In this document: in pieces, positions 1 to 64,000 of the stretch | Layout: every line of letters begins with the position of its first letter | Position numbering within the stretch: position 1 is the first letter of the stretch | Assembly (NCBI RefSeq): GCF_900220975.1 | Contig: NZ_OBQD01000001.1 | Coordinates: forward strand, 310,001-374,000 | Length of the DNA: 64,000 nt | Source: Rhizobium subbaraonis | Lineage (GTDB): Bacteria > Pseudomonadota > Alphaproteobacteria > Rhizobiales > Rhizobiaceae | Reading direction: 5' to 3' | The notes under the pieces: generated by a model | Seen by the model: only the letters and a program-made list of their open reading frames with translations | Database searches by the model: none | What the model was told of the DNA's origin: nothing | Position numbers and translations under genes: made by a program

Positions 1-636
1 CAGAGCGCGTCGGGCAAGTCGACGCTCGCCCGCATCCTGACGGGCATCTGGCCGCCGGCCGGCGGCAATGCCCGTCTCGACGGCGCCTCGCTCGAACAGT
101 ATGGCTATGACGGCCTTGCCGAGCATGTCGGCTACCTGCCGCAGGACGTCGTCCTGTTCGAAGGCACGGTTGCCGAGAACATTGCCCGCATGGAGATCAA
201 CCCGGACGCCGAAAAGGTGGTGGCCGCGGCCAAGAAGGCCGGCGCGCACGACATGATCCTCCGCCTCCCGGATGGCTACGACACGCGCCTGCCGGCAACC
301 GGAGCCCGCCTCTCAGGCGGCCAGAAGCAGCGCATCGGCCTTGCGCGCGCCCTCTATGGCGATCCGGTTCTGGTGGTTCTGGACGAGCCGAACTCCAACC
401 TCGACGCCGAAGGCTCGCTGGCGGTCAACCTCGCCATCCGCAACCTGAAGGCGGAAGGCAAGTCCGTCGTCATCATGGCGCATCGTCCGGCCGCGATTGA
501 GGAATGCGATCTGATCCTGATCCTCGAAAACGGCCAGCGCCTGGCATTCGGCCCGCGCGATGAAGTCCTGCGCGCGCATCTTCGCAATCATGCCCAGGTC
601 GTTCAGGGCACCGGCACCGGCGGCAGCAACAAGTAA
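1..636 (+). CDS. Type I secretion ABC transporter ATPase/permease, 3' part (PrtD-like)
   Basis: The gene enters from the left edge; 211 C-terminal residues are visible, all in the nucleotide-binding domain. The frame is open from base 1 and begins inside the Walker A loop (SASGKST). A Q-loop (YLPQD), the ABC signature (LSGGQKQR), Walker B (VLVVLDEP) and the switch histidine (MAHRP) follow in order. The Asn after Walker B (EPNSNLD) is typical of PrtD/AprD-type exporters. The protein would power one-step export of an unfolded substrate through the HlyD-family adaptor encoded 39 bases downstream. No substrate gene is visible. The family call is strong; the exact member is inferred. Confidence 0.9.
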   Translation, partial: QSASGKSTLARILTGIWPPAGGNARLDGASLEQYGYDGLAEHVGYLPQDVVLFEGTVAENIARMEINPDAEKVVAAAKKAGAHDMILRLPDGYDTRLPATGARLSGGQKQRIGLARALYGDPVLVVLDEPNSNLDAEGSLAVNLAIRNLKAEGKSVVIMAHRPAAIEECDLILILENGQRLAFGPRDEVLRAHLRNHAQVVQGTGTGGSNK

Positions 637-675
637 GACGCTTCAAGGCGCGACACAGAACAGGAACTCGACACC

Positions 676-1971
676 ATGAACAAGAAATGGAGCGGTCGGA
701 GCTATGCTCTCATAGGCTATTCCACGGTCTTCCTGCTGCTGGGCGGCATGGGGGCGTGGGCGGCCCTGACCCGGATCAACGGCGCGGTCGTCGCCAGCGG
801 CATCATCGAAGTGGCGAGCAACCGCCAGGTCGTGCAGCACCTGACCGGCGGCGTCGTCGGCAAGATCAACGTGCAGGAAGGCGACAAGGTCAATGCCGGC
901 GACGTGCTGATGCGCCTCGACGACACGTTCGACCGGTCGGAACTCGCCGTCATCGAAAGCCAGCTGTTCAGCCTCATGGGCACGGCCGCGCGCCTGATGG
1001 CCGAGCAGGACGAGAAGACGGAAATCCGCTTCGATCCCGAACTGATCGAACGGGCGAAGACCGACCCCGAGGTCCAGGAGATCGTCGAGGGGCAGACGCG
1101 CCTGATGGAAGCGCGCCGGGAAACCCGCGAGAAGAAGATCGGCCAGCTCGGCGAGAAGAAGAAGCAGATCGCCAAGCAGAACGAAGGCCTGGACAGCCGC
1201 ATCGCCGCTCTGGAGACGCAGCTGAAACTGATCGAGCAGGAACTCGAAGCCCAGAACAAGCTCCTCCAGAAGTCGCTGACCAATGCCAGCCGCGTGCTGC
1301 AGCTGCAGCGCGAGGAAGCCGATATCGCCGGCACGATCAGCCAGGCGAAGTCCAGCATCGCGGAAAACGCCGGCAAGGTCGCCGAAATCGAGCTCGCCAT
1401 CCTCAACATCGATTCCGACATGCGCGAGGAGGCGACCACCTCGTTGCGCGAGATCGAGGCGAAGATCGCCGAGCTCAAGGAAAACCGCACCGCCAAGCTG
1501 GAAACGCTGAGCCGCATGGACATCACCGCGCCGGTTCCGGGCGTCATCCTCGGCATGCAGGTGCATGCGCTGAAGTCGGTCATCAAGCCGGCCGATCCGC
1601 TGCTCTACATCATTCCGCAGGAAAACGACCTCGTCATCAAGACGCAGATCTCGCCGACGCAGATCGACCAGGTCCATGTCGGCCAGGTGGCCCATATCCG
1701 CTTCGGTGCCTTTGACCACCGCTCGACGCCGGAAATCTTTGGCCATGTCACCAAGGTTGCCGCAGACGTCCTGCAGGACCAGCGGACCGGCGCGACCTAC
1801 TATCAGGCTGAAATCAAGCCCGATTCTGGCGAGATGCTGAAGCTTGGCGACAACCACGTCATCCCCGGCATGCCGGTGGAGACCTTCATCCAGACCTCCG
1901 AGCGCTCGCCGCTGGAGTATCTGATCAAGCCGCTCGGCGACTATTTCGCCAAGGCCTTCCGGGAGCGGTAG
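676..1971 (+). CDS. HlyD family type I secretion periplasmic adaptor subunit (PrtE-like)
   Basis: This 431-residue membrane fusion protein bridges the inner-membrane ABC exporter and an outer-membrane TolC-like channel. A short cytoplasmic N-terminus precedes one membrane segment at about residues 10-32. A lipoyl-like half follows (SGIIEVASNRQVVQHLTGGVV). A long charged coiled coil rich in Glu, Lys and Gln runs at about residues 125-280. A beta-barrel region with PVPGVI and PGMPVETFI closes the protein. Length and domain order match the PrtE/HlyD family. It probably forms one operon with the upstream ATPase. A strong terminator lies just downstream. Confidence 0.93.
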   Translation: MNKKWSGRSYALIGYSTVFLLLGGMGAWAALTRINGAVVASGIIEVASNRQVVQHLTGGVVGKINVQEGDKVNAGDVLMRLDDTFDRSELAVIESQLFSLMGTAARLMAEQDEKTEIRFDPELIERAKTDPEVQEIVEGQTRLMEARRETREKKIGQLGEKKKQIAKQNEGLDSRIAALETQLKLIEQELEAQNKLLQKSLTNASRVLQLQREEADIAGTISQAKSSIAENAGKVAEIELAILNIDSDMREEATTSLREIEAKIAELKENRTAKLETLSRMDITAPVPGVILGMQVHALKSVIKPADPLLYIIPQENDLVIKTQISPTQIDQVHVGQVAHIRFGAFDHRSTPEIFGHVTKVAADVLQDQRTGATYYQAEIKPDSGEMLKLGDNHVIPGMPVETFIQTSERSPLEYLIKPLGDYFAKAFRER

Positions 1972-2002
1972 TCCGCGCCCGGCCGCGGCCGCAGATCGGA
2001 AT

Positions 2003-2034
2003 AGCCCCGCGACCATGTCGCGGGGCTTTCTCGT
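2003..2034 (+). terminator. Rho-independent terminator after the type I secretion operon
   Basis: A perfect 10-bp stem (AGCCCCGCGA / TCGCGGGGCT) with a five-base loop is followed by a T-rich tail (TTCTCGTT). It starts 31 bases after the adaptor stop codon. Confidence 0.85.
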
Positions 2035-2114
2035 TGAAGCGGGGTCGCGGGACGGAACAAAGGCGCTGGCCGGACATTCTCCAAGCAACGGCATTTTTGC
2101 AGATGGAGGAAATG

Positions 2115-2192
2115 ATGGTCCGTGCACTGATCCTGTGGCTGATGGGCGTTCCGCTTTTTATCGTTCTCCTGCTCTGGTACTTCTATTTCTGA
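2115..2192 (+). CDS. Small single-span membrane protein, 25 residues
   Basis: A very short frame with a strong Shine-Dalgarno (GGAGGA, 2105-2110) five bases before the second of two tandem ATG codons. The peptide starts MVRALILW and is almost wholly hydrophobic, with a LMGVP turn and an aromatic C-terminus (WYFYF). Similar 23-27 residue peptides, often starting like MxRALILWLLGVP, are annotated as hypothetical proteins in Rhizobiales; this is from memory. It would insert as one membrane helix. Function is unknown. The first ATG at 2112 is only one base from the Shine-Dalgarno, so I chose 2115. Confidence 0.7.
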   Translation: MVRALILWLMGVPLFIVLLLWYFYF

Positions 2193-2281
2193 TAGAGGCA
2201 GGCCGATATGCGCATGCCCCCGCACTCATTTTCGGTCGGCATGCGCCTTAACGGCGGAACACCGCGGCGGGGCCTCAGTCG

Positions 2282-3010
2282 CTACCGGCCGCCATGCCCT
2301 AGCGAGGCAACGGACTGTGGCGATACCTCCCGGATGAGCTTTCGCTTGATGGCAGCGGCGAAATCGCCGTTGCTGCGGACATCCATGACGAACGCTCCCC
2401 TGCCGGCAATGACGGACGCGGCATAGTAGGACGCAAGGTCCGGCACGTCGTCAGAGACGGTTAGCGCGTTGACAGTGACACCCATTGTTCTTGCCCGCTC
2501 GCGTGCAGCTGGAAGGGAAGCGACCCGTCGTCTTTTCCGGGTGATCGACTCCATGCCGTCGCCCGAGACGTTGACCACTCTGCGGACCGCGCACATGTTG
2601 GGTGCGGACAGCATGTCGAGCGCTGACCATAGTCCATTGCCGATATCGGTATTGCCGAACACCAGCCGCGGCGTGTTCTCGATCCGGCTCGCCAGCGCTT
2701 CCGCGCCATTCCCGCGCACCACCACATCCCAGCCCAATACCTGAACCGGAAATTCGCCGTCGCCCCAGAAAACTGCGCCAATCGCCACGACGCCGGCTTC
2801 CTGCATTGCCCGCCGGACGTCCGGCGCGCGGAGTGCGGCCGAGATCGCGCCTTGCTGGAAGGCGAACTCTGCATCCGAGATGCTCCCCGATCCGTCAACG
2901 GCGAGCACCAGAGCGAGATCGATGCAAGACCCGGCGCGGGAAATTGGCGCGGCTGCCGACAGGAGCAGCGCGCAGCCCAGCGCAGGCAGGTGCGCGAAGG
3001 GTGCCCTCAA
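2282..3010 (-). CDS. DUF1194 domain-containing protein (von Willebrand factor A-like, exported)
   Basis: This 242-residue protein has an N-terminal signal peptide (hydrophobic ALGCALLLSAAAPISRAG) and then a vWA-like fold. The metal-ion-dependent adhesion site is visible as DLALVLAVDGSGSIS, about residues 31-45. Later parts (GNTDIGNGLWSALDML, RRVVNVSGDG, MGVTVNALTV) match the DUF1194 pattern of rhizobia. Family members are secreted or periplasmic and their role is not known. It stands alone on the minus strand, converging on the small gene at 2115. Confidence 0.85.
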   Translation of the reverse strand: MRAPFAHLPALGCALLLSAAAPISRAGSCIDLALVLAVDGSGSISDAEFAFQQGAISAALRAPDVRRAMQEAGVVAIGAVFWGDGEFPVQVLGWDVVVRGNGAEALASRIENTPRLVFGNTDIGNGLWSALDMLSAPNMCAVRRVVNVSGDGMESITRKRRRVASLPAARERARTMGVTVNALTVSDDVPDLASYYAASVIAGRGAFVMDVRSNGDFAAAIKRKLIREVSPQSVASLGHGGR

Positions 3011-3360
3011 AGCCAGTCCCCCCGAAAAGTTCGTCCGTGTCAGCGATACTGTGCGTGAATATTAGCATATGCAAATATAGATTGCCTGCGCTTGTGGCTC
3101 TTTTTCGAGATGGGGACGTGAAAGCCCTTTCGCTCCTTTGGCGACAGACTGCAGCGCCGACCCGATATTTTCGGGCGATAGCCTTAACGCTTTCAGGATG
3201 CTGCATAATTTCGCCCCAAATCGATCCGATGCCGGAGCGGATCGGCTTGGAGACATCGGGTGCTTTTCGTATACACGCAAACGAAGCGGCAGACTGACCG
3301 GATCCGATCGCGCCGGCGTCCTGGCGGCGGAGACCGATTTTAACCCATGGGGGGACAAGA
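3011..3360. other. Gene-free spacer between DUF1194 gene and ddl
   Basis: No convincing gene. It is somewhat AT-richer near 3055-3085 and probably carries the promoters of the two divergent neighbours. A perfect 7-bp inverted repeat (CGATCCG / CGGATCG) lies at 3222-3244. A 104-codon minus frame here lacks a recognisable domain or ribosome site. Confidence 0.5.
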
Positions 3361-4440
3361 ATGACCGGAACGACAACCAGACTGCGCATCGTGGTGCTCT
3401 TCGGCGGGCGCTCGTCGGAACATGACGTGTCGGTGCTTTCCGCCACCAATGTCATGCGTGCGCTGGATCCGGCGCGGTACGACGCGGTGCCGGTGTTCGT
3501 CACCCGCGACGGGCAATGGTTGCTCAGCAGCTTTGCGAACGGCGAACTGGTAAAGCCTGCCGGCGGCACCGAGGTCTGCCTGCTGCCCGGCGGGCGAGGG
3601 CGGATGCTGGCGATACCCGCCGCCGGGCCTGCCACGGAACTGCCGAAGGCCGATATCCTGTTTCCCGTCCTGCACGGCCTTTACGGCGAGGACGGCTCGG
3701 TGCAGGGGCTGGCGGAGGTGGCGCGCGTTCCGCTGGTCGGTTGCGGTATCCTCGGTTCTGCTGTGGCGCTCGACAAGGACATCGCCAAACGGCTGATGAA
3801 CGAGGCGGGCGTGCCTGCCGCACGTTCCGTCACGATCTTTCAGGGGCAGACCCCGACCTTCGCGGAGCTCCAGCGAACGCTCGGCCTTCCGATCTTCGTC
3901 AAGCCCGCCCGGCAGGGGTCGTCCGTCGGCGTCAGCAAGGTCGAAAGCGAAGCCCAATATGAGACAGCCCTCGCCGAGGGCTTCCGGCACGATCCAAAGT
4001 TGCTGGTGGAGGAGTTCATCCGCGGCCGGGAGATTGAATGCAGCGTTCTGGAGGACGAGCGGGGCGGTCTGTTCGTCTCCCGCCCCGGCGAGATCGTGCC
4101 CGCGGCAAGCCACGGCTTCTATACCTATGACGCGAAATACATCGACGCGGACGGTGCCGCGCTGAACGTTCCGGCCGATTTGCCCGGCGACATCGAAAAG
4201 GCGCTGCGCGAGATGGCGGCAAGGGCCTTCCGCGCGGTCGGTTGCGATGGCATGGCGCGCGTGGATTTCTTCGTCAAGGCGGACGGCGGCTTCCTCGTCA
4301 ACGAGGTGAACACCATCCCCGGCTTCACCAATATCAGCATGTATCCCAAGGCGATGGAAGCAAGCGGGGTCGGCTATGCCGAACTGATAGACCGGCTGGT
4401 GGCGCACGGGCTGGCGCGCGCGGCCACGTCGGCCGCATAA
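3361..4440 (+). CDS. ddl: D-alanine--D-alanine ligase family protein
   Basis: This 359-residue ATP-grasp enzyme would join two D-alanines for peptidoglycan precursor synthesis in the cytosol. The N-terminal domain starts with VVLFGGRSSEHDVSVLSA. The substrate loop HGLYGEDG, the ATP loop ARQGSSVGVSK, the omega-loop FYTYDAKY and the C-terminal NEVNTIPGFT metal and substrate signature are all present. The Tyr-rich omega-loop suggests D-Ala-D-Ala rather than D-Ala-D-lactate specificity. It stands alone, with no mur or fts genes nearby, so it may be a second Ddl paralogue or a ligase for another D-amino acid dipeptide. Confidence 0.9.
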   Translation: MTGTTTRLRIVVLFGGRSSEHDVSVLSATNVMRALDPARYDAVPVFVTRDGQWLLSSFANGELVKPAGGTEVCLLPGGRGRMLAIPAAGPATELPKADILFPVLHGLYGEDGSVQGLAEVARVPLVGCGILGSAVALDKDIAKRLMNEAGVPAARSVTIFQGQTPTFAELQRTLGLPIFVKPARQGSSVGVSKVESEAQYETALAEGFRHDPKLLVEEFIRGREIECSVLEDERGGLFVSRPGEIVPAASHGFYTYDAKYIDADGAALNVPADLPGDIEKALREMAARAFRAVGCDGMARVDFFVKADGGFLVNEVNTIPGFTNISMYPKAMEASGVGYAELIDRLVAHGLARAATSAA

Positions 4441-4516
4441 GCACGGTGCTCGCGGGGCGAGGCCTGCTCCGGCAATTCTGTCCTTGCCGGTGCAAGCCGC
4501 AACGGCGCGTGCGCGC

Positions 4517-4735
4517 TCAGTCCGCGCGGCTGAAGGTCCACTTCACCACGTAGCGGCCCTTGCGGGTCAACTTCGTCTTTGTCTTCACCTGCAGCGGCCC
4601 GCCCAGGGCCGCTTCGGCGTCCTCGAAGGCTTGCCGCGCTTCGGCAATCGCCTTGTGATAGGTGCTGTTGTCGCGCCGCGGGCTTTCGGCCATCGCCTTC
4701 AGAAGGGTGGCGATGTCCGGTTTGTCCTCACTCAT
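4517..4735 (-). CDS. Small hypothetical protein, 72 residues
   Basis: A charged, soluble small protein starting MSEDKPDIATLLKAM with a Lys/Thr-rich C-terminal half (QVKTKTKLTRKGRYVVKWTF). I do not recognise a family. The start at 4735 is preceded by a good ribosome site (AGGTGG) about six bases away. A longer in-frame version would begin at 4846 but has no ribosome site and an unlike composition. It converges on ddl from the opposite strand. Confidence 0.65.
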   Translation of the reverse strand: MSEDKPDIATLLKAMAESPRRDNSTYHKAIAEARQAFEDAEAALGGPLQVKTKTKLTRKGRYVVKWTFSRAD

Positions 4736-4956
4736 GCTGCCACCTGTTTCCTCGCCTTGAATGCCGGAGCATGTCGCGCAGAACCGCGCGGCGGTCTGGC
4801 GGTAACGACATGCGTAGAATCGCAGACCTAATGCGTCAGGGGCCAATCGGAAAGATCGCGAAGCGCTTGTGGCCGGTCCTCTGCACGAAATGCCCGCCTA
4901 TTTCTTCGATCCGGATGTCACGGGGGAGCGCGCCCGCCGCAGGTGGGCGGAAATGC

Positions 4957-4983
4957 AAAGGGGCCGCGAGGGCCCCTTTTGTC
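4957..4983 (-). terminator. Terminator downstream of cysN
   Basis: A perfect 9-bp stem (AAAGGGGCC / GGCCCCTTT) with a five-base loop lies 27 bases beyond the cysN stop. Both sides end in A or T runs, so it may act in both directions. Confidence 0.75.
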
Positions 4984-5005
4984 TGTCGACTGGACTGGTC
5001 CGAGA

Positions 5006-6484
5006 TCACTCGTCGAGGTCGGCCAGAAGTTCCGCCGCGCGGCCGGCGTTGGTGTGGCGCACCTCGGCGTCGTGACGGCGGCTGGCAAAGATCTCGGTCG
5101 CCATCAGCTTGTCGGCGAGATCGGCGGGCAGCGACAGGATCACCCGCTCATCGCCCTTGTGAATGCCGCCCAGTTCGGAGTGCCGGCCGGTGATCATGCC
5201 GCCGGCGATCGTGTTGTGCGTATCCGGGTCGATCAGGATGAAGGCACCGGTGGTGCGGTTCTGCTCGTAGGTGTCGAAGATCGCCTGCTCGTCGAAGGTC
5301 AGCGCCACCTTGCCGATCGCGTTCATCGGCAGGGCTTCGGCCGCGTTCCACTTGCCGCTCTTCAGATCGAGCTGGCTTGCCGGCGCGACGGTGACGCGCT
5401 GGCGGCGGCTGCCGCTTTTCAGCCAGTAGCGCTTGCCCGGCTCGATGCCCTCAGGCTGCATCGCCACGATCTGGGCGTCGAACTTGCGGCCGGTCATCGG
5501 CTGGCTGTCGATCGAGACGATCATGTCGCCGCGCGAAACGTCCACCTGCCGGTCGAGCACCAGCGTAATGGCATCGCCGGCGACGGCGGCGTTGCGCACG
5601 AGATCGAAGGTGACGATCTGCTTGACGTTGGCGACCATGCCGGACGGCAGCACGACGACGCTGTCGCCGGGCTTCACAGCGCCGCCGGCGACCGTGCCCT
5701 GGTAGCCGCGGAAGCTCTCGCCGGGACGGGAGACGCGCTGCACCGGCAGCCGGAAGCCGACCGTCTGATTGGAGCGGACGGTTGCCTTCTCCAGCGTTTC
5801 CACCAGCGTCGGGCCCTCGTACCACGGCATCGAGGCGCGGCCGTCATAGACGACATTCTCGCCCTTCAGTGCGGAGACCGGGATCGCGGTGATCTGCTTG
5901 ACGCCGAGCGACAGCGCCAGTTCCTTGAACTCGTGGCTGATCTCCTCGAAGCGGGCGCGGTCGTAGCCCGTCAGGTCGATCTTGTTGACGGCCAGCACGA
6001 ACTGGCGGATGCCCATGAGCGTCGCGATCGTGGCGTGCCGCCGCGTCTGCTCGAGGATCCCGGTGCGGGCATCGACCAAAAGCACGGCGAGGTCGGCGGT
6101 AGACGCACCGGTCGCCATGTTGCGGGTATACTGCTCGTGGCCGGGCGTGTCGGCGACGATGAACGAGCGACGGTCGGTCGAGAAGTAGCGATAGGCGACG
6201 TCGATGGTGATGCCCTGCTCGCGCTCGGCCTGCAGGCCGTCGAGAAGCAGCGCGAAATCGGGCAGGCCGAGGTCGTTCTGCTTGCCGGAGGAATCGCGCT
6301 GAAGCGTCGCGGCCTGGTCTTCCTTGACGGCCTTGGTGTCCCAGAGCAGGCGGCCGATCAGGGTCGACTTGCCGTCGTCGACGCTGCCGCAGGTGATCAG
6401 CCGCAAGGGGCGCGAATCGCGCGATGCGCGTTCGGTCTCGACGGCCGGAAAGGCGGCAACGGTTGCGGTGGCGGATGCGGTCAT
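5006..6484 (-). CDS. cysN: Sulfate adenylyltransferase subunit 1 (GTPase)
   Basis: This is the regulatory GTPase subunit of ATP sulfurylase, which activates sulfate to adenosine 5'-phosphosulfate (APS). At 492 residues it is CysN alone, without the C-terminal APS-kinase domain of NodQ/CysNC fusions. The EF-Tu-like G motifs are clear: GSVDDGKST (G1), DTPGHEQYT (G3) and NKIDLTG (G4), followed by two beta-barrel domains. The start at 6484 is one base after the cysD stop (TGAGATG), so the two are translationally linked. A longer frame reaches 6628 but only overlaps cysD in another frame. Confidence 0.95.
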   Translation of the reverse strand: MTASATATVAAFPAVETERASRDSRPLRLITCGSVDDGKSTLIGRLLWDTKAVKEDQAATLQRDSSGKQNDLGLPDFALLLDGLQAEREQGITIDVAYRYFSTDRRSFIVADTPGHEQYTRNMATGASTADLAVLLVDARTGILEQTRRHATIATLMGIRQFVLAVNKIDLTGYDRARFEEISHEFKELALSLGVKQITAIPVSALKGENVVYDGRASMPWYEGPTLVETLEKATVRSNQTVGFRLPVQRVSRPGESFRGYQGTVAGGAVKPGDSVVVLPSGMVANVKQIVTFDLVRNAAVAGDAITLVLDRQVDVSRGDMIVSIDSQPMTGRKFDAQIVAMQPEGIEPGKRYWLKSGSRRQRVTVAPASQLDLKSGKWNAAEALPMNAIGKVALTFDEQAIFDTYEQNRTTGAFILIDPDTHNTIAGGMITGRHSELGGIHKGDERVILSLPADLADKLMATEIFASRRHDAEVRHTNAGRAAELLADLDE

Positions 6485-6485
6485 C

Positions 6486-7439
6486 TCAGAAATACCCTTC
6501 GCGCTTCTTCTTTTCCATGGAGCCGGACTGGTCGCGGTCGATCGCGCGGCCCTGGCGCTCGGAGACGGTGGCCGTCTCGAGCTCCGAAATGATGTCGTCC
6601 AGCGTGGTCGCGGTGGAGCGAATCGCACCGGTCAGCGGGAAGCAGCCGAGCGTGCGGAAGCGGATCAGCCCTTCTTGCTTCGTCTCGCCGGGCAGAAGCT
6701 CCAGCCGCGGGTCCTCGGCCAGGATCATCATGCCGTCGCGCTCGATGTATGGGCGCTTCTCGGCGAAGTAGAGCGGTACGATCGGGATGTTCTCGGCCTG
6801 GATGTAGCGCCAGATGTCGACCTCGGTCCAGTTCGACAGCGGGAAGGCGCGCACGCTTTCGCCGCGGTTGATCATGCCGTTGTAGATGTTCCACAGCTCC
6901 GGGCGCTGGTTGCGCGGGTCCCAGCGGTGGTCGGGCGTGCGGAACGAGTAAATGCGTTCCTTGGCGCGGGAGGCTTCCTCGTCGCGGCGCGCGCCGCCGA
7001 AGGCCGCGTCATACTTGCCGGCATCGAGCGCCTGGCGCAGCGCTTCCGTCTTCATGATGTCGGTATAGCGCGCTGAGCCGTGCGTAAACGGGGTGACGTT
7101 CTCGGCAGCACCGCGCGGGTTGACGTGCTCGATCAGGTCGAGGTCGTAGCGCTTCACGATCTCGTCGCGGAAGGCGATCATCTCGGCAAACTTCCAGCCC
7201 GTGTTGACGTGCAGCAGCGGGAAGGGGACGCGGCCGGGATGGAAGGCCTTCCGGGCGAGGTGCAGCAGGACGGATGAGTCCTTGCCGATCGAATAGAGCA
7301 TCACCGGCCGTTCGAATTCGGCGGCGACCTCGCGGAAGATGTGGATGGCCTCGTTTTCGAGCGCCTTCAGGTGCGGGTCGAGCGGCGGCTTCGAAGCCGC
7401 TGTGCTCCTGGCTTCCGCCTCGTTGCGGTTGTCGGACAT
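6486..7439 (-). CDS. cysD: Sulfate adenylyltransferase subunit 2
   Basis: Catalytic subunit of ATP sulfurylase, 317 residues, which makes APS from sulfate and ATP with CysN. The PP-loop of the N-type ATP pyrophosphatase family is at about residue 51 ([14 protein letters not shown]). Further CysD blocks are present: [11 protein letters not shown], the arginine-rich [28 protein letters not shown] and [14 protein letters not shown]. It lies between cysH and cysN in a minus-strand operon. The cysD start follows the cysH stop by 40 bases. Confidence 0.96.
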
Positions 7440-7479
7440 TCGTTATTATCTCCGGAAGAATTCGTGCGGCCGATCGGCC

Positions 7480-8229
7480 TCAAAGAGAACTGGAATTGAG
7501 CGAAGGTATGGCGGCTTCGGGAACGTGGAGACCGCATTCGCGCTTCTCGTCGTTTTCCCACCACCAGCGGCCGGCGCGCTCGGGCTCGCCCGGCTTGATG
7601 GCGCGGGTGCAGGGTTCGCAGCCGATCGACGGGTAGCCGCGCGCGTGCAGCGGGTTCACCGGCACGGCGTTGTCGGCCACGTAGGCGTTGATCGTCTCGA
7701 GGTCCCAGTCGGCAAGGGGGTTCACCTTGATCAGGTTGCGCTCGGCGTCGTACTCGGCAAAGGGCGTGTCTGCCCGGTTGCCGGACTGGCCGCGGCGCAG
7801 GCCGGTGATCCAGAAGGATGCCCCTTCGAGTGCGCGCGCAAGCGGCTTCAGCTTGCGCGCGCCACAACAGGCATGTCTCGCTTCGACGCTCTCGTAGAAG
7901 CCGTTCAGGCCGTACCTGGCGATGAATTCGTCGAGATCGTCCTTCTGCGGATGGAAGCGGGTGATCTCGATGCCGAAGCGTTCCTCGGTCTCGTCGATGA
8001 GGTCCACCGTCTCCTTGAAAAGCCGGCCGGTCTCCAGAGTGGCCACGTCGATCGGCAGCCGGTTCAGGCCGATCGCCGCAGTGATGACCTGATCCTCGAT
8101 GCCGAGGCTGGTGGTGAAGACCGCGCGTCCGCCGAGGCTTGCAACCAGCGCCAGCCGGGCGGCGAGATCGCGTTCGCCGAGTTGTTCGTTGAGCGTCTTT
8201 GCGGCGCTATGTTCCGTCACTGCAGTCAT
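7480..8229 (-). CDS. cysH: APS reductase, iron-sulfur type
   Basis: This 249-residue thioredoxin-dependent reductase converts activated sulfate to sulfite. It carries both cysteine pairs that bind a [4Fe-4S] cluster (Cys121-Cys122 in HACCGARK and Cys204/Cys207 in CEPCTR). The catalytic C-terminal ECGLH motif is at Cys232. The cluster pairs indicate an APS reductase rather than an enterobacterial PAPS reductase, which lacks them. That agrees with the absence of an APS kinase in the operon. I chose the start at 8229 (MTAVTEHS); the frame stays open to 8334 but the extra residues look non-coding. Confidence 0.94.
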   Translation of the reverse strand: MTAVTEHSAAKTLNEQLGERDLAARLALVASLGGRAVFTTSLGIEDQVITAAIGLNRLPIDVATLETGRLFKETVDLIDETEERFGIEITRFHPQKDDLDEFIARYGLNGFYESVEARHACCGARKLKPLARALEGASFWITGLRRGQSGNRADTPFAEYDAERNLIKVNPLADWDLETINAYVADNAVPVNPLHARGYPSIGCEPCTRAIKPGEPERAGRWWWENDEKRECGLHVPEAAIPSLNSSSL

Positions 8230-8792
8230 GGGAAAGGCCCTGTCCAAAGTTGCCCGGATTATCGCAGGCGCCTTTGCAGCCGGACAGAAAAACGGATTTC
8301 CATTCCTTTCGGCTCGGAGCAAATATCTCTCCATCTCGCGCCTGCGGCAGAAATCCTGCCGCTCTCACGCGCAAGCGGGAATTCAAGCTGGCGGCAGAGC
8401 TGGCAGCAGGCACGACTGCCTTGCGCCCGGCGGCTCCGCCAGTCGCGTGTGTGTCGCCCGCGGGCGTCTGCCCTCTCGCTGCGCCGCGGTCGGCGATGCA
8501 TTCTTTTCCGCGTGCGCGGTTGAATGGGTGACCCGCAAGCGTCGGCGTGGAAGCCTTCCAGACGCGCCGAAACTATGCACAATGGACCGCTGCCGGCGCT
8601 CGTTGAGGTGCCCGCGGCATTCTCCCGGCCGGGGTTTTCCCGGCAGAAGCATGTCGCCTGCGCCTGTTCGCTGGGAACGGTTTTGCCTTCCCGCGCGCTG
8701 CAGGGAACGACTCTTGCGAAGTTCGCCTTCAATGTTGACTAATTCTACTAACTAGATAGAGTTTATTCATCAAAGCTATGAGGGAGTGGCAA
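8230..8792. other. Divergent spacer between cysH and sbp
   Basis: This 563-base stretch separates the two arms of the sulfate regulon. The cysH-proximal 490 bases are GC-rich with only shadow-like frames. The last 55 bases before sbp are AT-rich. I see no tRNA, riboswitch or protein gene. Confidence 0.55.
8735..8762 (+). promoter_or_regulatory. Candidate promoter of the sbp-cysTWA operon
   Basis: A -35-like TTGACT (8735-8740) is followed after 16 bases by a weak -10-like TAGAGT (8757-8762). Between them the pentamer ACTAA occurs twice at a 9-base period (8738 and 8747), followed by ACTAG. The repeats could bind a sulfur-responsive regulator; which one is not known from the sequence. Confidence 0.4.
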
Positions 8793-9812
8793 ATGTCTAT
8801 TTTTTCCAATAGGGTAAGTGCGGCCCTGCTCGGTGTCGGCCTTGCGGTCGGCAGTGTTTCGGGCGCCTGGGCGCAGACGACGCTGCTCAATGTGTCCTAC
8901 GATCCGACCCGTGAACTCTACAAGCAATACAATGCCGCGTTTGCCGCACACTGGAAGGCAGAGACCGGCGAGGACGTCACGATCCAGCAGTCGCATGGCG
9001 GCTCCGGCAAGCAGGCGCGCGCCGTCATCGACGGTCTCGAGGCCGATGTGGTGACGCTGGCGCTCGAGGCCGATATCGACGCGATCGTCGAGCACACCAA
9101 CAAGATCCCGGAAAACTGGCGCACGCTGCTGCCGAACAAGTCCACGCCCTATTCGTCCACGATCGTCTTCCTCGTTCGAAAGGGTAATCCCAAGGGGATC
9201 AAGGATTGGGGCGACCTGATCAAGGACGACGTCGAGGTGATCACCCCCAACCCGAAGACCTCCGGCGGCGCGCGGTGGAACTTCCTGGCCGCCTGGGCCT
9301 GGGCCGACAAGCAGTTCGGCGGCGACAAGGTCAAGGTGGCCGAATACGTCACCACGCTCTTCAAGCACGTGCCGGTTCTCGACACCGGTGCCCGCGGATC
9401 GACGACCACCTTCGTCGAGCGCGGCATCGGCGACGTGCTGCTTGCCTGGGAGAACGAAGCCTGGCTGGCGCTGGAGGAACTTGGCCCCGACGAGTTCGAT
9501 ATCGTCGCCCCCACGCTGTCGATCTATGCCGAGCCTCCGGTCGCGCTCGTCAAGGGCAACGCCGAAGCCAAGGGAACGGAAAAGCTTGCAAATGCCTATC
9601 TCGAGTATCTTTATAGCAAGGAAGGTCAGAATCTGGCGGCCAAGAACTTCTATCGCCCGTCGGATCCGTCCGTCGTCGATCAGAAGCTGCTTGAGAAGTT
9701 TCCGAAGCTTGAACTCGTGACGATCGAGGCCTTTGGCGGATGGAAGAAAGCGCAGCCGGAATTCTTCGGTGACGGCGGCATCTTCGACCAGGTCTACAAG
9801 CCCGGGAACTGA
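8793..9812 (+). CDS. sbp: Sulfate ABC transporter, periplasmic sulfate-binding protein
   Basis: This 339-residue exported protein captures sulfate for the CysTWA importer. A signal peptide ([20 protein letters not shown]) is cleaved near residue 26. Mature-protein motifs of the Sbp/CysP family include [15 protein letters not shown], the [13 protein letters not shown] anion-binding loop, [28 protein letters not shown] and [11 protein letters not shown]. The start at 8793 has a ribosome site (AGGGAG, 8781-8786) six bases upstream. An in-frame ATG at 8778 would place that site inside the gene. It is the first gene of the importer operon. Confidence 0.94.
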
Positions 9813-9851
9813 TGCCCAGGTGAACTGATACCGAGGGGAACTGACATCACA
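9804..9851 (+). repeat. Three 16-base tandem units at the sbp-cysT junction
   Basis: Three near-copies with exact 16-base period: GGGAACTGATGCCCAG (9804), GTGAACTGATACCGAG (9820) and GGGAACTGACATCACA (9836). The first contains the sbp stop codon and the last ends on the first base of the cysT start. The array fills the whole intergenic spacer and includes the likely cysT ribosome site. Confidence 0.75.
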
Positions 9852-10711
9852 TGATATCCGCCCGCAGCGCTGCGCGGTGGCACTGGAAAAATCCGAGCGT
9901 CATTCCGGGATTCGGACTGACGCTCGGGTTTACGCTGGCCTACCTGACGCTCATCATTCTCATTCCGCTGGCTGCACTCGGCTGGCGCTCCGCAGCCCTT
10001 GGCTGGTTCGACTTCTTCCGCCTGATCACCGACGCCCGCACGCTCGGAGCGCTGAAGGTCTCCTTTTCCACGGCGCTGATCGCAGCGGTGGTGAACGTCG
10101 TTTTCGGCGTCATCACGGCCTGGGTGCTGGTGCGCTATGACTTTCCCGGCCGCCGGGTCGTCGATGCCATCGTCGATCTTCCCTTCGCGATCCCGACTGC
10201 CGTCGCCGGCATCGCGCTCACGGCGCTCTATGCGCCGAACGGGCTGATCGGCAGCTTTCTGACGCCGCTCGGCATCAAGGTCGCCTATACGCCGATCGGC
10301 ATCGTCATCGCGCTGATCGCGATCGGTCTTCCCTTCGTGGTCCGCACCGTCCAGCCGGTGATGCAGGAAATCAGCAGGGAGGTCGAGGAAGCGGCCGCCT
10401 CGCTCGGCGCCAACCGCTTCCAGACCATCTTCCGCGTCATCCTGCCCGGTCTCGTACCGGCGATCCTCACCGGTTTCGCGCTGGCGCTCGCCCGCGGCAT
10501 CGGCGAATACGGCTCCGTCATCTTCATCGCGGGCAACATTCCCTTCGTTTCGGAAATCGCCCCGCTTCTGATCGTGATCCGCCTCGAGGAGTTCGACTAT
10601 GGATCGGCGACGGCGATCGCGACCATCATGCTGATCATCTCCTTCCTCATGCTTCTCCTCATCAACGTCATCCAGGCCTGGAGCAGGCGGAGGTTCGGCT
10701 ATGAGCAGTAG
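9851..10711 (+). CDS. cysT: Sulfate ABC transporter permease
   Basis: Inner-membrane permease of 286 residues, one half of the sulfate channel. About six membrane segments are visible (for example [19 protein letters not shown], then [22 protein letters not shown]). The cytoplasmic EAA loop that docks the ATPase is [22 protein letters not shown]. It overlaps cysW by 11 bases. The assignment to CysT (also called CysU) comes from position and from the [20 protein letters not shown] region. Confidence 0.93.
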
Positions 10712-11555
10712 GGCCTTCAAGAACCCGATCAGCGAAAGTGTGCCCGTTCGCTGGACGCTGATCTTCATCGTGCTCGCCTTCCTGGCGCTGTTCGTGTTGA
10801 CGCCGCTTTTGATCGTCTTCAAGGAGGCTTTCGGCAAGGGCTGGGGCGAATATGTCGCCGCCTTGCAGGAGCCGGACGCCGTCTCGGCCATCAGGCTGAC
10901 GCTGCTGGTGGCGGCCATCGCCGTGCCGGCCAACCTCTTGTTCGGCATCGCCGCCTCCTGGGCGATCGCGAAGTTCGAGTTCCGCGGCAAGGCCTTCCTG
11001 ATCACGCTGATCGACCTGCCGTTCTCGGTCTCTCCGGTCATCTCCGGGCTGGTCTACGTACTTCTCTTCGGCGCCAATTCGTTCCTCGGCCCGTTCCTGA
11101 AATCCTATGGCGTCCAGGTGGTCTTTGCCGTTCCCGGCATCGTGCTGGCGACGATCTTCGTCACGTTCCCGTTCGTGGCGCGCGAGCTGATCCCGCTGAT
11201 GCAGGACCAGGGCACAGGCGACGAGGAGGCCGCGATTTCGCTGGGCGCCAATGGCTGGCAGGCCTTCTGGTACGTGACCCTGCCCAACATCAAATGGGCG
11301 CTGCTCTACGGGGTCCTGCTCTGCAACGCCCGCGCCATGGGCGAGTTCGGCGCCGTATCCGTGGTCTCCGGCCACATTCGCGGCCTGACCAACACCATGC
11401 CGCTGCACGTCGAGATCCTCTACAACGACTACAATGTCGTCGGTGCATTCGGCGTCGCCTCGCTGCTGGCCCTGCTGGCGCTTCTGACGCTGGTGCTGCG
11501 CACGATCCTTGAGACCCGGTACGGTTCCGAACTGTCGGCCGGCCAGAAGCACTGA
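10701..11555 (+). CDS. cysW: Sulfate ABC transporter permease
   Basis: Second permease subunit, 284 residues, partner of CysT. It shows the usual six hydrophobic segments and the ATPase-docking EAA loop ([23 protein letters not shown]). CysW-typical stretches are [20 protein letters not shown] and [16 protein letters not shown]. It starts inside the end of cysT (11-base overlap), which suggests translational coupling. cysA follows after 44 bases. Confidence 0.94.
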
Positions 11556-11599
11556 CAAGAAACAACGACCGACAAGACACTGGGAAGAGCTGACCGTAT

Positions 11600-12631
11600 A
11601 TGGAAATTCGCGTTGAAAAGATCCGCAAGGAATTCGATCTCTACCCGGCGCTGCACGACGTCTCGCTGGACATCAAGTCCGGGGAGTTGATCGCGCTGCT
11701 CGGGCCGTCCGGTTCCGGCAAGACCACGCTGCTGCGCCTGATCGCCGGCCTGGAGCAGCCGACCCAGGGCCGCATCTTCTTCGGCAACGAGGACGCCTCC
11801 TACAAATCCGTGCAGGAGCGCAATGTCGGTTTCGTGTTCCAGCACTATGCCCTGTTCCGGCATATGACGGTGGCCGAGAACGTCGCCTTCGGGCTCACCG
11901 TCCGGCCGAAGGCCCAGCGCCCGCCGAAAGCCGAGATCCGGCGCCGGGCTCTGGAACTGCTGGACATGGTGCAGCTGTCAGGCCTGGAGAAGCGTTTCCC
12001 CAACCAGCTCTCCGGCGGCCAGCGCCAGCGCGTGGCACTCGCCCGCGCCATGGCGATCGAGCCGAGGGTGCTGCTGCTCGACGAGCCATTCGGCGCCCTC
12101 GACGCCAAGGTGCGCAAGGAACTGCGCCGCTGGCTGCGCGAGTTCCACGACCGGACCGGCCATACGACCGTATTCGTCACCCACGACCAGGAAGAGGCGC
12201 TGGAACTCGCCGACCGCGTCGTGGTGATGAGCCAGGGCAAGATCGAGCAGGTCGGTTCGTCCGACGATGTCTATGACCGGCCGAACTCGCCCTTCGTTTT
12301 CTCCTTCATCGGCGAGAGCGCCAACCTGCCGGTGACGGTGGAAGGCGGCGCGGTGTTTTTCCACGGCGCGCCGACCGGTCTCTCGGCCCAGCGCGACGGT
12401 GCCGCACGGCTGTTCTTCCGCCCGCAGGACGTGTCGCTAGCGCAGGAGGGGCCTTGTTTCACCGGGCCGGTTACTTCCAGCCGCCGCCTTGCCGGCACGC
12501 GCATCGCCGAGGTGGAACTCGGCTCGTCGGATCAGCCCTGTCATGTCGAGATCGAGGTCCCGCTGGACGCGGCCGCCTCGAACGGCTCGGTCCTGTCGTT
12601 CCGCCCGACGCGCTGGAAGTTGTTCTACTGA
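11600..12631 (+). CDS. cysA: Sulfate ABC transporter ATP-binding protein
   Basis: ATPase of the sulfate importer, 343 residues. Visible motifs: Walker A (GPSGSGKTT), Q-loop (FVFQHYALF), signature (LSGGQRQR), Walker B ([12 protein letters not shown]) and switch His (FVTHDQEEA). The C-terminal third (from about residue 240) is the small TOBE-like regulatory domain of CysA ([21 protein letters not shown]). It is the last gene of sbp-cysT-cysW-cysA and converges on the ClC gene 33 bases away. Confidence 0.95.
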
Positions 12632-12664
12632 CGGCCGGACAGGGTCGACGGTGCGAGCCGTTGC

Positions 12665-14002
12665 CTACGCGCGCTGCTGTGCCCGCCGCGTGCGGATCGC
12701 TTCGGCGATAAAATTTCGCGACAAACCGTGATAGAGGGGCTCGCGGGAAATCAGCCGCGAGGTGAGGTAGCCCAGCATCGAGGCGGTCATCAAGGCGATG
12801 ACGTTGTCGTGGTTGCCGGTCATCTCGAGAATGATGACGAAGGCCGTCATCGGCGCCTGGACGACGCCAGCGAAATAGCCGGCCATCCCCAGGAGCGCTC
12901 CGAGGCCGACATTCGCGCCAAGCATGAGCGCCAGAGTGCTGCCGAAGCCGGCGCCGACCGAAAGCGATGGGGCAAAGATCCCACCAGGTATGCCCGACAT
13001 CATAGATGCAAAGGTGACGGCCAGCTTCTCGGCGAAGTAGAGTGGCGAAGCCGGCGCTCCCTCCAGGGCGGCGCGTGCCTGTTCGTAGCCAGTTCCAAAG
13101 GTTTCGCCGCCGGAGAGGATGCCGACCACGGCCACGAAAAGGCCGCAGCAGCCCGCAAGGAGCAGTGAACGGCGGAGCCTTGCCGGCTGCGTCCATCGCC
13201 GGATTCGCAGGGTCAGGTGCAGGGCGAGGGCACTGAAGGCCGCTCCGAGCGCCCCGCCGACGATGCCGCAAGTCGCCACCATCGACCAGTCCGCCGCCGT
13301 TCTGGCGACTTCGTCGGTCTCGCCGAAATAGGTATAGCTGCCGACCAGCCCCATGGCCGCCAGTCCCGAAAGTATGACTGTCGTCAGCACAAGGCCATTG
13401 GCGCGCGACTGGTAGCTGCGGCTCATCTCCTCGATTGCAAAGACGATGCCGGCCATTGGCGTGTTGAAGGCGGCCGCGATCCCTGCGGCGGATCCGGCTA
13501 GGATCAGCCCGCGGGCATGGGCGATACCGCCCCAGCGGGCTGCCTGCATCATGATGGCGGCGCCCACCTGGACCGTCGGTCCCTCTCGCCCGATGGAGGC
13601 GCCACTCATGAGCCCGGCCACTGTCAGGAGGATCTTGCCGATCGCAATTCTCAGGGAGAGGAGCCGTGTCCGATCCTCCATATCCTCCAGGTGGCGCGCC
13701 GCGATCGCCTGTGGAATGCCGCTGCCCTGCGCGCCAGGAAAGAACTTGAGCGCGACATAGCAGCAGGCCATGAAACCGGCCGGCGTGACGAGCAGCGGCA
13801 TGAGATAACCCCAGCCTTCGACGCCACGCATGCCATGGAACAGATGCTGTGCTGCATCGGCCATCTTCGCAAACAGCACGCTGATGAGGCCGGTGGAGAC
13901 TGCTCCAATCCAGAACACCAGTCGAAGCTTCCATTGATCGCGCGATCCTCTTAGCGCACGTGAGCGTCTGAGGATCTTGGATTTGGTATAAAGCGGACGC
14001 AT
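12665..14002 (-). CDS. ClC family chloride channel/exchanger
   Basis: A polytopic ClC protein of 445 residues with about ten or more hydrophobic segments. Anion-pathway motifs are intact: GAQGSGIPQA, SIGREGPTVQVGA (with the external gating Glu) and GGIFAPSLSVGA. The FAIEEM stretch keeps the internal acidic residues that carry protons in Cl-/H+ exchangers, so exchange rather than passive channel activity is plausible. No CBS domain follows. The frame is open to 14185, but the added 61 residues are arginine-rich and unlike a ClC N-terminus, so I start at 14002. Confidence 0.88.
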   Translation of the reverse strand: MRPLYTKSKILRRSRALRGSRDQWKLRLVFWIGAVSTGLISVLFAKMADAAQHLFHGMRGVEGWGYLMPLLVTPAGFMACCYVALKFFPGAQGSGIPQAIAARHLEDMEDRTRLLSLRIAIGKILLTVAGLMSGASIGREGPTVQVGAAIMMQAARWGGIAHARGLILAGSAAGIAAAFNTPMAGIVFAIEEMSRSYQSRANGLVLTTVILSGLAAMGLVGSYTYFGETDEVARTAADWSMVATCGIVGGALGAAFSALALHLTLRIRRWTQPARLRRSLLLAGCCGLFVAVVGILSGGETFGTGYEQARAALEGAPASPLYFAEKLAVTFASMMSGIPGGIFAPSLSVGAGFGSTLALMLGANVGLGALLGMAGYFAGVVQAPMTAFVIILEMTGNHDNVIALMTASMLGYLTSRLISREPLYHGLSRNFIAEAIRTRRAQQRA

Positions 14003-14300
14003 CCCGCAAATGTCACATCTGGGGCCGGCAGTGCAACCGCAAATGTCCTTCGCGATGATTCCGCTCCGGCCTTCCTCCGCTATAAGGCTGGATCGCCGAT
14101 TGGCATGCGGCCTCCGGTGGACGCTGATTGACCACAGGGATTCCAGTGGCCGACGACGCTTCACCACGCCGGCGCGATCGGTCAATATCGGCCGAGGTTG
14201 GTATCACGCCTTGCGTTCAAGCAATGGTGATCCGTCTCGCCTTTGCGGACGCGTACGCTACCTTCGTTTTCAACTGCCACCGAAACGGAAGGAATGCGTC

Positions 14301-14684
14301 ATGCGAAAATCGATCGGCATGCTTGCCGCGACGGCCGCCATCATGGCGTTTGCCGCGACCGCCGCCCTTGCTCATCACGGCTGGACCTGGGCCGAGGAGG
14401 AGCAGTCCGAATTGACCGGAATTGTCCGCACGGTGACGATCGCCCCGCCGCATCCATCGCTTCAGGTCGAGACGGCAAGCGACGGCCTGTGGAAGATCGA
14501 GCTCGGCAATCCGCGCCAGACCCAGCGCGCGGGCTTCGTCGAGGGCTCCGCCAAGCCGGGCGACGAGGTCGTCATCCTCGGCAACCGGTCGCTCGACCAG
14601 AACGAGAAGCGGATGAAGGCGGTGCGCATCACCGTCAACGGCAAGGTGTTCGACATCTACCCGGAGCGGATCCGGACCAACTAG
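14301..14684 (+). CDS. DUF6152 family exported protein
   Basis: This 127-residue protein has a clear signal peptide (GMLAATAAIMAFAATAALA) cut just before an invariant-looking HHGW. The mature part is a small beta-rich domain (LTGIVRTVTIAPPHPSLQVE, GDEVVILGNRS, AVRITVNGKVFDIYPER) matching DUF6152. The start at 14301 is supported by a purine-rich stretch (GGAAGGAA) upstream and by the signal peptide; the frame itself is open to 14010. The DUF6644 membrane protein follows after three bases, so the two are one operon. The role is unknown; the HH dipeptide could bind metal (inference). Confidence 0.85.
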   Translation: MRKSIGMLAATAAIMAFAATAALAHHGWTWAEEEQSELTGIVRTVTIAPPHPSLQVETASDGLWKIELGNPRQTQRAGFVEGSAKPGDEVVILGNRSLDQNEKRMKAVRITVNGKVFDIYPERIRTN

Positions 14685-14687
14685 CGC

Positions 14688-15158
14688 ATGGAGGCGCTGG
14701 ACTGGATCGCAACCTCGAAGCTGGCAGGAGCGCTCAAGGCTTCGGCGACGCTCTATCTCTTCGTCAATGCCGCCCATATCCTGTCGATCGGCGCCCTGTT
14801 CGGGGCGATCCTCGCGCTGGACCTGCGGCTGCTGGGCTTCGCCCCGAAAGTCCCTCTCGCGTCGGTCGCATCCTACCTGTCGCGCGTCGCGGCTGCCGGT
14901 CTCGCCCTTGCAATCGTCACCGGCCTCTGTCTCTTTTCGGTCCGCCCCGCGGAATATGCCGGCAATCCGGCTTTCCTCGCCAAGCTGGGCCTGATCGCGC
15001 TCGGGCTCGCCAACGTCGCCGCCGTCCACCGCGGCGCGGGTTGGAGGGCGGTTCTGGCCGGCGCCGCCCCCGGACCGGCGCTCCGCCTTGCAGCCGCAAC
15101 CTCGCTTCTCGTCTGGATCGCAGCCGTCGTCGCCGGACGCTGGATCGGATTTCTTTGA
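14688..15158 (+). CDS. DUF6644 family membrane protein
   Basis: A 156-residue inner-membrane protein with four hydrophobic segments (ATLYLFVNAAHILSIGALFG; VAAAGLALAIVTGLCLF; AKLGLIALGLANVAAV; AATSLLVWIAAVVAGRWIGF). Conserved-looking histidines sit in or near the first segment (NAAHIL) and after the third (AVHRG), as in small cytochrome-like or copper-handling membrane proteins. It starts three bases after the DUF6152 gene, its usual partner as I recall. Function is not established. Confidence 0.8.
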   Translation: MEALDWIATSKLAGALKASATLYLFVNAAHILSIGALFGAILALDLRLLGFAPKVPLASVASYLSRVAAAGLALAIVTGLCLFSVRPAEYAGNPAFLAKLGLIALGLANVAAVHRGAGWRAVLAGAAPGPALRLAAATSLLVWIAAVVAGRWIGFL

Positions 15159-15280
15159 GCCGCCATCGCTTTTGTTGAGAAGGGGAGCGCGCGATCCCCA
15201 CCGGTCGGCTCAAGTGCGAAGAAGATCACCAATGACCGCCCGCACCCGCGCCGACGCCACCCCACATCGGCCGTCCCAGC

Positions 15281-16933
15281 TTACCGGTCGCTCGTTTCCC
15301 AGCGCGGGTTAATCCACGGCTCCTGGTTGGAGCGGGGCAGGGGCTGCTTGCCGAGGATATGATCGGCTGCCTTCTCGCCGGTCATGATCGAGGGGCCGTT
15401 GAGGTTGCCATAAGTGACGTGCGGGAAGATCGAACTGTCTGCGACGCGCAGCCCGTCCACGCCGATCACCCGGGTTTCGGGATCGACCACCGCCAGCGGA
15501 TCGTTGCGGTCGCCCATCCGGCAGGTGCCGCAGGGATGGTAGGCGCTCTCCAGGTGCTCGCGCAGGAAGGCGTCGATCTGGTCGTCGCTCTGCACATCCT
15601 CGCCGGGCTGGATCTCCGGGCCGCGATAGGGATCGAACGCCTTCTGGCCGAAGATCTCGCGCGTCAGTCGCACGCAATGGCGGAACTTCTCCCAGTCCTC
15701 GGGGTGGCTCATGTAGTTGAAGCGGATGACCGGATCGTCCTTCACCTCGGGCGAGCGCAGCGTCACCGTCCCGCGCGATTTGGAATGGTTGTAGCCGACA
15801 TGCACCTGAAAGCCGTGGCTCTTCGCCGCCGCCTTGCCGTCGTAGGAGATGGCGACGGGCAGGAAGTGATACTGGATGTCGGGCTGCTTCACGCCGGGCG
15901 CCGAGCGCACGAAGGCGCAGGATTCGAACTGGTTCGACACGCCGAGGCCGGATTTGGTCAACAGCCACTGCGCGCCCGCTACCCCCTGCCAGAACCAGGG
16001 CAGCCAGGAATAGAGCGAGACCGGCTTGGTGGAGACCTGCTGGAAATAGAACTCCATGTGGTCCTGCAGGTTGGCGCCGACGCCGGGCCGGTCCACCTTC
16101 ACGTCGATACCCATGTCCTGCAGGTGCTGCGCCGGGCCGATGCCCGACAGCATCAAAAGCTTCGGCGAGTTGAAGGCCGACGCCGAGACGATCACCTCGC
16201 GGTTGGCCCTGACCACCTCGACCTTGCCGCCGCGCTCGATCTCGACGCCCACCGCACGGCCGTTCTCGATCACGACCCGCCGCGCATAGCAGCGCACCAG
16301 CTCGACGTTCGGACGCTTGAGCGCCGGCTTCAGGTAGGCGGAGGCGGCCGACCAGCGCCTTCCGTTGTGGACCGTCTGCTCCATCAGGCCGAAGCCCTCC
16401 TGCTTGGAGCCGTTGTAGTCGTCGGTTAGTTCGAAGCCCGCCTGCGCCCCCGCTTCGACGAAGGCCTTGAACAGCGGGTTCCTGAAGCTGCCGCGCCGCA
16501 CATGCAGCGGCCCGTCGGTGCCGCGCCAGCCCTCTTCGCCGCCATGCGAATGCTCCATCCGCTTGAAGTAGGGCAGGACGTCGGCATAGCCCCAGCCGCG
16601 CGCGCCGAGCTCTTCCCATTCGCTGTAGTCCGCAGCACTGCCGCGCACATAGACCATGCCGTTGATCGAGGACGATCCGCCGATGACCTTGCCGCGCGGT
16701 GCGGTGATGCGCCGGTTGTTGAGGTTGGGCTCGGGCTCGGAGAGGTAGCCCCAGTTGTAGCGTTTCATGCTCATCGGCCAGGCGAGTGCTGCCGGCATCT
16801 GGATGAACGGCCCGAAATCCGACCCGCCATATTCCAGCACTAGGACCGTGTTCCTGCCGTCCTCGGAGAGACGATAGGCCAGCGCCGAGCCGGCCGAGCC
16901 GGACCCGATGATGATGAAATCTGCCTGTTGCAT
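15281..16933 (-). CDS. betA: Choline dehydrogenase
   Basis: FAD-dependent GMC oxidoreductase of 550 residues that oxidises choline to betaine aldehyde at the membrane. The N-terminal FAD-binding fold is [22 protein letters not shown]. Both GMC signatures appear ([14 protein letters not shown], and [18 protein letters not shown]). The C-terminal active-site region is [13 protein letters not shown] and later [13 protein letters not shown]. It is the last gene of betI-betC-betB-betA. The start at 16933 (MQQADF) is preferred over 16966 because the FAD motif then sits near the N-terminus as usual. Confidence 0.96.
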
Positions 16934-16958
16934 TGCCTGTCTCTTCTTTCCCTCGTTG

Positions 16959-17044
16959 CCCCTCATCCGCCTGCCGGCATTTGGGCGCCCCGTGTGCCAC
17001 GTCCCCTCTCCGCGCTTGCGGGGAGAGGGTTAGGGTAAGGGGCG
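16959..17044. repeat. RIME-like palindromic repeat, copy A (betB-betA spacer)
   Basis: Begins CCCCTCATCCGCCTGCCGGC and contains the hairpin CCCTCTCCGCGCTTGCGGGGAGAGGG-type core at 17004-17029, ending in GGTTAGGGTAAGGGG. It belongs to the same family as the elements at 20114, 29729, 40288 and 40400. It lies inside the bet operon, between two co-directional genes. Confidence 0.75.
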
Positions 17045-17070
17045 GGTTGAATGGTCCGAACGGACCTGTT

Positions 17071-18534
17071 TCAATATGGCGCTTCCACCGGCCCCATCGA
17101 CACGTACACCGTCTTCAGCTCCGAATAGTGCTCGATCGCCGCCAGCGAGTTCTCGCGGCCGAAGCCGGATTGCTTGGAGCCGCCGAAGGGGATTTCCACC
17201 GGGCAGAGATTGTAGGTGTTGATCCACAGCGTGCCGGCCTCCAGCTGGTCGACGACGCGGTGCGCGCGGGTGATGTCTGATGTGAAGACGCCGCCGGAAA
17301 GGCCGAATTCGGTGGCGTTGCCGCGGGCGATCACTTCGTCCTCATGCTCGAAGTCGAGCACGCACATGACAGGCCCGAAGATCTCCTCGCGCGCGATTGT
17401 CATGTCGTCGGTGACGTCGGAGAACACGGTTGGCTGGATGTAATAGCCCTCGCCGGGAACATGGTTCGGGATACCGCCGCCGGTGAGCAGCGTCGCGCCC
17501 TCCGCCTTGCCCTTGCCGATGTAGTCCAGCACCTTGTCGCGCTGTGCCTTCGACACCATCGGGCCGAGTTGCGTCGCCTCGTCCATCGGCTCGCCGATGA
17601 CGATCCTTTCCGTGCGCTCCTTCAGCCGCGACAGGAATTTCTGCTTGATGCCCTTCTGCACGAAGACGCGCGTGCCGTTCGAGCAGACCTGGCCGGTCGA
17701 ATAGAAGTTGCCGAGCATCGCCCCGCCGATCGCGCTTTCGAGATCGGCATCGTCGAAGACGATCAGCGGCGACTTGCCGCCGAGCTCCATCGTCACGTGC
17801 TTGAGTTCGGAAGCCGCGGCACCCGCCACCTTCTTGCCGGTCGGAACGGAGCCGGTCAGCGAGACCTTGGCGACGTCAGGGTGGTTGACGAGCAGCGGCC
17901 CGGTCGAGCGGTCGCCCTGGATGACGTTGTAGAGACCCTTCGGCAGGCCTGCTTCGATGAGTATTTCCGCGATCTTCAAGGCGCCGAGCGGCGTGTTTTC
18001 CGAGGGCTTGAAGACCATGGCATTGCCGCAGACCAGCGCCGGCGCGCCCTTCCAGCAGGCGATCTGCTGGGGATAGTTCCAGGCGCCGATGCCGACGCAG
18101 ACGCCGAGCGGCACCCGCTTGGTGAAGGCGAAATCCTGGCCCAGCGGAATATAGTCGCCGTTGAGGCCCGCAGCGGCGATGCCGCCGAAGAATTCGAAGC
18201 TGTCGGCGCCCGAGGTCGGGTCGGCGACGATCGTCTCCTGGATCGGCTTGCCGGTGTCGAGCGTTTCCAGTTCGGAAAGCTCGCGGTTTCTCTCCCGCAT
18301 GATCTCGGCGGCACGCTTCAGGATGCGGCCGCGCGCCGTCGGGCTCATCGCCGCCCATTCCGGCTGCGCGCGCTTGGCTGCCGCAATCGCCTTCTCGACG
18401 ATCGCCGGCGTTGCCGCATGGAGCTTCGCAATCACCTCGCCGGTGGCGGGATAGATGCTCTCGAACGGCGTGCCGGCGGTGTCCTCGACGTATTCGCCGT
18501 CGATGAAGTGGGAGGCTTTCGGTTGGGCTCTCAT
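17071..18534 (-). CDS. betB: Betaine aldehyde dehydrogenase
   Basis: NAD(P)-dependent aldehyde dehydrogenase of 487 residues that converts betaine aldehyde to glycine betaine, the osmoprotectant. The catalytic Glu is in [12 protein letters not shown] and the catalytic Cys in [14 protein letters not shown]. Other family blocks are [33 protein letters not shown] and [14 protein letters not shown]. The start codon follows the betC stop with a single-base gap, so translation is probably coupled. A RIME-like repeat separates it from betA. Confidence 0.96.
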
Positions 18535-18535
18535 C

Positions 18536-20065
18536 TCATTCTCCCCTCGGGTAGCGTTTGGATTCCTCGAGGTTGTCGAGGTTCATGTGGTTGCGCATGT
18601 AGCGCTCGGAGGCCTTCTGCAGCGGCTGGTGGTCCCAGGGATAATAGGCGCCGTTGCGCAGCGCCTCGTAGACGACCCAGCGCCGCGCCTGGCTCTCGCG
18701 CACCGCCGCATCGAAGGCCGCCATGTCCCAGCGCGCTTCGCGCATCTGCCGGAACGCCTCCAGCGTCGCCCGGATGACGGGATTGTCGGATGTCGCGAGA
18801 TTGTTCAGTTCCAGCGGATCGGCATCGAGGTCGTAGAGCTGTTCCGGGTCCAGCTCGCAGTGGACGTATTTCCACTTGCCCTCGCGGATGCCGACGATCG
18901 GCGCATAGGAGGCCTCGGCCGCATATTCCATCAGCACCGGCGTCGTGCGCTCCCCGCCGTTGATGACGGGCACCAGGCTTTCGCCGTCCGTCCACGGCAT
19001 CACCTCGTCCATCGAGATCCCGGCGAGATCGCAGAGCGTCGGCGTCACGTCGAGGTTGGAGACGGGGCTCAGGTGCAGGCCAGGGGCGACGCCGGGGCCG
19101 GCGATCATCAGCGGCACCCGCGCAGAGCCCTCGAAGAAGTTCATCTTGAACCACAGCCCGCGCTCGCCCAGCATGTCGCCGTGGTCGGAGCAGAACAGGA
19201 TCAGCGTGTCGTCCAGCATCCGCGTGCGGCTCAGCGTGTCGACCAGCTCGCCGACCTTCTCGTCGAGATAGGAAATGTTGGCGAAATAGGCCCGGCGCGA
19301 GCGGCGGACGTTTTCGTCGGTGATGCCGAAGCTCGCATAGTCGCAGGAATGCAGGATGCGCTCAGAATGCGGGTCCTGCTTCTCCAGCATGCCGACCTCG
19401 GGCTGAAGGTGCTCGCAGCCTTCGTAGAGGTCCCAGAACTTTCTACGCGCCACGTAAGGATCATGCGGATGGGTGAAGGACACCGTCACGCACCAGGGGC
19501 GGCGACCCTGGTCGTCGTTCTCGCGCGCGAGATGGTAGAGCTTCTGGTTGGCGAGGAAGGCGACCTCGTCGTCATATTCCATCTGGTTGGTGATTTCGGC
19601 GACGCCGGCGCCCGTCACCGACCCCATGTTGTGGTACCACCAGTCGATGCGTTCGCCCGGCTTGCGGTAGTCCGGCGTCCAGCCGAAGTCGGCCGGGTAG
19701 ATGTCGGTGGTCAGCCGCTCCTCGAAGCCGTGCAACTGGTCCGGGCCGACGAAGTGCATCTTGCCTGACAGCGCCGTGTAGTAGCCGGCGCGGCGCAGGT
19801 GGTGGGCAAAGGTCGGGATCGAGGAGGCGTATTCGGCGGCGTTGTCATAGACCTGGGTGCGGCTCGGCAGCTGGCCGGCCATGAACGAGGCGCGGGCGGG
19901 CGCGCAGAGCGGCGAGGAGGTGTAGTTGTTGGCAAACCGCGCCGAGCGCTTCGAAAGCGCTTTGATGTGCGGCGCATGCAACCAGTCCGCCGGCCCGTCC
20001 GGAAAGAGCTTTCCGTTCAGCTGGTCGACCATGATGATCAGGATGTTCGGCTTTCTGGCGGTCAC
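18536..20065 (-). CDS. betC: Choline-sulfatase
   Basis: Type I sulfatase of 509 residues that hydrolyses choline-O-sulfate to choline and sulfate. The metal-binding start ([13 protein letters not shown]) and the formylglycine motif are present: Cys54 in [15 protein letters not shown], a C-x-P-x-R site at the same position as in Sinorhizobium meliloti BetC as I remember it. [15 protein letters not shown] supplies the second metal ligands. The released choline is passed to BetA and BetB, and the sulfate could feed the cys pathway. It is the second gene of betICBA. Confidence 0.96.
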
Positions 20066-20113
20066 GGGATGCTGTTCCTTGAGGCGAGGGCGATGGTGGC
20101 GAAGGTGGGGTTG

Positions 20114-20225
20114 CCCCTCACTCTATCCCTCTCCTCGCAGGCGGGCAGAGGGGACGGGGATGGGCGCCGCATCTGTCCTTCTCCCCGCCTGTGGGGAGAA
20201 GGTGCCGGCAGGCGGATGAGGGGCG
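20114..20225. repeat. RIME-like palindromic repeat, copy B (fused to the betI 3' end)
   Basis: Two palindromic modules: an imperfect one near 20127-20152 and a near-perfect hairpin (CCTTCTCCCC / GGGGAGAAGG) at 20177-20202, closed by GTGCCGGCAGGCGGATGAGG. The betI frame runs through it and stops within it at 20123. Confidence 0.8.
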
Positions 20226-20827
20226 GCCGCGATAACGGGAACGTCCGCGAACACCCGCAATTGCGCAGTGAGATAGTCTTCCGTCAGCGCGATCGAAGCC
20301 TCGGCGCTGATCGGGACGGCGCGCAGGCCCTGGCGAATGTAGAGCCCGTCGATCAGGGCGGCAGCTCCCTCGGCGATGCGGATCGCGTGCTCGCGCGGAC
20401 ACAGGGCCGCGAGGCTGGCGACGAGGTTGGAGCGCAGGCGTCGCGCATAGAGCACGAGCAGCCGCCGCGTCTCCTCGGATCGCTGCGCATCGGCATAGAA
20501 GGCGAGCCACGCGGCGATCGTCTCCGGGGCGAACTGATCGGCGTGAAAGCTGGTGCGGATGACGGCGGAAAGCCGTTCGCGCGGCGTGTGAGCGTGCTGA
20601 ATCGCCTTCACCACATCATCTCGCAACTGCCTGAGAAGATTCCGGATTGTGGCGACCAGCAGCTGTTCCTTGGAGCCGAAGTAGTGATGCGCCAGCGCCG
20701 GCGAAACGCCCGCATGCCTTGCGATCTCCGACATGGTGACGGCCGGCGAACCGTGGTCGCCGAGCGCCTTCAGCGTCGCGTCGAGAAGCGCCTTGCGGCG
20801 CACCGGCTCCATTCCGACCTTGGGCAA
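20123..20827 (-). CDS. betI: BetI, TetR family choline-responsive repressor (TTG start, repeat-derived tail)
   Basis: Repressor of the bet operon, released by choline. The helix-turn-helix is VTMSEIARHAGVSPALAHHYFGSKEQLL, and the ligand domain keeps ETIAAWLAFYADAQRSEETRRLL and EGAAALIDGLYIRQGLR. I place the start at a TTG (20827), giving MPKVGMEPVRRK, the usual BetI N-terminus. AAGGAGAG (20835-20842) lies seven bases upstream. The usual length is about 195-203 residues; here it is 234. The last ~34 residues (from AAPHPPAGTFSPQAG) are encoded by the palindromic repeat at 20114-20225, which replaced or extended the native end. Confidence 0.92.
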   Translation of the reverse strand: MPKVGMEPVRRKALLDATLKALGDHGSPAVTMSEIARHAGVSPALAHHYFGSKEQLLVATIRNLLRQLRDDVVKAIQHAHTPRERLSAVIRTSFHADQFAPETIAAWLAFYADAQRSEETRRLLVLYARRLRSNLVASLAALCPREHAIRIAEGAAALIDGLYIRQGLRAVPISAEASIALTEDYLTAQLRVFADVPVIAAAPHPPAGTFSPQAGRRTDAAPIPVPSARLRGEG

Positions 20828-20859
20828 ATCCAGTCTCTCCTTCGAAGGAGACAGTATTT

Positions 20860-20879
20860 TTAATTGACTCATCAATCAA
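20860..20879. promoter_or_regulatory. Candidate BetI operator upstream of betICBA
   Basis: A dyad, TTAATTGA-CTCA-TCAATCAA, has 8-base arms that pair at seven positions. Read on the minus strand it gives TTGATTGATGAGTCAATTAA, close to the Escherichia coli BetI site as I remember it (TTGATTGGACGTTCAAT). It lies 33 bases upstream of the betI TTG start. Confidence 0.7.
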
Positions 20880-20976
20880 TAAAAAAATCGAAACGAAATC
20901 ATGTCGTTCACACGAATGACAACTGTCGATTTCATGATACTATCAAATGGCTTTGTATCAGCTATTGGGGGTTGTT

Positions 20977-21528
20977 ATGGCTGTTCAATCATCGATACCG
21001 CGCCTGTCCGAAGTGCGGGGCAAGTGGGGCTGGTTCGTCGCGCTCGGCCTTGCGCTTCTCGTCTTCGGCTTCATCGCCGCCGGCAACCTTCTGTGGGCCA
21101 CCGTCGTCACCGTCTACTATGTCGGCATGCTGATGATCATCGGCGGCGCCGTCTATCTCGCCCATGCCTTCCAGGTGAAGGCATGGAAGGACACGATCTA
21201 CTGGGTGCTGAGCGCGCTGCTCTATCTCGCCGCCGGCGTACTTGCCTTCGTCAATCCTCAACTCACCGCCAAGGTGCTGACGCTGCTCATGGCCTGGGCG
21301 CTGATCGTATCCGGCCTGTTCCGCATCTGGGTGGCAATGCGCACCCGGCCGGACGCCGGCTGGGGCTGGCTGCTGGCGGGCGGCATCGTCACCGCACTCG
21401 CGGGCCTGGTCTTCCTGATCGGCTGGCCGGTCAACAGCCTGTGGCTGCTCGGCCTGTTCCTAGCCTTCGACCTTGCCATGCAGGGCTGGGCGCTGATCGG
21501 CTTCGGCCTGGCGCTGCGCAAGGCGTGA
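20977..21528 (+). CDS. HdeD family membrane protein (DUF308)
   Basis: A 183-residue inner-membrane protein with six short hydrophobic segments in three hairpins (GWFVALGLALLVFGFIAAGNLL; YYVGMLMIIGGAVYLAHAF; YWVLSALLYLAAGVLAFVNP and so on). That is the HdeD pattern, linked in enterobacteria to acid resistance; the role here is unknown. GGGGG at 20967-20971 supports the ATG at 20977 over an in-frame ATG at 20947. It is divergent from betI, and the AT-rich gap between them holds the BetI-like site. Confidence 0.85.
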   Translation: MAVQSSIPRLSEVRGKWGWFVALGLALLVFGFIAAGNLLWATVVTVYYVGMLMIIGGAVYLAHAFQVKAWKDTIYWVLSALLYLAAGVLAFVNPQLTAKVLTLLMAWALIVSGLFRIWVAMRTRPDAGWGWLLAGGIVTALAGLVFLIGWPVNSLWLLGLFLAFDLAMQGWALIGFGLALRKA

Positions 21529-21592
21529 CGCATGGGATGGCGGTGCTGCCGTTTGACAGCGCCGCCGCTTCCGCGATAGGAAGAGCGCGTGT

Positions 21593-21645
21593 GATGGGGA
21601 TGGAGCTCCCCGACAACCGCCATAACGGCTGATAGCTCCTGCCAG
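21593..21645 (+). ncRNA. Fluoride riboswitch (crcB motif)
   Basis: The segment matches the crcB-motif aptamer. It has GGGGATGGAGCTCCCC (21596-21611), then ACAACCGCC, a short loop and GGCTGATAGCTCCTGCC. GGAGCT (21602-21607) pairs with AGCTCC in GATAGCTCC, forming the pairing that closes the aptamer, and GCC pairs with GGC around the ATAAC loop. The order and spacing follow the Thermotoga petrophila aptamer as I recall it. It ends about 95 bases before fluC. Downstream CCTGCC/GGCAGG and CTGCGG/CCGCAG complementarities could form the switching platform. Confidence 0.87.
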
Positions 21646-21739
21646 AAGGCGGACCGGAAGGTTGCCTGCGGCAGGTTTGCGTCCGCAGCCGGCCGCGGGT
21701 GTTTTCCGTTACCGCCCCATCGTGGATAAGGTAACGCAA

Positions 21740-22126
21740 ATGAACTTTCTCATCGTATTTCTCGGTGCAGGCATCGGTGGCGCGGGCCGCCATGGCGTGA
21801 ACGTTCTCGCCGCACGCCTTTTCGGCACCGGCTTTCCGGTCGGAACGCTGGCCGTCAACGTTGTCGGCTGCATGGCGATGGGCCTGGTTGCCGGTTATTT
21901 CGCCTTTCGTGGCCATCTGCCGCAGGAGATCCGGCTGCTGCTCACCACCGGTGTTCTCGGGGGCTTCACCACCTTCTCGGCCTTCGCGCTGGATGCGACG
22001 CTGCTGTGGGAGCGCGGCAATCTCGCCATGGCGGTCGCCTATGTCGTCGCAAGCGTCGTCCTGTCGCTGATCGCCGTCGTTGCCGGCCTGTTCCTGGCGC
22101 GGCTGTTCCCGGTGGCGCTGGCGTGA
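21740..22126 (+). CDS. fluC: Fluoride efflux channel
   Basis: Small four-helix membrane protein of 128 residues that forms dual-topology dimers and exports fluoride. Diagnostic stretches are GAGIGGAGRHGVN, VGTLAVNVVGCMAMGL, and GVLGGFTTFSAFALD, with the Phe-containing FTTFS pore motif. The start at 21740 follows GTAACGCAA; the frame is open further upstream but into the riboswitch leader. A fluoride riboswitch precedes it, which confirms function. Its stop overlaps the start of the EamA gene (GTGA). Also named crcB. Confidence 0.96.
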   Translation: MNFLIVFLGAGIGGAGRHGVNVLAARLFGTGFPVGTLAVNVVGCMAMGLVAGYFAFRGHLPQEIRLLLTTGVLGGFTTFSAFALDATLLWERGNLAMAVAYVVASVVLSLIAVVAGLFLARLFPVALA

Positions 22127-22560
22127 AGACGCTGCTTTTGTCCTGGCAGTTCTGGGCCGTCGGCTCGGCCATCTTCGCCGCACTCACGGCAGTCTTCGCC
22201 AAGGTCGGCATCGAGGGCGTCGGCTCGGATTTCGCTACCTTCATCCGCACCATCGTCATCCTTTGCGCGATCGCCTTCATGCTGTCGCTGAGCGGTGGCT
22301 GGCAGGCGCCATCGACGGTGACGCCCAGGAGCTGGCTGTTCCTGATCCTGTCCGGCCTCGCCACCGGTGCATCCTGGCTTTGCTATTTCCGCGCGCTCAA
22401 GCTCGGCAACGCCTCGCAGGTTGCCCCCGTCGACAAGCTGAGCGTCGTTCTCGTCGCCGCCTTCGCCGCGATCTTCCTTGGCGAGCGCCTGTCGGCGATG
22501 CACTGGCTCGCCGTCGGGCTCATCGCCACAGGTGCGGTGATGCTGACCATGAGAATATGA
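22123..22560 (+). CDS. EamA family transporter, single-domain (half-size)
   Basis: This 145-residue membrane protein has one EamA/DMT domain with five hydrophobic segments (WQFWAVGSAIFAALTAVFAKVGIEG at the start, APVDKLSVVLVAAFAAIFLGERLS near the end). Standard DMT carriers have two such domains, so it probably works as a dimer. The GTG start lies within the fluC stop (GTGA overlap), so it should be translated from the fluoride-riboswitch transcript. The frame upstream of the GTG is a shadow of fluC. Substrate unknown; a link to fluoride is inference. Confidence 0.87.
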   Translation: MKTLLLSWQFWAVGSAIFAALTAVFAKVGIEGVGSDFATFIRTIVILCAIAFMLSLSGGWQAPSTVTPRSWLFLILSGLATGASWLCYFRALKLGNASQVAPVDKLSVVLVAAFAAIFLGERLSAMHWLAVGLIATGAVMLTMRI

Positions 22561-22677
22561 TGAAATCGTCATGTAAGTGCTTGCAGTCGTTGAAGTTTCA
22601 AGAAACTGTCACATTCGGGAAACGGAATTTTCAGGATCGACAAACATGCTTCCGGCAATTCTTGTCCGGAGTCAGCA

Positions 22678-24477
22678 ATGTCCGCCGATATGCTTACCCT
22701 TCGCCGGTTCGGCGACGATCAGATCGTGACCCTCGCCAAGCTGGTCGTGGAAACGGCCTTCCAGCCGATCGTGGAAACGGCCTCCGGCGCGGTCTTCGGC
22801 TACGAGTCGCTCATGCGTGGGCACGAGCGGCTTGGCTTTTCCTCGCCGCTCCATCTTCTCGACCGTGCCCACGAGGCGGGGCAGTTGCTTGCGCTGGAGC
22901 ACATGGTCACCAGCCGTGCGCTGGCGGCCTTCGCGACACTGCCCGACTTCGCCAGCCGGACCCTGTTCGTCAACCTCGACTCCCGCCTTATCACGCAGGC
23001 GGGCGATATCGTGGAGCGCCTGTCGAGCCACCTCAAGCGCGCCGGCATCCCTGCCTCGTCCATCTGCTTCGAGATCTCCGAGCGCTTCGATCACAGCGAT
23101 GTGCCGGATTTCGGGGTGCTGATGGCGCGGCTGCGCCAGGAAGGGTTCAAGCTGGCCGTCGACGATTTCGGCGCCGGCCACAGCGGCATGAAGGTGCTCT
23201 GCGATCATCCGATCGACTACCTGAAGATCGATCGGCACTTCATCTCCGGCCTGGAGGCGGATGCCCGCAAGCGCCATCTGGTCAAGAACATGGTCAACGT
23301 CTCCCATGTGCTCGGCATCCGGGTGATTGCCGAGGGCGTGGAGACGGAGGCGGAATTCGTCGCCTGCCGTGATGCTGGCTGCGATCTCGTGCAGGGCTGG
23401 TACATCTCCCGTCCGCAGACGGACATGTCGGCGTTGCAGCCGGTCTATACGCCCATTGCACGGGCTGCCGCCGGGCGGCGCAATTCGCCGTCGCTCGACA
23501 GCATCCTCATCCGCCGCCAGATCGAGCACCTCCCGGCCGTACACGAGGCCGACAGCCTGGAGTCCGTGTTCGAGTTGTTCCGCAAGGATCCGAAGCGCAC
23601 CTTCTTCCCCGTCCTGAACGCCAACGACGAGCCGCGCGGCATCCTGCACGAGTATCATGTTCGCGAGCTGAGCTATCATCCCTTCGGCCGCGACCTCCTG
23701 AAGAACAGGCTGTACCAGAAGAGCCTCTCGCATTTCGCCAAGATGGCTCCGGTCGCCGACCTGGAGACGCCGGCCGAGCAGCTTCTGAACATCTTCGCCG
23801 ACATGGGCGGCAGCGAATGCGTGATCCTGACGGAAAACATGCGCTATGCCGGCATCCTGAGTGCCTCGTCGCTGCTCAAGATCATCAGCGAGAAGCAACT
23901 GAAGGCGGCGGAGGACCAGAACCCGCTCACCGGCCTGCTCGGCAACCGCTCGATCCATGAGTATCTGCAGGACCGGGCGCTGGACGGCGACCAACTGCGC
24001 TGCTTCTGCTACTTCGACTTCGACAACTTCAAACCCTTCAACGATCATTACGGCTTCCAGATGGGGGATCGCGCGATTCTTCTGTTCGCCTCGCTGCTGC
24101 GCCGCCACTTCATCGGCGACGACGTGTTCATCGGCCATCTCGGCGGGGATGATTTCTTCGCCGGCATCTCGGGGCGCGACGTCGCCGCGGTGGAGCAACT
24201 GCTGCAGCGGCTTCTGGGCGATTTCACCCGCGAGGCCCGCCAGCTTTATGCGCCGGAGGATCTGCAGGCAGAAGGTATCAGGGGGCATGACCGCGACGGC
24301 AATGCCCGCAACTTTCCGCTGATGCGCTGCTCGGCGGTCGTTCTCGTCGTAGGCGAAGGGGATCTCGTCGCCGATCCCCAGCAGATCAGCGCCCGCATCG
24401 CAACGCTCAAGAGCCAGGCCAAGCTTAGTGCCAACGGCGTCGTGCTGTGTTCGGTAGAGATGCGCGAGGCCGCCTGA
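22678..24477 (+). CDS. EAL-CBS-GGDEF protein (cyclic-di-GMP metabolism)
   Basis: A 599-residue soluble protein with an N-terminal EAL phosphodiesterase domain at about residues 20-260. ESL (residues 43-45) replaces EAL, and the metal and catalytic residues follow: NLDSRL, EISERF, DDFGAG, KIDRHFI and EGVETEAE. A CBS pair follows at about 280-400 (LPAVHEADSLESVFELF, FFPVLNANDEPRGILHE). The C-terminal GGDEF domain (NPLTGLLGN, FDFDNFKPFNDHYGFQMGD) has GGDDF in place of GGDEF. The phosphodiesterase is probably active; the cyclase half may be weak or regulatory. A terminator follows. Confidence 0.88.
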   Translation: MSADMLTLRRFGDDQIVTLAKLVVETAFQPIVETASGAVFGYESLMRGHERLGFSSPLHLLDRAHEAGQLLALEHMVTSRALAAFATLPDFASRTLFVNLDSRLITQAGDIVERLSSHLKRAGIPASSICFEISERFDHSDVPDFGVLMARLRQEGFKLAVDDFGAGHSGMKVLCDHPIDYLKIDRHFISGLEADARKRHLVKNMVNVSHVLGIRVIAEGVETEAEFVACRDAGCDLVQGWYISRPQTDMSALQPVYTPIARAAAGRRNSPSLDSILIRRQIEHLPAVHEADSLESVFELFRKDPKRTFFPVLNANDEPRGILHEYHVRELSYHPFGRDLLKNRLYQKSLSHFAKMAPVADLETPAEQLLNIFADMGGSECVILTENMRYAGILSASSLLKIISEKQLKAAEDQNPLTGLLGNRSIHEYLQDRALDGDQLRCFCYFDFDNFKPFNDHYGFQMGDRAILLFASLLRRHFIGDDVFIGHLGGDDFFAGISGRDVAAVEQLLQRLLGDFTREARQLYAPEDLQAEGIRGHDRDGNARNFPLMRCSAVVLVVGEGDLVADPQQISARIATLKSQAKLSANGVVLCSVEMREAA

Positions 24478-24495
24478 TGAAGCGGCCGCCGGTAA

Positions 24496-24534
24496 AAAGG
24501 GGAGGGCGGACCCGGCCACGGATCCGCCCCCTTT
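24496..24534 (+). terminator. Terminator after the EAL-CBS-GGDEF gene
   Basis: GGGCGGA and TCCGCCC arms, extended by AAAGGGG and CCCCTTT with a one-base bulge, enclose a 12-base loop. The stem ends in a short T run and lies 19 bases past the stop codon. Confidence 0.65.
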
Positions 24535-24605
24535 CGACCGCCAGCTGTACACACAGAGCTGGTCGGCCTATCCTGAGCGGCTGTTGTTGGGTCGGGGCAG
24601 ACCGC

Positions 24606-24881
24606 TCAAGACTGCTGAGGTTGCTGCAGGATCTTCACAGTCTTGGCTTCGTGCTTTTTCCCGACCATGTCGTAGGAGATCGATACCTTCTCGCCGGCCT
24701 TCAGGCCCGGATCCTTGAAACCCTTCGGCAGCATGTAGGCGGTGCCGTCCGACAGCGTCGGCGTCATTGCCAACGGGCTGTAGGTTTTCACGGTCCCGGT
24801 CACGGTCTCCGCCGCTGCGAAGGCGATGCCCGGCGCAGACAGAGCGCTGACGATTGCGAGGTTGGAGAGAAGAACACGCAT
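24606..24881 (-). CDS. DUF1344 domain-containing exported protein
   Basis: A 91-residue protein with a signal peptide (VLLSNLAIVSALSAPGIAFAA) and a small OB-like beta domain. The domain reads VTGTVKTYSPLAMTPTLSDGTAYMLP, followed by GLKAGEKVSISYDMVGKKHEAKTV, which fits DUF1344. The start at 24881 (MRVLLSN) places the signal peptide at the N-terminus; the frame extends 12 codons upstream. It should be periplasmic; its function is unknown. Confidence 0.85.
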   Translation of the reverse strand: MRVLLSNLAIVSALSAPGIAFAAAETVTGTVKTYSPLAMTPTLSDGTAYMLPKGFKDPGLKAGEKVSISYDMVGKKHEAKTVKILQQPQQS

Positions 24882-25186
24882 GAGACTAGTCCTGGTTAGG
24901 CCCTTGTGGGGCCTCATTTCGGAAGCCGTCCGGAAGGCGTCGCGTCACGGCCACGGCCGCCGGTGCTTCCCGACTTCGACCTGAACGTTAAGGCCGCGCA
25001 AGCGCCACTTCAAATTAAAGATAGGTAATTATGCAACCCCATGAAATCACATGTTTTCAATGATTTGTGGCAAATTGTGGCAGGCTTCCTGATGAAGCAA
25101 ATTTAATGTTTCGACGGAAGGCTTTCCGCTATGGTTAGGCAACAGCCGGGCGCAAAACAGCCCGCACCCTATACGAGGAGACTGCC
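24882..25186. other. Divergent spacer, no gene
   Basis: An AT-rich core (about 25010-25110) holds the likely promoters of the DUF1344 gene and the quinone oxidoreductase gene. A ribosome site (GAGGAGA) sits just before 25187. I see no conserved RNA or dyad worth naming. Confidence 0.5.
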
Positions 25187-26188
25187 ATGACGCTGCCCGA
25201 AACCATGTCCTTCATCGACGTGAGCGAGCCTGGCGGCGTGGAAAATCTTCTGGTCGCTCAGGGGCCGCTGCCGCTGCCGCGCGCAGGCGACATTCTGGTG
25301 CGGGTGGAAGCCGCCGGCATCAACCGTCCCGACCTCATGCAGCGCAAGGGCGACTATCCGCCACCGCCCGGCGCCAGCCCCGTCCTAGGGCTGGAGGTCG
25401 CGGGCGAGGTGGTGGGCCTTGGTCCCGGCGCCAGTGGATTTTCGATCGGCGACAAGGTCTGTGCGCTCGTCAATGGCGGGGGGTACGCGCAGTATTGCGC
25501 GGTGCCGGCGACCCAGGCCCTGCGTTTTCCCAAGGGCTACGATGCGGTCAAGGCGGCAGCCCTGCCGGAGACGTTCTTCACCGTCTGGGCCAATCTCTTC
25601 ATGATGGCGGGGCTGAAGGCGGGCGACACGGTGCTGGTGCACGGCGGCACGAGCGGCATCGGCACGACGGCGATCCAGCTGGCCACGGCTTTCGGCGCGA
25701 AGGTCTTCGCCACGGCCGGAACCACCGAGAAATGCGAAGCCTGCGTCGGCCTCGGCGCGTCGCGCGCCATCAACTACCGCAATGAGGACTTTTGCGCGGT
25801 GATCGCAGAGGAGACCGGCAGGCGCGGCGTGGACATCATCCTCGACATGGTTGGCGCTGCCTATTTCGACCGCAATCTGAAATCCCTGGCGCAGGATGGC
25901 CGGCTTTCCATCATCGCCTTCCTCGGCGGCGCTTTTGCTGACAAGGTCAATCTTGGGCCGATCCTGTTGAAGCGCCTGCGCGTGATGGGCTCCACCCTTC
26001 GCCCGCGCACTGCAGACGAAAAGCGGCAGATCCGCGACGAGCTTCTGGAAAAGGCGTGGCCCCTGCTTGATTCCGGCCGTGTCGCGCCGGTCGTCCAGGC
26101 GGTGCTGCCCTACACGAAAATCGCTGACGCGCACCGGATGCTGGAGCACGGCGATCATATCGGCAAGGTCGTGATCACCTTCGATTGA
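25187..26188 (+). CDS. NAD(P)H-quinone oxidoreductase, zinc-less MDR family (PIG3/Qor-like)
   Basis: This 333-residue enzyme is a zinc-independent medium-chain reductase. The N-terminal catalytic fold has [34 protein letters not shown]. The Rossmann motif is [16 protein letters not shown] at about residue 148, and the PIG3-type C-terminus has [13 protein letters not shown]. Such enzymes reduce quinones with NADPH. A strong ribosome site (GAGGAGA) precedes the ATG. It converges on an MFS gene 19 bases downstream and appears monocistronic. Confidence 0.92.
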
Positions 26189-26207
26189 GCACAGCAGGAG
26201 AGCGGTC

Positions 26208-27629
26208 TTAGCAGATCTCCTTGCGCAGGCTTGCCGCAAGCAGGAAGGCCAGCAGAGCCGGCAGCGCCAGCAGGCCGAAGAGCCACGTGGCCGCCGATAT
26301 GCTGCCGGCGACGCCACCGGGGTCAAGCAGGCCGAAGCTGTTGGCCAGCACCCCCGAAAGCGCGGCGCCGAAGGCGCTGCCGATCGACTGCATGGTCGTG
26401 ATCGCAGCCGATGCCTTGTCCTTCTCGTCGTCCGGCGCCAGCCGCAGCACGAGCGTCACCAGATGCGCCCAGCCCATGCCGACTCCGAATCCCATGCCGA
26501 AGATCGCGACCGTCAGCGGGGCGAGCTGCAAAATGCTGCTTTCGGGATTGTGCCGCGCGAGCAGGAACACCATCGCGCCGGTGGAGGCGGCCTCGATGAT
26601 GGTGCCACCGATTATGGAACGGATCGCATTCCGCCCGCTCAGCCCGGAAGTCAGGAACGCCGCCGTGGTCCATCCGAGCGCGACGACTGCGACCAGGTAT
26701 CCGGACGCCAGCGGGTCGAGTCCATGCAGTTCCTGCAGGAAATAGGGAATGTAGACGTCCGAGGTCAGGGTGACCATCAGGAGCACCATGATCGCGTAGA
26801 TGCGTCCGAGCGGTGAGGAAAGGCTGGCCGTCCGCGCCGGCAGGAGCAGCACCTGGGAGCGCCGTTCGACCGCCAGCATGCCGGCGATCGCGACAGCGGC
26901 GAGTCCCGCCAGTCCCGCCCGCAGCGCCACTTCGTCTACCGAGCCGGCAAAGGAGACCAGGAGCACGGAGCCCAGCACCAGTGCGATCTGGGTGAACGGG
27001 GCGGGAGGAGCACTTTCACGGTCCTCGCCCGGCGGCAGCCGCCTCGGCGCCATGTAGGCCATCAGCAGGGAAATCGGGACCAGCATCAGGAAGGCTTCGC
27101 GCCAGGCGCCGCCATTGGCAAAAATGCCGCCGATGGAAGGTCCGAGCAGCGTCGAAACGCCCCAGATCGCCGCATAGAGCGTCGTCGCCTTTCGCCAGAG
27201 CGGCTCGGGATAGACGAAGCGGATGAAGGAGTAGCCGAGCGCCACCAAAAGGCCGGCGCCGAGCCCCTGCACGGTGCGGCCGAGCAGTACGACACCAATG
27301 ACCGGCGCAATGGCGCAGATCAGGCTGCCGAGCCCGAACAGGGCGGCGCCCGCCACGTAGCAGCGATTGAGGGTGACGCTTGCCGGACGCACCGCCACGA
27401 AGATCGACCCGATGACCGATGCGGCGACATAGAGCGTCGTCGCCCAGGCAAACAGCGCAAGCCCGCCGATGTCGCGCACGATCGACGGCATCAGGGTGGC
27501 CGTGATGTAGGTTTCGATCGCATGCAGGGCGATACCGCCCCCGAGCATCAGCGTCGGGAACAGGTTATCGGAACGGAAAAGCGCTGAAAGGCGCGGCGGC
27601 GCGTCGGAGTGCTGGACGGTGTGTGTCAT
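26208..27629 (-). CDS. MFS transporter (14-helix-like drug efflux type)
   Basis: A polytopic permease of 473 residues with many hydrophobic segments. The N-terminal half has LFAWATTLYVAASVIGSIFVAV and the A-loop region PASVTLNRCYVAGAALFGLGS, then LLGRTVQGLGAGLLVALGYSF, an efflux-type motif C-like region. Length and pattern fit the DHA2-type multidrug exporters. The frame is open to an ATG at 27665; I prefer 27629 (MTHTVQHSD) but both are possible. Substrate unknown. Confidence 0.85.
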   Translation of the reverse strand: MTHTVQHSDAPPRLSALFRSDNLFPTLMLGGGIALHAIETYITATLMPSIVRDIGGLALFAWATTLYVAASVIGSIFVAVRPASVTLNRCYVAGAALFGLGSLICAIAPVIGVVLLGRTVQGLGAGLLVALGYSFIRFVYPEPLWRKATTLYAAIWGVSTLLGPSIGGIFANGGAWREAFLMLVPISLLMAYMAPRRLPPGEDRESAPPAPFTQIALVLGSVLLVSFAGSVDEVALRAGLAGLAAVAIAGMLAVERRSQVLLLPARTASLSSPLGRIYAIMVLLMVTLTSDVYIPYFLQELHGLDPLASGYLVAVVALGWTTAAFLTSGLSGRNAIRSIIGGTIIEAASTGAMVFLLARHNPESSILQLAPLTVAIFGMGFGVGMGWAHLVTLVLRLAPDDEKDKASAAITTMQSIGSAFGAALSGVLANSFGLLDPGGVAGSISAATWLFGLLALPALLAFLLAASLRKEIC

Positions 27630-27810
27630 GCGGGCATCGATTCTGGAAAGGGGCGACTGGATCACATTTCCCGCCGGCCCGAAAGGGCAAGCTTTCGCGG
27701 CAGCCGGAAATTGACGGCGCGCTGCCTAGTTTCTCGACACCCGCCGCACGCGGCTTTGCCATTGCGGAAGCTATCGCAGCTTTTTCCTTGAGCGGCGACG
27801 GGGCGCGGGC

Positions 27811-28548
27811 TCAGATGCCCACGCGCCCGAGCGCCGGGATCTTCAGGCCCGGTCGGGCGACGTCGATCCCGGCAACGAGGCCGGCGAGATGGAATTCGAG
27901 GCCGCTGCGAACGCCCGCGGAAAATCCGACCAGGCCGACCAGGCTCACGTGGAAATCGCGGCCATCGGGCGCGAGTTCGAAAAAGGTGCCCCATGGCAGG
28001 AAGTCACGCCCGACGGCTTCCGGCGGCAGAACCGCGCCCAGTTCCGGCACGCTCTTCAGCACATGCGCCACGAAGGTGTTCGAGTTCGGACCCGGCCACA
28101 TGCGGTAGCCGCCCGGCTGCGCGTAAGGGTAGGCGGCTATCGCAGCCTCGATCTTGGGGATCAGCCTTGCCGCTTCCTCGCCCGCAAGCGAGACGACCAC
28201 ACGCGGCCGGTTGGAATACCAGAAGGCGTCGGCGGGATAGCCGTTGCGGCGCACCGGGCTGCCCCAGCCGACCTTGTCGTAGCGTTCGTACGCGGAGGCG
28301 TTCGCGGCCTTTGTGACGATCCACGCATGGCTGGCAAAGGCGCCTTTCATGCCTCCGGTCGCAGCCGAAAAGATGTGGACCGTCGCGCGCGGTTCCGTCG
28401 CCGGCGCCGGCAGGATGCCGGCCGAAGACCAGTTCGCCTCCCGCCATGAGGCCGGCCGGTCCAGAAGGTACCAGTAACCCGCGCTGGCCAGCGCCGGCAT
28501 CAGGTAGATCGCGAGAAACAGGATCAGGACCTTCCTGCCGACTTTCAT
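27811..28548 (-). CDS. DUF3750 domain-containing protein
   Basis: A 245-residue protein with one N-terminal membrane segment or uncleaved signal (VLILFLAIYLMPALASAGYWYL). The rest matches DUF3750: RATVHIFSAATGGMKGAFASHAWIVTK, GWGSPVRRNGYPADAFWYSN, and GGYRMWPGPNSNTFVAHVLKSVPEL. The conserved HAW, NTF and GPNSN residues look like an NlpC/P60-like (papain-like) core, but this is inference. It is divergent from the asparaginase gene, 84 bases away. Confidence 0.85.
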   Translation of the reverse strand: MKVGRKVLILFLAIYLMPALASAGYWYLLDRPASWREANWSSAGILPAPATEPRATVHIFSAATGGMKGAFASHAWIVTKAANASAYERYDKVGWGSPVRRNGYPADAFWYSNRPRVVVSLAGEEAARLIPKIEAAIAAYPYAQPGGYRMWPGPNSNTFVAHVLKSVPELGAVLPPEAVGRDFLPWGTFFELAPDGRDFHVSLVGLVGFSAGVRSGLEFHLAGLVAGIDVARPGLKIPALGRVGI

Positions 28549-28632
28549 CCGGCTCTTCTCCGTATGTTGCTGATTTCAGACACAGTCTGGGGTAATACCG
28601 CAAGCGATCTTGGAGATTTGAGGGCGTATGGC

Positions 28633-29640
28633 ATGGAACATCCCGTAATAGTCGAAGTGACGCGTGGAAACCGCGTGGAAAGCCGCCATCGCGGCATGGT
28701 CGTTGCCGTCGATGGCGACGGTGAGGTGATCCTCTCAAGCGGTGACGTCGACGCGGCCACATTCCCCCGCTCCGCCTGCAAGGCGATGCAGGCGCTGCCC
28801 TTGGTGGAAAGCGGCGCGGCGGACGCCTATGGCTTCGGCAACCGGGAACTGGCGCTTGCCTGCGCCTCGCACAGCGGCGAGCCGGAGCATGCGGCGCTTG
28901 CAGCAAGCATGCTTGCGGCCGCCGGCCGCGATGCGGGCGCGCTGGAATGCGGCGCCCATTGGGCCTTCGACCAGCCGGTTTTGATCCGACAGGCGCGGGC
29001 GATGGAACGCCCGACCGCGCTTCACAACAACTGCTCGGGCAAGCACGCGGGCTTCGTCTGCACCGCCTGCCACACGGGCACCGATGTGAAGGGCTACGTC
29101 GGCTATGACCACCCGATCCAGGCGGAAATCCGCGCTGTCATGGAGAGCCTGACGGGGGCTTTGCTCTCGCATGACGACTGCGGCATCGACGGCTGCTCGA
29201 TCCCCACCTATGCGGTGCCGCTGCGCAAGCTTGCCCATGGTTTTGCAAAGATGGCGACGGGGACGGGGCTGGAGCCCGTGCGCGCCCGTGCCGCCAGGCG
29301 GCTGATCGAGGCCTGCATGGGCGAACCCTTCTACGTCGCTGGTACCGGGCGCGCCTGCACCCGCCTGATGCAGACAGCACCGGGGCGCATCTTCGCCAAG
29401 ACCGGCGCGGAAGGCGTGTTCTGCGCGGCGGTTCCCGAAAAAGGCGTTGCCATCGCGCTGAAATGCGAGGACGGCGCAACGCGCGCTGCCGAGGCGATGG
29501 TCGCAGCGACGCTTGCCCGCTTCTTTGACCATGACGAAGCGGTGCGCGACGCCTTGCTGAGCCAGGCCAACCGGGCGATGCACAACTGGAACGGCATGCA
29601 CGTCGGCGACATCAGGGTGACGGGGCCGCTTGCCCCCTGA
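28633..29640 (+). CDS. L-asparaginase, Rhizobium etli type (ReAV, class 3)
   Basis: A 335-residue amidohydrolase that converts L-asparagine to aspartate and ammonia and is unrelated to the E. coli enzymes. All key ReAV residues are present one position earlier than in the R. etli protein as I recall it: Arg46-Ser47-x-x-Lys50 (FPRSACKAM), Cys134-x-x-Lys137-His138 (NNCSGKHAG) and Cys188 (DDCGIDGCSIP). These form the Ser-Lys tandem and the Cys/Lys zinc site. The start at 28633 follows GAGGG; the upstream open frame is probably leader. Confidence 0.93.
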   Translation: MEHPVIVEVTRGNRVESRHRGMVVAVDGDGEVILSSGDVDAATFPRSACKAMQALPLVESGAADAYGFGNRELALACASHSGEPEHAALAASMLAAAGRDAGALECGAHWAFDQPVLIRQARAMERPTALHNNCSGKHAGFVCTACHTGTDVKGYVGYDHPIQAEIRAVMESLTGALLSHDDCGIDGCSIPTYAVPLRKLAHGFAKMATGTGLEPVRARAARRLIEACMGEPFYVAGTGRACTRLMQTAPGRIFAKTGAEGVFCAAVPEKGVAIALKCEDGATRAAEAMVAATLARFFDHDEAVRDALLSQANRAMHNWNGMHVGDIRVTGPLAP

Positions 29641-29968
29641 CGCATTCGGATCGGCATCGCTTCGACATGGAACAACGTCGAAAAACAACCCCGTGGTGAA
29701 GTCCGGTGCAATAGGCGTTGTATGTTCGCCCCTCACCCCGACCTTCGCCCCGCTTGCGGGGAGAAGGTGCCCGGCAGGGCGGATGAGGGGAGAGGCCCAA
29801 CTTGTCGTGTACCGCGGCAATCCGGTGAGCCGGATCTCATGGGAACTTCCCCAGATCGCGCAACGCCGACATTTTTCCAAGGCCAATGTCGGAACTCGCT
29901 CCACGGTTGCGTCCTTGTCGCATCGGGCGGCCGCAGACGCGGCCGCGGATCCAAAAGGGAGAATCCGA
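29641..29968. other. Spacer with a RIME-like repeat, no gene
   Basis: Between the asparaginase and VOC genes. It holds repeat copy C at 29729-29790 and otherwise no convincing frame. The frame that continues into the VOC gene from upstream is repeat-derived and not domain-like. Confidence 0.5.
29729..29790. repeat. RIME-like palindromic repeat, copy C
   Basis: CCCCTCACCCC, then the hairpin CCTTCGCCCCGCTTGCGGGG-AGAAGG (29742-29767), then GTGCCCGGCAGGGCGGATGAGGGG. The order is opposite to copy A, so it is inserted in the other orientation. Confidence 0.75.
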
Positions 29969-30358
29969 ATGCGCATGATCTTCGTTAACCTGCCTGTCAA
30001 GGAAATGGCCGCCACCCGGCGCTTCTTCGCTGCACTCGGTTTCACCTTCAACGAGCAGTTCAGCGACGAGCAGGCGGCCTGCATGGTCGTCTCCGACAAC
30101 ATCTTCGTCATGCTGATGGAGGAGAGCAGGTTCGGCGAATTCGTCAACGGCGCCGTCGGCGATCCGGAGAAGGATACGCAGGTACTGACCTGCCTGTCCG
30201 CCGAAAGCCGTGCCGAAGTGGACGACTTCAAGGCGAAGGCGCTTGCCGCCGGTGCGCGCGCGTGGAAGCCGAACCTCGAATTCGGACCCATGTACGGCTG
30301 CAGCTTCCAGGACATCAATGGCCACGTCTGGGAAATGATGCACATGGCGCAGGCGTAA
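29969..30358 (+). CDS. VOC family protein (glyoxalase/bleomycin-resistance fold)
   Basis: A 129-residue single VOC domain starting MRMIFVNLPVKEMAATRRFFAALGF with two beta-alpha-beta-beta-beta modules and the closing DINGHVWEMMHM. The C-terminal Glu of that motif and an early metal-side position fit a metal-binding VOC fold, but substrate is unknown. AAGGGAGA lies seven bases before the start. It resembles the family annotated as glyoxalase or extradiol dioxygenase-like in rhizobia. Confidence 0.87.
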   Translation: MRMIFVNLPVKEMAATRRFFAALGFTFNEQFSDEQAACMVVSDNIFVMLMEESRFGEFVNGAVGDPEKDTQVLTCLSAESRAEVDDFKAKALAAGARAWKPNLEFGPMYGCSFQDINGHVWEMMHMAQA

Positions 30359-30421
30359 GCGCGCAGGAGCAAGCGCGCACGTGCGCGGGTGCTGGATTGA
30401 GGCGCCCTGCGAGGCAACCCT

Positions 30422-30452
30422 GGAGCGAGGCGCATATGCCGCGCCTCGCTCC
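30422..30452 (+). repeat. Strong hairpin between VOC and GST genes
   Basis: An 11-bp perfect stem (GGAGCGAGGCG / CGCCTCGCTCC) with a 9-base loop containing CATATG. No T run follows, so it is either a weak terminator or an mRNA-stabilising structure. Confidence 0.55.
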
Positions 30453-30576
30453 GCCGGAACGGCATCCCTGCCGCAGTTTTGAACTTTTCGTCACCCCGCG
30501 GGCCTGGCCTTGCTTGTCAGGCCGGGCGTGATGCGGTCTGCTGTATCGCAGTGAAATCGATTCCGGAGGAAATCCC

Positions 30577-31197
30577 ATGCTCACCCTGCACATCGCCCCG
30601 AAGACATGCGCGCTGGCCTCGCTCATCGCGCTGGAAGAAAGCGGCCTGCAGTTCGAGGTGCGCGGGGTGGACTTCGCAAGTTCCGAACAACGGTCGCCGG
30701 CCTATCTGGCGATAAACCCGAAGGGCCGCGTGCCGGCGCTTGTGACCGATCGCGGTGTTCTGACCGAGACGCCGGCGATCCTTGCCTATGTCGCCCAGAT
30801 CACGCCCGGCGGACGGCTGGCGCCTCTCGACGACGCCTTCGCCTTTGCCCGCATGCAGGCGTTCAACTCCTACCTTTGCTCTACCGTCCACGTCGCCCAT
30901 GCCCACAGCCGTCGCGGCGCGCGCTGGTCGGACGACCCGGCTGCAATCGAGACGATGAAGGCGAAGGTGCCGCAGAACATGGCCGAATGCTTTCGTCTGA
31001 TCGAGGAGGCGATGCTGGCCGGTCCCTGGGTGATGGGCGCCGCCTATTCCGTCGCCGATCCCTATCTTTTCACGGTCGGCGGGTGGCTGAAGGGCGACGG
31101 TGTCGATCCGGCGCTGTTTCCGAAGGTGGCGGAGCATCGCGCCCGCATGCTCGAGCGTCCGGCCGTCAAGCGGGCACTGGAGCGCGCCGAGGCCTGA
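30577..31197 (+). CDS. Glutathione S-transferase family protein
   Basis: A 206-residue GST with an N-terminal thioredoxin-like domain (MLTLHIAPKTCALASLIALEESGLQFEV) and the TETPAILAYVAQ glutathione-binding region. An alpha-helical C-terminal domain carries the VADPYLFTVGGWL motif. The CALAS stretch resembles the beta-class Cys/Ser active site. A strong ribosome site (GGAGGAAA) precedes the start. Cytosolic detoxification is likely; substrate unknown. Confidence 0.9.
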   Translation: MLTLHIAPKTCALASLIALEESGLQFEVRGVDFASSEQRSPAYLAINPKGRVPALVTDRGVLTETPAILAYVAQITPGGRLAPLDDAFAFARMQAFNSYLCSTVHVAHAHSRRGARWSDDPAAIETMKAKVPQNMAECFRLIEEAMLAGPWVMGAAYSVADPYLFTVGGWLKGDGVDPALFPKVAEHRARMLERPAVKRALERAEA

Positions 31198-31291
31198 CCG
31201 GTTCCGCGAAAGGAAGGCGGCTCCGTTTGACTCCAAAAGCCGCCGGAAGGCGGGCCTGAACAGGCATCAGCGAGCCGATCCCGCGGTAGCG

Positions 31292-31489
31292 TCATGTTGC
31301 TTGCGCTGCCTTGCCGCCGAGGGGCCGCGTCCGTGCAACGCCCTGGAACGGCAGGTCCGCGCGCTGCCGTTCGTCCATCGCGGCGATATCGGGATGGGAA
31401 AGCGGGTCGCGGATCCAGCCGGGTTCGGCGTCGCCGCCCCCCGCTTCATTTCCCGCACGATCGGCGTGGCTCAAGAAAAACTTGAACAT
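31292..31489 (-). CDS. Small hypothetical protein, 65 residues
   Basis: The start (MFKFFLSHADRAG) is preceded five bases away by a perfect Shine-Dalgarno (AGGAGG), the strongest in this part of the window. The middle reads DPLSHPDIAAMDERQRADLPF, a pattern I have seen in short uncharacterised proteins of Rhizobiaceae. No membrane segment or domain is evident. It is divergent from a LysR gene, 140 bases away. The open frame extends upstream to 31594 but without a ribosome site. Confidence 0.75.
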   Translation of the reverse strand: MFKFFLSHADRAGNEAGGGDAEPGWIRDPLSHPDIAAMDERQRADLPFQGVARTRPLGGKAAQAT

Positions 31490-31615
31490 CGATCCTCCTG
31501 CGGCGCCGCTGCGCCGCCGTCTGCTTCTCGGAAGAAGCAATGGATAATGAGCAATCTGTGAATGGAAATTGCGCCGGGATGCCGGCGAATACAATTGAGG
31601 AGATCAGCGAGCTAT

Positions 31616-31630
31616 TATAGAAAAACTATA
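31616..31630. promoter_or_regulatory. Candidate LysR-type dyad (TATAG-N5-CTATA)
   Basis: A perfect inverted repeat, TATAG-AAAAA-CTATA, lies immediately before the LysR start codon. The T-N11-A layout fits a LysR-type autoregulatory site, but it overlaps the region expected for ribosome binding. Confidence 0.4.
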
Positions 31631-32562
31631 TGAAGAGCCTGAATGTCGTTCAGTTGAATGGATTGCGTGCCCTCGAGGCGGTCGGGCGGCTGGGGTCGCT
31701 GCAGGCGGCGGCCGAGGAACTGGGCGTGACCATCGGCGCCGTCAGCCAGCAGGTGATCAAGGCGGAAACCCAGCTTGGACGCAGCATATTCGAGCGCACG
31801 CCACGCGGCCTGCGGCCCTCGCGCGCCGGCGAACCGTTCCTTCGCAAGCTGAACGCCGGTTTTCGCGAACTCTCCGAAGCGGTCGGCAGCGTGCGCCATC
31901 GCGACGACACCATTCTCGTCATTTCGGTCGCACCGATCCTTGCCTCGCGCTGGCTGATCCACCGCATCCACCAGTTCAGCGCGCGCCATCCCGAAATCAG
32001 CCTGCGGATCGAATCGACCACGACGCTTGCGGATCTCGCCGGCTCCGATGTCGATCTTGGCATTCGCATCGGCCCCGGAACCTGGCCGGGCGTGCGCGCG
32101 GAATTCGTGCTGCCGCAGGAGATGTTTCCCGTCTGTACGCCCGAACTGGCGCACAGGCTCCGCACGCCCGCCGATCTCGTCGACATGCCGGCGGTGATCG
32201 ATGCCAACGACCAGTTCACCTGGGACCGCTGGCTGCAGGCTGCCGGTCTCGACCAGCCGCCGCCGAAGACGCGCCACATGTTCAGCGACGCCTCGCTTTG
32301 CCTGGATGCGGCGCTGGCCGGGCAGGGGGTGCTGCTCGCCTGGCCGATTCTCGCCTCCTGGGCGCTGGAGGAAGGGCGGCTCGTCGCACCCTTCGACATC
32401 CGCGTCAGGACGGGAATGGGCTACTACTTCGTCACGGCGCCCGACGTTCGCGAGCCGAAGAAGGTCAGGCTCTTCAAGGCGTGGATGCGACAGGCCATCG
32501 CCGAGAGCATGGCCGACCACACCGACGGTTCGCTTACTCCGCTTCCTCGAGGCGCGTCTTGA
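31630..32562 (+). CDS. LysR family transcriptional regulator (GcvA-like)
   Basis: A 310-residue regulator with an N-terminal winged helix ([49 protein letters not shown]) and a periplasmic-binding-like effector domain ([31 protein letters not shown]). The pattern NGLRALEA and AVSQQVK-like region place it in the GcvA/AmpR subgroup. Likely targets are neighbours (the small gene at 31489 or the GST at 33193), but this is inference. Its 3' end overlaps the convergent GST gene by 29 bases. Confidence 0.9.
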
Positions 32563-33193
32563 ACATCGCCTTGAAGGCCGGCCGCGCCTGGCAGGCGGCA
32601 AGCCAGGCCTTGACGTTCGGCGCGGCCTCGAAGAGCTCGGTCTCGGTCATGGCGTAGCGGAACACTTCGGCAAGGTTCAGGTCGGCAACAGTGAAGCGGT
32701 CGCCGACGACATGGCCCGTCGCCGCCAGCCGGGCATCGAGCAGGGCAAAGGCCTTGCGCAGCGCGCGCGTGGAAAGCCGGATGGCCTGGCGTCCTTCGTC
32801 CGTCTCGGCGGCCCTGGCATCGTGGATCAGCACGATGCGGACGGCGTGTGGTTCGACTTCGGTCGCCGCCCACATCGTCCATTGCAGCATCTCCGCTTCT
32901 TCCATCAGCGTCTGCGCCGAAAGCGGCCCGCCGTGCTTGCGTGCGAGATAGAGGTTGATCGCAAGCGATTCGTTCATGACGAACCCATCGTCTTCGATGC
33001 AGGGGATCAGCCCGCCGGGATTGATCCTGAGGAATGCGGGAGAGATCGTATTCAGGGGCGCGTCGGCCGCATTCGGGTCGTCGAGCCTGCGCGCCTGGAT
33101 TACCGGCACCGATTTGAACGGCAGGCCAAGTTCGCCGGCCAGCCAGTAGTTGCGCGAGGCGCGCGAGCGGTAGACGCCATAGATGGTAAGCAT
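32534..33193 (-). CDS. Glutathione S-transferase family protein
   Basis: A 219-residue GST: thioredoxin-like domain starting [26 protein letters not shown], then [31 protein letters not shown] (glutathione-binding Glu-Ser) and a C-terminal helical domain with [19 protein letters not shown]. The Arg-Ser-Arg-Ala-Ser active-site region is Ser-type. It converges on and overlaps the LysR gene by 29 bases. Confidence 0.91.
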
Positions 33194-33604
33194 GGAACTG
33201 ATCTCCCTTCGGATTGTGGCCGAACCATAGGCGTTCGCCAGCCCTATAGACAGGGGACGACGATGATCGGATCATGAATTGTCGTGATCGAAAATGCCGC
33301 ATTGACCCATTCCGGGCGAGGCGATGTGGCCGCGAAAGGCCGGCAAGCCAGGGTGAGGCGGGCAGCGACACGCACAAGGCGCATTGAGCGCGACAGAGAG
33401 GCGAAGCCCTGTGCCTAAGCGCTGACGCAGCGGATGCGGGAGATGGGAAAGGCACGCAGAGTGGCCTTCCCCATCCCGCCCCATCGCCCCAACCGGCGTT
33501 CGGGAACCGGAAGGGGCGAATGTCATGGCCGCTGTACGGCGGCCGTGTGCGAATTTGACCGCGGGCGCATCGGCCGACGCGCGCCGCGGGAGCGCCTGTC
33601 CGGC
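33194..33604. other. Spacer with no recognised gene
   Basis: 411 bases. An 84-codon minus frame (33272-33526) ends GHIASPGMGQCGIFDHDNS, a string I associate with repeated intergenic sequence in rhizobia rather than with a gene, but I cannot confirm it. No tRNA or terminator hairpin stands out. Confidence 0.4.
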
Positions 33605-34972
33605 TTATCCCGACCGGTTGCGCTCGATCGTGATATGCGCGAACTGCTCGCGACCGTCGGCCAGTTCGCCCGTGGTCCGTTCGTTCCAGCGGTAGCCGGC
33701 GATCGCGCCCTGCGGGGTGTCCTCGAACAGGTTTCCGGAAATCATTGCCGAGCCCGCTCCCTCGACGACGCTGACCGCGCAGCCGACCGGCGCGCCGCGC
33801 ACCAGATTGCCGTTGACGACGAGGCCGCGCATGTAGGGTCCCCATCCGAGCATCAGCCCGAAGCGGGGCGCGTTCTCGACGGTGTTGCCGCTCACGACGG
33901 TGTCTGCCTCGACCGCGATGCCGAAGCCGAAGCCCGCGCCGTCGTGCACGTAAGGCCCCTCGCTCCGCAGGTTGCGCACGACATTGCCCGTCACCGTGGC
34001 GAGCCGCCCGCCCTCGTTGAAGTTGACGATCAGGATGCCGTTGGCAGCACCATCGATCAGGTTCGAACTGACGATCGCGCCCTCGAAGCCGAATTCGGAA
34101 TAGATGGCCGTTTCGCCGCAGTTCAGGCAGGTGTTGCTGGCGATCTGGACGTTGGAGCCGGCATTCGAGCGGATGGCCGAGAAGGCGCAGTCGGTGAGGA
34201 TGTTGTTGGTCACAAGCACGTTGTCGGCGCGGAAAACGTTGATCCCGTTTCCGTATTCGCCGGTGCCACCCTTGGCGGCCGCGATCTTCGAAATCCGGTT
34301 GCGCGAGACGATCGTGCCGTCAGCATCCTTGGTCCAGCGGTGCACGAGGATACCGCCGTTGGCACATTCGAATACGGTGTTGTCGCTGACCGACAGCCCG
34401 GTGCTCTCGATCGCATAGACGCCGTATTCGGCAGCACCCGACACGCGGCTGCGCTCGATGCGCCCGCCGCAGCGCTCCAGATAGATCGCCGACTTCGACG
34501 AACCCTTGATCTCGCAATTGTCGATGACGACTTCGCTTGCCAGAGACAGGTGCAGCAGGCCCTCGACGCTGTCGTCCAGCCAGCGGTTGCCGCCGTCGAT
34601 GACCAGATTCTCGAAGGTGACGTTGATCGCGTTGCGGCTTTTGAAGAGATGGCCGTCACCGCCGTAGACGATGCGGGTCGCACCGGGAACGCCGGTCAGC
34701 CGCGTGTTGTCGGGCAGCTCGATGTTCGAGATCACGTAGTCGCCGGGCGGCAGGAAGATCGGCAGGTTCCTTGCGGAGGCGTCACGCAGAAGCTTGGCGA
34801 AGGCCCTGTTCTTGCGATTCTCGCCGCCGGGACGCACGCCATGGGCGGCGGCGTCGAGCGCGCCGCGCAGTTCCACGTTGACGAGCGTTCCCGTCCCCGC
34901 GCCATGCGCGGGCAGGGCCGCACCGAGCGCGCCGAGGCCGAACGAAGAGAGTATTAACCGCCTGCTAACCAT
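33605..34972 (-). CDS. TIGR03808 family Tat-exported repetitive protein
   Basis: A 455-residue exported protein with a twin-arginine signal (MVSRRLILSSFGLGALGAALPAHG) and then a right-handed parallel beta-helix of the pectate-lyase-like kind. Repeats read like VVIDNCEIKGSSKSAIYLERCGG, GLSVSDNTVFECANGGILV and VLVTNNILTDCAFSAIRSNAG. It fits the rhizobial RR-plus-repeat family. AAGGAG lies seven bases before the start at 34972; the frame is open to 35011. A carbohydrate substrate at the cell surface is plausible but unproven. Confidence 0.92.
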   Translation of the reverse strand: MVSRRLILSSFGLGALGAALPAHGAGTGTLVNVELRGALDAAAHGVRPGGENRKNRAFAKLLRDASARNLPIFLPPGDYVISNIELPDNTRLTGVPGATRIVYGGDGHLFKSRNAINVTFENLVIDGGNRWLDDSVEGLLHLSLASEVVIDNCEIKGSSKSAIYLERCGGRIERSRVSGAAEYGVYAIESTGLSVSDNTVFECANGGILVHRWTKDADGTIVSRNRISKIAAAKGGTGEYGNGINVFRADNVLVTNNILTDCAFSAIRSNAGSNVQIASNTCLNCGETAIYSEFGFEGAIVSSNLIDGAANGILIVNFNEGGRLATVTGNVVRNLRSEGPYVHDGAGFGFGIAVEADTVVSGNTVENAPRFGLMLGWGPYMRGLVVNGNLVRGAPVGCAVSVVEGAGSAMISGNLFEDTPQGAIAGYRWNERTTGELADGREQFAHITIERNRSG

Positions 34973-35278
34973 TTCAGCTCCTTGTTCCCCAAGGAGCATG
35001 AAACGTGCCAACCGCTTTCCGTGCCGGAATGAAGCGAAACCGGGCCTTCAGGGCCGGTTTGGCGATTTCGCCGTCGACCGGAATGGAGCGCCGTTCCGAA
35101 TTGGCACAGGCGAGCATCCTTCGAACGCCCGAAATGCGGGGCTTTGGCAGAGCTGCACCGCCCGGATAGCGTGCATTGCAGCAAAAAGATTCAGTATTGC
35201 ATAATACTCTCAGGTGTAGCTTCGGACCGTCAAAAAGCGAGGTCGCCGGTTTGATGCGGCCGGGGAGTGGGGAAGCGT
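34973..35278. other. Divergent spacer, no gene
   Basis: 306 bases between the TIGR03808 gene and a GGDEF-EAL gene. It holds the promoter noted at 35176; otherwise nothing recognised. Confidence 0.5.
35176..35205 (+). promoter_or_regulatory. Candidate sigma-70-type promoter of the PAS-GAF-GGDEF-EAL gene
   Basis: TTGCAG (35176-35181), an 18-base spacer and CATAAT (35200-35205), five of six matches to the -10 consensus, lie about 75 bases upstream of the start. Confidence 0.5.
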
Positions 35279-37582
35279 ATGAGCCGGTCCAGCACGCAGT
35301 GGTCTTCGGAGGAAAAGCCTGCCGACCCCACGTCGCTGCTGCTGGCGGCAGGCGAGCGGCTGATTGCCGAGGCCGCCCGCCGTTTCCCGATTGCCGGCGA
35401 CCGTCACGACCGGGCCTACTGGATGGATGCAATGATCCAGGAGGCACCGGTCGGCCTCTTCTTCAAGGACCGTGACGGCCGCTTCCTGATCGCGAACAAG
35501 GCCACGGCCGCGCACATCGGCGGCGGTCGCGACGATCTGACCGGCCTGACCGATTTCGACCTGTTTTCCCGTGAGGTGGCGCAGGTGCTGCACGATTGCG
35601 AGCAGCAGATCATCCGGACAGGCGAACCCGTGCTCGACATGGAAGAGTGCTTCCGCGACGTCGCGGGGCGTCGGAAATGGGTGCTGACATCCAAGCTGCC
35701 CATGCGCAACGATCAGGGCGAAATCGTCGGCATCGTCGGCATCGCCCGTGACATTACCGATCGCAAGCGGCAGGAGGGCCTGCACCGGGGGCAGGCCGAG
35801 ATCCTCCAGATGATAGCGCGCGGGGAGGCCCTTTCGCAGGTTTTCCCGGCGTTGATCCTCCTGATCGAAGAGCAGGTGGCTGACGTCACCGGGTCCATTC
35901 TCCTGATCGATCATGACCGGCAATGTGTTCGCCACGCGTCTGCGCCGAACCTGCATCCGGACTACACCCGTGCAATCGATGGCGCGCTGATCGGCCCGGC
36001 TGTCGGGTCATGCGGCACGGCGGCTTATCGCGGCGAGCAGGTTCTCGTCGCCGACATCGCCGAAGATCCGCTCTGGGCGGACTATCGCCACCTGGTGCGA
36101 CCCTACGGTTTTCGCGCCTGCTGGTCCTCGCCTATCCGCTCCAGCCAGGGGCAGGTGCTGGGCACCTTCGCACTCTATTCGCGCACGCCCGGGCTGCCGA
36201 CGGCAGCCTGCCACAAGCTGCTCGGTGTGGCGACGCATATCGCCGGCATCGCCATCGAACGCAAGGAATCTGAAGACCGCATCCAGTTCATGGCCCACCA
36301 CGATGCGCTGACGGGGCTTCCCAACCGCGGCATGCTCGACGAGCGCATCGCGACAGCCATCGAGATTGCCGACGACGAGAACCGGAGCGTCGCGCTCGCC
36401 TTCCTAGACCTCGACAACTTCAAGCTGGTCAACGACAGCCTGGGTCATAAGGCAGGCGACACGCTCTTGAAGACGGTGGCCGCCCGCATGGCCGACGGTC
36501 TTCGCCCGGGCGACGTGCTCGTCCGTCTCGGCGGTGATGAATTCGTGCTGATCGTCAGCGCCCCGCGCCGGAACGCCAAGGGCGTCGCTGCCCGGCTCGA
36601 GGCCGTCCGCCAGACCATTGCCGCCCCCGTCACGCTGGAGGGGCGCACGGTGCAGGTCAGCTGCAGCATGGGGGTCGCGCTCTATCCCGAGCACGGGCGC
36701 ACGCCAACCGAACTGCTCGCCAATGCCGACCTCGCCATGTACCGCGCCAAGGAAATCGGCCGCGATGCGCTGCACTTTTTCAACAACGACATGGCGGTGA
36801 GCGCGCATGAGAAACTGCGCCAGCAGGAGGAACTGCGCCGTGCCATCGCCCGCGACGAGTTCGTGTTGCATTATCAGCCGCAGGTGGACCTGAGAACCGG
36901 ACGCATCTTCGCCGTCGAGGCGCTGATCCGCTGGAACCATCCGGAGCGCGGCCTGCTCCCACCCGGCGAATTCATTCGCTTCGCCGAGGAGTCCGGCCTG
37001 ATCGGCCAGATCGGCGACTGGACGCTGCGCGCCGCCTGCCGCCAGAACAAGGCCTGGCAGGACGCGGGCCTGCCGCGGCTGGTCGTCAGCGTCAACGTAT
37101 CCGCCCGCCAGTTCCAGGAGATCGACTGGGTGGAGCGCGTGCGCTCCGCCTTGAGCGACAGCGGGCTGGATGCGCGCTATCTGGAACTGGAACTGACCGA
37201 AAGCCTGATCATGGCCGACGTGCAGCAGGCGGTGGCGCTGATGTACCGGCTGGAGGCGCTGGGGGTGCATCTGGCGATCGACGACTTCGGCACCGGCTAT
37301 TCCAGCCTCAGCGCGCTGAAGCGCTTTCCCGTCGGCCGGCTCAAGATCGACCGCTCCTTCGTGCAGGATCTTCCGGGCGACGCGGACGATGCGGCGATCG
37401 CAAGGGCGGTGATCTCGCTGGCGCAAACGCTGCAGCTCCGGGTCATCGCAGAGGGCGTGGAAACCCGCGAACAGCTGGAATTCCTGCGCGAAGCCGGCTG
37501 CAACGAGATCCAGGGCTTCTATATCGGCAAGCCGATGGAAGCCGCCGCGATTGAGGCCCGGCTGAACGAGATGGCGGCCTGA
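35279..37582 (+). CDS. PAS-GAF-GGDEF-EAL bifunctional cyclic-di-GMP enzyme
   Basis: A 767-residue soluble protein with no membrane span. A PAS domain (about 45-155, ending NDQGEIVGIVGIARDITDRKRQE) precedes a GAF domain (about 170-325). The GGDEF domain is intact (HHDALTGLPNRGML, LDLDNFKLVNDSLGH, RLGGDEF), with an inhibitory site RPGD five residues before GGDEF. The C-terminal EAL domain is intact too (EALIRW, NVSARQF, ELTESLIM, DDFGTGYSSL, KIDRSFV, EGVET). Both synthesis and hydrolysis are possible, switched by the sensory half. I chose ATG 35279; a GTG at 35267 is also in frame. Confidence 0.92.
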   Translation: MSRSSTQWSSEEKPADPTSLLLAAGERLIAEAARRFPIAGDRHDRAYWMDAMIQEAPVGLFFKDRDGRFLIANKATAAHIGGGRDDLTGLTDFDLFSREVAQVLHDCEQQIIRTGEPVLDMEECFRDVAGRRKWVLTSKLPMRNDQGEIVGIVGIARDITDRKRQEGLHRGQAEILQMIARGEALSQVFPALILLIEEQVADVTGSILLIDHDRQCVRHASAPNLHPDYTRAIDGALIGPAVGSCGTAAYRGEQVLVADIAEDPLWADYRHLVRPYGFRACWSSPIRSSQGQVLGTFALYSRTPGLPTAACHKLLGVATHIAGIAIERKESEDRIQFMAHHDALTGLPNRGMLDERIATAIEIADDENRSVALAFLDLDNFKLVNDSLGHKAGDTLLKTVAARMADGLRPGDVLVRLGGDEFVLIVSAPRRNAKGVAARLEAVRQTIAAPVTLEGRTVQVSCSMGVALYPEHGRTPTELLANADLAMYRAKEIGRDALHFFNNDMAVSAHEKLRQQEELRRAIARDEFVLHYQPQVDLRTGRIFAVEALIRWNHPERGLLPPGEFIRFAEESGLIGQIGDWTLRAACRQNKAWQDAGLPRLVVSVNVSARQFQEIDWVERVRSALSDSGLDARYLELELTESLIMADVQQAVALMYRLEALGVHLAIDDFGTGYSSLSALKRFPVGRLKIDRSFVQDLPGDADDAAIARAVISLAQTLQLRVIAEGVETREQLEFLREAGCNEIQGFYIGKPMEAAAIEARLNEMAA

Positions 37583-37725
37583 ACGACGTCGGCTCGAAGC
37601 AGGCCGCGATCTCAGGGGTTCGCATCCCACGCTTCAACCCATTCATCGTTGCATCCTCGTCCTACAAGGCTGCAACGCACTTTTGTGTCGCATGCCCGGC
37701 CGCAAAGCCTGCATGCCGCGCCCGC

Positions 37726-38214
37726 TCAAACAGGCAGGGGATGTTTCCGCCGCCAGTAGTGCACCTCCATCAGCTTCTCCCAGCCCTTTCCCGGCCGGTT
37801 CACCAGTGCGGTCATGGTGCGGTGGTTGTCGTCGATGAAGGTGATGATGTCCTGATAGGGCAAGTGCCGGCCTTCGCTTTCGAAGTCTGGTCCTTCGCTG
37901 TGTAGCGTCAGCACGTTGCCGGTCGGCTCCAGCGTCCCGTCATAGTGCCACAGATGCGCCATCATGGAGCCGATCCATGTGCCGATGTAGCGGTCGCGCG
38001 CCGCATCATAGCCGAGCGTCAGGAGTGTTTCGGCAGGCTCGCCGTCAGGCATCAGGCCGCGGCCCTCGCAGGCGATCCAGAGGCCGCCGATCCGCCGCAC
38101 CCGTTCGGTCCAGGTGGGTTGAGCCGGCGGGGCCGTGATATCCGTGTCCGACACGTCCCAATCGCCGACGAGCCGTTCCAGCCAGCGATGCTGCGTGGTG
38201 ATTTCTGCCTGCAT
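37726..38214 (-). CDS. DUF1579 family protein
   Basis: A 162-residue soluble protein. LERLVGDWDVSDTD near the N-terminus, RIGGLWIACEGRG, LTLGYDAARDRYIGTWIGSMMAHLW and the closing blocks match DUF1579, a lipocalin-like beta-barrel family of unknown function. GGGAGGCG lies just before the start at 38214 (MQAEIT), preferred over an in-frame ATG at 38259. It is divergent from the MarR gene and may be its target. Confidence 0.85.
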   Translation of the reverse strand: MQAEITTQHRWLERLVGDWDVSDTDITAPPAQPTWTERVRRIGGLWIACEGRGLMPDGEPAETLLTLGYDAARDRYIGTWIGSMMAHLWHYDGTLEPTGNVLTLHSEGPDFESEGRHLPYQDIITFIDDNHRTMTALVNRPGKGWEKLMEVHYWRRKHPLPV

Positions 38215-38326
38215 GTTCGCCTCCCGGTCGCTGCGCGCTGTGCACGTCGCCAGCCTCATACCTATGTTCGATAATGGGTATTAACTGTGGAACGCACCAT
38301 TCGTTTCAAGGCGACGATCGCCGTGC

Positions 38327-38351
38327 TTGACAAAACAAGGTTGATATCAAC
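38327..38351 (+). promoter_or_regulatory. Promoter element and perfect 12-bp palindrome upstream of the MarR gene
   Basis: TTGACA (38327-38332) is followed by the perfect palindrome GTTGATATCAAC (38340-38351), four bases before the MarR start. The inverted TTG...CAA pattern is typical of MarR-family operators, so autoregulation, and possibly control of the divergent DUF1579 gene, is likely. Confidence 0.6.
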
Positions 38352-38355
38352 AGTA

Positions 38356-38808
38356 ATGAGCATGAATTCGAATGTCACGCTTTCCCACGAGACCGCGCCG
38401 CATGTGCGCGACCACTGCCTTTGCCTGCATGCGCAACGCGCCGCCCGCGCGCTGGCGCGCAGGTTCGACGAGGCTTTTCGTCCGCTGGGGCTGACCAACG
38501 GGCAATTCTCGCTGATGATGGCGCTGAACAGGCCGGAGCCGCCGCCGATGGGACCGGTCGCAACCCTGCTGGCGATGGACCGGACGACGTTGACGGCGGC
38601 CGTCAAGCCGTTGCAGCGGCGCGGCCTTGTCGTCGTGACACCGGATGCGCGCGATCGTCGTGGCCGGCGCCTCGGCCTGACGGGGGAGGGGCACGACCTG
38701 CTTGCCCGCGCCCTGCCGATCTGGATTGCGAGCCATGACGCGCTCGAGGCGGAGATGACCGGCGTCGATATGGATGCCTTGCGCGCGGGACTGAAGGCGA
38801 TCTCGTGA
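38356..38808 (+). CDS. MarR family transcriptional regulator
   Basis: A 150-residue winged-helix dimeric regulator. The core is CLHAQRAARALARRFDEAFRPLGLTNGQFSLMMAL, the recognition region MGPVATLLAMDRTTLTAAVKPLQRRGLV and the wing TPDARDRRGRRLGLTGEG. Two cysteines (CLCLH) near the N-terminus could act as redox sensors (inference). A perfect palindrome precedes the start. The frame also opens at 38287, but that would place the promoter within the gene. Confidence 0.87.
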   Translation: MSMNSNVTLSHETAPHVRDHCLCLHAQRAARALARRFDEAFRPLGLTNGQFSLMMALNRPEPPPMGPVATLLAMDRTTLTAAVKPLQRRGLVVVTPDARDRRGRRLGLTGEGHDLLARALPIWIASHDALEAEMTGVDMDALRAGLKAIS

Positions 38809-39216
38809 GGCGGACAATCTCGGCCGAGGGACATCGCTTCGACGTCGGACAAGCGGGAGTGGCAGGCTCCGGAGCCATTCCGGCGACCATAATCCAGCGA
38901 GTTGCCGCAGATCGGGACTGAGTGCTCTCCGGCTCTGCGCTGCTCGTGCTGCACTTTCGGGGTCGGGCCGGTGGCTCGGGCCGATGCCTCTGGACCGACA
39001 GTTCCGCGCCGCGGGACCGGCGGCAGCGAGCCTGCGCCGGCGTCCCCACGCTGCCGGCCTGAATTGTCCGCGCTGAACGGCCGGCGTTGGACGGCTCGCC
39101 CTGAACTGCCGCCCCTGAAATGAGCCCCTGAAATGAGCCCCTGAACTGAGCCCCTGAATTGCCGGTCCCGAACTGCGGCTCTGGCGGAATGCACAAATCT
39201 GCCTATCTTCTCCGAC
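38809..39216. other. Spacer with a 13-base tandem array, no gene
   Basis: 408 bases between the MarR gene and the exonuclease gene. The last 110 bases hold the tandem array at 39111-39162 with degenerate flanking copies. A 437-codon minus frame crosses the region but has no domain and overlaps two real genes. Confidence 0.5.
39111..39162 (+). repeat. 13-base tandem repeat, four units
   Basis: Four head-to-tail units: GCCCCTGAAATGA twice, GCCCCTGAACTGA, and GCCCCTGAATTGC. Degenerate copies flank it (around 39097 and 39163). Confidence 0.85.
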
Positions 39217-40227
39217 ATGAAGCCAGACCAGCTGCTCTATCCCGCCCCCGCCGGCCTCTATTGCCCCGCCGGCGATTTCCATGTCGATCCGATGCGCCCG
39301 GTCGCCCGCGCCGTCATCACCCACGGCCACTCCGACCACGCCCGCGCCGGGCATGGCGCCGTGCTGGCGACCCGCGAGACGCTGGACATCATGGCGATCC
39401 GCTACGGGCCGGATTTCTGCGGTTCGGCGCAGGCGGCGGCCTTCGGGGAGACCATCGACCTTGCCGGGGTCAAGGTGTCGCTTCACCCAGCCGGCCACGT
39501 GCTCGGCTCGGCCCAGGTCGCGATCTCGACCAGCGGCACCCGCTTCTGCGTCTCCGGCGACTACAAGCGCAGCCCCGACCCCACCTGCACCCCTTACGAG
39601 CCGGTCGCCTGCGACGTCTTCATCACCGAGGCGACCTTCGGCCTGCCGGTCTTTCATCATCCCGACCCGAAGGGCGAGATCGCCAAGCTACTGACCTCGC
39701 TTCGGCAGTTTCCGGAACGCGCTCACCTCGTCGGCGCCTACTCGCTCGGCAAGGCGCAGCGGGTGATCCGTCTCCTGCGCGACTGCGGCTACGACCGGCC
39801 GATCCATATCCACGGCTCGCTGGCAAGGCTTTGCGATTACTACGTCTCGCGCGGGATCGATCTCGGCGAGCTGCGGCCGGCGACGCTTGAGAAGGGGGAC
39901 ACGACCGATTTTTCCGGCGCCGTCATCGTCGGCCCGCCCTCGGCCTTCGGCGAGCGCTGGGCGCGCCGCTTTCCCGATCCGCTTGTGGCCTTCGCTTCCG
40001 GCTGGATGATGGTGCGCCAGCGGGCGAAACAGGGCGGGGTCGAGCTGCCGCTCGTCATCTCCGACCATTGCGACTGGCCCGAGCTGACCGAAACCATCCG
40101 AGAGCTTGCGCCGTCGCAGGTCTGGGTGACGCACGGCCGTGAGGAGGCGCTGGTGCGCTGGTGCGAGCTCGCAAACATCCCCGCCCGCCCGCTGCATCTC
40201 GTCGGCTACGAGGACGAGGGGGATTGA
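39217..40227 (+). CDS. Ligase-associated DNA exonuclease (metallo-beta-lactamase, CPSF-like)
   Basis: A 336-residue protein with the metallo-beta-lactamase/beta-CASP-type fold. Metal ligands are in ITHGHSDHARAG, and further His/Asp in HPAGHVLGSAQV, VSGDYKRSPDP and ISDHCDWPE. The family (TIGR04122) was once annotated as mRNA 3'-end processing factor and travels with the ATP-dependent ligase that follows here. The pair is thought to act in DNA end processing and repair. It starts right after the tandem array. Confidence 0.9.
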   Translation: MKPDQLLYPAPAGLYCPAGDFHVDPMRPVARAVITHGHSDHARAGHGAVLATRETLDIMAIRYGPDFCGSAQAAAFGETIDLAGVKVSLHPAGHVLGSAQVAISTSGTRFCVSGDYKRSPDPTCTPYEPVACDVFITEATFGLPVFHHPDPKGEIAKLLTSLRQFPERAHLVGAYSLGKAQRVIRLLRDCGYDRPIHIHGSLARLCDYYVSRGIDLGELRPATLEKGDTTDFSGAVIVGPPSAFGERWARRFPDPLVAFASGWMMVRQRAKQGGVELPLVISDHCDWPELTETIRELAPSQVWVTHGREEALVRWCELANIPARPLHLVGYEDEGD

Positions 40228-40287
40228 TGGTGGTTCAGGCTTGCATTGATGTCGGCGATAGACCCCGCGAAGTGGCCGCCCCCGCGT

Positions 40288-40327
40288 CCCCTCTCCCCGC
40301 CTGCGGGGAGAGGGCCAGGGGGAGGGG
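40288..40327. repeat. RIME-like palindromic repeat, copy D module 1
   Basis: CCCCTCTCCCC-GCCTGC-GGGGAGAGGG hairpin followed by CCAGGGGGAGGGG. Confidence 0.75.
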
Positions 40328-40399
40328 CAGCGTGAGCGGCAGGCACCGCCGCGCGCGCATCCGCCGGTGGCCAGTCGCTGCCGTCGCCTCCGCCCTTCG

Positions 40400-40447
40400 C
40401 CCCTCGTCCGCCTGCCGGCACCTTCTCCCCGCAGGCAGGGAGAAGGG
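40400..40447. repeat. RIME-like palindromic repeat, copy D module 2
   Basis: CCCCTCGTCCGCCTGCCGGC followed by the hairpin CCTTCTCCCC/GGGAGAAGG-type core. It is the same module as the first part of copy A and is about 72 bases from module 1. Confidence 0.75.
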
Positions 40448-40654
40448 CACACGCTGCGCGGGCTTCGCCCAGGCATCTGCCACAACGCCCGCCTCGAACT
40501 CGCTCATCTCCACATTCGGGGGGCGGTGGCCCCGCGGGCCGCATGGGGGGAGCTTCGCAGGGCAGGGAATGGCCAAGGGCGACGGGGCCTGTCGTGGCGG
40601 TGGGGCGGCGATTGCACCACCGGTTTGCCGCGCGGAAGAAAGGGCGGCCGCCCC

Positions 40655-42292
40655 ATGAAAGCCTTTGCTGATCTCCTCGACCGCCTCGTGCTCACGCCCT
40701 CGCGTAACGGCAAGCTGAAGCTGCTCGCCGACTATTTCCGCACCGTTCCCGATCCCGATCGCGGCTACGGTCTGGCGGCGATCGCCGGCACCCTCGACCT
40801 GAAGAGCGTCAAGCCGGCGCTGCTCCGTGAACTGGTGCTCGAGCGGATGGACGAGGTGCTGTTTCGCTATTCCTACGACTACGTGGGCGACCTTGCCGAG
40901 ACGATCGCGCTCGTCTGGGACCAGGAGCGGAAGGAACGGATCGACGGCGCCCACCAGCCGCGCCTGTCCGACGTGGTCGTCCGCATGAATGCGCTCGGCC
41001 GCACCGAGGTGCGCGCCGCCGTCCGCGACCTGCTCGACCGGCTCGATCCGTCGGCCCGCTTCGCCTTCATCAAGCTTGCCACGGGCGGCTTGCGCATAGG
41101 CGTGTCCGCCAGGCTCGCCAAGCAGGCGCTCGCCGATTTCTCCGGCTGTGACGTCACCGAGATCGAGACGCTGTGGCACGGGCTGGAGCCGCCCTACGAG
41201 CCGCTGTTCGCCTGGCTGGAGGGCAGGGCCGGGCGCCCGGTGCTGGCGACGCCGGCGATCTTCCATTCCGTCATGCTGGCAAACCCGGTCGGCGAGGGCG
41301 ACCTCGACGGCCTCGATCCGGCCGACTTCGCCGCAGAGTGGAAATGGGACGGCATCCGCGTGCAGCTTTCGGCATCCGGCACCACGCGCCGCCTCTATTC
41401 CCGCTCCGGTGACGATATCTCGGCAGCCTTCCCGGATGTTCTCGGCGCCATGACCTTCGAGGGCGTCGTCGACGGGGAACTGCTGGTCGGCGGCACGGCC
41501 CGCTCCAACAGTGCGACCCGCACGTTCTCCGACCTGCAGCAGCGGCTGAACCGCAAGACGGTCAACGCCCGCATGCTGGACGACTATCCAGCCTTCGTGC
41601 GCGCCTACGACATCCTTTTCGACGGCGAGGCGGACGTGCGCCCCGAAAACTTCGCCACGCGCCGCGCAAGGCTGACCGATCTCATCGACCGTGCGCCGCA
41701 CGACCGCTTCGACCTGTCGCCGCTCGTGCCTTTCGAAAGCTGGGCCGAGCTCGATGTGCTGCGCACCGCGCCGCCCGACCCGGTGATCGAGGGCGTGATG
41801 ATCAAGCGGCTGGACAGCGCCTATCAGGCCGGCAGGCTCAAGGGGCCGTGGTTCAAATGGAAGCGCGACCCGTTCAATGTCGATGCAGTGTTGATGTATG
41901 CGCAGCGCGGCCACGGCAAGCGGTCCAGCTATTATTCGGACTTCACCTTCGGCGTCTGGGCGCACGCTCCGGAAAATGGGCCGGACGGCGACATGCTGGT
42001 GCCGGTCGGCAAGGCCTATTTCGGCTTCACCGACGCGGAACTGGAGGTGCTCGACCGCTTCGTGCGCAACAACACCGTCGAACGCTTCGGCCCGGTGCGT
42101 GCCGTTCGCGCCGAGCCCGATTTCGGCTTCGTGGTGGAGGTCGCCTTCGAGGGCATCAACCGCTCCACCCGCCACAAGTCGGGCGTCGCCATGCGCTTCC
42201 CCCGCATCGCCCGCCTGCGGCAGGACAAGCTGCCGCGGCAGGCCGACCGGCTGGAAACGCTGATGGCGTTGATCGAGGCGCGGGAGGGGTGA
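40655..42292 (+). CDS. ATP-dependent DNA ligase (PP_1105 family)
   Basis: A 545-residue ligase. The N-terminal domain (DLLDRLVLTPSRNGKLKLL, DPDRGYGLAAIAGTL) precedes the nucleotidyltransferase domain with the adenylated lysine in EWKWDGIRVQ. Other ligase motifs are RLYSRSGDDIS, DGELLVGG, YPAFVRAYDILF, EGVMIKR and GPWFKWKRDP. An OB-fold domain closes the protein. It matches the TIGR04120 class that pairs with the upstream exonuclease. The other usual partners, a DEXH helicase and a phosphoesterase, are not in this window. The frame upstream of 40655 is repeat DNA. Confidence 0.93.
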   Translation: MKAFADLLDRLVLTPSRNGKLKLLADYFRTVPDPDRGYGLAAIAGTLDLKSVKPALLRELVLERMDEVLFRYSYDYVGDLAETIALVWDQERKERIDGAHQPRLSDVVVRMNALGRTEVRAAVRDLLDRLDPSARFAFIKLATGGLRIGVSARLAKQALADFSGCDVTEIETLWHGLEPPYEPLFAWLEGRAGRPVLATPAIFHSVMLANPVGEGDLDGLDPADFAAEWKWDGIRVQLSASGTTRRLYSRSGDDISAAFPDVLGAMTFEGVVDGELLVGGTARSNSATRTFSDLQQRLNRKTVNARMLDDYPAFVRAYDILFDGEADVRPENFATRRARLTDLIDRAPHDRFDLSPLVPFESWAELDVLRTAPPDPVIEGVMIKRLDSAYQAGRLKGPWFKWKRDPFNVDAVLMYAQRGHGKRSSYYSDFTFGVWAHAPENGPDGDMLVPVGKAYFGFTDAELEVLDRFVRNNTVERFGPVRAVRAEPDFGFVVEVAFEGINRSTRHKSGVAMRFPRIARLRQDKLPRQADRLETLMALIEAREG

Positions 42293-42535
42293 GCCGCCGC
42301 GCGGCGCGGACCGCCCGCTTCGGCTGAATTGCCCGCTACGGACACCGTCCATCGAGCTCTTCCGGCCCTCTCGCATGGCCGCTTCGGAAGGGGCGAAGAC
42401 GGCTGGGCTGAGGGCGCCGTGCGGTTCGCATCCTGTCTCGGCCGGGCCGCAACGCCAACGCGATGGACGATGCACTGCCTCTGTCGTAAAATCCGCCCGG
42501 ACATGCGACTGCGGTCCCAAACGGGGAGCAAGCGA

Positions 42536-43348
42536 ATGCCGATATTCATGGACAGGCATGATCTGATAGGGGCGACGGCGGAGCAGGTGGCCGAAGCGCA
42601 CCTGAAGGACCTCAGCATACAGGATCAGTACGGCGTCAAGTTCCTGACCTACTGGTTCGATCATCGCAACGGCCGCACCTTCTGCCTCATCGATGCGCCC
42701 GATGTCGAAACGGCGCAGTGCGTTCATCGCGAGGCGCACGGGTTTGTTGCCAGTGAAGTCGTGGAGGTGGCGCTATCCGCCGTCGAGGCTTTTCTGGGCC
42801 GGATCCATGATGTGCAACCTCCGGGAGACGGCGAGGCTGAGAGGGATGCCGGTCACCGGGTGGTCCTCTTCACCGATATCGTCGGCTCCACCGAGATGAC
42901 CACGCGGCTGGGTGATCGCATGGCGACCGAACTCGTCAGGGCGCATGACGCACTCGTGCGCCGTTGTCTGACCCGCGCCTGCGGCCGCGAGGTCAAGCAC
43001 ACCGGCGACGGCATCATGGCGGCCTTCACCTCGTCGCTGGCCGCTGTCGATTGTGCCATGGATATTCAGCGCGAGTTCCGCCGGTTCAATGCCGATAATC
43101 CGGAGCAGATCCACATTCGAATAGGGTTGGATTGCGGCGAACCCGTCGAGGACAGCAACGATCTTTTCGGGGCCACCGTCCAGACCGCTGCAAGGCTGTG
43201 CGCTGCCGCAAGCTCCGACCAGATCCTCGTGTCCGAAAACGTCTTCCAGGAGTATGGTGCCGCGGACATCTTTGCCCGCGCCAGCGGCTATCGCCTGAAG
43301 GGGTTTGCAAAGCCGGTGCGGGCTCATCAGTGCAATTGGACGCACTGA
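42536..43348 (+). CDS. DUF4242 domain fused to class III nucleotidyl cyclase
   Basis: A 270-residue two-domain protein. Residues 1-85 (MPIFMDRHDLIGATAEQVAEAH, FLTYWFDHRNGRTFCLIDAPD, CVHREAHGFVASEVVEV) match DUF4242, the SCO4226-like nickel-binding family. Residues about 103-268 are a class III adenylate/guanylate cyclase domain: metal Asp in VVLFTDIVGSTEMT, Lys and second metal Asp in VKHTGDGIMAAF. In GATVQTAARL the usual VN is VQ, so the transition-state Asn is Gln while the Arg is kept. The fusion suggests metal-gated cyclic-nucleotide synthesis (inference). GGGGAG precedes the start. Confidence 0.87.
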   Translation: MPIFMDRHDLIGATAEQVAEAHLKDLSIQDQYGVKFLTYWFDHRNGRTFCLIDAPDVETAQCVHREAHGFVASEVVEVALSAVEAFLGRIHDVQPPGDGEAERDAGHRVVLFTDIVGSTEMTTRLGDRMATELVRAHDALVRRCLTRACGREVKHTGDGIMAAFTSSLAAVDCAMDIQREFRRFNADNPEQIHIRIGLDCGEPVEDSNDLFGATVQTAARLCAAASSDQILVSENVFQEYGAADIFARASGYRLKGFAKPVRAHQCNWTH

Positions 43349-43559
43349 GGCCGGAAGCCGCCGGTTGTTCTCTACGGGCCTTCGACCCGCTCATGGCCTT
43401 GCCTGACGGGACGCTGTTGATAATCCCGCCGCAAGCCCCGCGCCAGCCGGCCGTGCCACAATTGCGGCACGGTAAATGCGTTATCACGCCGCCAGGAATC
43501 GCGCCCGCCTTCGGTCCCTGCCAGCGCCATCGGAATTTCACGGACACGCCTCGCTGATC

Positions 43560-44348
43560 ATGGCTTCAGAATTTCTCCTCTCCCGCCGGCGTCTTCTGCG
43601 CCTCTCCGGGCTTGCCGCGGTGTCTGGCCTGGCCGGCTGTACCTCGTCGATGAACACCGATCGTTTCCGCTGGGAAACCGAGCCCGTTTATCGAAATCCG
43701 GCGCTGGAAGGTGTTCCCGGCCCCATTCTCGAGGGCCGCGATCCCGACCAGGGGCCCTATGAAGAGGCGATGCTGCCGACCGGCATTCCCAATCTCGATC
43801 CGCAATATGCAGCGATCTACGATACCCGCATCGACGGCGGCTTCACCGTTCCGCAGGTGCCCTACCGCAAGATCGATGCCCGCTTCCTGCGCCACGAGGT
43901 CGAGGATCCGTTCGGCGAGGCACCGGGCACCATCATCGTCGATACCGCCAACCGTTACCTCTATTTCACGCTGCCCGGCGGCCGCGCCATGCGCTATGGC
44001 GTCAGCATCGGCCGCGAAGGTTTCGCCTGGAACGGTCGCGGCGTCATCCAGTGGAAGCAGGCCTGGCCGCGCTGGACACCGCCCGATTCGATGATCGAGC
44101 GCCAGCCGGAGCTGGCGAAATACTCCGCCCGCAAGGGCGGTATGGCGCCCGGCATCTCCAACCCCCTCGGCGCGCGCGCCCTCTACATTTTCCAGAACGG
44201 GCAGGATACGCTCTACCGCCTGCACGGCACGCCCGAATGGAAGTCGATCGGCCGGGCGGCCTCGTCGGGCTGCGTGCGCCTGATCAACCAGGACGTCATG
44301 GATCTCTACAGCCGCGTTCCCAACGGCTCGCCGATCGTCGTCATCTGA
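43560..44348 (+). CDS. L,D-transpeptidase (YkuD), predicted lipoprotein
   Basis: A 262-residue exported enzyme. The N-terminus SRRRLLRLSGLAAVSGLAGC combines a twin-arginine-like motif and a lipobox (LAGC), so an anchored lipoprotein is likely. The YkuD domain starts GTIIVDTANRYLYF. The catalytic motif is HGTPEWKSIGRAASSGCVRLINQD with the nucleophilic Cys. It would cross-link peptidoglycan (3-3 bonds) or attach proteins. The start at 43560 was chosen to place the signal at the N-terminus. Confidence 0.91.
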   Translation: MASEFLLSRRRLLRLSGLAAVSGLAGCTSSMNTDRFRWETEPVYRNPALEGVPGPILEGRDPDQGPYEEAMLPTGIPNLDPQYAAIYDTRIDGGFTVPQVPYRKIDARFLRHEVEDPFGEAPGTIIVDTANRYLYFTLPGGRAMRYGVSIGREGFAWNGRGVIQWKQAWPRWTPPDSMIERQPELAKYSARKGGMAPGISNPLGARALYIFQNGQDTLYRLHGTPEWKSIGRAASSGCVRLINQDVMDLYSRVPNGSPIVVI

Positions 44349-44407
44349 TCGCAAGGCGGCGGATGCAGGAGCGGGAAGGCTCGGGCCTGTGAGCCCGGGC
44401 CGCACGC

Positions 44408-44785
44408 TCAGTCCGGCAGCAGTTCCTGCATCATGCTCAGGTGCTTGATGGTGAGCGGCTTCTCGAAATAGTTCTTCACGAAAGAGTAGCCCATGGCGCG
44501 CTCCCGGTCCGAGCCGAGATGGGAGCTGGTCAGCATGGCGACCACGGGCGCATGGACCTTGAAGCGGCTCGCATAGTGGTCGAGAAATTCGAAACCGTTC
44601 ATCACGGGCATGTTGATGTCGAGGATGATCCCGTCCGGCGTCACCGTCTCCAGCAATGTCAGGGCTTCGGTGCCGTCGTGGGCCTTGAGGATTTTGATCG
44701 ACGGGTCGAACTTGCGGATCGTGTATTCGCAAATGAACTGGTCGTTCTCGTCGTCATCGACCACCAGGATGGTTTTGAGCTTCAT
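44408..44785 (-). CDS. CheY-like single-domain response regulator (Rcp1-like)
   Basis: A 125-residue receiver domain with no output domain. The acidic pocket (VVDDDEND), phospho-acceptor Asp56 (GIILDINMPVMNG), Thr86 and Lys109 (YFEKPL) are all present. The type resembles cyanobacterial Rcp1, which partners phytochrome-like kinases. Its start overlaps the end of the kinase gene by four bases (ATGA), so both are translated from one mRNA and are a cognate pair. Confidence 0.92.
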   Translation of the reverse strand: MKLKTILVVDDDENDQFICEYTIRKFDPSIKILKAHDGTEALTLLETVTPDGIILDINMPVMNGFEFLDHYASRFKVHAPVVAMLTSSHLGSDRERAMGYSFVKNYFEKPLTIKHLSMMQELLPD

Positions 44786-46686
44786 GTCCCTCCGTCCTCA
44801 TTCGGCAGTTCCACGATGAAGCGGCTGCCTTTTTCTTTCGGCTCGTATGTCGCAGTTCCGCCGAGCGATTCGGCGCTCTTTTTCAGAATGTAGAGCCCCA
44901 ATCCGCTGCCGAACGAACGGCTGGGATGCAAGCGCTTGAACATACGGAAGAGAAACTGGCGCTTTTCCTCCGGCACGCCGATGCCATTGTCCTCCACGAT
45001 CAGCCGGACCGACCCCTGTCGCTCCTCAAGATAGATGTCCACCCGCGGCTCCGGCTCCAGGGGGTCATGGTACTTGATGGCGTTGGAAAGAAGGTTGCCG
45101 ACGATGACCTCGAATTTCGACGGCTTATTGCGTATTGTCAATTGTGGGTCGACGTAGTTGCCGATCCGTACCCGGTTTTCGGTTTCCAGATTGGCCAGCG
45201 TGTCTGCCTGGCTCTGCACCACGTCGTGCACCGAAATCGTCTGGTCCTCTTCGTCCAGCAGCCGGTCGCGCGTCAGCACGATGATGTTCTGGATGAGCCC
45301 GTCCAGCCGGTTGAAGTTGCGCTCCATGCGCCCGAGCGTGCTGCCGAGCGCGTCGTACTCACCGTTCTCCAGCAGCTCGCGGGATATGTTCAGCAGGCCG
45401 ATCGAGGAGGCGATCGGCGAGCGCAGGTCGTGCGATGTGCGGTAGGCGAACTCCTCCAGTTCCGCGTTGGCGGTCAGAAGCTGCTGTTCGAAGTGCTTTC
45501 GTTCGGAAATGTCACGGATGATGGCGGTGTAGATCGTGCCTTCGGACAGTTCGACGCGGGCGACGGAGATGTCGATGGGAACGGTGCTGCCGTCCTTGCG
45601 CCGGGCCTCCCGTTCGCCGCCTGCCAGAAGCTTGGTTCGCAGCACGTCGCCACCGGCGGCACGTTCGCCTTCCGGCAGCAGCATTTTGACGCTGCGCCCG
45701 ATGAGTGTCGCGGGCGGGTATCCGAAGATCTGCTGGCATGCCGGGTTTGCCGACAGGATCGTTCCGTCCTCGCCGATGGTCAGGATGCCGGCGATGGCAT
45801 GGTCGATTATGGCGGCGAGGCGTCGCTGGCTTTCGCCGAGAACGCTCGTGCTTTGCCGGTAGCGCTTCGAGTTCCAGTAGGAATAGGCAAGCAGCCCGAC
45901 ATAGATCGCGCCCGAGATCAGGATGAGGTTGAGGATGGTCGTAGCCGTGGTTGCAAGCGCTTCGGGCTGCTGCGGCAGTGGTGCAAGCATCTGGCTTTGC
46001 ACTTTCACGTAGGCCAGCGACAGCAGCACCAGATAGGTGGTGACAGCGAGCGAGACGGCGATCGCGGTCCCGCGCCCGGCGCTGCGGGGGCCGGAATAGA
46101 GAATGCCGATGCCGATGGCCAGAAAGCAGGTTGCGCTCTGCAGCGACATCCGGGTGAAGGCGATCCAGTCATGCGCGCCTTCGAGGGCGATGATGTAGCC
46201 GACGAGCGACGTTGCGGCGATTATGACGCTGATATAGGCGCAGGCGAGCTGCAGCAGGTCCGTGCCGCCCCTCAGCGCCCGCAGCATGACGGCGAGGCTG
46301 GCGAGCATGAAGCAGAGCGCCGTATTCGGCGCGATCCGGCCCGGTACGCTGGTGCCGATGTCCACGAACGGTTGGTGGAACAGTTCGTCTATTCCAAGAT
46401 CCAGCCCGAAGAGATGTTGAGACAGCGCCAGAGCGCCGTACACGAACACCGGCACTGTCAGCAGGATCGGCAGCACGTGATAGCGGGCGAGTGCCAGCAG
46501 GAAGGCGATGCCGATGAGCAGGAAGGCGAAGGCCGCGTTGAACTTCATCCCGAAGAAACCGGGATAGCGCTCGGCAAGCGATGCCGGTTCCGCCAGCCAG
46601 GTCGCCATCATGGCAACGCCGACCAGGACGCACCATAACCCTGCCAGGACGCCGGTTAGCTGAGAGTGCCGGTGCTCGCTCTGCAT
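44782..46686 (-). CDS. Membrane sensor histidine kinase with PAS domain
   Basis: A 634-residue kinase. The N-terminal 270 residues hold about eight hydrophobic segments, a membrane sensor of unnamed type. A PAS domain covers about 285-395 (RLAAIIDHAIAGILTIGEDGTILSANPACQQIFGYP, IIRDISERKHFEQQL). HisKA follows with the phospho-acceptor His419 in YRTSHDLRSPIASSIGL. The HATPase domain has VIVGNLLSNAIKYHDP (N box), VEDNGIGVPEE (G1) and GSGLGLYILKK (G2). The CheY-like partner is encoded directly downstream with a four-base overlap. Signal unknown. Confidence 0.92.
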   Translation of the reverse strand: MQSEHRHSQLTGVLAGLWCVLVGVAMMATWLAEPASLAERYPGFFGMKFNAAFAFLLIGIAFLLALARYHVLPILLTVPVFVYGALALSQHLFGLDLGIDELFHQPFVDIGTSVPGRIAPNTALCFMLASLAVMLRALRGGTDLLQLACAYISVIIAATSLVGYIIALEGAHDWIAFTRMSLQSATCFLAIGIGILYSGPRSAGRGTAIAVSLAVTTYLVLLSLAYVKVQSQMLAPLPQQPEALATTATTILNLILISGAIYVGLLAYSYWNSKRYRQSTSVLGESQRRLAAIIDHAIAGILTIGEDGTILSANPACQQIFGYPPATLIGRSVKMLLPEGERAAGGDVLRTKLLAGGEREARRKDGSTVPIDISVARVELSEGTIYTAIIRDISERKHFEQQLLTANAELEEFAYRTSHDLRSPIASSIGLLNISRELLENGEYDALGSTLGRMERNFNRLDGLIQNIIVLTRDRLLDEEDQTISVHDVVQSQADTLANLETENRVRIGNYVDPQLTIRNKPSKFEVIVGNLLSNAIKYHDPLEPEPRVDIYLEERQGSVRLIVEDNGIGVPEEKRQFLFRMFKRLHPSRSFGSGLGLYILKKSAESLGGTATYEPKEKGSRFIVELPNEDGGT

Positions 46687-46757
46687 GCCACCTCCATCCC
46701 GCGTGACCGGCGCAGTTTAATCGAGCCGCCGCCTTTTCACAGGGGGTAGGCGTCGAT

Positions 46758-47249
46758 TCAGACGGTATCCGGCGTTTGCTGGCCGCGCAGCCTGTCAGCC
46801 AGCGCCTGCAGCGAGGCGCCGAGCTGGTGCAGGTCGTCGGCCGCACAACCTGCTGCCCTGCCGATCTGCATCAGGATGCCGTGCGCCTCGTCCTTCATCT
46901 TTCGGCCCTTCGGCGTCAGCGTGATCAGCACCTGCCGCTCGTCGACGCGGTCACGCGTGCGCGCGATGTAGCCGCTTGCTTCGAGGCGCTTCAAAAGCGG
47001 CGACAGCGTGCCCGAATCCAGATGCAGTGCCTCGCCAAGGGCCTTCACCGTCTTGCCGTCGTCTTGCCACAGCGACAGCAGCACCAGATACTGCGGATAG
47101 GTGAGCCCGTAAGGATCGAGGAGCGGCTTGTAGGTGCGGTTGAATGCATGCGCGGCAGAATAGATGGCGAAACAGAGCTGGCGATCCAGCGCGAGGTTGG
47201 CGTCGTCTGCCATGGCCGGAGCAGGTGAGGGCGCAGGTTCGTTTTCCAT
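46758..47249 (-). CDS. ohrR: OhrR, organic-hydroperoxide-sensing MarR repressor (two-Cys type)
   Basis: Repressor of ohr that releases DNA on oxidation of its reactive cysteine. With the start at 47249 the protein has 163 residues and the reactive Cys26 is in LDRQLCFAIYSAAHAFNR. A second Cys near the C-terminus (GRAAGCAADD) marks the two-Cys (Xanthomonas) type, which forms an intersubunit disulfide. The tyrosines in RTYKPLLDPYGLTYPQYL and the recognition helix LDSGTLSPLLKRLEASG are present. It is divergent from ohr. A start at 47213 (MADDANL) is also possible. Confidence 0.92.
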   Translation of the reverse strand: MENEPAPSPAPAMADDANLALDRQLCFAIYSAAHAFNRTYKPLLDPYGLTYPQYLVLLSLWQDDGKTVKALGEALHLDSGTLSPLLKRLEASGYIARTRDRVDERQVLITLTPKGRKMKDEAHGILMQIGRAAGCAADDLHQLGASLQALADRLRGQQTPDTV

Positions 47250-47296
47250 GCGCCATTGTCGTCGCAAATCGCTCAAAATGCAATGTGCAAAATTAT

Positions 47297-47308
47297 ATTG
47301 CGCGCAAT
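47297..47308. promoter_or_regulatory. Candidate OhrR operator
   Basis: A perfect 12-bp palindrome, ATTGCGCGCAAT, sits within AT-rich sequence in the 106-base ohrR-ohr gap, 48 bases before the ohr start. The ATTG...CAAT arms fit OhrR sites. A second imperfect element (TGCAATGTGCA) lies just left of it. Confidence 0.6.
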
Positions 47309-47355
47309 CTAATTCGGCGCTATAGGGTAGTCATCAACAACCAAGGAGACCTGAC

Positions 47356-47778
47356 ATGCCCATTCTCTACACCACCAAGGCATTTGCCACCGGCGGCCGC
47401 GCGGGCCATGGCGCGTCCGAAGACGGCGTCGTCGACGTCACCCTCACTGTGCCGAAGGAGCTGGGTGGCGACGGCGCCCGCGGCACCAATCCGGAGCAAT
47501 TGTTCGCCACGGGCTATTCCGCCTGCTTCCTCGGCGCGCTGAAGTTCGTCGCCGGCAAGGAAAAGGTGAAGATCCCCGAGGACGCCAAGGTCACGGCGAC
47601 CGTCGGCATCGGCCCGCGCGAGGATGGCGGCGGCTTCGGTATCGAGGCGGCCCTGCAGGTCTCCGTCCCCGGCGTCGACAAGGCCGTAGTCGAGGACCTG
47701 GTCAAGAAGGCGCATGTCGTCTGCCCCTACAGCCACGCCACGCGCGGCAATCTGGACGTCAAGACGACCGTCGTCTGA
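47356..47778 (+). CDS. ohr: Organic hydroperoxide resistance protein, Ohr peroxiredoxin
   Basis: Thiol peroxidase of 140 residues that reduces organic and lipid hydroperoxides. Both active-site cysteines are present: [14 protein letters not shown] (peroxidatic) and [17 protein letters not shown] (resolving), plus the RGTNPEQL block and the early TGGRAGHG. It is the target of the divergent OhrR. An AAGGAG ribosome site precedes the start, and a strong terminator follows. Confidence 0.97.
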
Positions 47779-47810
47779 GCCGACTTCGCAGTCAAAGCCA
47801 CAATCTCAAG

Positions 47811-47837
47811 GCCCGGCGTCAGCGCCGGGCTTTTCTT
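47811..47837 (+). terminator. Terminator after ohr
   Basis: A perfect 8-bp GC stem (GCCCGGCG / CGCCGGGC) with a TCAG loop followed by TTTTCTTT. Confidence 0.9.
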
Positions 47838-47866
47838 TGGAAAATTTTTCTCTATATTATTTCCAA
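47837..47866. promoter_or_regulatory. Candidate operator/promoter of the Xre-RES toxin-antitoxin pair
   Basis: TTGGAAA and TTTCCAA form a perfect 7-bp dyad spaced by 16 AT-rich bases that include TATATTAT. It lies 17 bases before the antitoxin start, where autorepression by the antitoxin complex is expected. Confidence 0.55.
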
Positions 47867-47883
47867 GGAAAGGAGATGGTTCG

Positions 47884-48267
47884 ATGCTCGCCGAAACCCG
47901 TTCGCAAGCACAGCAGGCCCAGGCCGAAACCGTGATGACCAAGGCGGTGGTTCGCGCATCCGAAGCCCTGGGGATGACCGCACGGGTGCTTTCAGCCGTC
48001 CTTGGCGTTTCGGAGGCAAGTGTCTCTCGCATGCGCCGGCAGGATTATTGCCTGGAGCGCGGCACCAAGCCTTTCGAGCTCGCCGTTCTCTTCATTCGCC
48101 TGTTCCGCTCGCTCGATGCCATCACAGGCGGCGACGAGGCGGTTGCCCGTGCCTGGATGTCGGCGGAAAACCGTCTCCTCGGCGCTCGCCCGATCGATCG
48201 CATCACCTCGATTTCCGGACTTGTTGATGTCCTTGCCTATCTGGACGCCCGCCGCGCTCTCGTCTGA
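47884..48267 (+). CDS. Antitoxin Xre/MbcA/ParS, DUF2384 toxin-binding
   Basis: A 127-residue antitoxin. An N-terminal Xre-like helix-turn-helix (LGMTARVLSAVLGVSEASVSRM) precedes a DUF2384 toxin-binding domain (FELAVLFIRLFRSLDAITGGDEAVARAWMSAENRLLGARPIDRITSISGLVDVLAYLDARRA). The C-terminal tail should enter the toxin active site. AAGGAGATGG precedes the start. The RES toxin gene begins within its 3' end (41-base overlap), as in many type II RES-Xre pairs. Confidence 0.92.
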   Translation: MLAETRSQAQQAQAETVMTKAVVRASEALGMTARVLSAVLGVSEASVSRMRRQDYCLERGTKPFELAVLFIRLFRSLDAITGGDEAVARAWMSAENRLLGARPIDRITSISGLVDVLAYLDARRALV

Positions 48268-48988
48268 GGCGCTGGCCTATGCCGGTCCCGTCTGGCGGCT
48301 GGTGGAGGCGCAGCATCGGGTCTCGACGCTGAAGCTCGTCGATACGCTGGAGGAACAGGGCCTGCTGGAAGAGCTGCTGGAGGAAAGCAAGCCGGTGCCG
48401 CCGCCCGAATGCGCCGGCCTCGACTATCTGCTGGCAACCCCCTTTCGCTACGGCGCGATATATCCGCACGGCTCACGCTTCCGCAGGGCAGGGCGCACGC
48501 CGGGCGTCTTCTATGCCGCCGAGGCCGTCACGACGGCTCTGGCCGAAATGGCCTTTTACCGATTGCTGTTCTACGCCGAATCCCCGCAGACGCCCTATCC
48601 GGCCAATGCGGCCGACTTCACCGCCTTTTCCGCCTCGGTGGCAACAGACGCCGCTCTCGACCTGACGCGCGCCCCGCTTGACCGTGACGCCGCTTTCTGG
48701 ACCGAGCCGACCGACTATGCCGCCTGCCAGGCCCTTTCCGACGCCGCCCGCGACGCCGGCATTGCGGTGATCCGCTACGTCTCCGTCCGCGATCCGGGGC
48801 GCGGGGCGAATGTCGCGCTGCTCTCGGCTGCCGCCTTCGCGGCGCCGAGGCCGATGGAACGCCAGACCTGGCGCATCCGCCTTTCCGCCCGCGGCGTCCA
48901 GGCGATCTGCGAGTTCCCGCCCGCGCGCGTCGAATTCACGCGCGCAGACTTCGGCAGCGATCCCCGTCTTGCTGTCCCCGGCCAATAG
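48227..48988 (+). CDS. RES domain toxin (NAD+-consuming, ParT/MbcT-like)
   Basis: A 253-residue RES toxin. The fold signature includes VWRLVEAQHRVST, FRYGAIYPHGSRFRRAGRTPGVFYAAEAVTTALAEMAFYR with the Arg and Glu of the RES motif, and RPMERQTWRIRL. Known RES toxins degrade NAD+ or ADP-ribosylate targets and stop growth. It overlaps the antitoxin gene by 41 bases in another frame; ATG 48227 begins MSLPIWTPA. A 27-base poly-C run begins 12 bases after its stop. Confidence 0.9.
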   Translation: MSLPIWTPAALSSEALAYAGPVWRLVEAQHRVSTLKLVDTLEEQGLLEELLEESKPVPPPECAGLDYLLATPFRYGAIYPHGSRFRRAGRTPGVFYAAEAVTTALAEMAFYRLLFYAESPQTPYPANAADFTAFSASVATDAALDLTRAPLDRDAAFWTEPTDYAACQALSDAARDAGIAVIRYVSVRDPGRGANVALLSAAAFAAPRPMERQTWRIRLSARGVQAICEFPPARVEFTRADFGSDPRLAVPGQ

Positions 48989-49000
48989 CCGGACCTCCGT

Positions 49001-49027
49001 CCCCCCCCCCCCCCCCCCCCCCCCCCC
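49001..49027 (+). repeat. 27-base poly-C homopolymer
   Basis: Twenty-seven consecutive C residues lie between the stop codons of the convergent RES toxin and ABC-F genes. Nothing else in the window approaches this length. Confidence 0.9.
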
Positions 49028-49047
49028 GCAGCCGGCAACGGCTTTAC

Positions 49048-50580
49048 TCAACCCGCTGCCGCCTCCCGGAAGAAGGTCTCGGCATCCTCGACCTCGACCA
49101 GTCGCCGTCGCTCGATGACCCAGAAGCGGTTGGCGACGGCGCGGACGAAGCTGCGGTCATGGGAGACGAACAGGCAGCTTGCCTGCTGCGCCATCAGCTC
49201 GCGCTCCAGCGCTTCCTGCCCCTCGATGTCGAGATGGTTGGTCGGCTCGTCGAGCAGGTAGAAATTCGGCTCGGCGAGGCGCAGCACCAGCATGCCGAGC
49301 CGCGCCTTCTGCCCGCCCGAGAGCCTGCCGACCGGTTGCCCCTGCATCTCGATCGCAATTCCAATTCCGGCAAGGAGCGAGCGCGCGCGCTGGTCGCCCA
49401 CCGAAAAGCGCCTGACAATGGCGCCGTGCGGCGTGTCGTCGTCGGCAAGATCGGCCAGCGCCTGGTCGCCATAGCCGAGCACGAGCGAGGGCGTCTTCTT
49501 GATGCCGAAAGGTGCAGTAGCCGGCTCCCCATCGCCGCCGATCGCGGCCCGCAGCGCGTTCACGAGCCGGGTCTTGCCGGCGCCGTTGCGCCCGAGAAGC
49601 ACGATACGGTCGCCCTGGCAGATGAACTGGCGGCCGGTCCTGAACAGCGCCGTTCCGTCCGGCGTGGCGATCTGCGCGTCCTCCAGCGTCACCAGCACCC
49701 TGGCGTGCGTGCCGCGATTGGACAGCCGGATCGCCCCGGCGGAGCGCTCCAGATGCGCCGGCCTTGCAGTCTCCTCCAGCCGTTCGGCGCGCTGCTTCAG
49801 CTGCTTGGTCTTGACGACGAGCAGGTCGGAGCCGGAATTGATGCCGATATTGTTGAGCTTCGCTGCCTGTTGGCGCAGCTGCTGCGCCTGCTTCATGTCG
49901 CGCTGGTAGCGCCGCTCGTCGGATGCGTCGGCCGCGTCGATAGCCTCCCGCGCCTGGGAATAGGGCAGCGCGAAGGTCTGTGACTTCTCCGGACGAAGGA
50001 AGAGCGTCCGATTGGTCGTGGCGTCGAGGAAGGCGCGGTCGTGGCTGGCGATGACGACGGGAACGTCGCGCGGCAAAGCGTTCAGCCATCCCTCCAGTTG
50101 CAGGATGCGGGTGAGGTCCAGATGGTTCGTGGGCTCGTCGAGAAGCAGCACGTCCGGCTCTCGCACCCATGTTCGGGCCAGCAGGGCCAGCCGCTGCCAG
50201 CCGCCGCTCAGTTGCGACAGGGGGCGTTCGCGAAGCGTTTCAGGCACCTCCATCGTTTCCAGGACGACGTCCACGCGCCAGCTTTCGTGTTCGGCCTGGT
50301 CGGCCGGAAGCGCGTCGAGCACGGCAGCGCGGAAGCTCGCGCCGGACAGGGCGGCCGGCAAGGTCTGCTCGACATGGCCGACGGTCAGCCCGCGTGATCG
50401 CGTGATCTCGCCTTCGCCCGGTTCCAACAGACCGGAAATGCAGCGCAAAAGCGTGGACTTGCCGCGCCCGTTGGCGGCAACGAGCCCGATGCGGTCGCCG
50501 GCGTTGATGGAAAGGTTGAGGCCGGAAAACAGTGGCGCACCGAGGGTGACGCCGAGATTGCGTAGAGTAATGAGTGCCAT
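49048..50580 (-). CDS. ABC-F family ATP-binding protein
   Basis: A 510-residue soluble protein with two ABC ATPase domains and no membrane domain. Domain 1: GLVAANGRGKST, QLSGGWQRLALLARTWVREPDVLLLDEPTNHLD. A charged linker (RYQRDMKQAQQLRQQAAKLNN, KQLKQRAERLEE) follows at about residues 220-275. Domain 2: LLGRNGAGKTRL, LSGGQKARLGMLVLRLAEPNFYLLDEPTNHLD. ABC-F proteins act on ribosomes (translation factors or antibiotic-resistance proteins). The subgroup cannot be fixed from sequence alone. The gene faces the RES toxin across the poly-C run. Confidence 0.93.
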   Translation of the reverse strand: MALITLRNLGVTLGAPLFSGLNLSINAGDRIGLVAANGRGKSTLLRCISGLLEPGEGEITRSRGLTVGHVEQTLPAALSGASFRAAVLDALPADQAEHESWRVDVVLETMEVPETLRERPLSQLSGGWQRLALLARTWVREPDVLLLDEPTNHLDLTRILQLEGWLNALPRDVPVVIASHDRAFLDATTNRTLFLRPEKSQTFALPYSQAREAIDAADASDERRYQRDMKQAQQLRQQAAKLNNIGINSGSDLLVVKTKQLKQRAERLEETARPAHLERSAGAIRLSNRGTHARVLVTLEDAQIATPDGTALFRTGRQFICQGDRIVLLGRNGAGKTRLVNALRAAIGGDGEPATAPFGIKKTPSLVLGYGDQALADLADDDTPHGAIVRRFSVGDQRARSLLAGIGIAIEMQGQPVGRLSGGQKARLGMLVLRLAEPNFYLLDEPTNHLDIEGQEALERELMAQQASCLFVSHDRSFVRAVANRFWVIERRRLVEVEDAETFFREAAAG

Positions 50581-50892
50581 GATCGATCCCTGATCATCGT
50601 CCGAGCGATCGCCGCATCGAGGGCATCAGCCATCATCGAAGCGGGCGCGTTGAGGCTCGGAAGCATTGGAATTGCGCGCGTCAAGAAAGACGCCGCGCTG
50701 CCATCAGGGGCAAACCAGGCAGGTTATGGAAAACGGTCTCTGGTCAGCCCTGCAAACGCATTTGCAGGGCACGATCGGGACCATGCGAAAGATTGGGCAG
50801 AAAATCGAATCTCACGTCCGCCCTCCTTTTCGGCTACCGTTGAGGAGGGCTTGATAGCATCGAACCCGCCACTTTTCAACGTCGCCGCTTGC
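50581..50892. other. Spacer with a strong hairpin, no confident gene
   Basis: 312 bases between the ABC-F start and the YoaK stop. It contains a perfect 10-bp hairpin at 50747-50770. A 42-codon plus frame (50726-50854, MENGLWSALQTHLQG) spans the hairpin but has only a weak ribosome site (CAGGCAGG), so I do not call it. Confidence 0.45.
50747..50770. repeat. Perfect 10-bp inverted repeat (hairpin)
   Basis: GCCCTGCAAA-CGCA-TTTGCAGGGC, a perfect stem with a four-base loop. No T tail follows on either strand, so it is probably not a simple terminator. Confidence 0.7.
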
Positions 50893-51567
50893 TCAGCGCG
50901 CAAGGAAGCGCACCGACCAGCGCCGCGGAATGAGGATCGATGCCGCCGTGACGAGTGCGGCGACGATGAACGGCGCCCAGTTCGCCGCGGCCGTCACGTT
51001 CAGTTGAAGGGCCGCACCGGTAACGGCGCCCGCGATCATGCCGGCCCACGGCACGAGCTGGATCAGCCAGGACCTGTCGCGCACGCCGAGGATCCAGCGG
51101 CCCAGTCCCCGCCCGAAGCGCGAGAGCGCACCGGTGACATAGGTGAGCCCGATCGACAGCCCCTCGATCTGCTCGATCGCCGCATTGACCGTGCCCATGG
51201 CCAGGATGAGAAGCAGGAAGCGCACCTCCTGCTGCGCCGGCACCAGCGCCGAGGCGGCGAGCAGGGCGGTCACGCACAAAAGTACGCCGGCGGACTGGAA
51301 GCGGCTGGCGATCAGCACCCCGCCGCAGTTGCCGAGCACGAAAACCGCAAGCCCCGTCAGAAGCAGCACGGCCCGGGCGGTGTCGCCGGCGGCGATCGCC
51401 ACGGCGGTGCGCGTGGTATTGCCGCTCATGAAGGAGACGAAGTCGCCCACCGCCATCAGGCCGATCGCGTCGGTCATGCCGGCCAGGAACGCGATCGCCG
51501 CAACAAGCGCCACGCCGACGGCGCTTCGTTGACGTCTGATCAGGCGACGGCGACGTGCAACCGTCAT
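50893..51567 (-). CDS. YoaK family membrane protein (DUF1275)
   Basis: A 224-residue inner-membrane protein with six hydrophobic segments. The signature AFLAGMTDAIGLMAVGDFVSFMSGNTTR and the later MGTVNAAIEQIEGLSIGLTYVTGALSRFGRGL are typical of YoaK/DUF1275. The N-terminus is strongly basic (ARRRRLIRRQR). Function is unknown; some relatives sit near stress genes. It appears monocistronic. Confidence 0.88.
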   Translation of the reverse strand: MTVARRRRLIRRQRSAVGVALVAAIAFLAGMTDAIGLMAVGDFVSFMSGNTTRTAVAIAAGDTARAVLLLTGLAVFVLGNCGGVLIASRFQSAGVLLCVTALLAASALVPAQQEVRFLLLILAMGTVNAAIEQIEGLSIGLTYVTGALSRFGRGLGRWILGVRDRSWLIQLVPWAGMIAGAVTGAALQLNVTAAANWAPFIVAALVTAASILIPRRWSVRFLAR

Positions 51568-51944
51568 CAGGCGGCCCGCTCGTTCGCCCGGCTCTCACCG
51601 CGAGCCGGCGTGGAAAGCTTGCCGGCATCAGCGGCAAGGGGCATCGGCAGGAAAGGCATTCGTCGTGTGTCTCGGAAAGCTGGAATGAAAAACAAACGCG
51701 CTGGTCGCAGGCGACAGCCCCTAAAGAGGATCACGAAAATCCGTCCGGCGAAAGCCTTCCGTTTGGAAGAAATGCTTGTCGGGCTTGCAGAAGGCGGAGT
51801 CCATCGACGGAAAAGCCCCGCGCAAGCGTTCCGGTTCTTTATGGGCGCGGCTGCACGGGATTCCTGAGCCCGCCTTGAACAAAGGCGAAGCGCTTCAAGT
51901 CGTTCCGGCGACGCATCTGCAACTTTTTCGAGACATGCCCGTCA
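51568..51944. other. Spacer, no gene recognised
   Basis: 377 bases upstream of both the YoaK gene (minus) and the GSCFA gene (plus), so it holds their promoters. I see no dyad, RNA or domain-like frame. Confidence 0.5.
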
Positions 51945-53024
51945 ATGAACGCACACGAGAGAATGGCCAGCAACCCCTATGTCGGTCTCGAAGACCGCGC
52001 GATCTGGCGCAAGGCCGTTGCAGAATCGCACGCCTTGCAGCTGACAGGGCTCTACCGGAAGAAGTTTCCAATCGCCGCCGACGCGCGCATCGCCACCGCG
52101 GGCAGCTGCTTTGCTCAGAACATCGCGAAGGCCCTCAAGCGGAACGGGTTCAACTTCTGCGACTTCGAGCCGAGGCCCCCGCTCTTTCCTGCCGAACAAG
52201 CGCTGGTATATAACTACGGGGTCTACTCCGCCAGGTACTGCAATATCTATACGGCGCGTCAGTTGCTCCAGGTCTTCGATCGGGCGTATGGCGCGTTTGT
52301 GCCGGAGGAGAAGGCCTGGGTTCGCGGCGGCGGCCATGTAGATCCCTTTCGTCCGCTTCTCGAGCCCGAGCCGTTCGGAAGCATTGCGGAGTTGGAGCGC
52401 TCACGGCAGTCGCATTTCGACGCCGTGCGGGAGATGTTCGAAAAGCTCGACGTGTTCATGTTCACGCTTGGGTTGACGGAGGCCTGGGTATCTAGAAGCG
52501 ACGGAGCGGTGTTCCCTGTCTGCCCGGGTACGGTTGCGGGTGCTTTCGATCCCGCTAGCTATGAGTTCAGGAACTTCAATTACTTTGAGATATTCGAGGA
52601 TCTCATCGCCTTTTTTGGCAAGGTGAGAACGGTAAATCCGCGAGCGAAGTTTCTGCTGACCGTATCTCCCGTTCCGTTGACGGCGACCAAGTCAGACAAT
52701 CACGTGCTCGTTGCGACGACCTATTCGAAATCGGTTCTGCGTTCGGTCGCCGGCCACCTTGCAACAGAAATCGACTTCGTCGACTATTTCCCGTCCTATG
52801 AGATTATCGCCGCTCCTTCGATGCGGGGCATGTTTTACGATCCCAATCTCCGCACCGTGAACGCTGCCGGCGTCGATTACGTCATGTCGCATTTCTTCCG
52901 TGAACATCACGCCACCCCCGTCGACAACCCGGTGCGCGAAGCGCAGGGCGCGGCCGCCCTGGCCGGCGATCTCGAGGCGACCTGCGAGGAGATGCTGCAG
53001 GCGCAGGAGCTCGGCTATGCTTGA
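51945..53024 (+). CDS. GSCFA family protein
   Basis: A 359-residue soluble protein of the GSCFA family. The naming motif is intact (IATAGSCFAQNIAKALKRNGF, about residues 50-70). Other blocks are VYNYGVYSARYCNIYTARQLLQVF, MFTLGLTEAW, FLLTVSPVPLTATKSDNHVLVATTYSKSVLRSVAG and FDPNLRTVN-like MFYDPNLRTVNAAGVDYV. The fold is thought to be SGNH-hydrolase-like. Base composition looks slightly less GC-rich than the neighbours. It overlaps the next gene by eight bases, so the two are a unit. An alternative start is 51963 (MASNPY). Confidence 0.9.
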   Translation: MNAHERMASNPYVGLEDRAIWRKAVAESHALQLTGLYRKKFPIAADARIATAGSCFAQNIAKALKRNGFNFCDFEPRPPLFPAEQALVYNYGVYSARYCNIYTARQLLQVFDRAYGAFVPEEKAWVRGGGHVDPFRPLLEPEPFGSIAELERSRQSHFDAVREMFEKLDVFMFTLGLTEAWVSRSDGAVFPVCPGTVAGAFDPASYEFRNFNYFEIFEDLIAFFGKVRTVNPRAKFLLTVSPVPLTATKSDNHVLVATTYSKSVLRSVAGHLATEIDFVDYFPSYEIIAAPSMRGMFYDPNLRTVNAAGVDYVMSHFFREHHATPVDNPVREAQGAAALAGDLEATCEEMLQAQELGYA

Positions 53025-53748
53025 GATCGTGGGCGATTCGCACACCAACGCCCTCATCGAGGCGGCCGGAAAGTTCCGTCAGGAAAAGCGCTTGGTCTCC
53101 CGCCACGGGGAGATCCGGATGGGGCAGCTCGGATATGGCTATCATTTTCTCGAGCCGTTCTTCGCCTGCGAAGGCGAGGATGTCCGCTTCACGCAGGATG
53201 TGGCCAGCACTGTATTCGCGAAGCTCAACCCCGACGGCCCGCATGTCATCCGGCCGAATGACGCCCGCCGGTTCGTCTTCGTGTTCGGCCTTTACCCGAG
53301 CTTCGGCTTCAATGCCGAGCATTGGCAGGCGCATACGCCGGCCATCGAGGCGAACGGACGCCAGTTCGTCTCGACAAGCGCCTTCACGGCCATTGTCGAC
53401 CAGATCGTGAAGCCGCCGCTTGCCTTCTTCGAGCGGCTGCAGGCCATGAATGTCCGTTTCTCGGTGGCGTCCTGTTGCCCGATTCCTGCGAGCTACAGCA
53501 GGCTGGCAAGAAAGACGAACTTCATCGATGGCGAAATCGCCCTCATCTACAGCCGCTTCCGCGACCACGTGTGCCGTAAGCTGGATCGGATGGGCGTCGT
53601 CTATCATCTGCCGCCGGCAGAGATCTATGACGATGGCGGCTCGATGCTGGACAAGTACGCCAAGTCGCCGGCCGACTACCATGCAAATGCGGCCTATGGC
53701 AGCCTCATGCTTGCCAAGATCCTGCGAGAAGTCGACCAGCTTGCCTGA
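53017..53748 (+). CDS. Uncharacterised GDSH-motif protein, partner of GSCFA
   Basis: A 243-residue protein starting MLEIVGDSHTNALIEAAGKF, with GDSH as the candidate block I of an SGNH-type esterase. A candidate C-terminal Asp-His pair is ADYHANAAYGSLMLAKILRE. Middle blocks (FVFVFGLYPSFGFNAEHWQ, PPLAFFERLQAMNVRFSVASCCPIPA) are not from a family I can name. No signal peptide is visible. Eight bases overlap the GSCFA gene, so both are probably made together and may act on one substrate. Confidence 0.85.
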   Translation: MLEIVGDSHTNALIEAAGKFRQEKRLVSRHGEIRMGQLGYGYHFLEPFFACEGEDVRFTQDVASTVFAKLNPDGPHVIRPNDARRFVFVFGLYPSFGFNAEHWQAHTPAIEANGRQFVSTSAFTAIVDQIVKPPLAFFERLQAMNVRFSVASCCPIPASYSRLARKTNFIDGEIALIYSRFRDHVCRKLDRMGVVYHLPPAEIYDDGGSMLDKYAKSPADYHANAAYGSLMLAKILREVDQLA

Positions 53749-53826
53749 CCGACGCGCGGGATGGGAGCGCATCTGCCGCCCCGCATCGCTTCACGGAAGT
53801 CAAAGGCAAGCCGATCCGGCTCGCGA

Positions 53827-55392
53827 CTAGCGCCGCAGGCTGCCGAGAATGCCGCGCACGATCGCCCGGCCGAGCGAGTTGGCGACGCTGCGGGCGGCCG
53901 ACTTCATCGCCGCTTCGACGACGGTTTCGCGCTGGTAGCCGGAGCGGCCCTTGGGCTTGCCGGGCGTCGAGGCTTGCTGGGGGTCGTCGCCGAAGCCGGG
54001 CAGCGTCCATCGGCTGCCGCCGTTCTCCTGCGGCGCTTCCGCCTCCTGCGCCTCGGCCTGCTGCTGTTCCTCCAGCTTCCTGGCGCGGGCGGCCAGGATC
54101 TCATAGGCGGACTCGCGGTCGAAGTCTTCGTCATAGAGGCCGGCGACGGGGCTCACCTTCATCACCTGCGCGCGCTCGGCGTCCGTCAGCGGCCCGACGC
54201 GCGAGGCCGGCGGGCGGATGAGGGTGCGCTCGACCATCGACGGTACGCCCTTGCCCTCCAGCGTGGAGACCAGCGCTTCGCCGGTGCCGAGCTCGGTGAT
54301 GACGGTGGCGCAGTCAAAATCCGGATTCGGCCGGAATGTCTCGGCCGCCGTCTTCACAGCCTTCTGCTCGCGCGGCGTGTAGGCGCGCAGCGCGTGCTGC
54401 ACGCGGTTGCCGAGCTGGGCGAGCACGGTCTCGGGCACGTCGAGCGGATTCTGCGTGACGAAATAGACACCGACGCCCTTGGAGCGGATCAGGCGGACGA
54501 CCTGCTCGACGCGCTCGACCAGCACCTTCGGCGCATCCTTGAACAGCAGATGCGCCTCGTCGAAGAAGAAGACGAGCCGTGGCTTTTCCGGGTCGCCCAC
54601 CTCGGGCAGTTCCTCGAATAGCTCCGAAAGCAGCCACAATAGGAAGGTGCCGTACAGGCGGGGGTTCATCATCAGCTTGTCGGCGGCCAGCACCGAGATC
54701 GCGCCGCGCCCGTCATTGGTGGTGCGCATGATGTCGGAGATCTTCAGCGCCGGCTCGCCGAAGAAGTGCTCGGCGCCCTGCTGCTCGAGGATCAAGAGTT
54801 CGCGCTGGATCGAGCCGACCGAGGCCTTCGAGATGAAGCCGTACTGGTTGGAAAGCGCGCTCGCGTTGTCGCCCATATATTGCAGCAGCGCCTGCAGGTC
54901 CTTCAGGTCGAGCAGCGGCAGGCCGCCCTGGTCGGCGATCTTGAAGGCGATGTTGAGGACGCCTTCCTGCGCATCCGTGGCGTTCATCAGCCGCGAAAGG
55001 AGCAGGGGACCCATCTCCGTCATGGTCGCGCGCACCCGATGGCCCTTTTCGCCGTAGAGGTCCCAGAAGATCACCGGGAATTCCTGGAAGTCGTAGGGCT
55101 GAAGACCGATCTCCTCGGCGCGCTTGAGCAGGAAGTCCTTCGCCTCGCCGATCGCGCCGATGCCGGAAAGGTCGCCCTTCACGTCGGCGCAGAACACCGG
55201 GACGCCGGCATTGGAGAAGCCCTCGGCGAGAATCTGCAGGGTGATCGTCTTGCCGGTGCCGGTCGCGCCGGTGACGAGGCCGTGCCGGTTGCCGAACTTC
55301 AGTTCGAGATATTCCGGTGCGTTGATCGAATCGTCCGGCTTGCGGCTGGTGCCGATGTAGAGCTTGCCGTCCTGCAGTATCGTCTCGCTCAC
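53827..55392 (-). CDS. HerA-like helicase/ATPase, DUF853 (YjgR family)
   Basis: A 521-residue P-loop ATPase of the HerA/FtsK superfamily. Walker A is VTGATGTGKTITLQILAEGFS and Walker B is RLVFFFDEAHLLF. Other DUF853 blocks are VFCADVKGDLSG, FPVIFWDLYGEKGHRVR, VLNIAFKIADQ and YFVTQNPLDVPETVLAQLGNRVQHALRAYTPREQKA. The C-terminus is low-complexity (EEQQQAEAQEAEAPQENGG) with a basic end. I chose a GTG start at 55392 (MSETILQDGKLYIG) with AGGGAGAT upstream; an ATG at 55440 is in frame. Partners such as NurA are absent. Confidence 0.9.
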   Translation of the reverse strand: MSETILQDGKLYIGTSRKPDDSINAPEYLELKFGNRHGLVTGATGTGKTITLQILAEGFSNAGVPVFCADVKGDLSGIGAIGEAKDFLLKRAEEIGLQPYDFQEFPVIFWDLYGEKGHRVRATMTEMGPLLLSRLMNATDAQEGVLNIAFKIADQGGLPLLDLKDLQALLQYMGDNASALSNQYGFISKASVGSIQRELLILEQQGAEHFFGEPALKISDIMRTTNDGRGAISVLAADKLMMNPRLYGTFLLWLLSELFEELPEVGDPEKPRLVFFFDEAHLLFKDAPKVLVERVEQVVRLIRSKGVGVYFVTQNPLDVPETVLAQLGNRVQHALRAYTPREQKAVKTAAETFRPNPDFDCATVITELGTGEALVSTLEGKGVPSMVERTLIRPPASRVGPLTDAERAQVMKVSPVAGLYDEDFDRESAYEILAARARKLEEQQQAEAQEAEAPQENGGSRWTLPGFGDDPQQASTPGKPKGRSGYQRETVVEAAMKSAARSVANSLGRAIVRGILGSLRR

Positions 55393-55559
55393 AGTGTATC
55401 TCCCTTGTGCGCGCCCGGCGGCGCCGCGCGAAATCGTCATTGAATCGTAGTGCCGACTTTATAAGGTGAAAAGGGAACTTCAACACCTGTGATGAACCGG
55501 CGTGACGACGTAGAATAGCACCTTGCCATGCTTGAGTTCATTGGCTGATTCATTTAACG

Positions 55560-55575
55560 TTGACGTTAACGTCAA
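55560..55575. promoter_or_regulatory. Perfect 16-bp palindrome upstream of the DUF2267-like gene
   Basis: TTGACGTTAACGTCAA is a perfect palindrome ending 21 bases before the start at 55597. Its ACGTTAACGT core resembles sites of MerR-family regulators of the LiuR type (remembered consensus about TTTACGTTTACGTAAA). The regulator is not identified. Confidence 0.65.
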
Positions 55576-55596
55576 AATCATACCGGAGGCTTTCCC

Positions 55597-55980
55597 ATGA
55601 ACGATCTCGTCAACCGCGTGGCCGACAATGTCGGCATCGATCCCGTCATCGCAGAAAAGGCCATCGGCATGATGCTCGGCTTCCTGCAGCGCGAGGCGGC
55701 CGACGGGCCGGTTGCAAGGATGATCGAGGCCATTCCCGGCGCCTCCGATCTGGTGGCCCAATACAACGGCGAGGGCTCGGGCGGTCTGCTCGGCGGCCTG
55801 ATGAACGCCATGGGCGGCGGGGTCATGGCGCTCGGCCAGCAGTTGATGAGCCAGGGCCTCGGCATGAGCGAGATCACCGGGCTCGCCAAGGAGACCCTTG
55901 CCGTCGCGCGCGAACATGCCGGTGACGAGGTCGTCGACGAGGTCGTCGCTTCGGTGCCGGGCCTCAGCCAGTTCGTGTGA
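55597..55980 (+). CDS. DUF2267-like small protein
   Basis: A 127-residue helical protein: MNDLVNRVADNVGIDPVIAEKAIGMMLGFLQREAADGPVARMIEAIPGA, then a Gly-rich linker (GEGSGGLLGGLMNAMGGGVM) and a C-terminal helix pair ending VPGLSQFV. The first half resembles DUF2267/DUF2780-type proteins in which a helix bundle is followed by a glycine-rich hinge. No signal peptide. A perfect palindrome lies just upstream. Function unknown. Confidence 0.8.
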   Translation: MNDLVNRVADNVGIDPVIAEKAIGMMLGFLQREAADGPVARMIEAIPGASDLVAQYNGEGSGGLLGGLMNAMGGGVMALGQQLMSQGLGMSEITGLAKETLAVAREHAGDEVVDEVVASVPGLSQFV

Positions 55981-56057
55981 TTTTCAGGTTGCTCTGATTT
56001 GTCGGTTTATCCGGATTGATGTGTCCGGCCGGGCGAAAGGTCCGGCCGGACAAGCAC

Positions 56058-57218
56058 TTATCGGCGCTTGCCGAGCACGAAGGCGGCGGTGAAGACGCTT
56101 AGGGCGGCGCCGACCGACAGCGGTCCCGCCTGCGGGCCGCCGATTTCCATGATGGCGCCGGTCAGGCTCGATCCGGCGCCGCTGCCGACCGCATAGGTCA
56201 GCGAGTAGGCGGCACTGCCCGCGACGAGCATGCCCCCGCGGAAGTTTTCACCGAGCATCGTCAGTGCGCAGGTATAGAGCGAGAAACTGGCCGCCCCGAT
56301 CATGGCAAAGGCTGCGAGGATCAGCGCCGGCGTCTCGATGAAGGGGATGGCGAGGTAGCTCAGCGCCGCGACGAACGCCGTCCCGACGGCGACGCTGTGG
56401 CGCGGCAGGCGGTCGAGCGCATAGCCGATCAGGGGCTGCGCCAGCGCCGTCGGCAGCGCCAGCACGGTCACGCTGAGGGCGGCGAAAGCTTCCGAATGCC
56501 CCGTCTTGACGAAGTAGACAGGCATGGACGAAATCGCCGCGATGTCGGCAAAGCCGAAGGCGAAGACCATCGCCACCAGCATCGGCGCATGGCGGAAGAA
56601 GGCGAACAGGTCGCGCGTCGAGGACGGTTCGGGCACCGTGCGGGTGGACACCATCAAAAGCGCGGTGGCGAAGGCGACCAGCGCCAGATAGACCGCCGTC
56701 AGCGCGAAGCCGAAGCCGCCGGCGGTGCCGAACAGCGGAATGGCGAGCGGGCCGGCGGCAAAGCCGGCGCAGATCGCAGCCCCGTAGATGCCCGAAATCC
56801 GCCCGCGCAAGCGATCGGGGCAGGCGACGTTCAGCCAGGCTTCGCTGAGCATGAAGATCAGGCTGGCACAGAAGCCGAGCAGGAAGCGCGCCACGAACCA
56901 GACGGCGATCGACGAGAATGTGGCGAAGGCGGCAAGGCAGAGCGAGCAGCCGACCAGCCCCGCGATGATCAGGTGCTGGGCGCGGAAGCGCTGCGTCAGC
57001 TGCCCGAGCATCAGCGTCGCCGCCGCAAGCCCGAGCGCGAAGCCGACGGCATTGATGCCGATCATGGTCGAGGAAACACCGCGCCCTTCCAGCACCAGCG
57101 AGATCAGCGGATAGGTGACGCCCTGCGCCACCGAAAACGCCGTGACGCCGAGAACGACGGCGACGATCGCCGGCCAGTCGGGCGCGCTGTGCGCCGCAAG
57201 CTCCTGATGTGTCTGCAT
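56058..57218 (-). CDS. MFS transporter
   Basis: A 386-residue, 12-helix permease. The N-half holds VALFGVTAFSVAQGVTYPLISLVLEG-like sequence, AATLMLGQLTQRFRAQHLI (loop 2-3) and RFLLGFCASLIFMLSEAWLNVACPDRLRGRISGIYGA (motif with the conserved acidic and arginine residues). The pattern resembles the UMF1/YcaD-type MFS subgroup of Rhizobiales. Substrate unknown. No operon partner. Confidence 0.88.
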   Translation of the reverse strand: MQTHQELAAHSAPDWPAIVAVVLGVTAFSVAQGVTYPLISLVLEGRGVSSTMIGINAVGFALGLAAATLMLGQLTQRFRAQHLIIAGLVGCSLCLAAFATFSSIAVWFVARFLLGFCASLIFMLSEAWLNVACPDRLRGRISGIYGAAICAGFAAGPLAIPLFGTAGGFGFALTAVYLALVAFATALLMVSTRTVPEPSSTRDLFAFFRHAPMLVAMVFAFGFADIAAISSMPVYFVKTGHSEAFAALSVTVLALPTALAQPLIGYALDRLPRHSVAVGTAFVAALSYLAIPFIETPALILAAFAMIGAASFSLYTCALTMLGENFRGGMLVAGSAAYSLTYAVGSGAGSSLTGAIMEIGGPQAGPLSVGAALSVFTAAFVLGKRR

Positions 57219-57670
57219 GATGGATTCCCGCGCGGCGCGACCTGCGGCCGGACCCCATGCATATCCCCCGCCATCGCATTTGGGAAGAGCAGGCGGAGCG
57301 GGACGGAGCGGCGCCGTTCCGGTCCGGTCCGGTCCCGCGCCGAACCCCGCCCTGTCCCGCCGCCCAATTCGCGCCCCCGCTCACCGCCCCGTCTCGTCAC
57401 CGGTCGGCACACCCTCCACCGTCATGCCGGCCTTGAGCCGGCATCCAGCCGCGCAAGTCCTTGCTCGGTAAAGCATTTCTAGCGCCGCCGACGCGGCGGT
57501 GCTGGACCCCGGATCAAGCCAGGGGTGACGGAATGAGGAGGGCGGGTCTCCACACGCTCGTCTTCGGCACAAGGCGGACAAGCCCGAGGTTGCAGGAGCT
57601 TCGCGGACTGTCGACGAACGCAGCCGGCGAATATCCCGACCGCCCGTCGTCGGATCGACGGGAGCGATTC
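57219..57670. other. Spacer with an inverted-repeat element, no gene
   Basis: 452 bases, the largest gene-free stretch in the right half. It contains the element at 57421-57529 and otherwise no gene. Confidence 0.5.
57421..57529. repeat. Imperfect inverted repeat with 29-base arms
   Basis: GTCATGCCGGCCTTGAGCCG-GCATCCAGC at 57421-57449 is mirrored by GCTGGACCCCGGATCAAGCC-AGGGGTGAC at 57501-57529. The arms are separated by 51 bases. The motif type (cat-gccgg-cttga-ccggc-atccag) is common in alphaproteobacterial intergenic repeats as I remember them. Confidence 0.65.
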
Positions 57671-58501
57671 CTATGCCGCGTCCCATCGTGGCGCCAGTCC
57701 GTCCGGGCTGACGATCCGGCCACCGGGTTGGGCAAGCGTGTGGATCGCCGCCATTTCCTCGGCGGAGAGGGAGAAATCGAAGATGCCGAGGTTCTCCTTC
57801 AGCCGGGTGGCCGTCGCGGTCTTCGTCAGCGCCGCGACGCCCGGCTGCTGGATCAGCCAGCGCAGGGCTGCCTGTGCTGCCGTCCTGCCGTGGCGGGCGC
57901 CGATCTCCTGTAGCACCTCGTCGTTCGGCACCTTTCCGTCCGCCATCGCGAAATAGGCGGTGATCGAAAGACCGAGCGCCCGGGCGGCGGCGATCACTTT
58001 CGTCTGGTCGAGATAGGGATGGTACTCGACCTGGTTGGTCGCAAGCGGCGCCGGGCTGAGGGCGGCGGCTTCCGTCATCAGCGCTGTCGTGAAATTGCTG
58101 ACGCCGATATGCCGCGCCTGGCTCTTTTCGCGCACGCGGTTGAGCGCCTCGATCTGGTCGGCGAGCGGAACCGCCTCGTTCGGCCAGTGCAGCAGCAGAA
58201 GGTCGACATGGTCGGTCTGAAGTTTCCGCAGGCTTTCTTCCACCGAGGCCTGGAAGGCATCGCCGCGGTAGTTGTCGACCCAGACCTTTGTGGTCAGGAA
58301 GATCGCGTCGCGGGCTATTCCGGAGGCCTTGATTGCCGCGCCGACGGCTGCCTCGTTGCCATAGATCTGAGCGGTGTCGACGTGGCGGAAGCCGGTGTCG
58401 ATCGCCTTGGGCAGGATGTCCAGCACCTGATCCTCGGGCATGCGGAAGGTGCCGAAGCCGAGCTGGGGGATATTGGCGCCGTTAGCGGGAATGATGTTCA
58501 T
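57671..58501 (-). CDS. Aldo/keto reductase
   Basis: A 276-residue NADPH-dependent reductase, likely a 2,5-diketo-gluconate reductase-like (DkgB-type) AKR. The N-terminal GANIPQLGFGTFRM, the catalytic tetrad in FRHVDTAQIYGNEAAVG (Asp, Tyr), FLTTKVWVDNY (Lys) and LLLLHWPN (His) are present. GVSNFTTALM and KTATATRLKENL shape the cofactor site. It is followed on the minus strand by repeat DNA and sits next to an MFS exporter gene that runs the same way. Confidence 0.93.
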   Translation of the reverse strand: MNIIPANGANIPQLGFGTFRMPEDQVLDILPKAIDTGFRHVDTAQIYGNEAAVGAAIKASGIARDAIFLTTKVWVDNYRGDAFQASVEESLRKLQTDHVDLLLLHWPNEAVPLADQIEALNRVREKSQARHIGVSNFTTALMTEAAALSPAPLATNQVEYHPYLDQTKVIAAARALGLSITAYFAMADGKVPNDEVLQEIGARHGRTAAQAALRWLIQQPGVAALTKTATATRLKENLGIFDFSLSAEEMAAIHTLAQPGGRIVSPDGLAPRWDAA

Positions 58502-58571
58502 GTCGATTTGTCCTTGTTGCTGTCGTGATCCGGCGCGTAAAGCCCGCGCCGGAGGGGGATCGGGTTTCGGT

Positions 58572-59771
58572 TCAGGCCGGCTGGCCGGCCGCCTCGCCAG
58601 GCTGTCGCGTCGCTTCCCGCCGATCGAGATGGCCGCTCAAGAGCGTGAAGCCGAGGGCCGCTGCGACCAGCAGCGCGCCGACGAAGGGCGTGGCGGCGAG
58701 GCCGAGCGGCGAGGCGACGACCAGTCCTCCGATCCAGGCGCCGGCCGCAATGCCGAGGTTGAAGGCGGCGATGTTCAGTGCCGAGGCAACGTCCACCGCA
58801 GCCGGCCGGTGGCGCTTTGCAAGCTGGACCACGTAGAGCTGCAGGCCGGGCACGTTGGCGAAGGAGAGGAAGCCGAGCGCCGCAAGCGTTACCAGTGCCG
58901 GCACCGGCGAGGGGGCGGTGAAGGTGAAGAGTGCGAGCACGGCGGCCTGGGCCGCGAACAGGAAGGTCAGAGCCCGAACCGGATTACGGTCGGCGATCTT
59001 GCCGCCGGCGATGTTGCCGATGGCGATGGCAAGCCCGTAGAGCACCAGCACAAGGCTGACGGAGGAGGCGGAGAAACCGGTGACCTGCTGCAGCATCGGG
59101 GCGAGGTAGGTGAAGGTCACGAAGGTGCCGCCATAGCCGAGCGCGGTCATGGCGAACACGATCAAGAGCCGGCCGGAAGCCAGCACGCGGACCTGCTCTC
59201 CGAGGCTTGCCGCCTCCTGCCGCTTGAGGTTCGACGGCAGAAGTGCTGCGATGCCGGCAAAGGCGACGACACCGAGCACGGCGACGGCGGCGAAGGTGGC
59301 GCGCCAGCCGAACGTCTGGCCGATCAGCGTGCCGAGCGGCACCCCGGTGACGATCGCCACCGTCAGGCCCATGAACATCATGGCGATGGCGGAGGCCCGC
59401 CGGTCTTGGGGCACGAGTTCGGCCGCGATCGTCGCGCCGACGGAGAAGAATACACCGTGGGCGAAGGCCGACAGCACACGGGCGACCAGCAGGATTTCGT
59501 AGGAGGGGGCAAAGGCGGCGAGCGTGTTGCCGGCTATGAACAGCGCCATCAGTCCGAGCAGCAGCGGCTTGCGATCCGCCCGGCCGGTCAGCGCCGTTAG
59601 CACCGGCGCGCCGAAGGTGACGCCCAGCGCATAGATGGAGACGATGAGGCCGGCAAGCGGCAGGGTGATCCCGAGATCGTCGGCAACGGTCGGCAGCAGG
59701 CCGACGATGACGAATTCGGTCGTGCCGATCGCATAGGCGGCGATTGTCAGCGCGAAGAGGGCAAGAGGCAT
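58572..59771 (-). CDS. MFS transporter, arabinose efflux permease-like (AraJ/YdhP type)
   Basis: A 399-residue 12-helix permease. The start FALTIAAYAIGTTEFVIVGLLPTVADDLGI is the hallmark of this DHA1 subgroup. The loop motif GAPVLTALTGRADRKPLL and the VLSAFAHGVFFSVGATIAAELVPQDRRASAIAMMF motif follow. AAGGAG lies seven bases before the start at 59771; the frame opens to 59840. A LysR gene is divergent and probably regulates it. Confidence 0.92.
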   Translation of the reverse strand: MPLALFALTIAAYAIGTTEFVIVGLLPTVADDLGITLPLAGLIVSIYALGVTFGAPVLTALTGRADRKPLLLGLMALFIAGNTLAAFAPSYEILLVARVLSAFAHGVFFSVGATIAAELVPQDRRASAIAMMFMGLTVAIVTGVPLGTLIGQTFGWRATFAAVAVLGVVAFAGIAALLPSNLKRQEAASLGEQVRVLASGRLLIVFAMTALGYGGTFVTFTYLAPMLQQVTGFSASSVSLVLVLYGLAIAIGNIAGGKIADRNPVRALTFLFAAQAAVLALFTFTAPSPVPALVTLAALGFLSFANVPGLQLYVVQLAKRHRPAAVDVASALNIAAFNLGIAAGAWIGGLVVASPLGLAATPFVGALLVAAALGFTLLSGHLDRREATRQPGEAAGQPA

Positions 59772-59918
59772 GGAATACTCCTTCCGCGGCCAGCGATGCC
59801 GGGCGGTCAAAAGCGATTGAAAGGTTCGTTCGCCGCGCAATATGGCCCTTGTGACCCCGGGCGATAATCCGCATAGTGGGACAAGTATCTTTGAATTGAA
59901 TTCATAGAACGGACGTCA

Positions 59919-60818
59919 ATGGACAATCGGGCGGGCGAGATGGAGGTCTTCGTGACCGCCATGGACATGAAGAGCTTCTCGGCCGCCGGCCGCAGGCTCG
60001 GCCTGTCGCCCTCGGCCGTCAGCAAGCTTGTCAACCGCATCGAGGACAGGCTGTCGACGCGGCTGCTCGTGCGCACCACCAGGCGGCTGGAGTTGACGCC
60101 GGAGGGCGAGGTCTATCTCGAACGCGCACGGCGCATCCTGGCCGAGATCGCCGAGGCCGAGCAGGCGGTCGCTGACGGCGCCCGGGCGACACCGCGCGGC
60201 CCCTTGCGCGTCAACGCGTCGGTTGGTTTCGGCGAACGCTTCATCCTGCCGCTGGCAACGGAGTTCCTGGCGCTCTATCCCGAGATCCAGCTCGACCTGA
60301 CGCTGACCGACAGCATGATCGACGTGATCGGCGAGCGGGCCGACGTCGCCATCCGCAGCGGTCCCATGCGCGACTCCTCGCTCAAGGCGCGCAAGCTGAT
60401 GGAGAGCGCCCCCGTGGTCATGGCTTCGCCGGCCTATCTCGACCGCTACGGCACGCCAGGGACGCCAGACGAGCTTGCGGGCCACAATTGCATCCGCTTC
60501 AATTTCCGCCGCAGCGTCGACGAATGGGCGTTCCGGCTGCCTGGGCAGGCGGCGCTGCGCCACTATGCGGTCTCCGGCAACATGCAGGTGTCGAGCGGCG
60601 CGATCGTCCGCCAGATCTGCCTGGAAGGGATCGGGATCGGCCGCGTCGGCCGCTTCCATGTGGAGCCGGACCTGCAGGCCGGCCGCCTCGTGCCGCTGCT
60701 GGAGGCCTTTCACCCCGGCGAAGTCGAGACCGTCTATGCGGTGTTTGCCGCCCACGAGCATCTGGCCGCCCGCATTCGCGCCTTCATCGATTTCCTCGCC
60801 GCGCGCATCGGCGCCTGA
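59919..60818 (+). CDS. LysR family transcriptional regulator
   Basis: A 299-residue regulator: winged helix (EVFVTAMDMKSFSAAGRRLGLSPSAVSKLVNRIEDRLSTRLLVRTTRRLELTPEGEVYLERA) and effector domain (PLRVNASVGFGERFILPLATEF, DVAIRSGPMRDSSLKARKL). It is the CrgA/DsdC-like, self-standing type. It is divergent from the AraJ-like exporter (147 bases apart), the usual layout for a regulator and its target. Confidence 0.93.
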   Translation: MDNRAGEMEVFVTAMDMKSFSAAGRRLGLSPSAVSKLVNRIEDRLSTRLLVRTTRRLELTPEGEVYLERARRILAEIAEAEQAVADGARATPRGPLRVNASVGFGERFILPLATEFLALYPEIQLDLTLTDSMIDVIGERADVAIRSGPMRDSSLKARKLMESAPVVMASPAYLDRYGTPGTPDELAGHNCIRFNFRRSVDEWAFRLPGQAALRHYAVSGNMQVSSGAIVRQICLEGIGIGRVGRFHVEPDLQAGRLVPLLEAFHPGEVETVYAVFAAHEHLAARIRAFIDFLAARIGA

Positions 60819-60974
60819 GCCAGATCGGTTCCGATGAGCCCGGGACAACCCTGAAGTGAGCGCCGGCGCGAATGCCTCTGGCAAACGTCGCCGCGGCATG
60901 GAATGCTCCACCTCGGAAGCGTTTCAGGCAGGAATAATTCAGCGTCAGATATCAGTGTCACAGAGGAGCAGTTC

Positions 60975-62444
60975 ATGTTCGCATGCGATTCCGCCGTTGA
61001 CCCGGGCCAATCTCACCAGACCTTCGCCTGCATCTGCCACAGCCCGGCCTTCGCCCGGCTGAACGGCGTGCTGGCGTCGAAATTTTCCAGGCGCACCTTT
61101 CTCGCCGGAGCGGCCGCCTCGGCCGGCCTGCTGGCGCTGGGGCCCGGCCGTTCGCTCGCCGCGGTGCCGGCCGCGCCAAAAAAACCGGTCGCCTTCACCA
61201 ATATCCGCCTGTTCGACGGCACGTCGGAAACGGTGCGCACCGGGATGCGCGTGCTGGTGGACGGCAAGACGATCAAGGTCGTCGAGTCCGACACCGCTCC
61301 GCTGCCGCCGGAGGTTGAGGTCGTGGACTGTGGCGGGCGCACGCTGATGCCGGGCCTGATCGATGCCCATGTGCATGTGATGATGGCGGCGATCTCGATG
61401 CAGGTGCTGCTGACCGCCGATGTCGGCTATCTCAATCTTCTGGCCGCGCAGGAGGCGGAGCGCATGCTGATGCGCGGCTTTACCAGCGTGCGCGACCTCA
61501 GCGGCCCGACGTTCGGCCTGAAGCGGGCGATCGATAGCGGCATCTGCGCCGGCCCCCGCATCTGGCCGTCGGGGGCGATGATCTCGCAGACCTCCGGCCA
61601 CGGCGATTTCCGCATGCCCTACGAAATCCCCTCGCCACCGGGCGCGCCGTTTTCCCGCGCAGAGGCTATCGGCGGCAGCGCCATCGCCGACGGCGTCGAT
61701 GAAGTGCTCAAGCGCTGCCGGGAACAGCTGATGCTGGGCGCCTCGCAGCTCAAGCTCGCCGCCGGCGGCGGGGTGTCCTCCAACTACGATCCGCTCGACA
61801 GCAGCCAGTATACCGTCGCCGAGTTCCGCGCTGCGGTCGATGCCGCAGAGAACTGGGGGACCTACGTCACCGTCCACGCCTATATGCCGCGCGCGATCCA
61901 GATCGCGATCAAGGGTGGCGTGCGCTGCATCGACCACGGCCAGATGATGGACGAGGAGACGGCCAGGATCATGGCAGGCGAGGGCATCTGGCTCAGCACC
62001 CAGCCCTTCGACGAGACGCACGGCTTCCAGTTTGCGGAGGGAACGCCGAACCGGGTCAAGCAGCTTGAGATGTTTGCCGGCACGAAGAACGCCTACCAGC
62101 TTGCTAGGGAACACAAGCTGAAGACCGCATGGGGCACCGACCTTTTGTTCGATGCCAAGGGTGCGGCGACGCAGACCGCACAGCTGGCGAAAATGACGAA
62201 CTACGGCTTCTCGGCGGCCGAGGCGCTGAAGATGGCGACCGGCACCAATGCCGAGCTCCTGGCGATGTCCGGGCCGCGCACGCCCTATCCGGCGCCGGTG
62301 GGGCGGATCGCGCAAGGCGCCTTCGCCGATCTCCTGCTTGTCGACGGCGATCCGACGGTGGACCTGAACGTGCTTGCCGATGCGGAGCGGAACCTGAAGA
62401 TCATCATGAAGGACGGGGTGTTCCACAAGAATGCCCTTGCCTGA
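60975..62444 (+). CDS. Tat-exported amidohydrolase family protein
   Basis: A 489-residue metal-dependent hydrolase. A 36-residue leader with several Cys and His (MFACDSAVDPGQSHQ, FACICHSPAFARLNG) precedes a twin-arginine signal (SRRTFLAGAAASAGLLALG). The amidohydrolase domain then has DAHVHVMM (metal), KLAAGGG with the carboxylated-Lys-type region, VTVHAYM, CIDHGQMMD and WGTDLLFD (metal Asp). This resembles imidazolonepropionase-like/prolidase-like amidohydrolases that act in the periplasm. AGAGGAG precedes 60975; the frame opens to 60903. Substrate unknown. Confidence 0.88.
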   Translation: MFACDSAVDPGQSHQTFACICHSPAFARLNGVLASKFSRRTFLAGAAASAGLLALGPGRSLAAVPAAPKKPVAFTNIRLFDGTSETVRTGMRVLVDGKTIKVVESDTAPLPPEVEVVDCGGRTLMPGLIDAHVHVMMAAISMQVLLTADVGYLNLLAAQEAERMLMRGFTSVRDLSGPTFGLKRAIDSGICAGPRIWPSGAMISQTSGHGDFRMPYEIPSPPGAPFSRAEAIGGSAIADGVDEVLKRCREQLMLGASQLKLAAGGGVSSNYDPLDSSQYTVAEFRAAVDAAENWGTYVTVHAYMPRAIQIAIKGGVRCIDHGQMMDEETARIMAGEGIWLSTQPFDETHGFQFAEGTPNRVKQLEMFAGTKNAYQLAREHKLKTAWGTDLLFDAKGAATQTAQLAKMTNYGFSAAEALKMATGTNAELLAMSGPRTPYPAPVGRIAQGAFADLLLVDGDPTVDLNVLADAERNLKIIMKDGVFHKNALA

Positions 62445-62590
62445 CGTTCGGCCCTGACGGAGAAGAAGTCGGGAGGCTGGCTGGCGCAGTTCCTGATTGC
62501 CAATTCTTGCGTGCCTGTGTCAGAAATGCGGGACGGCGGAACGTTTTCCGAAGGCGGCCTGCCGGCAATTGCAGCGTACCGAGGTGGCAG

Positions 62591-63376
62591 ATGAGCATTC
62601 GTGGCGGGCATCAGGCACATGTGGAGTTCCGGCGTTCTTCCAAAGCCCCTTCGCCGTCGCGCAAGGCCGGCCTCGGATCCGCCATCGTGCTCGGCTTCCT
62701 TGCCCTCTCTATTCCCTGTGTCGCCTTCATTTTGGCGGGGCGCACCGCGGCTGCGGCCGACTGCGGCAGCACGCCAGAGCCGGGGATCGACTGGAGCGGC
62801 TGCAAGAAGCGGGCGATCATGCTCCAGGGCAGTAATTTCAGGGGCGCCAACCTCGGCGAGGCCGATCTCGCCCTGACCGACATGAGCCTGACCAACCTCA
62901 CATCCGCCAATCTGGAAAAGGCCAATCTCTCGCGCGCCTGGTTCACCGGCGCCACCCTGACGAAGGCCAATTTCAATCGGGTCGAGGCCTACCGCGTCGG
63001 ATTCGAGGGTGTCACGGCGAACGGGGCGACCTTTGCCAGCGCCGAATTGCAGCGGGCGAACTTCAAGAACGCCAGCCTTGCCGGCGTCGATTTCGAGAAG
63101 GCGGAACTCGGCCGGGCGGATTTCCGCGGCGCGGACATCTCCGGCGCCAGCTTCCCACTTGCCAACCTCTCGCGGGCGGATTTCAACAAGGCGACGTTCG
63201 ACCAGCCGTTGGACTTTTCGCAGGCCTTCATGTTCCTGACCCGCATCGAGGGGCTGGATCTCACAAACGCCAAGGGGCTGTCGCAGGAGCAGGTCAATCT
63301 CGCCTGCGGCGATGCCAACACAAGGCTGCCGGCCGGCCTTACCGCACCGCCCAACTGGCCTTGCCCGTTCGACTGA
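62591..63376 (+). CDS. Pentapeptide-repeat protein with membrane anchor
   Basis: A 261-residue protein. A hydrophobic segment at about residues 30-52 (AIVLGFLALSIPCVAFILAG) is a signal or anchor. After CGSTPEPGIDWSGC come about ten or more A(D/N)LxX pentapeptides (FRGANLGEADLALTD, LTSANLEKANLSRA, ELQRANFKNASLAGVDFEKAELGRADFRGADISGA), forming a right-handed quadrilateral helix. A C-terminal stretch has ACGDANTRLPAGL. Such proteins are often scaffolds; the role is unknown. GAGGTGG precedes the start at 62591. Confidence 0.88.
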   Translation: MSIRGGHQAHVEFRRSSKAPSPSRKAGLGSAIVLGFLALSIPCVAFILAGRTAAAADCGSTPEPGIDWSGCKKRAIMLQGSNFRGANLGEADLALTDMSLTNLTSANLEKANLSRAWFTGATLTKANFNRVEAYRVGFEGVTANGATFASAELQRANFKNASLAGVDFEKAELGRADFRGADISGASFPLANLSRADFNKATFDQPLDFSQAFMFLTRIEGLDLTNAKGLSQEQVNLACGDANTRLPAGLTAPPNWPCPFD

Positions 63377-63406
63377 CAACGTCCCGAAGGGCAGTGCCGC
63401 CGAGGC

Positions 63407-64000
63407 TCACGCCTTGACCGCCACCAGGAAAAGCCGCGGGAAGCGCAGCAGCACGCGCCCGTCGGCGGTCTGCGGATAGGCCTTTTCGATCCGCTGGCGG
63501 TAGCTTTCCAGGAACCCCGGCTGTTCTTCGTCCGGCAGCTTTTCGAGATAGGGCCTGATGCCCGTGCCCTTTACCCATTCGACGATCGCCGCAGCATCCT
63601 CCATCGGATGGTTGTAGATCGTGTGCCAGATATCGACCCGCGCCGCCCTCTTCGACAGCGCGTCGAAATAGGCGATCGTCGGCGGTAGTGGCGGGCGCCT
63701 TGGATGCGAGGCGGCAAAATAGCCTGCCCAACGCGGATCATCCGTCACCGCGTCCATTTCCGTGTGGTTCGGCTCACCGCGATTGTCTGGCATTTGCACG
63801 GCCAACACCCCGCCGGGGACGAGATGATCCATCAGCCGCTCGAAAACGGAGATATGCCCGGGCACCCATTGGAAGACCGCATTGGCGAAGAGAAGCGCTG
63901 CCGGCACAGGCGGCGTCCAGACCGAAAGGTCACCGTGGTCGAAGGTGATGCCCGGCAGCCGCTTTCGAGCCGCCGCCAGCATGTTCTCGTCGCTGTCGAT
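63407..64000 (-). CDS. tam: Trans-aconitate 2-methyltransferase, 3' part of gene
   Basis: 198 C-terminal residues are visible; the 5' end lies beyond the right edge and the frame is open to base 64000 ([17 protein letters not shown], the end of the SAM-binding acidic region). The middle ([34 protein letters not shown]) and the end ([52 protein letters not shown]) are characteristic of Tam, which methylates and thereby detoxifies trans-aconitate. No internal break. Confidence 0.92.

Follow-up and report, generated by a model that had tools for sequence, protein, structure and literature searches.

The single-domain EamA transporter gene that overlaps fluC behind a predicted fluoride riboswitch in Rhizobium subbaraonis looks, on sequence comparison, like a recurrent and transferable companion of riboswitch-controlled fluoride exporters, a role that would involve only a small part of the EamA family. 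We assign a probability of roughly 0.6 to the overall reading that this locus, which lies within a stretch of 64,000 nucleotides analysed here as a whole (hereafter, the window), combines a fluoride-switched fluC with an accessory EamA carrier that would correct a side effect of fluoride.

A cmscan search placed the aptamer of a fluoride riboswitch (RF01734, the crcB RNA motif) at positions 21587-21648 of the forward strand, with a score of 51.9 bits against a gathering threshold of 34 (E 1.7e-11) and an alignment that spans the whole model (1-64 of 64). This was the sole Rfam match at gathering threshold in the entire 64 kb window, and a search of the 6.58 Mb genome at E<=0.001 turned up no other fluoride aptamer. 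A first-pass annotation of this DNA had recognized the crcB-motif fluoride aptamer in the leader; the motifs quoted in its favor are present in the sequence, and the search with the covariance model of the fluoride riboswitch family, which it had recommended, yielded the match above gathering score just described, confirming the prediction of a fluoride riboswitch ahead of fluC and EamA. The span proposed for the entire unit ended correctly at 22560; its start, at 21593, cuts six bases off the aptamer.

Positions 21649-21739 of the forward strand form a probable expression platform, as judged from a terminator pattern scan, a pairing scan, leader alignments and the fold. At about 21669-21681, this segment is complementary to the 3' arm of the aptamer; it also contains a hairpin resembling a terminator, followed by a short U run (21679-21702 plus tail), and a further hairpin that surrounds the ribosome-binding region, in which GTTACC near 21709 can pair with GGTAAC near 21731. 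The pattern scan of 21500-22720 gave three terminator-like sites, where shuffled sequences had a mean of 1.5; the fold of 21587-21760 has a z of -1.72, and no match to a sigma-70-like promoter was found in 21500-22720. The aptamer was aligned with 35 others, and our own covariance model was built from the 36; 3' of the aptamer, the leader varies between groups. In the leaders of L011, L041, L080 and some others, a GC-rich hairpin with six U behind it has the shape of an intrinsic terminator, and in L011, the aptamer 3' arm, GCUCCUGCC, can pair with the segment directly before the terminator hairpin, GGCGGGAGC. Five of 14 leaders (L011, L014, L041, L080 and L070) show such pairing better than composition-matched shuffles do (p<0.02, uncorrected for 14 tests); in the remaining nine, it was not better than shuffles at this level. 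In L041, a single case read by eye, the 5' arm, the 3' arm and the downstream segment are all altered with both alternative pairings kept, which fits a switch whose 3' arm would alternate between a partner within the fluoride-bound aptamer and the downstream segment. For the window's own leader, pairing of the 3' arm with the downstream segment was no better than in shuffles (p 0.23); a clear terminator switch was considered here and rejected, its parts being present but weaker than in the relatives, and alternative control by the hairpin around the ribosome-binding region is possible.

The first gene behind this leader, fluC (crcB; 21740-22126, forward strand), encodes a Fluc fluoride channel of 128 amino acids: the protein matches Pfam CRCB at 92.9 bits and, among the 25 NCBIfam models listed, exceeds the cut-offs of three equivalog models, all for fluoride-exporter CrcB, namely, NF010794 (156.7 bits versus 125), NF010791 and TIGR00494 (97.8 versus 80.45), which together place it in the Fluc/CrcB channel family. 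The EamA gene (22123-22560, forward strand, 145 amino acids) begins, as had been proposed, inside the fluC stop codon, its GTG start at 22123-22125 overlapping the TGA at 22124-22126 such that the two genes share 4 nt. Its product is a member of EamA (PF00892; 80.5 bits against a gathering cut-off of 28.2) and is half-size, again in agreement with the original proposal, with one EamA domain, at residues 7-142 of 145, in place of two per chain. Downstream, 117 nt 3' of EamA and on the same strand, lies a gene for a protein with Pfam EAL, CBS and GGDEF domains (22678-24477), a possible further member of the transcript; the terminator pattern scan found no terminator-like site between the two genes. 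Just upstream of the riboswitch-fluC-EamA unit, a gene on the forward strand (20947-21528) encodes an HdeD-like membrane protein (Pfam DUF308, 76.9 bits).

Within the genus, the aptamer was found in all seven genomes and EamA follows fluC in six, the seventh (L003) having riboswitch and fluC without EamA. The sample of the family comprised 247 genomes, with the aptamer in 40 at E<=0.001 (35 of these over the cut-off), EamA in 99 (E<=1e-25) and fluC in 235 (E<=1e-10). By coordinates among the fluC matches listed, EamA lies directly after fluC in at least 14 of the 247 genomes, from nine genera (G000, G002, G003, G222, G080, G161, G017, G062, G015, G118, G208, G156, G241 and G244). The aptamer is upstream in 13 of these 14, below the cut-off in G080, and in three (G015, G118 and G208) it leads a CLC-type gene that precedes fluC; in G161, no aptamer was found upstream of fluC-EamA even with our own covariance model. 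In the branch represented by G080 and G161 (L182/L183), the aptamer is low-scoring (29.1 bits) or not found, with the fluC and EamA frames open, a picture suggestive of a switch in decay. G169 would be a fifteenth genome: behind its aptamer lie what appear to be broken remnants of fluC and EamA. The other 85 of the 99 EamA-bearing family genomes show no directly upstream fluC among the fluC matches listed. In a separate observation, G136 (L124, L125 and L126; contigs C17 and C13) carries 10 fluoride riboswitch matches, one below the cut-off, nine of them on one contig at 15-44 kb, along with an enolase relative and with fluC-like and dehydratase-like genes named by eye, an array that we call a large fluoride island.

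The HdeD-like gene stands beside fluC-EamA, or beside EamA alone, in many loci of Rhizobiaceae and hence appears to be part of a conserved neighborhood, its membership in the operon being possible rather than proven; acid stress and the entry of HF could tie it to fluC-EamA. There is no fluC at L010, L025, L034 or L012; the first three have a betI-like regulator, named by eye, on one side of EamA and the HdeD and EAL genes on the other, and the fourth has EamA ahead of its HdeD and EAL genes. Given that EamA, at the corresponding chromosomal site, adjoins HdeD without fluC in several Rhizobium relatives, EamA may predate fluC as a neighbor here.

Beyond the family, the EamA protein was used to scan one genome per species across 84,980 species, and the best 80 of at least 580 relatives were analysed. 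With our own covariance model, a riboswitch was detected upstream of EamA in nine of these 80, with fluC in between in eight (L008, L009, L011, L014, L041, L057, L070 and L080) and a CLC-type gene in the ninth, an Ancylobacter (L022); the other 71 have no riboswitch within the flanks examined, some of which are short. In L072, where there is no riboswitch, a distant relative of fluC lies two genes upstream of EamA. A member of Methylobacteriaceae (L036:5001-6629) has an enolase relative about 90 nt 3' of EamA on the same strand, with no convincing riboswitch (best E 0.79). A check of breadth drew on 65 genomes with riboswitches over the cut-off from class- and phylum-wide samples, none of them in the family sample and 64 from outside the family: 15 encode EamA at E<=1e-12, and in one, G708, from the same order, EamA is near the aptamer, 473 nt after it, which leaves room for fluC. 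With one such case among 65 riboswitch genomes beyond the family sample, a phylum-wide link between riboswitch and EamA is not supported.

EamA occurs in 61 records of a plasmid collection at E<=1e-20, and we read 29 places in 28 records, the first 18 picked in part for a named crcB or an interesting source, several of these being near-alike Agrobacterium plasmids, and the last 11 from rows without a named crcB. A riboswitch is present at 16 of the 29, that is, 15 of the first 18 and one of the last 11. The riboswitch-fluC-EamA stretch of G241 recurs at 99.9% identity on Novosphingobium plasmid pSA3 and Aminobacter plasmid pUSP5 (over 1512 and 997 of its 1551 bases, respectively); in both plasmids, the cassette adjoins a TraA relaxase gene, and in pUSP5, the likeness ends just before the end of EamA, with a recombinase and a Tn3-family transposase next. 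The cassette was also seen near-unchanged across the Novosphingobium and Aminobacter plasmids and contigs of two genera of the family (L184, L185, L131 and L133), with a chromate exporter gene annotated near it in L185.

Elsewhere among the plasmids, the composition of the clusters varies. Agrobacterium plasmids have riboswitch, CLC, fluC and EamA, accompanied in places by NhaA, enolase, universal stress protein (USP) and arsenic genes; pSinB has riboswitch, CLC and EamA, with fluC absent; and Sphingomonas clusters contain CLC, DUF190, phosphatase and USP genes, one of them also phosphoglycerate mutase and enolase. A plasmid of the betaproteobacterium Comamonas is among the riboswitch-EamA places as well, and in L197, a riboswitch leads an EamA cluster with neither exporter annotated in the stretch read. 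Gluconobacter plasmid pGOX1 (L195) carries two back-to-back riboswitches (4139-4199 and 4377-4442), one ahead of a USP gene and the other ahead of crcB-EamA; a riboswitch of this plasmid also appears in a published table, in the available part of that article (PMC5756330). The CLC proteins of L187, L190 and L196 carry GNNLI, GREGT and GEVTP, which the accessible text of PMC11139923 gives as signatures of the fluoride-specific CLC-F type. A DUF190 domain was found at the C end of the riboswitch-led CLC in L187 and L176 (Pfam) and L193 (annotation), and separate DUF190 genes adjoin the CLC gene in L196, L201 and L237. On pSinA (L189:5001-5390) and on a plasmid of Rhizobium sp. Q54 (L194:5001-5406), the EamA frame has been lost, apparently in a like manner, with enolase and USP genes near. 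Other EamA half-carriers lie where no fluoride gene is annotated, beside two-component genes on TniB/TniQ elements in L191 and L236, the former also with an undecaprenyl-diphosphatase gene, and beside PAP2 phosphatase genes in L240.

The survey of relatives suggested by the first-pass annotation accordingly showed that EamA follows fluC in at least nine family genera as well as in other orders and on plasmids, in most cases behind a riboswitch, such that a pairing peculiar to this strain, the outcome that would have spoken against its proposal, is contradicted. The pairing of fluC with EamA is supported; as a view of the association, it proved too narrow, EamA also being found behind CLC-F-type exporters with no fluC between. 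We considered, and rejected, the notion that EamA is tied to fluC alone, given that L190, L193 and L022 each combine a riboswitch, a CLC-F-type exporter and EamA without an intervening fluC. Because the link of EamA persists with fluC alone, with a CLC-F-type exporter and fluC, or with a CLC-F-type exporter alone, it appears to be a link to the fluoride regulon and not to fluC itself. As expected of a recurrent gene of that regulon, a riboswitch or exporter stands upstream in several unrelated backgrounds (nine of the best 80 relatives, at least 14 of 247 family genomes and 16 of 29 plasmid places).

The phylogeny of EamA bears on whether this association arose once. From 131 loci with an EamA match, 18 were removed by hand as second copies and identical and short sequences by script, leaving 109 in a tree built on 144 columns, with many forks unresolved. 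The 33 fluoride-linked rows (a riboswitch in 32, and fluC without one in L183) require at least 12 state changes on this tree, of which well-supported branches alone force four, and a single clade of the 33 linked rows, a group defined from context, was rejected (p-AU 3.5e-62), a test that leaves gene loss, gene transfer and repeated capture undistinguished. Judging by this alignment, EamA proteins with a fluoride link fall into more than one clade. Two rows labelled unlinked, L188 and L194, have USP as a neighbor, together with a short CrcB-family gene or with enolase. The window's branch, 14 linked rows, is a supported group, with nearest relatives that include L010, L012, L025 and L034 at a weak fork. 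Among the 109 aligned rows, a scan with a threshold that we set ourselves gave no clear residue signature of the fluoride-linked proteins; position 70 alone differs in its majority letter, S versus T.

The AlphaFold2 model of the EamA protein (pLDDT 89.7) has five long helices (8-28, 35-57, 68-94, 97-118 and 125-142). A structure search returned the choline importer LicB as the best match (Z 10.7 over 125 residues, 1.5 A, 18% identity), followed by 5i20, which we take to be YddG (Z 8.0, 139 residues), the human carrier SLC35B1 and nucleotide-sugar carriers. The window protein shares the fold of these DMT carriers (Z 10.7 and 10.3 for the LicB chains 7b0k and 7paf), differing from LicB and 5i20 in being half their size, with one domain; the model and the Z scores identify a five-helix DMT repeat, with the qualification that helical bundles easily give middling Z. 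In length, five helices and single domain, it is the same as the group of bacterial and archaeal 5-TMS DMT transporters, presumably COG2510-like, for which we know of no fluoride role. Half-size DMT carriers are thought to pair in opposite orientation; in the window protein, charged residues at the helix ends, read from the sequence, have no strong one-sided bias. K27, R42, R90, D104, K105 and E121 are each kept in 107-109 of 109 rows, and D36 is nearly as conserved.

Profile comparison points, weakly, to the NIPA magnesium transporters (PF05653; 9z6n and 9z7s). In the PDB, the family profile matches the Mg2+ transporter NIPA2 best by sequence (E 2.6e-4), with 5i20 behind it (0.12); the NIPA similarity covers profile positions 79-140. 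Besides EamA, Pfam NIPA is the sole model with a match at E<=1 to every one of the 50 aligned members (3.6e-7 for the best), the members being relatives and not 50 separate observations, and one of 10 control EamA domains of this genome, taken from the 39 others listed, matches NIPA at that level. The window protein by itself scores 16.5 bits, below the NIPA gathering cut-off of 26.2, and its E value (0.0051) is no better than that of the one control domain (0.0033). It is about one-third the length of NIPA2 (392 amino acids), and the alignment shows no counterpart of its D104-K105 pair. NIPA2 was not among the chains listed in the structure search, which does not count against a NIPA relation.

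In the reading that we favor, fluoride, together with Mg2+, would bind the aptamer and keep its pseudoknot, and the bound aptamer would permit transcription or translation of fluC and EamA to proceed, such that channel and carrier would be produced together. FluC would pass fluoride out of the cell. EamA, a five-helix half DMT transporter that probably acts as a homodimer of oppositely oriented copies, would assist fluoride resistance as an accessory rather than serve as the main exporter, and would mend a side effect of fluoride. Its likeliest cargo might be a divalent cation, Mg2+ first, which fluoride complexes. That EamA moves Mg2+ or another divalent cation is a tentative proposition, which we consider possible and hold weakly, on the grounds of the NIPA similarity, one place where EamA overlaps a corA gene, and the comment in PMC11139923 that operons with fluoride exporters contain transporters for divalent cations more often than expected. 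A general CorA-EamA operon was considered and rejected, with one place among all loci examined. Some EamA fluoride clusters also contain enolase, USP or NhaA genes, kinds of gene that the accessible parts of PMC11139923 or PMC5533749 link to fluoride. A fuller scenario, with a half-size NIPA-related DMT carrier that serves as a fluoride-induced transporter of Mg2+ or metal-fluoride, a third transport arm recruited several times and carried between orders in a plasmid-borne riboswitch-fluC-EamA cassette, seems rather unlikely as a whole. With 71 of the best 80 relatives lacking a riboswitch and 85 of 99 family genomes lacking a listed upstream fluC, the basic role of the EamA family is probably not related to fluoride.

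Other explanations for the association differ in what EamA is supposed to carry. The first-pass annotation had put forward three candidate cargoes, namely, fluoride, a fluoride-metal complex or a fluoride-affected metabolite. It might move a phosphorylated or other anionic metabolite that accumulates when fluoride inhibits enolase, phosphoglycerate mutase or phosphatases, a view in keeping with the enolase, phosphoglycerate mutase and PAP2- or phosphodiesterase-type genes near EamA in fluoride clusters, with the conserved K27, R42, R90 and K105, which would suit an anionic cargo, and with the DMT superfamily, which includes triose-phosphate carriers. The acidic D104 and E121 are, however, as conserved as the basic residues, D36 nearly so, and the triose-phosphate transporter family is absent among the 25 listed of the 41 Pfam families matched by the members, and we consider such a cargo unlikely. 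The presence of EamA behind riboswitches with fluC alone, with a CLC-F-type exporter alone or with both, and the L197 cluster without either annotated exporter, would also agree with EamA itself exporting fluoride, HF or metal-fluoride, as a third kind beside Fluc and CLC-F. We find this improbable: apart from L197, a dedicated exporter is present in the riboswitch-led places read, so that fluoride export by EamA would not be required; a nearby riboswitch is absent for most near relatives; and the proteins matched by fold transport choline, nucleotide sugars and nucleotides.

Alternatively, EamA could be a chance neighbor, a gene of the betI-HdeD-EAL neighborhood, with a role in, for example, choline or osmolyte transport, in front of which riboswitch and fluC happened to land. 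The arrangements without fluC in L010, L025, L034 and L012 agree with this, as does the choline importer LicB as best fold match, although a DMT fold match names no substrate. The link has been remade in other orders and on plasmids, with different exporters, and the stretches read there name no bet gene; in addition, a single insertion does not explain both the HdeD-fluC-EamA and the EamA-HdeD orders. A chance origin thus appears quite unlikely, and a fluoride-switched channel with an accessory carrier remains the reading that we prefer.

Compared with known systems, the window is the same as fluoride riboswitch (RF01734)-crcB/fluC units in aptamer sequence, pairing and position ahead of fluC, and adds a second, overlapping half-size EamA gene. 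The fluoride-resistance operon of Enterobacter cloacae FRM, located on a genomic island, comprises ppaC, uspA, eno, gpmA, crcB and orf5249 and resembles the window in having a riboswitch-led crcB with accessory genes; the available part of that paper names no EamA, DMT or membrane protein, whereas the window combines crcB with EamA (PMC5533749). A search of the open literature, which did not extend to the gene lists in the papers that first described the riboswitch, found no report of EamA in fluoride resistance. A 2012 paper reportedly gave such lists, and EamA may already stand in its supplement. In the accessible text of PMC7266159, EamA is mentioned for ykkC subtype 2d RNAs only. The locus accordingly joins a riboswitch and a channel of known kinds to a carrier for which we found no description in such a role.

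Fluoride riboswitches have revealed fluoride-resistance genes by way of neighboring genes. With 145 residues and a suspected role that could be switched by a single ion, the EamA protein may offer an unusually simple route to the cargo of a half-size DMT carrier. A small carrier that recurs behind such switches with either exporter, and that moves on plasmids, would be a direct candidate for a missing function in fluoride resistance.
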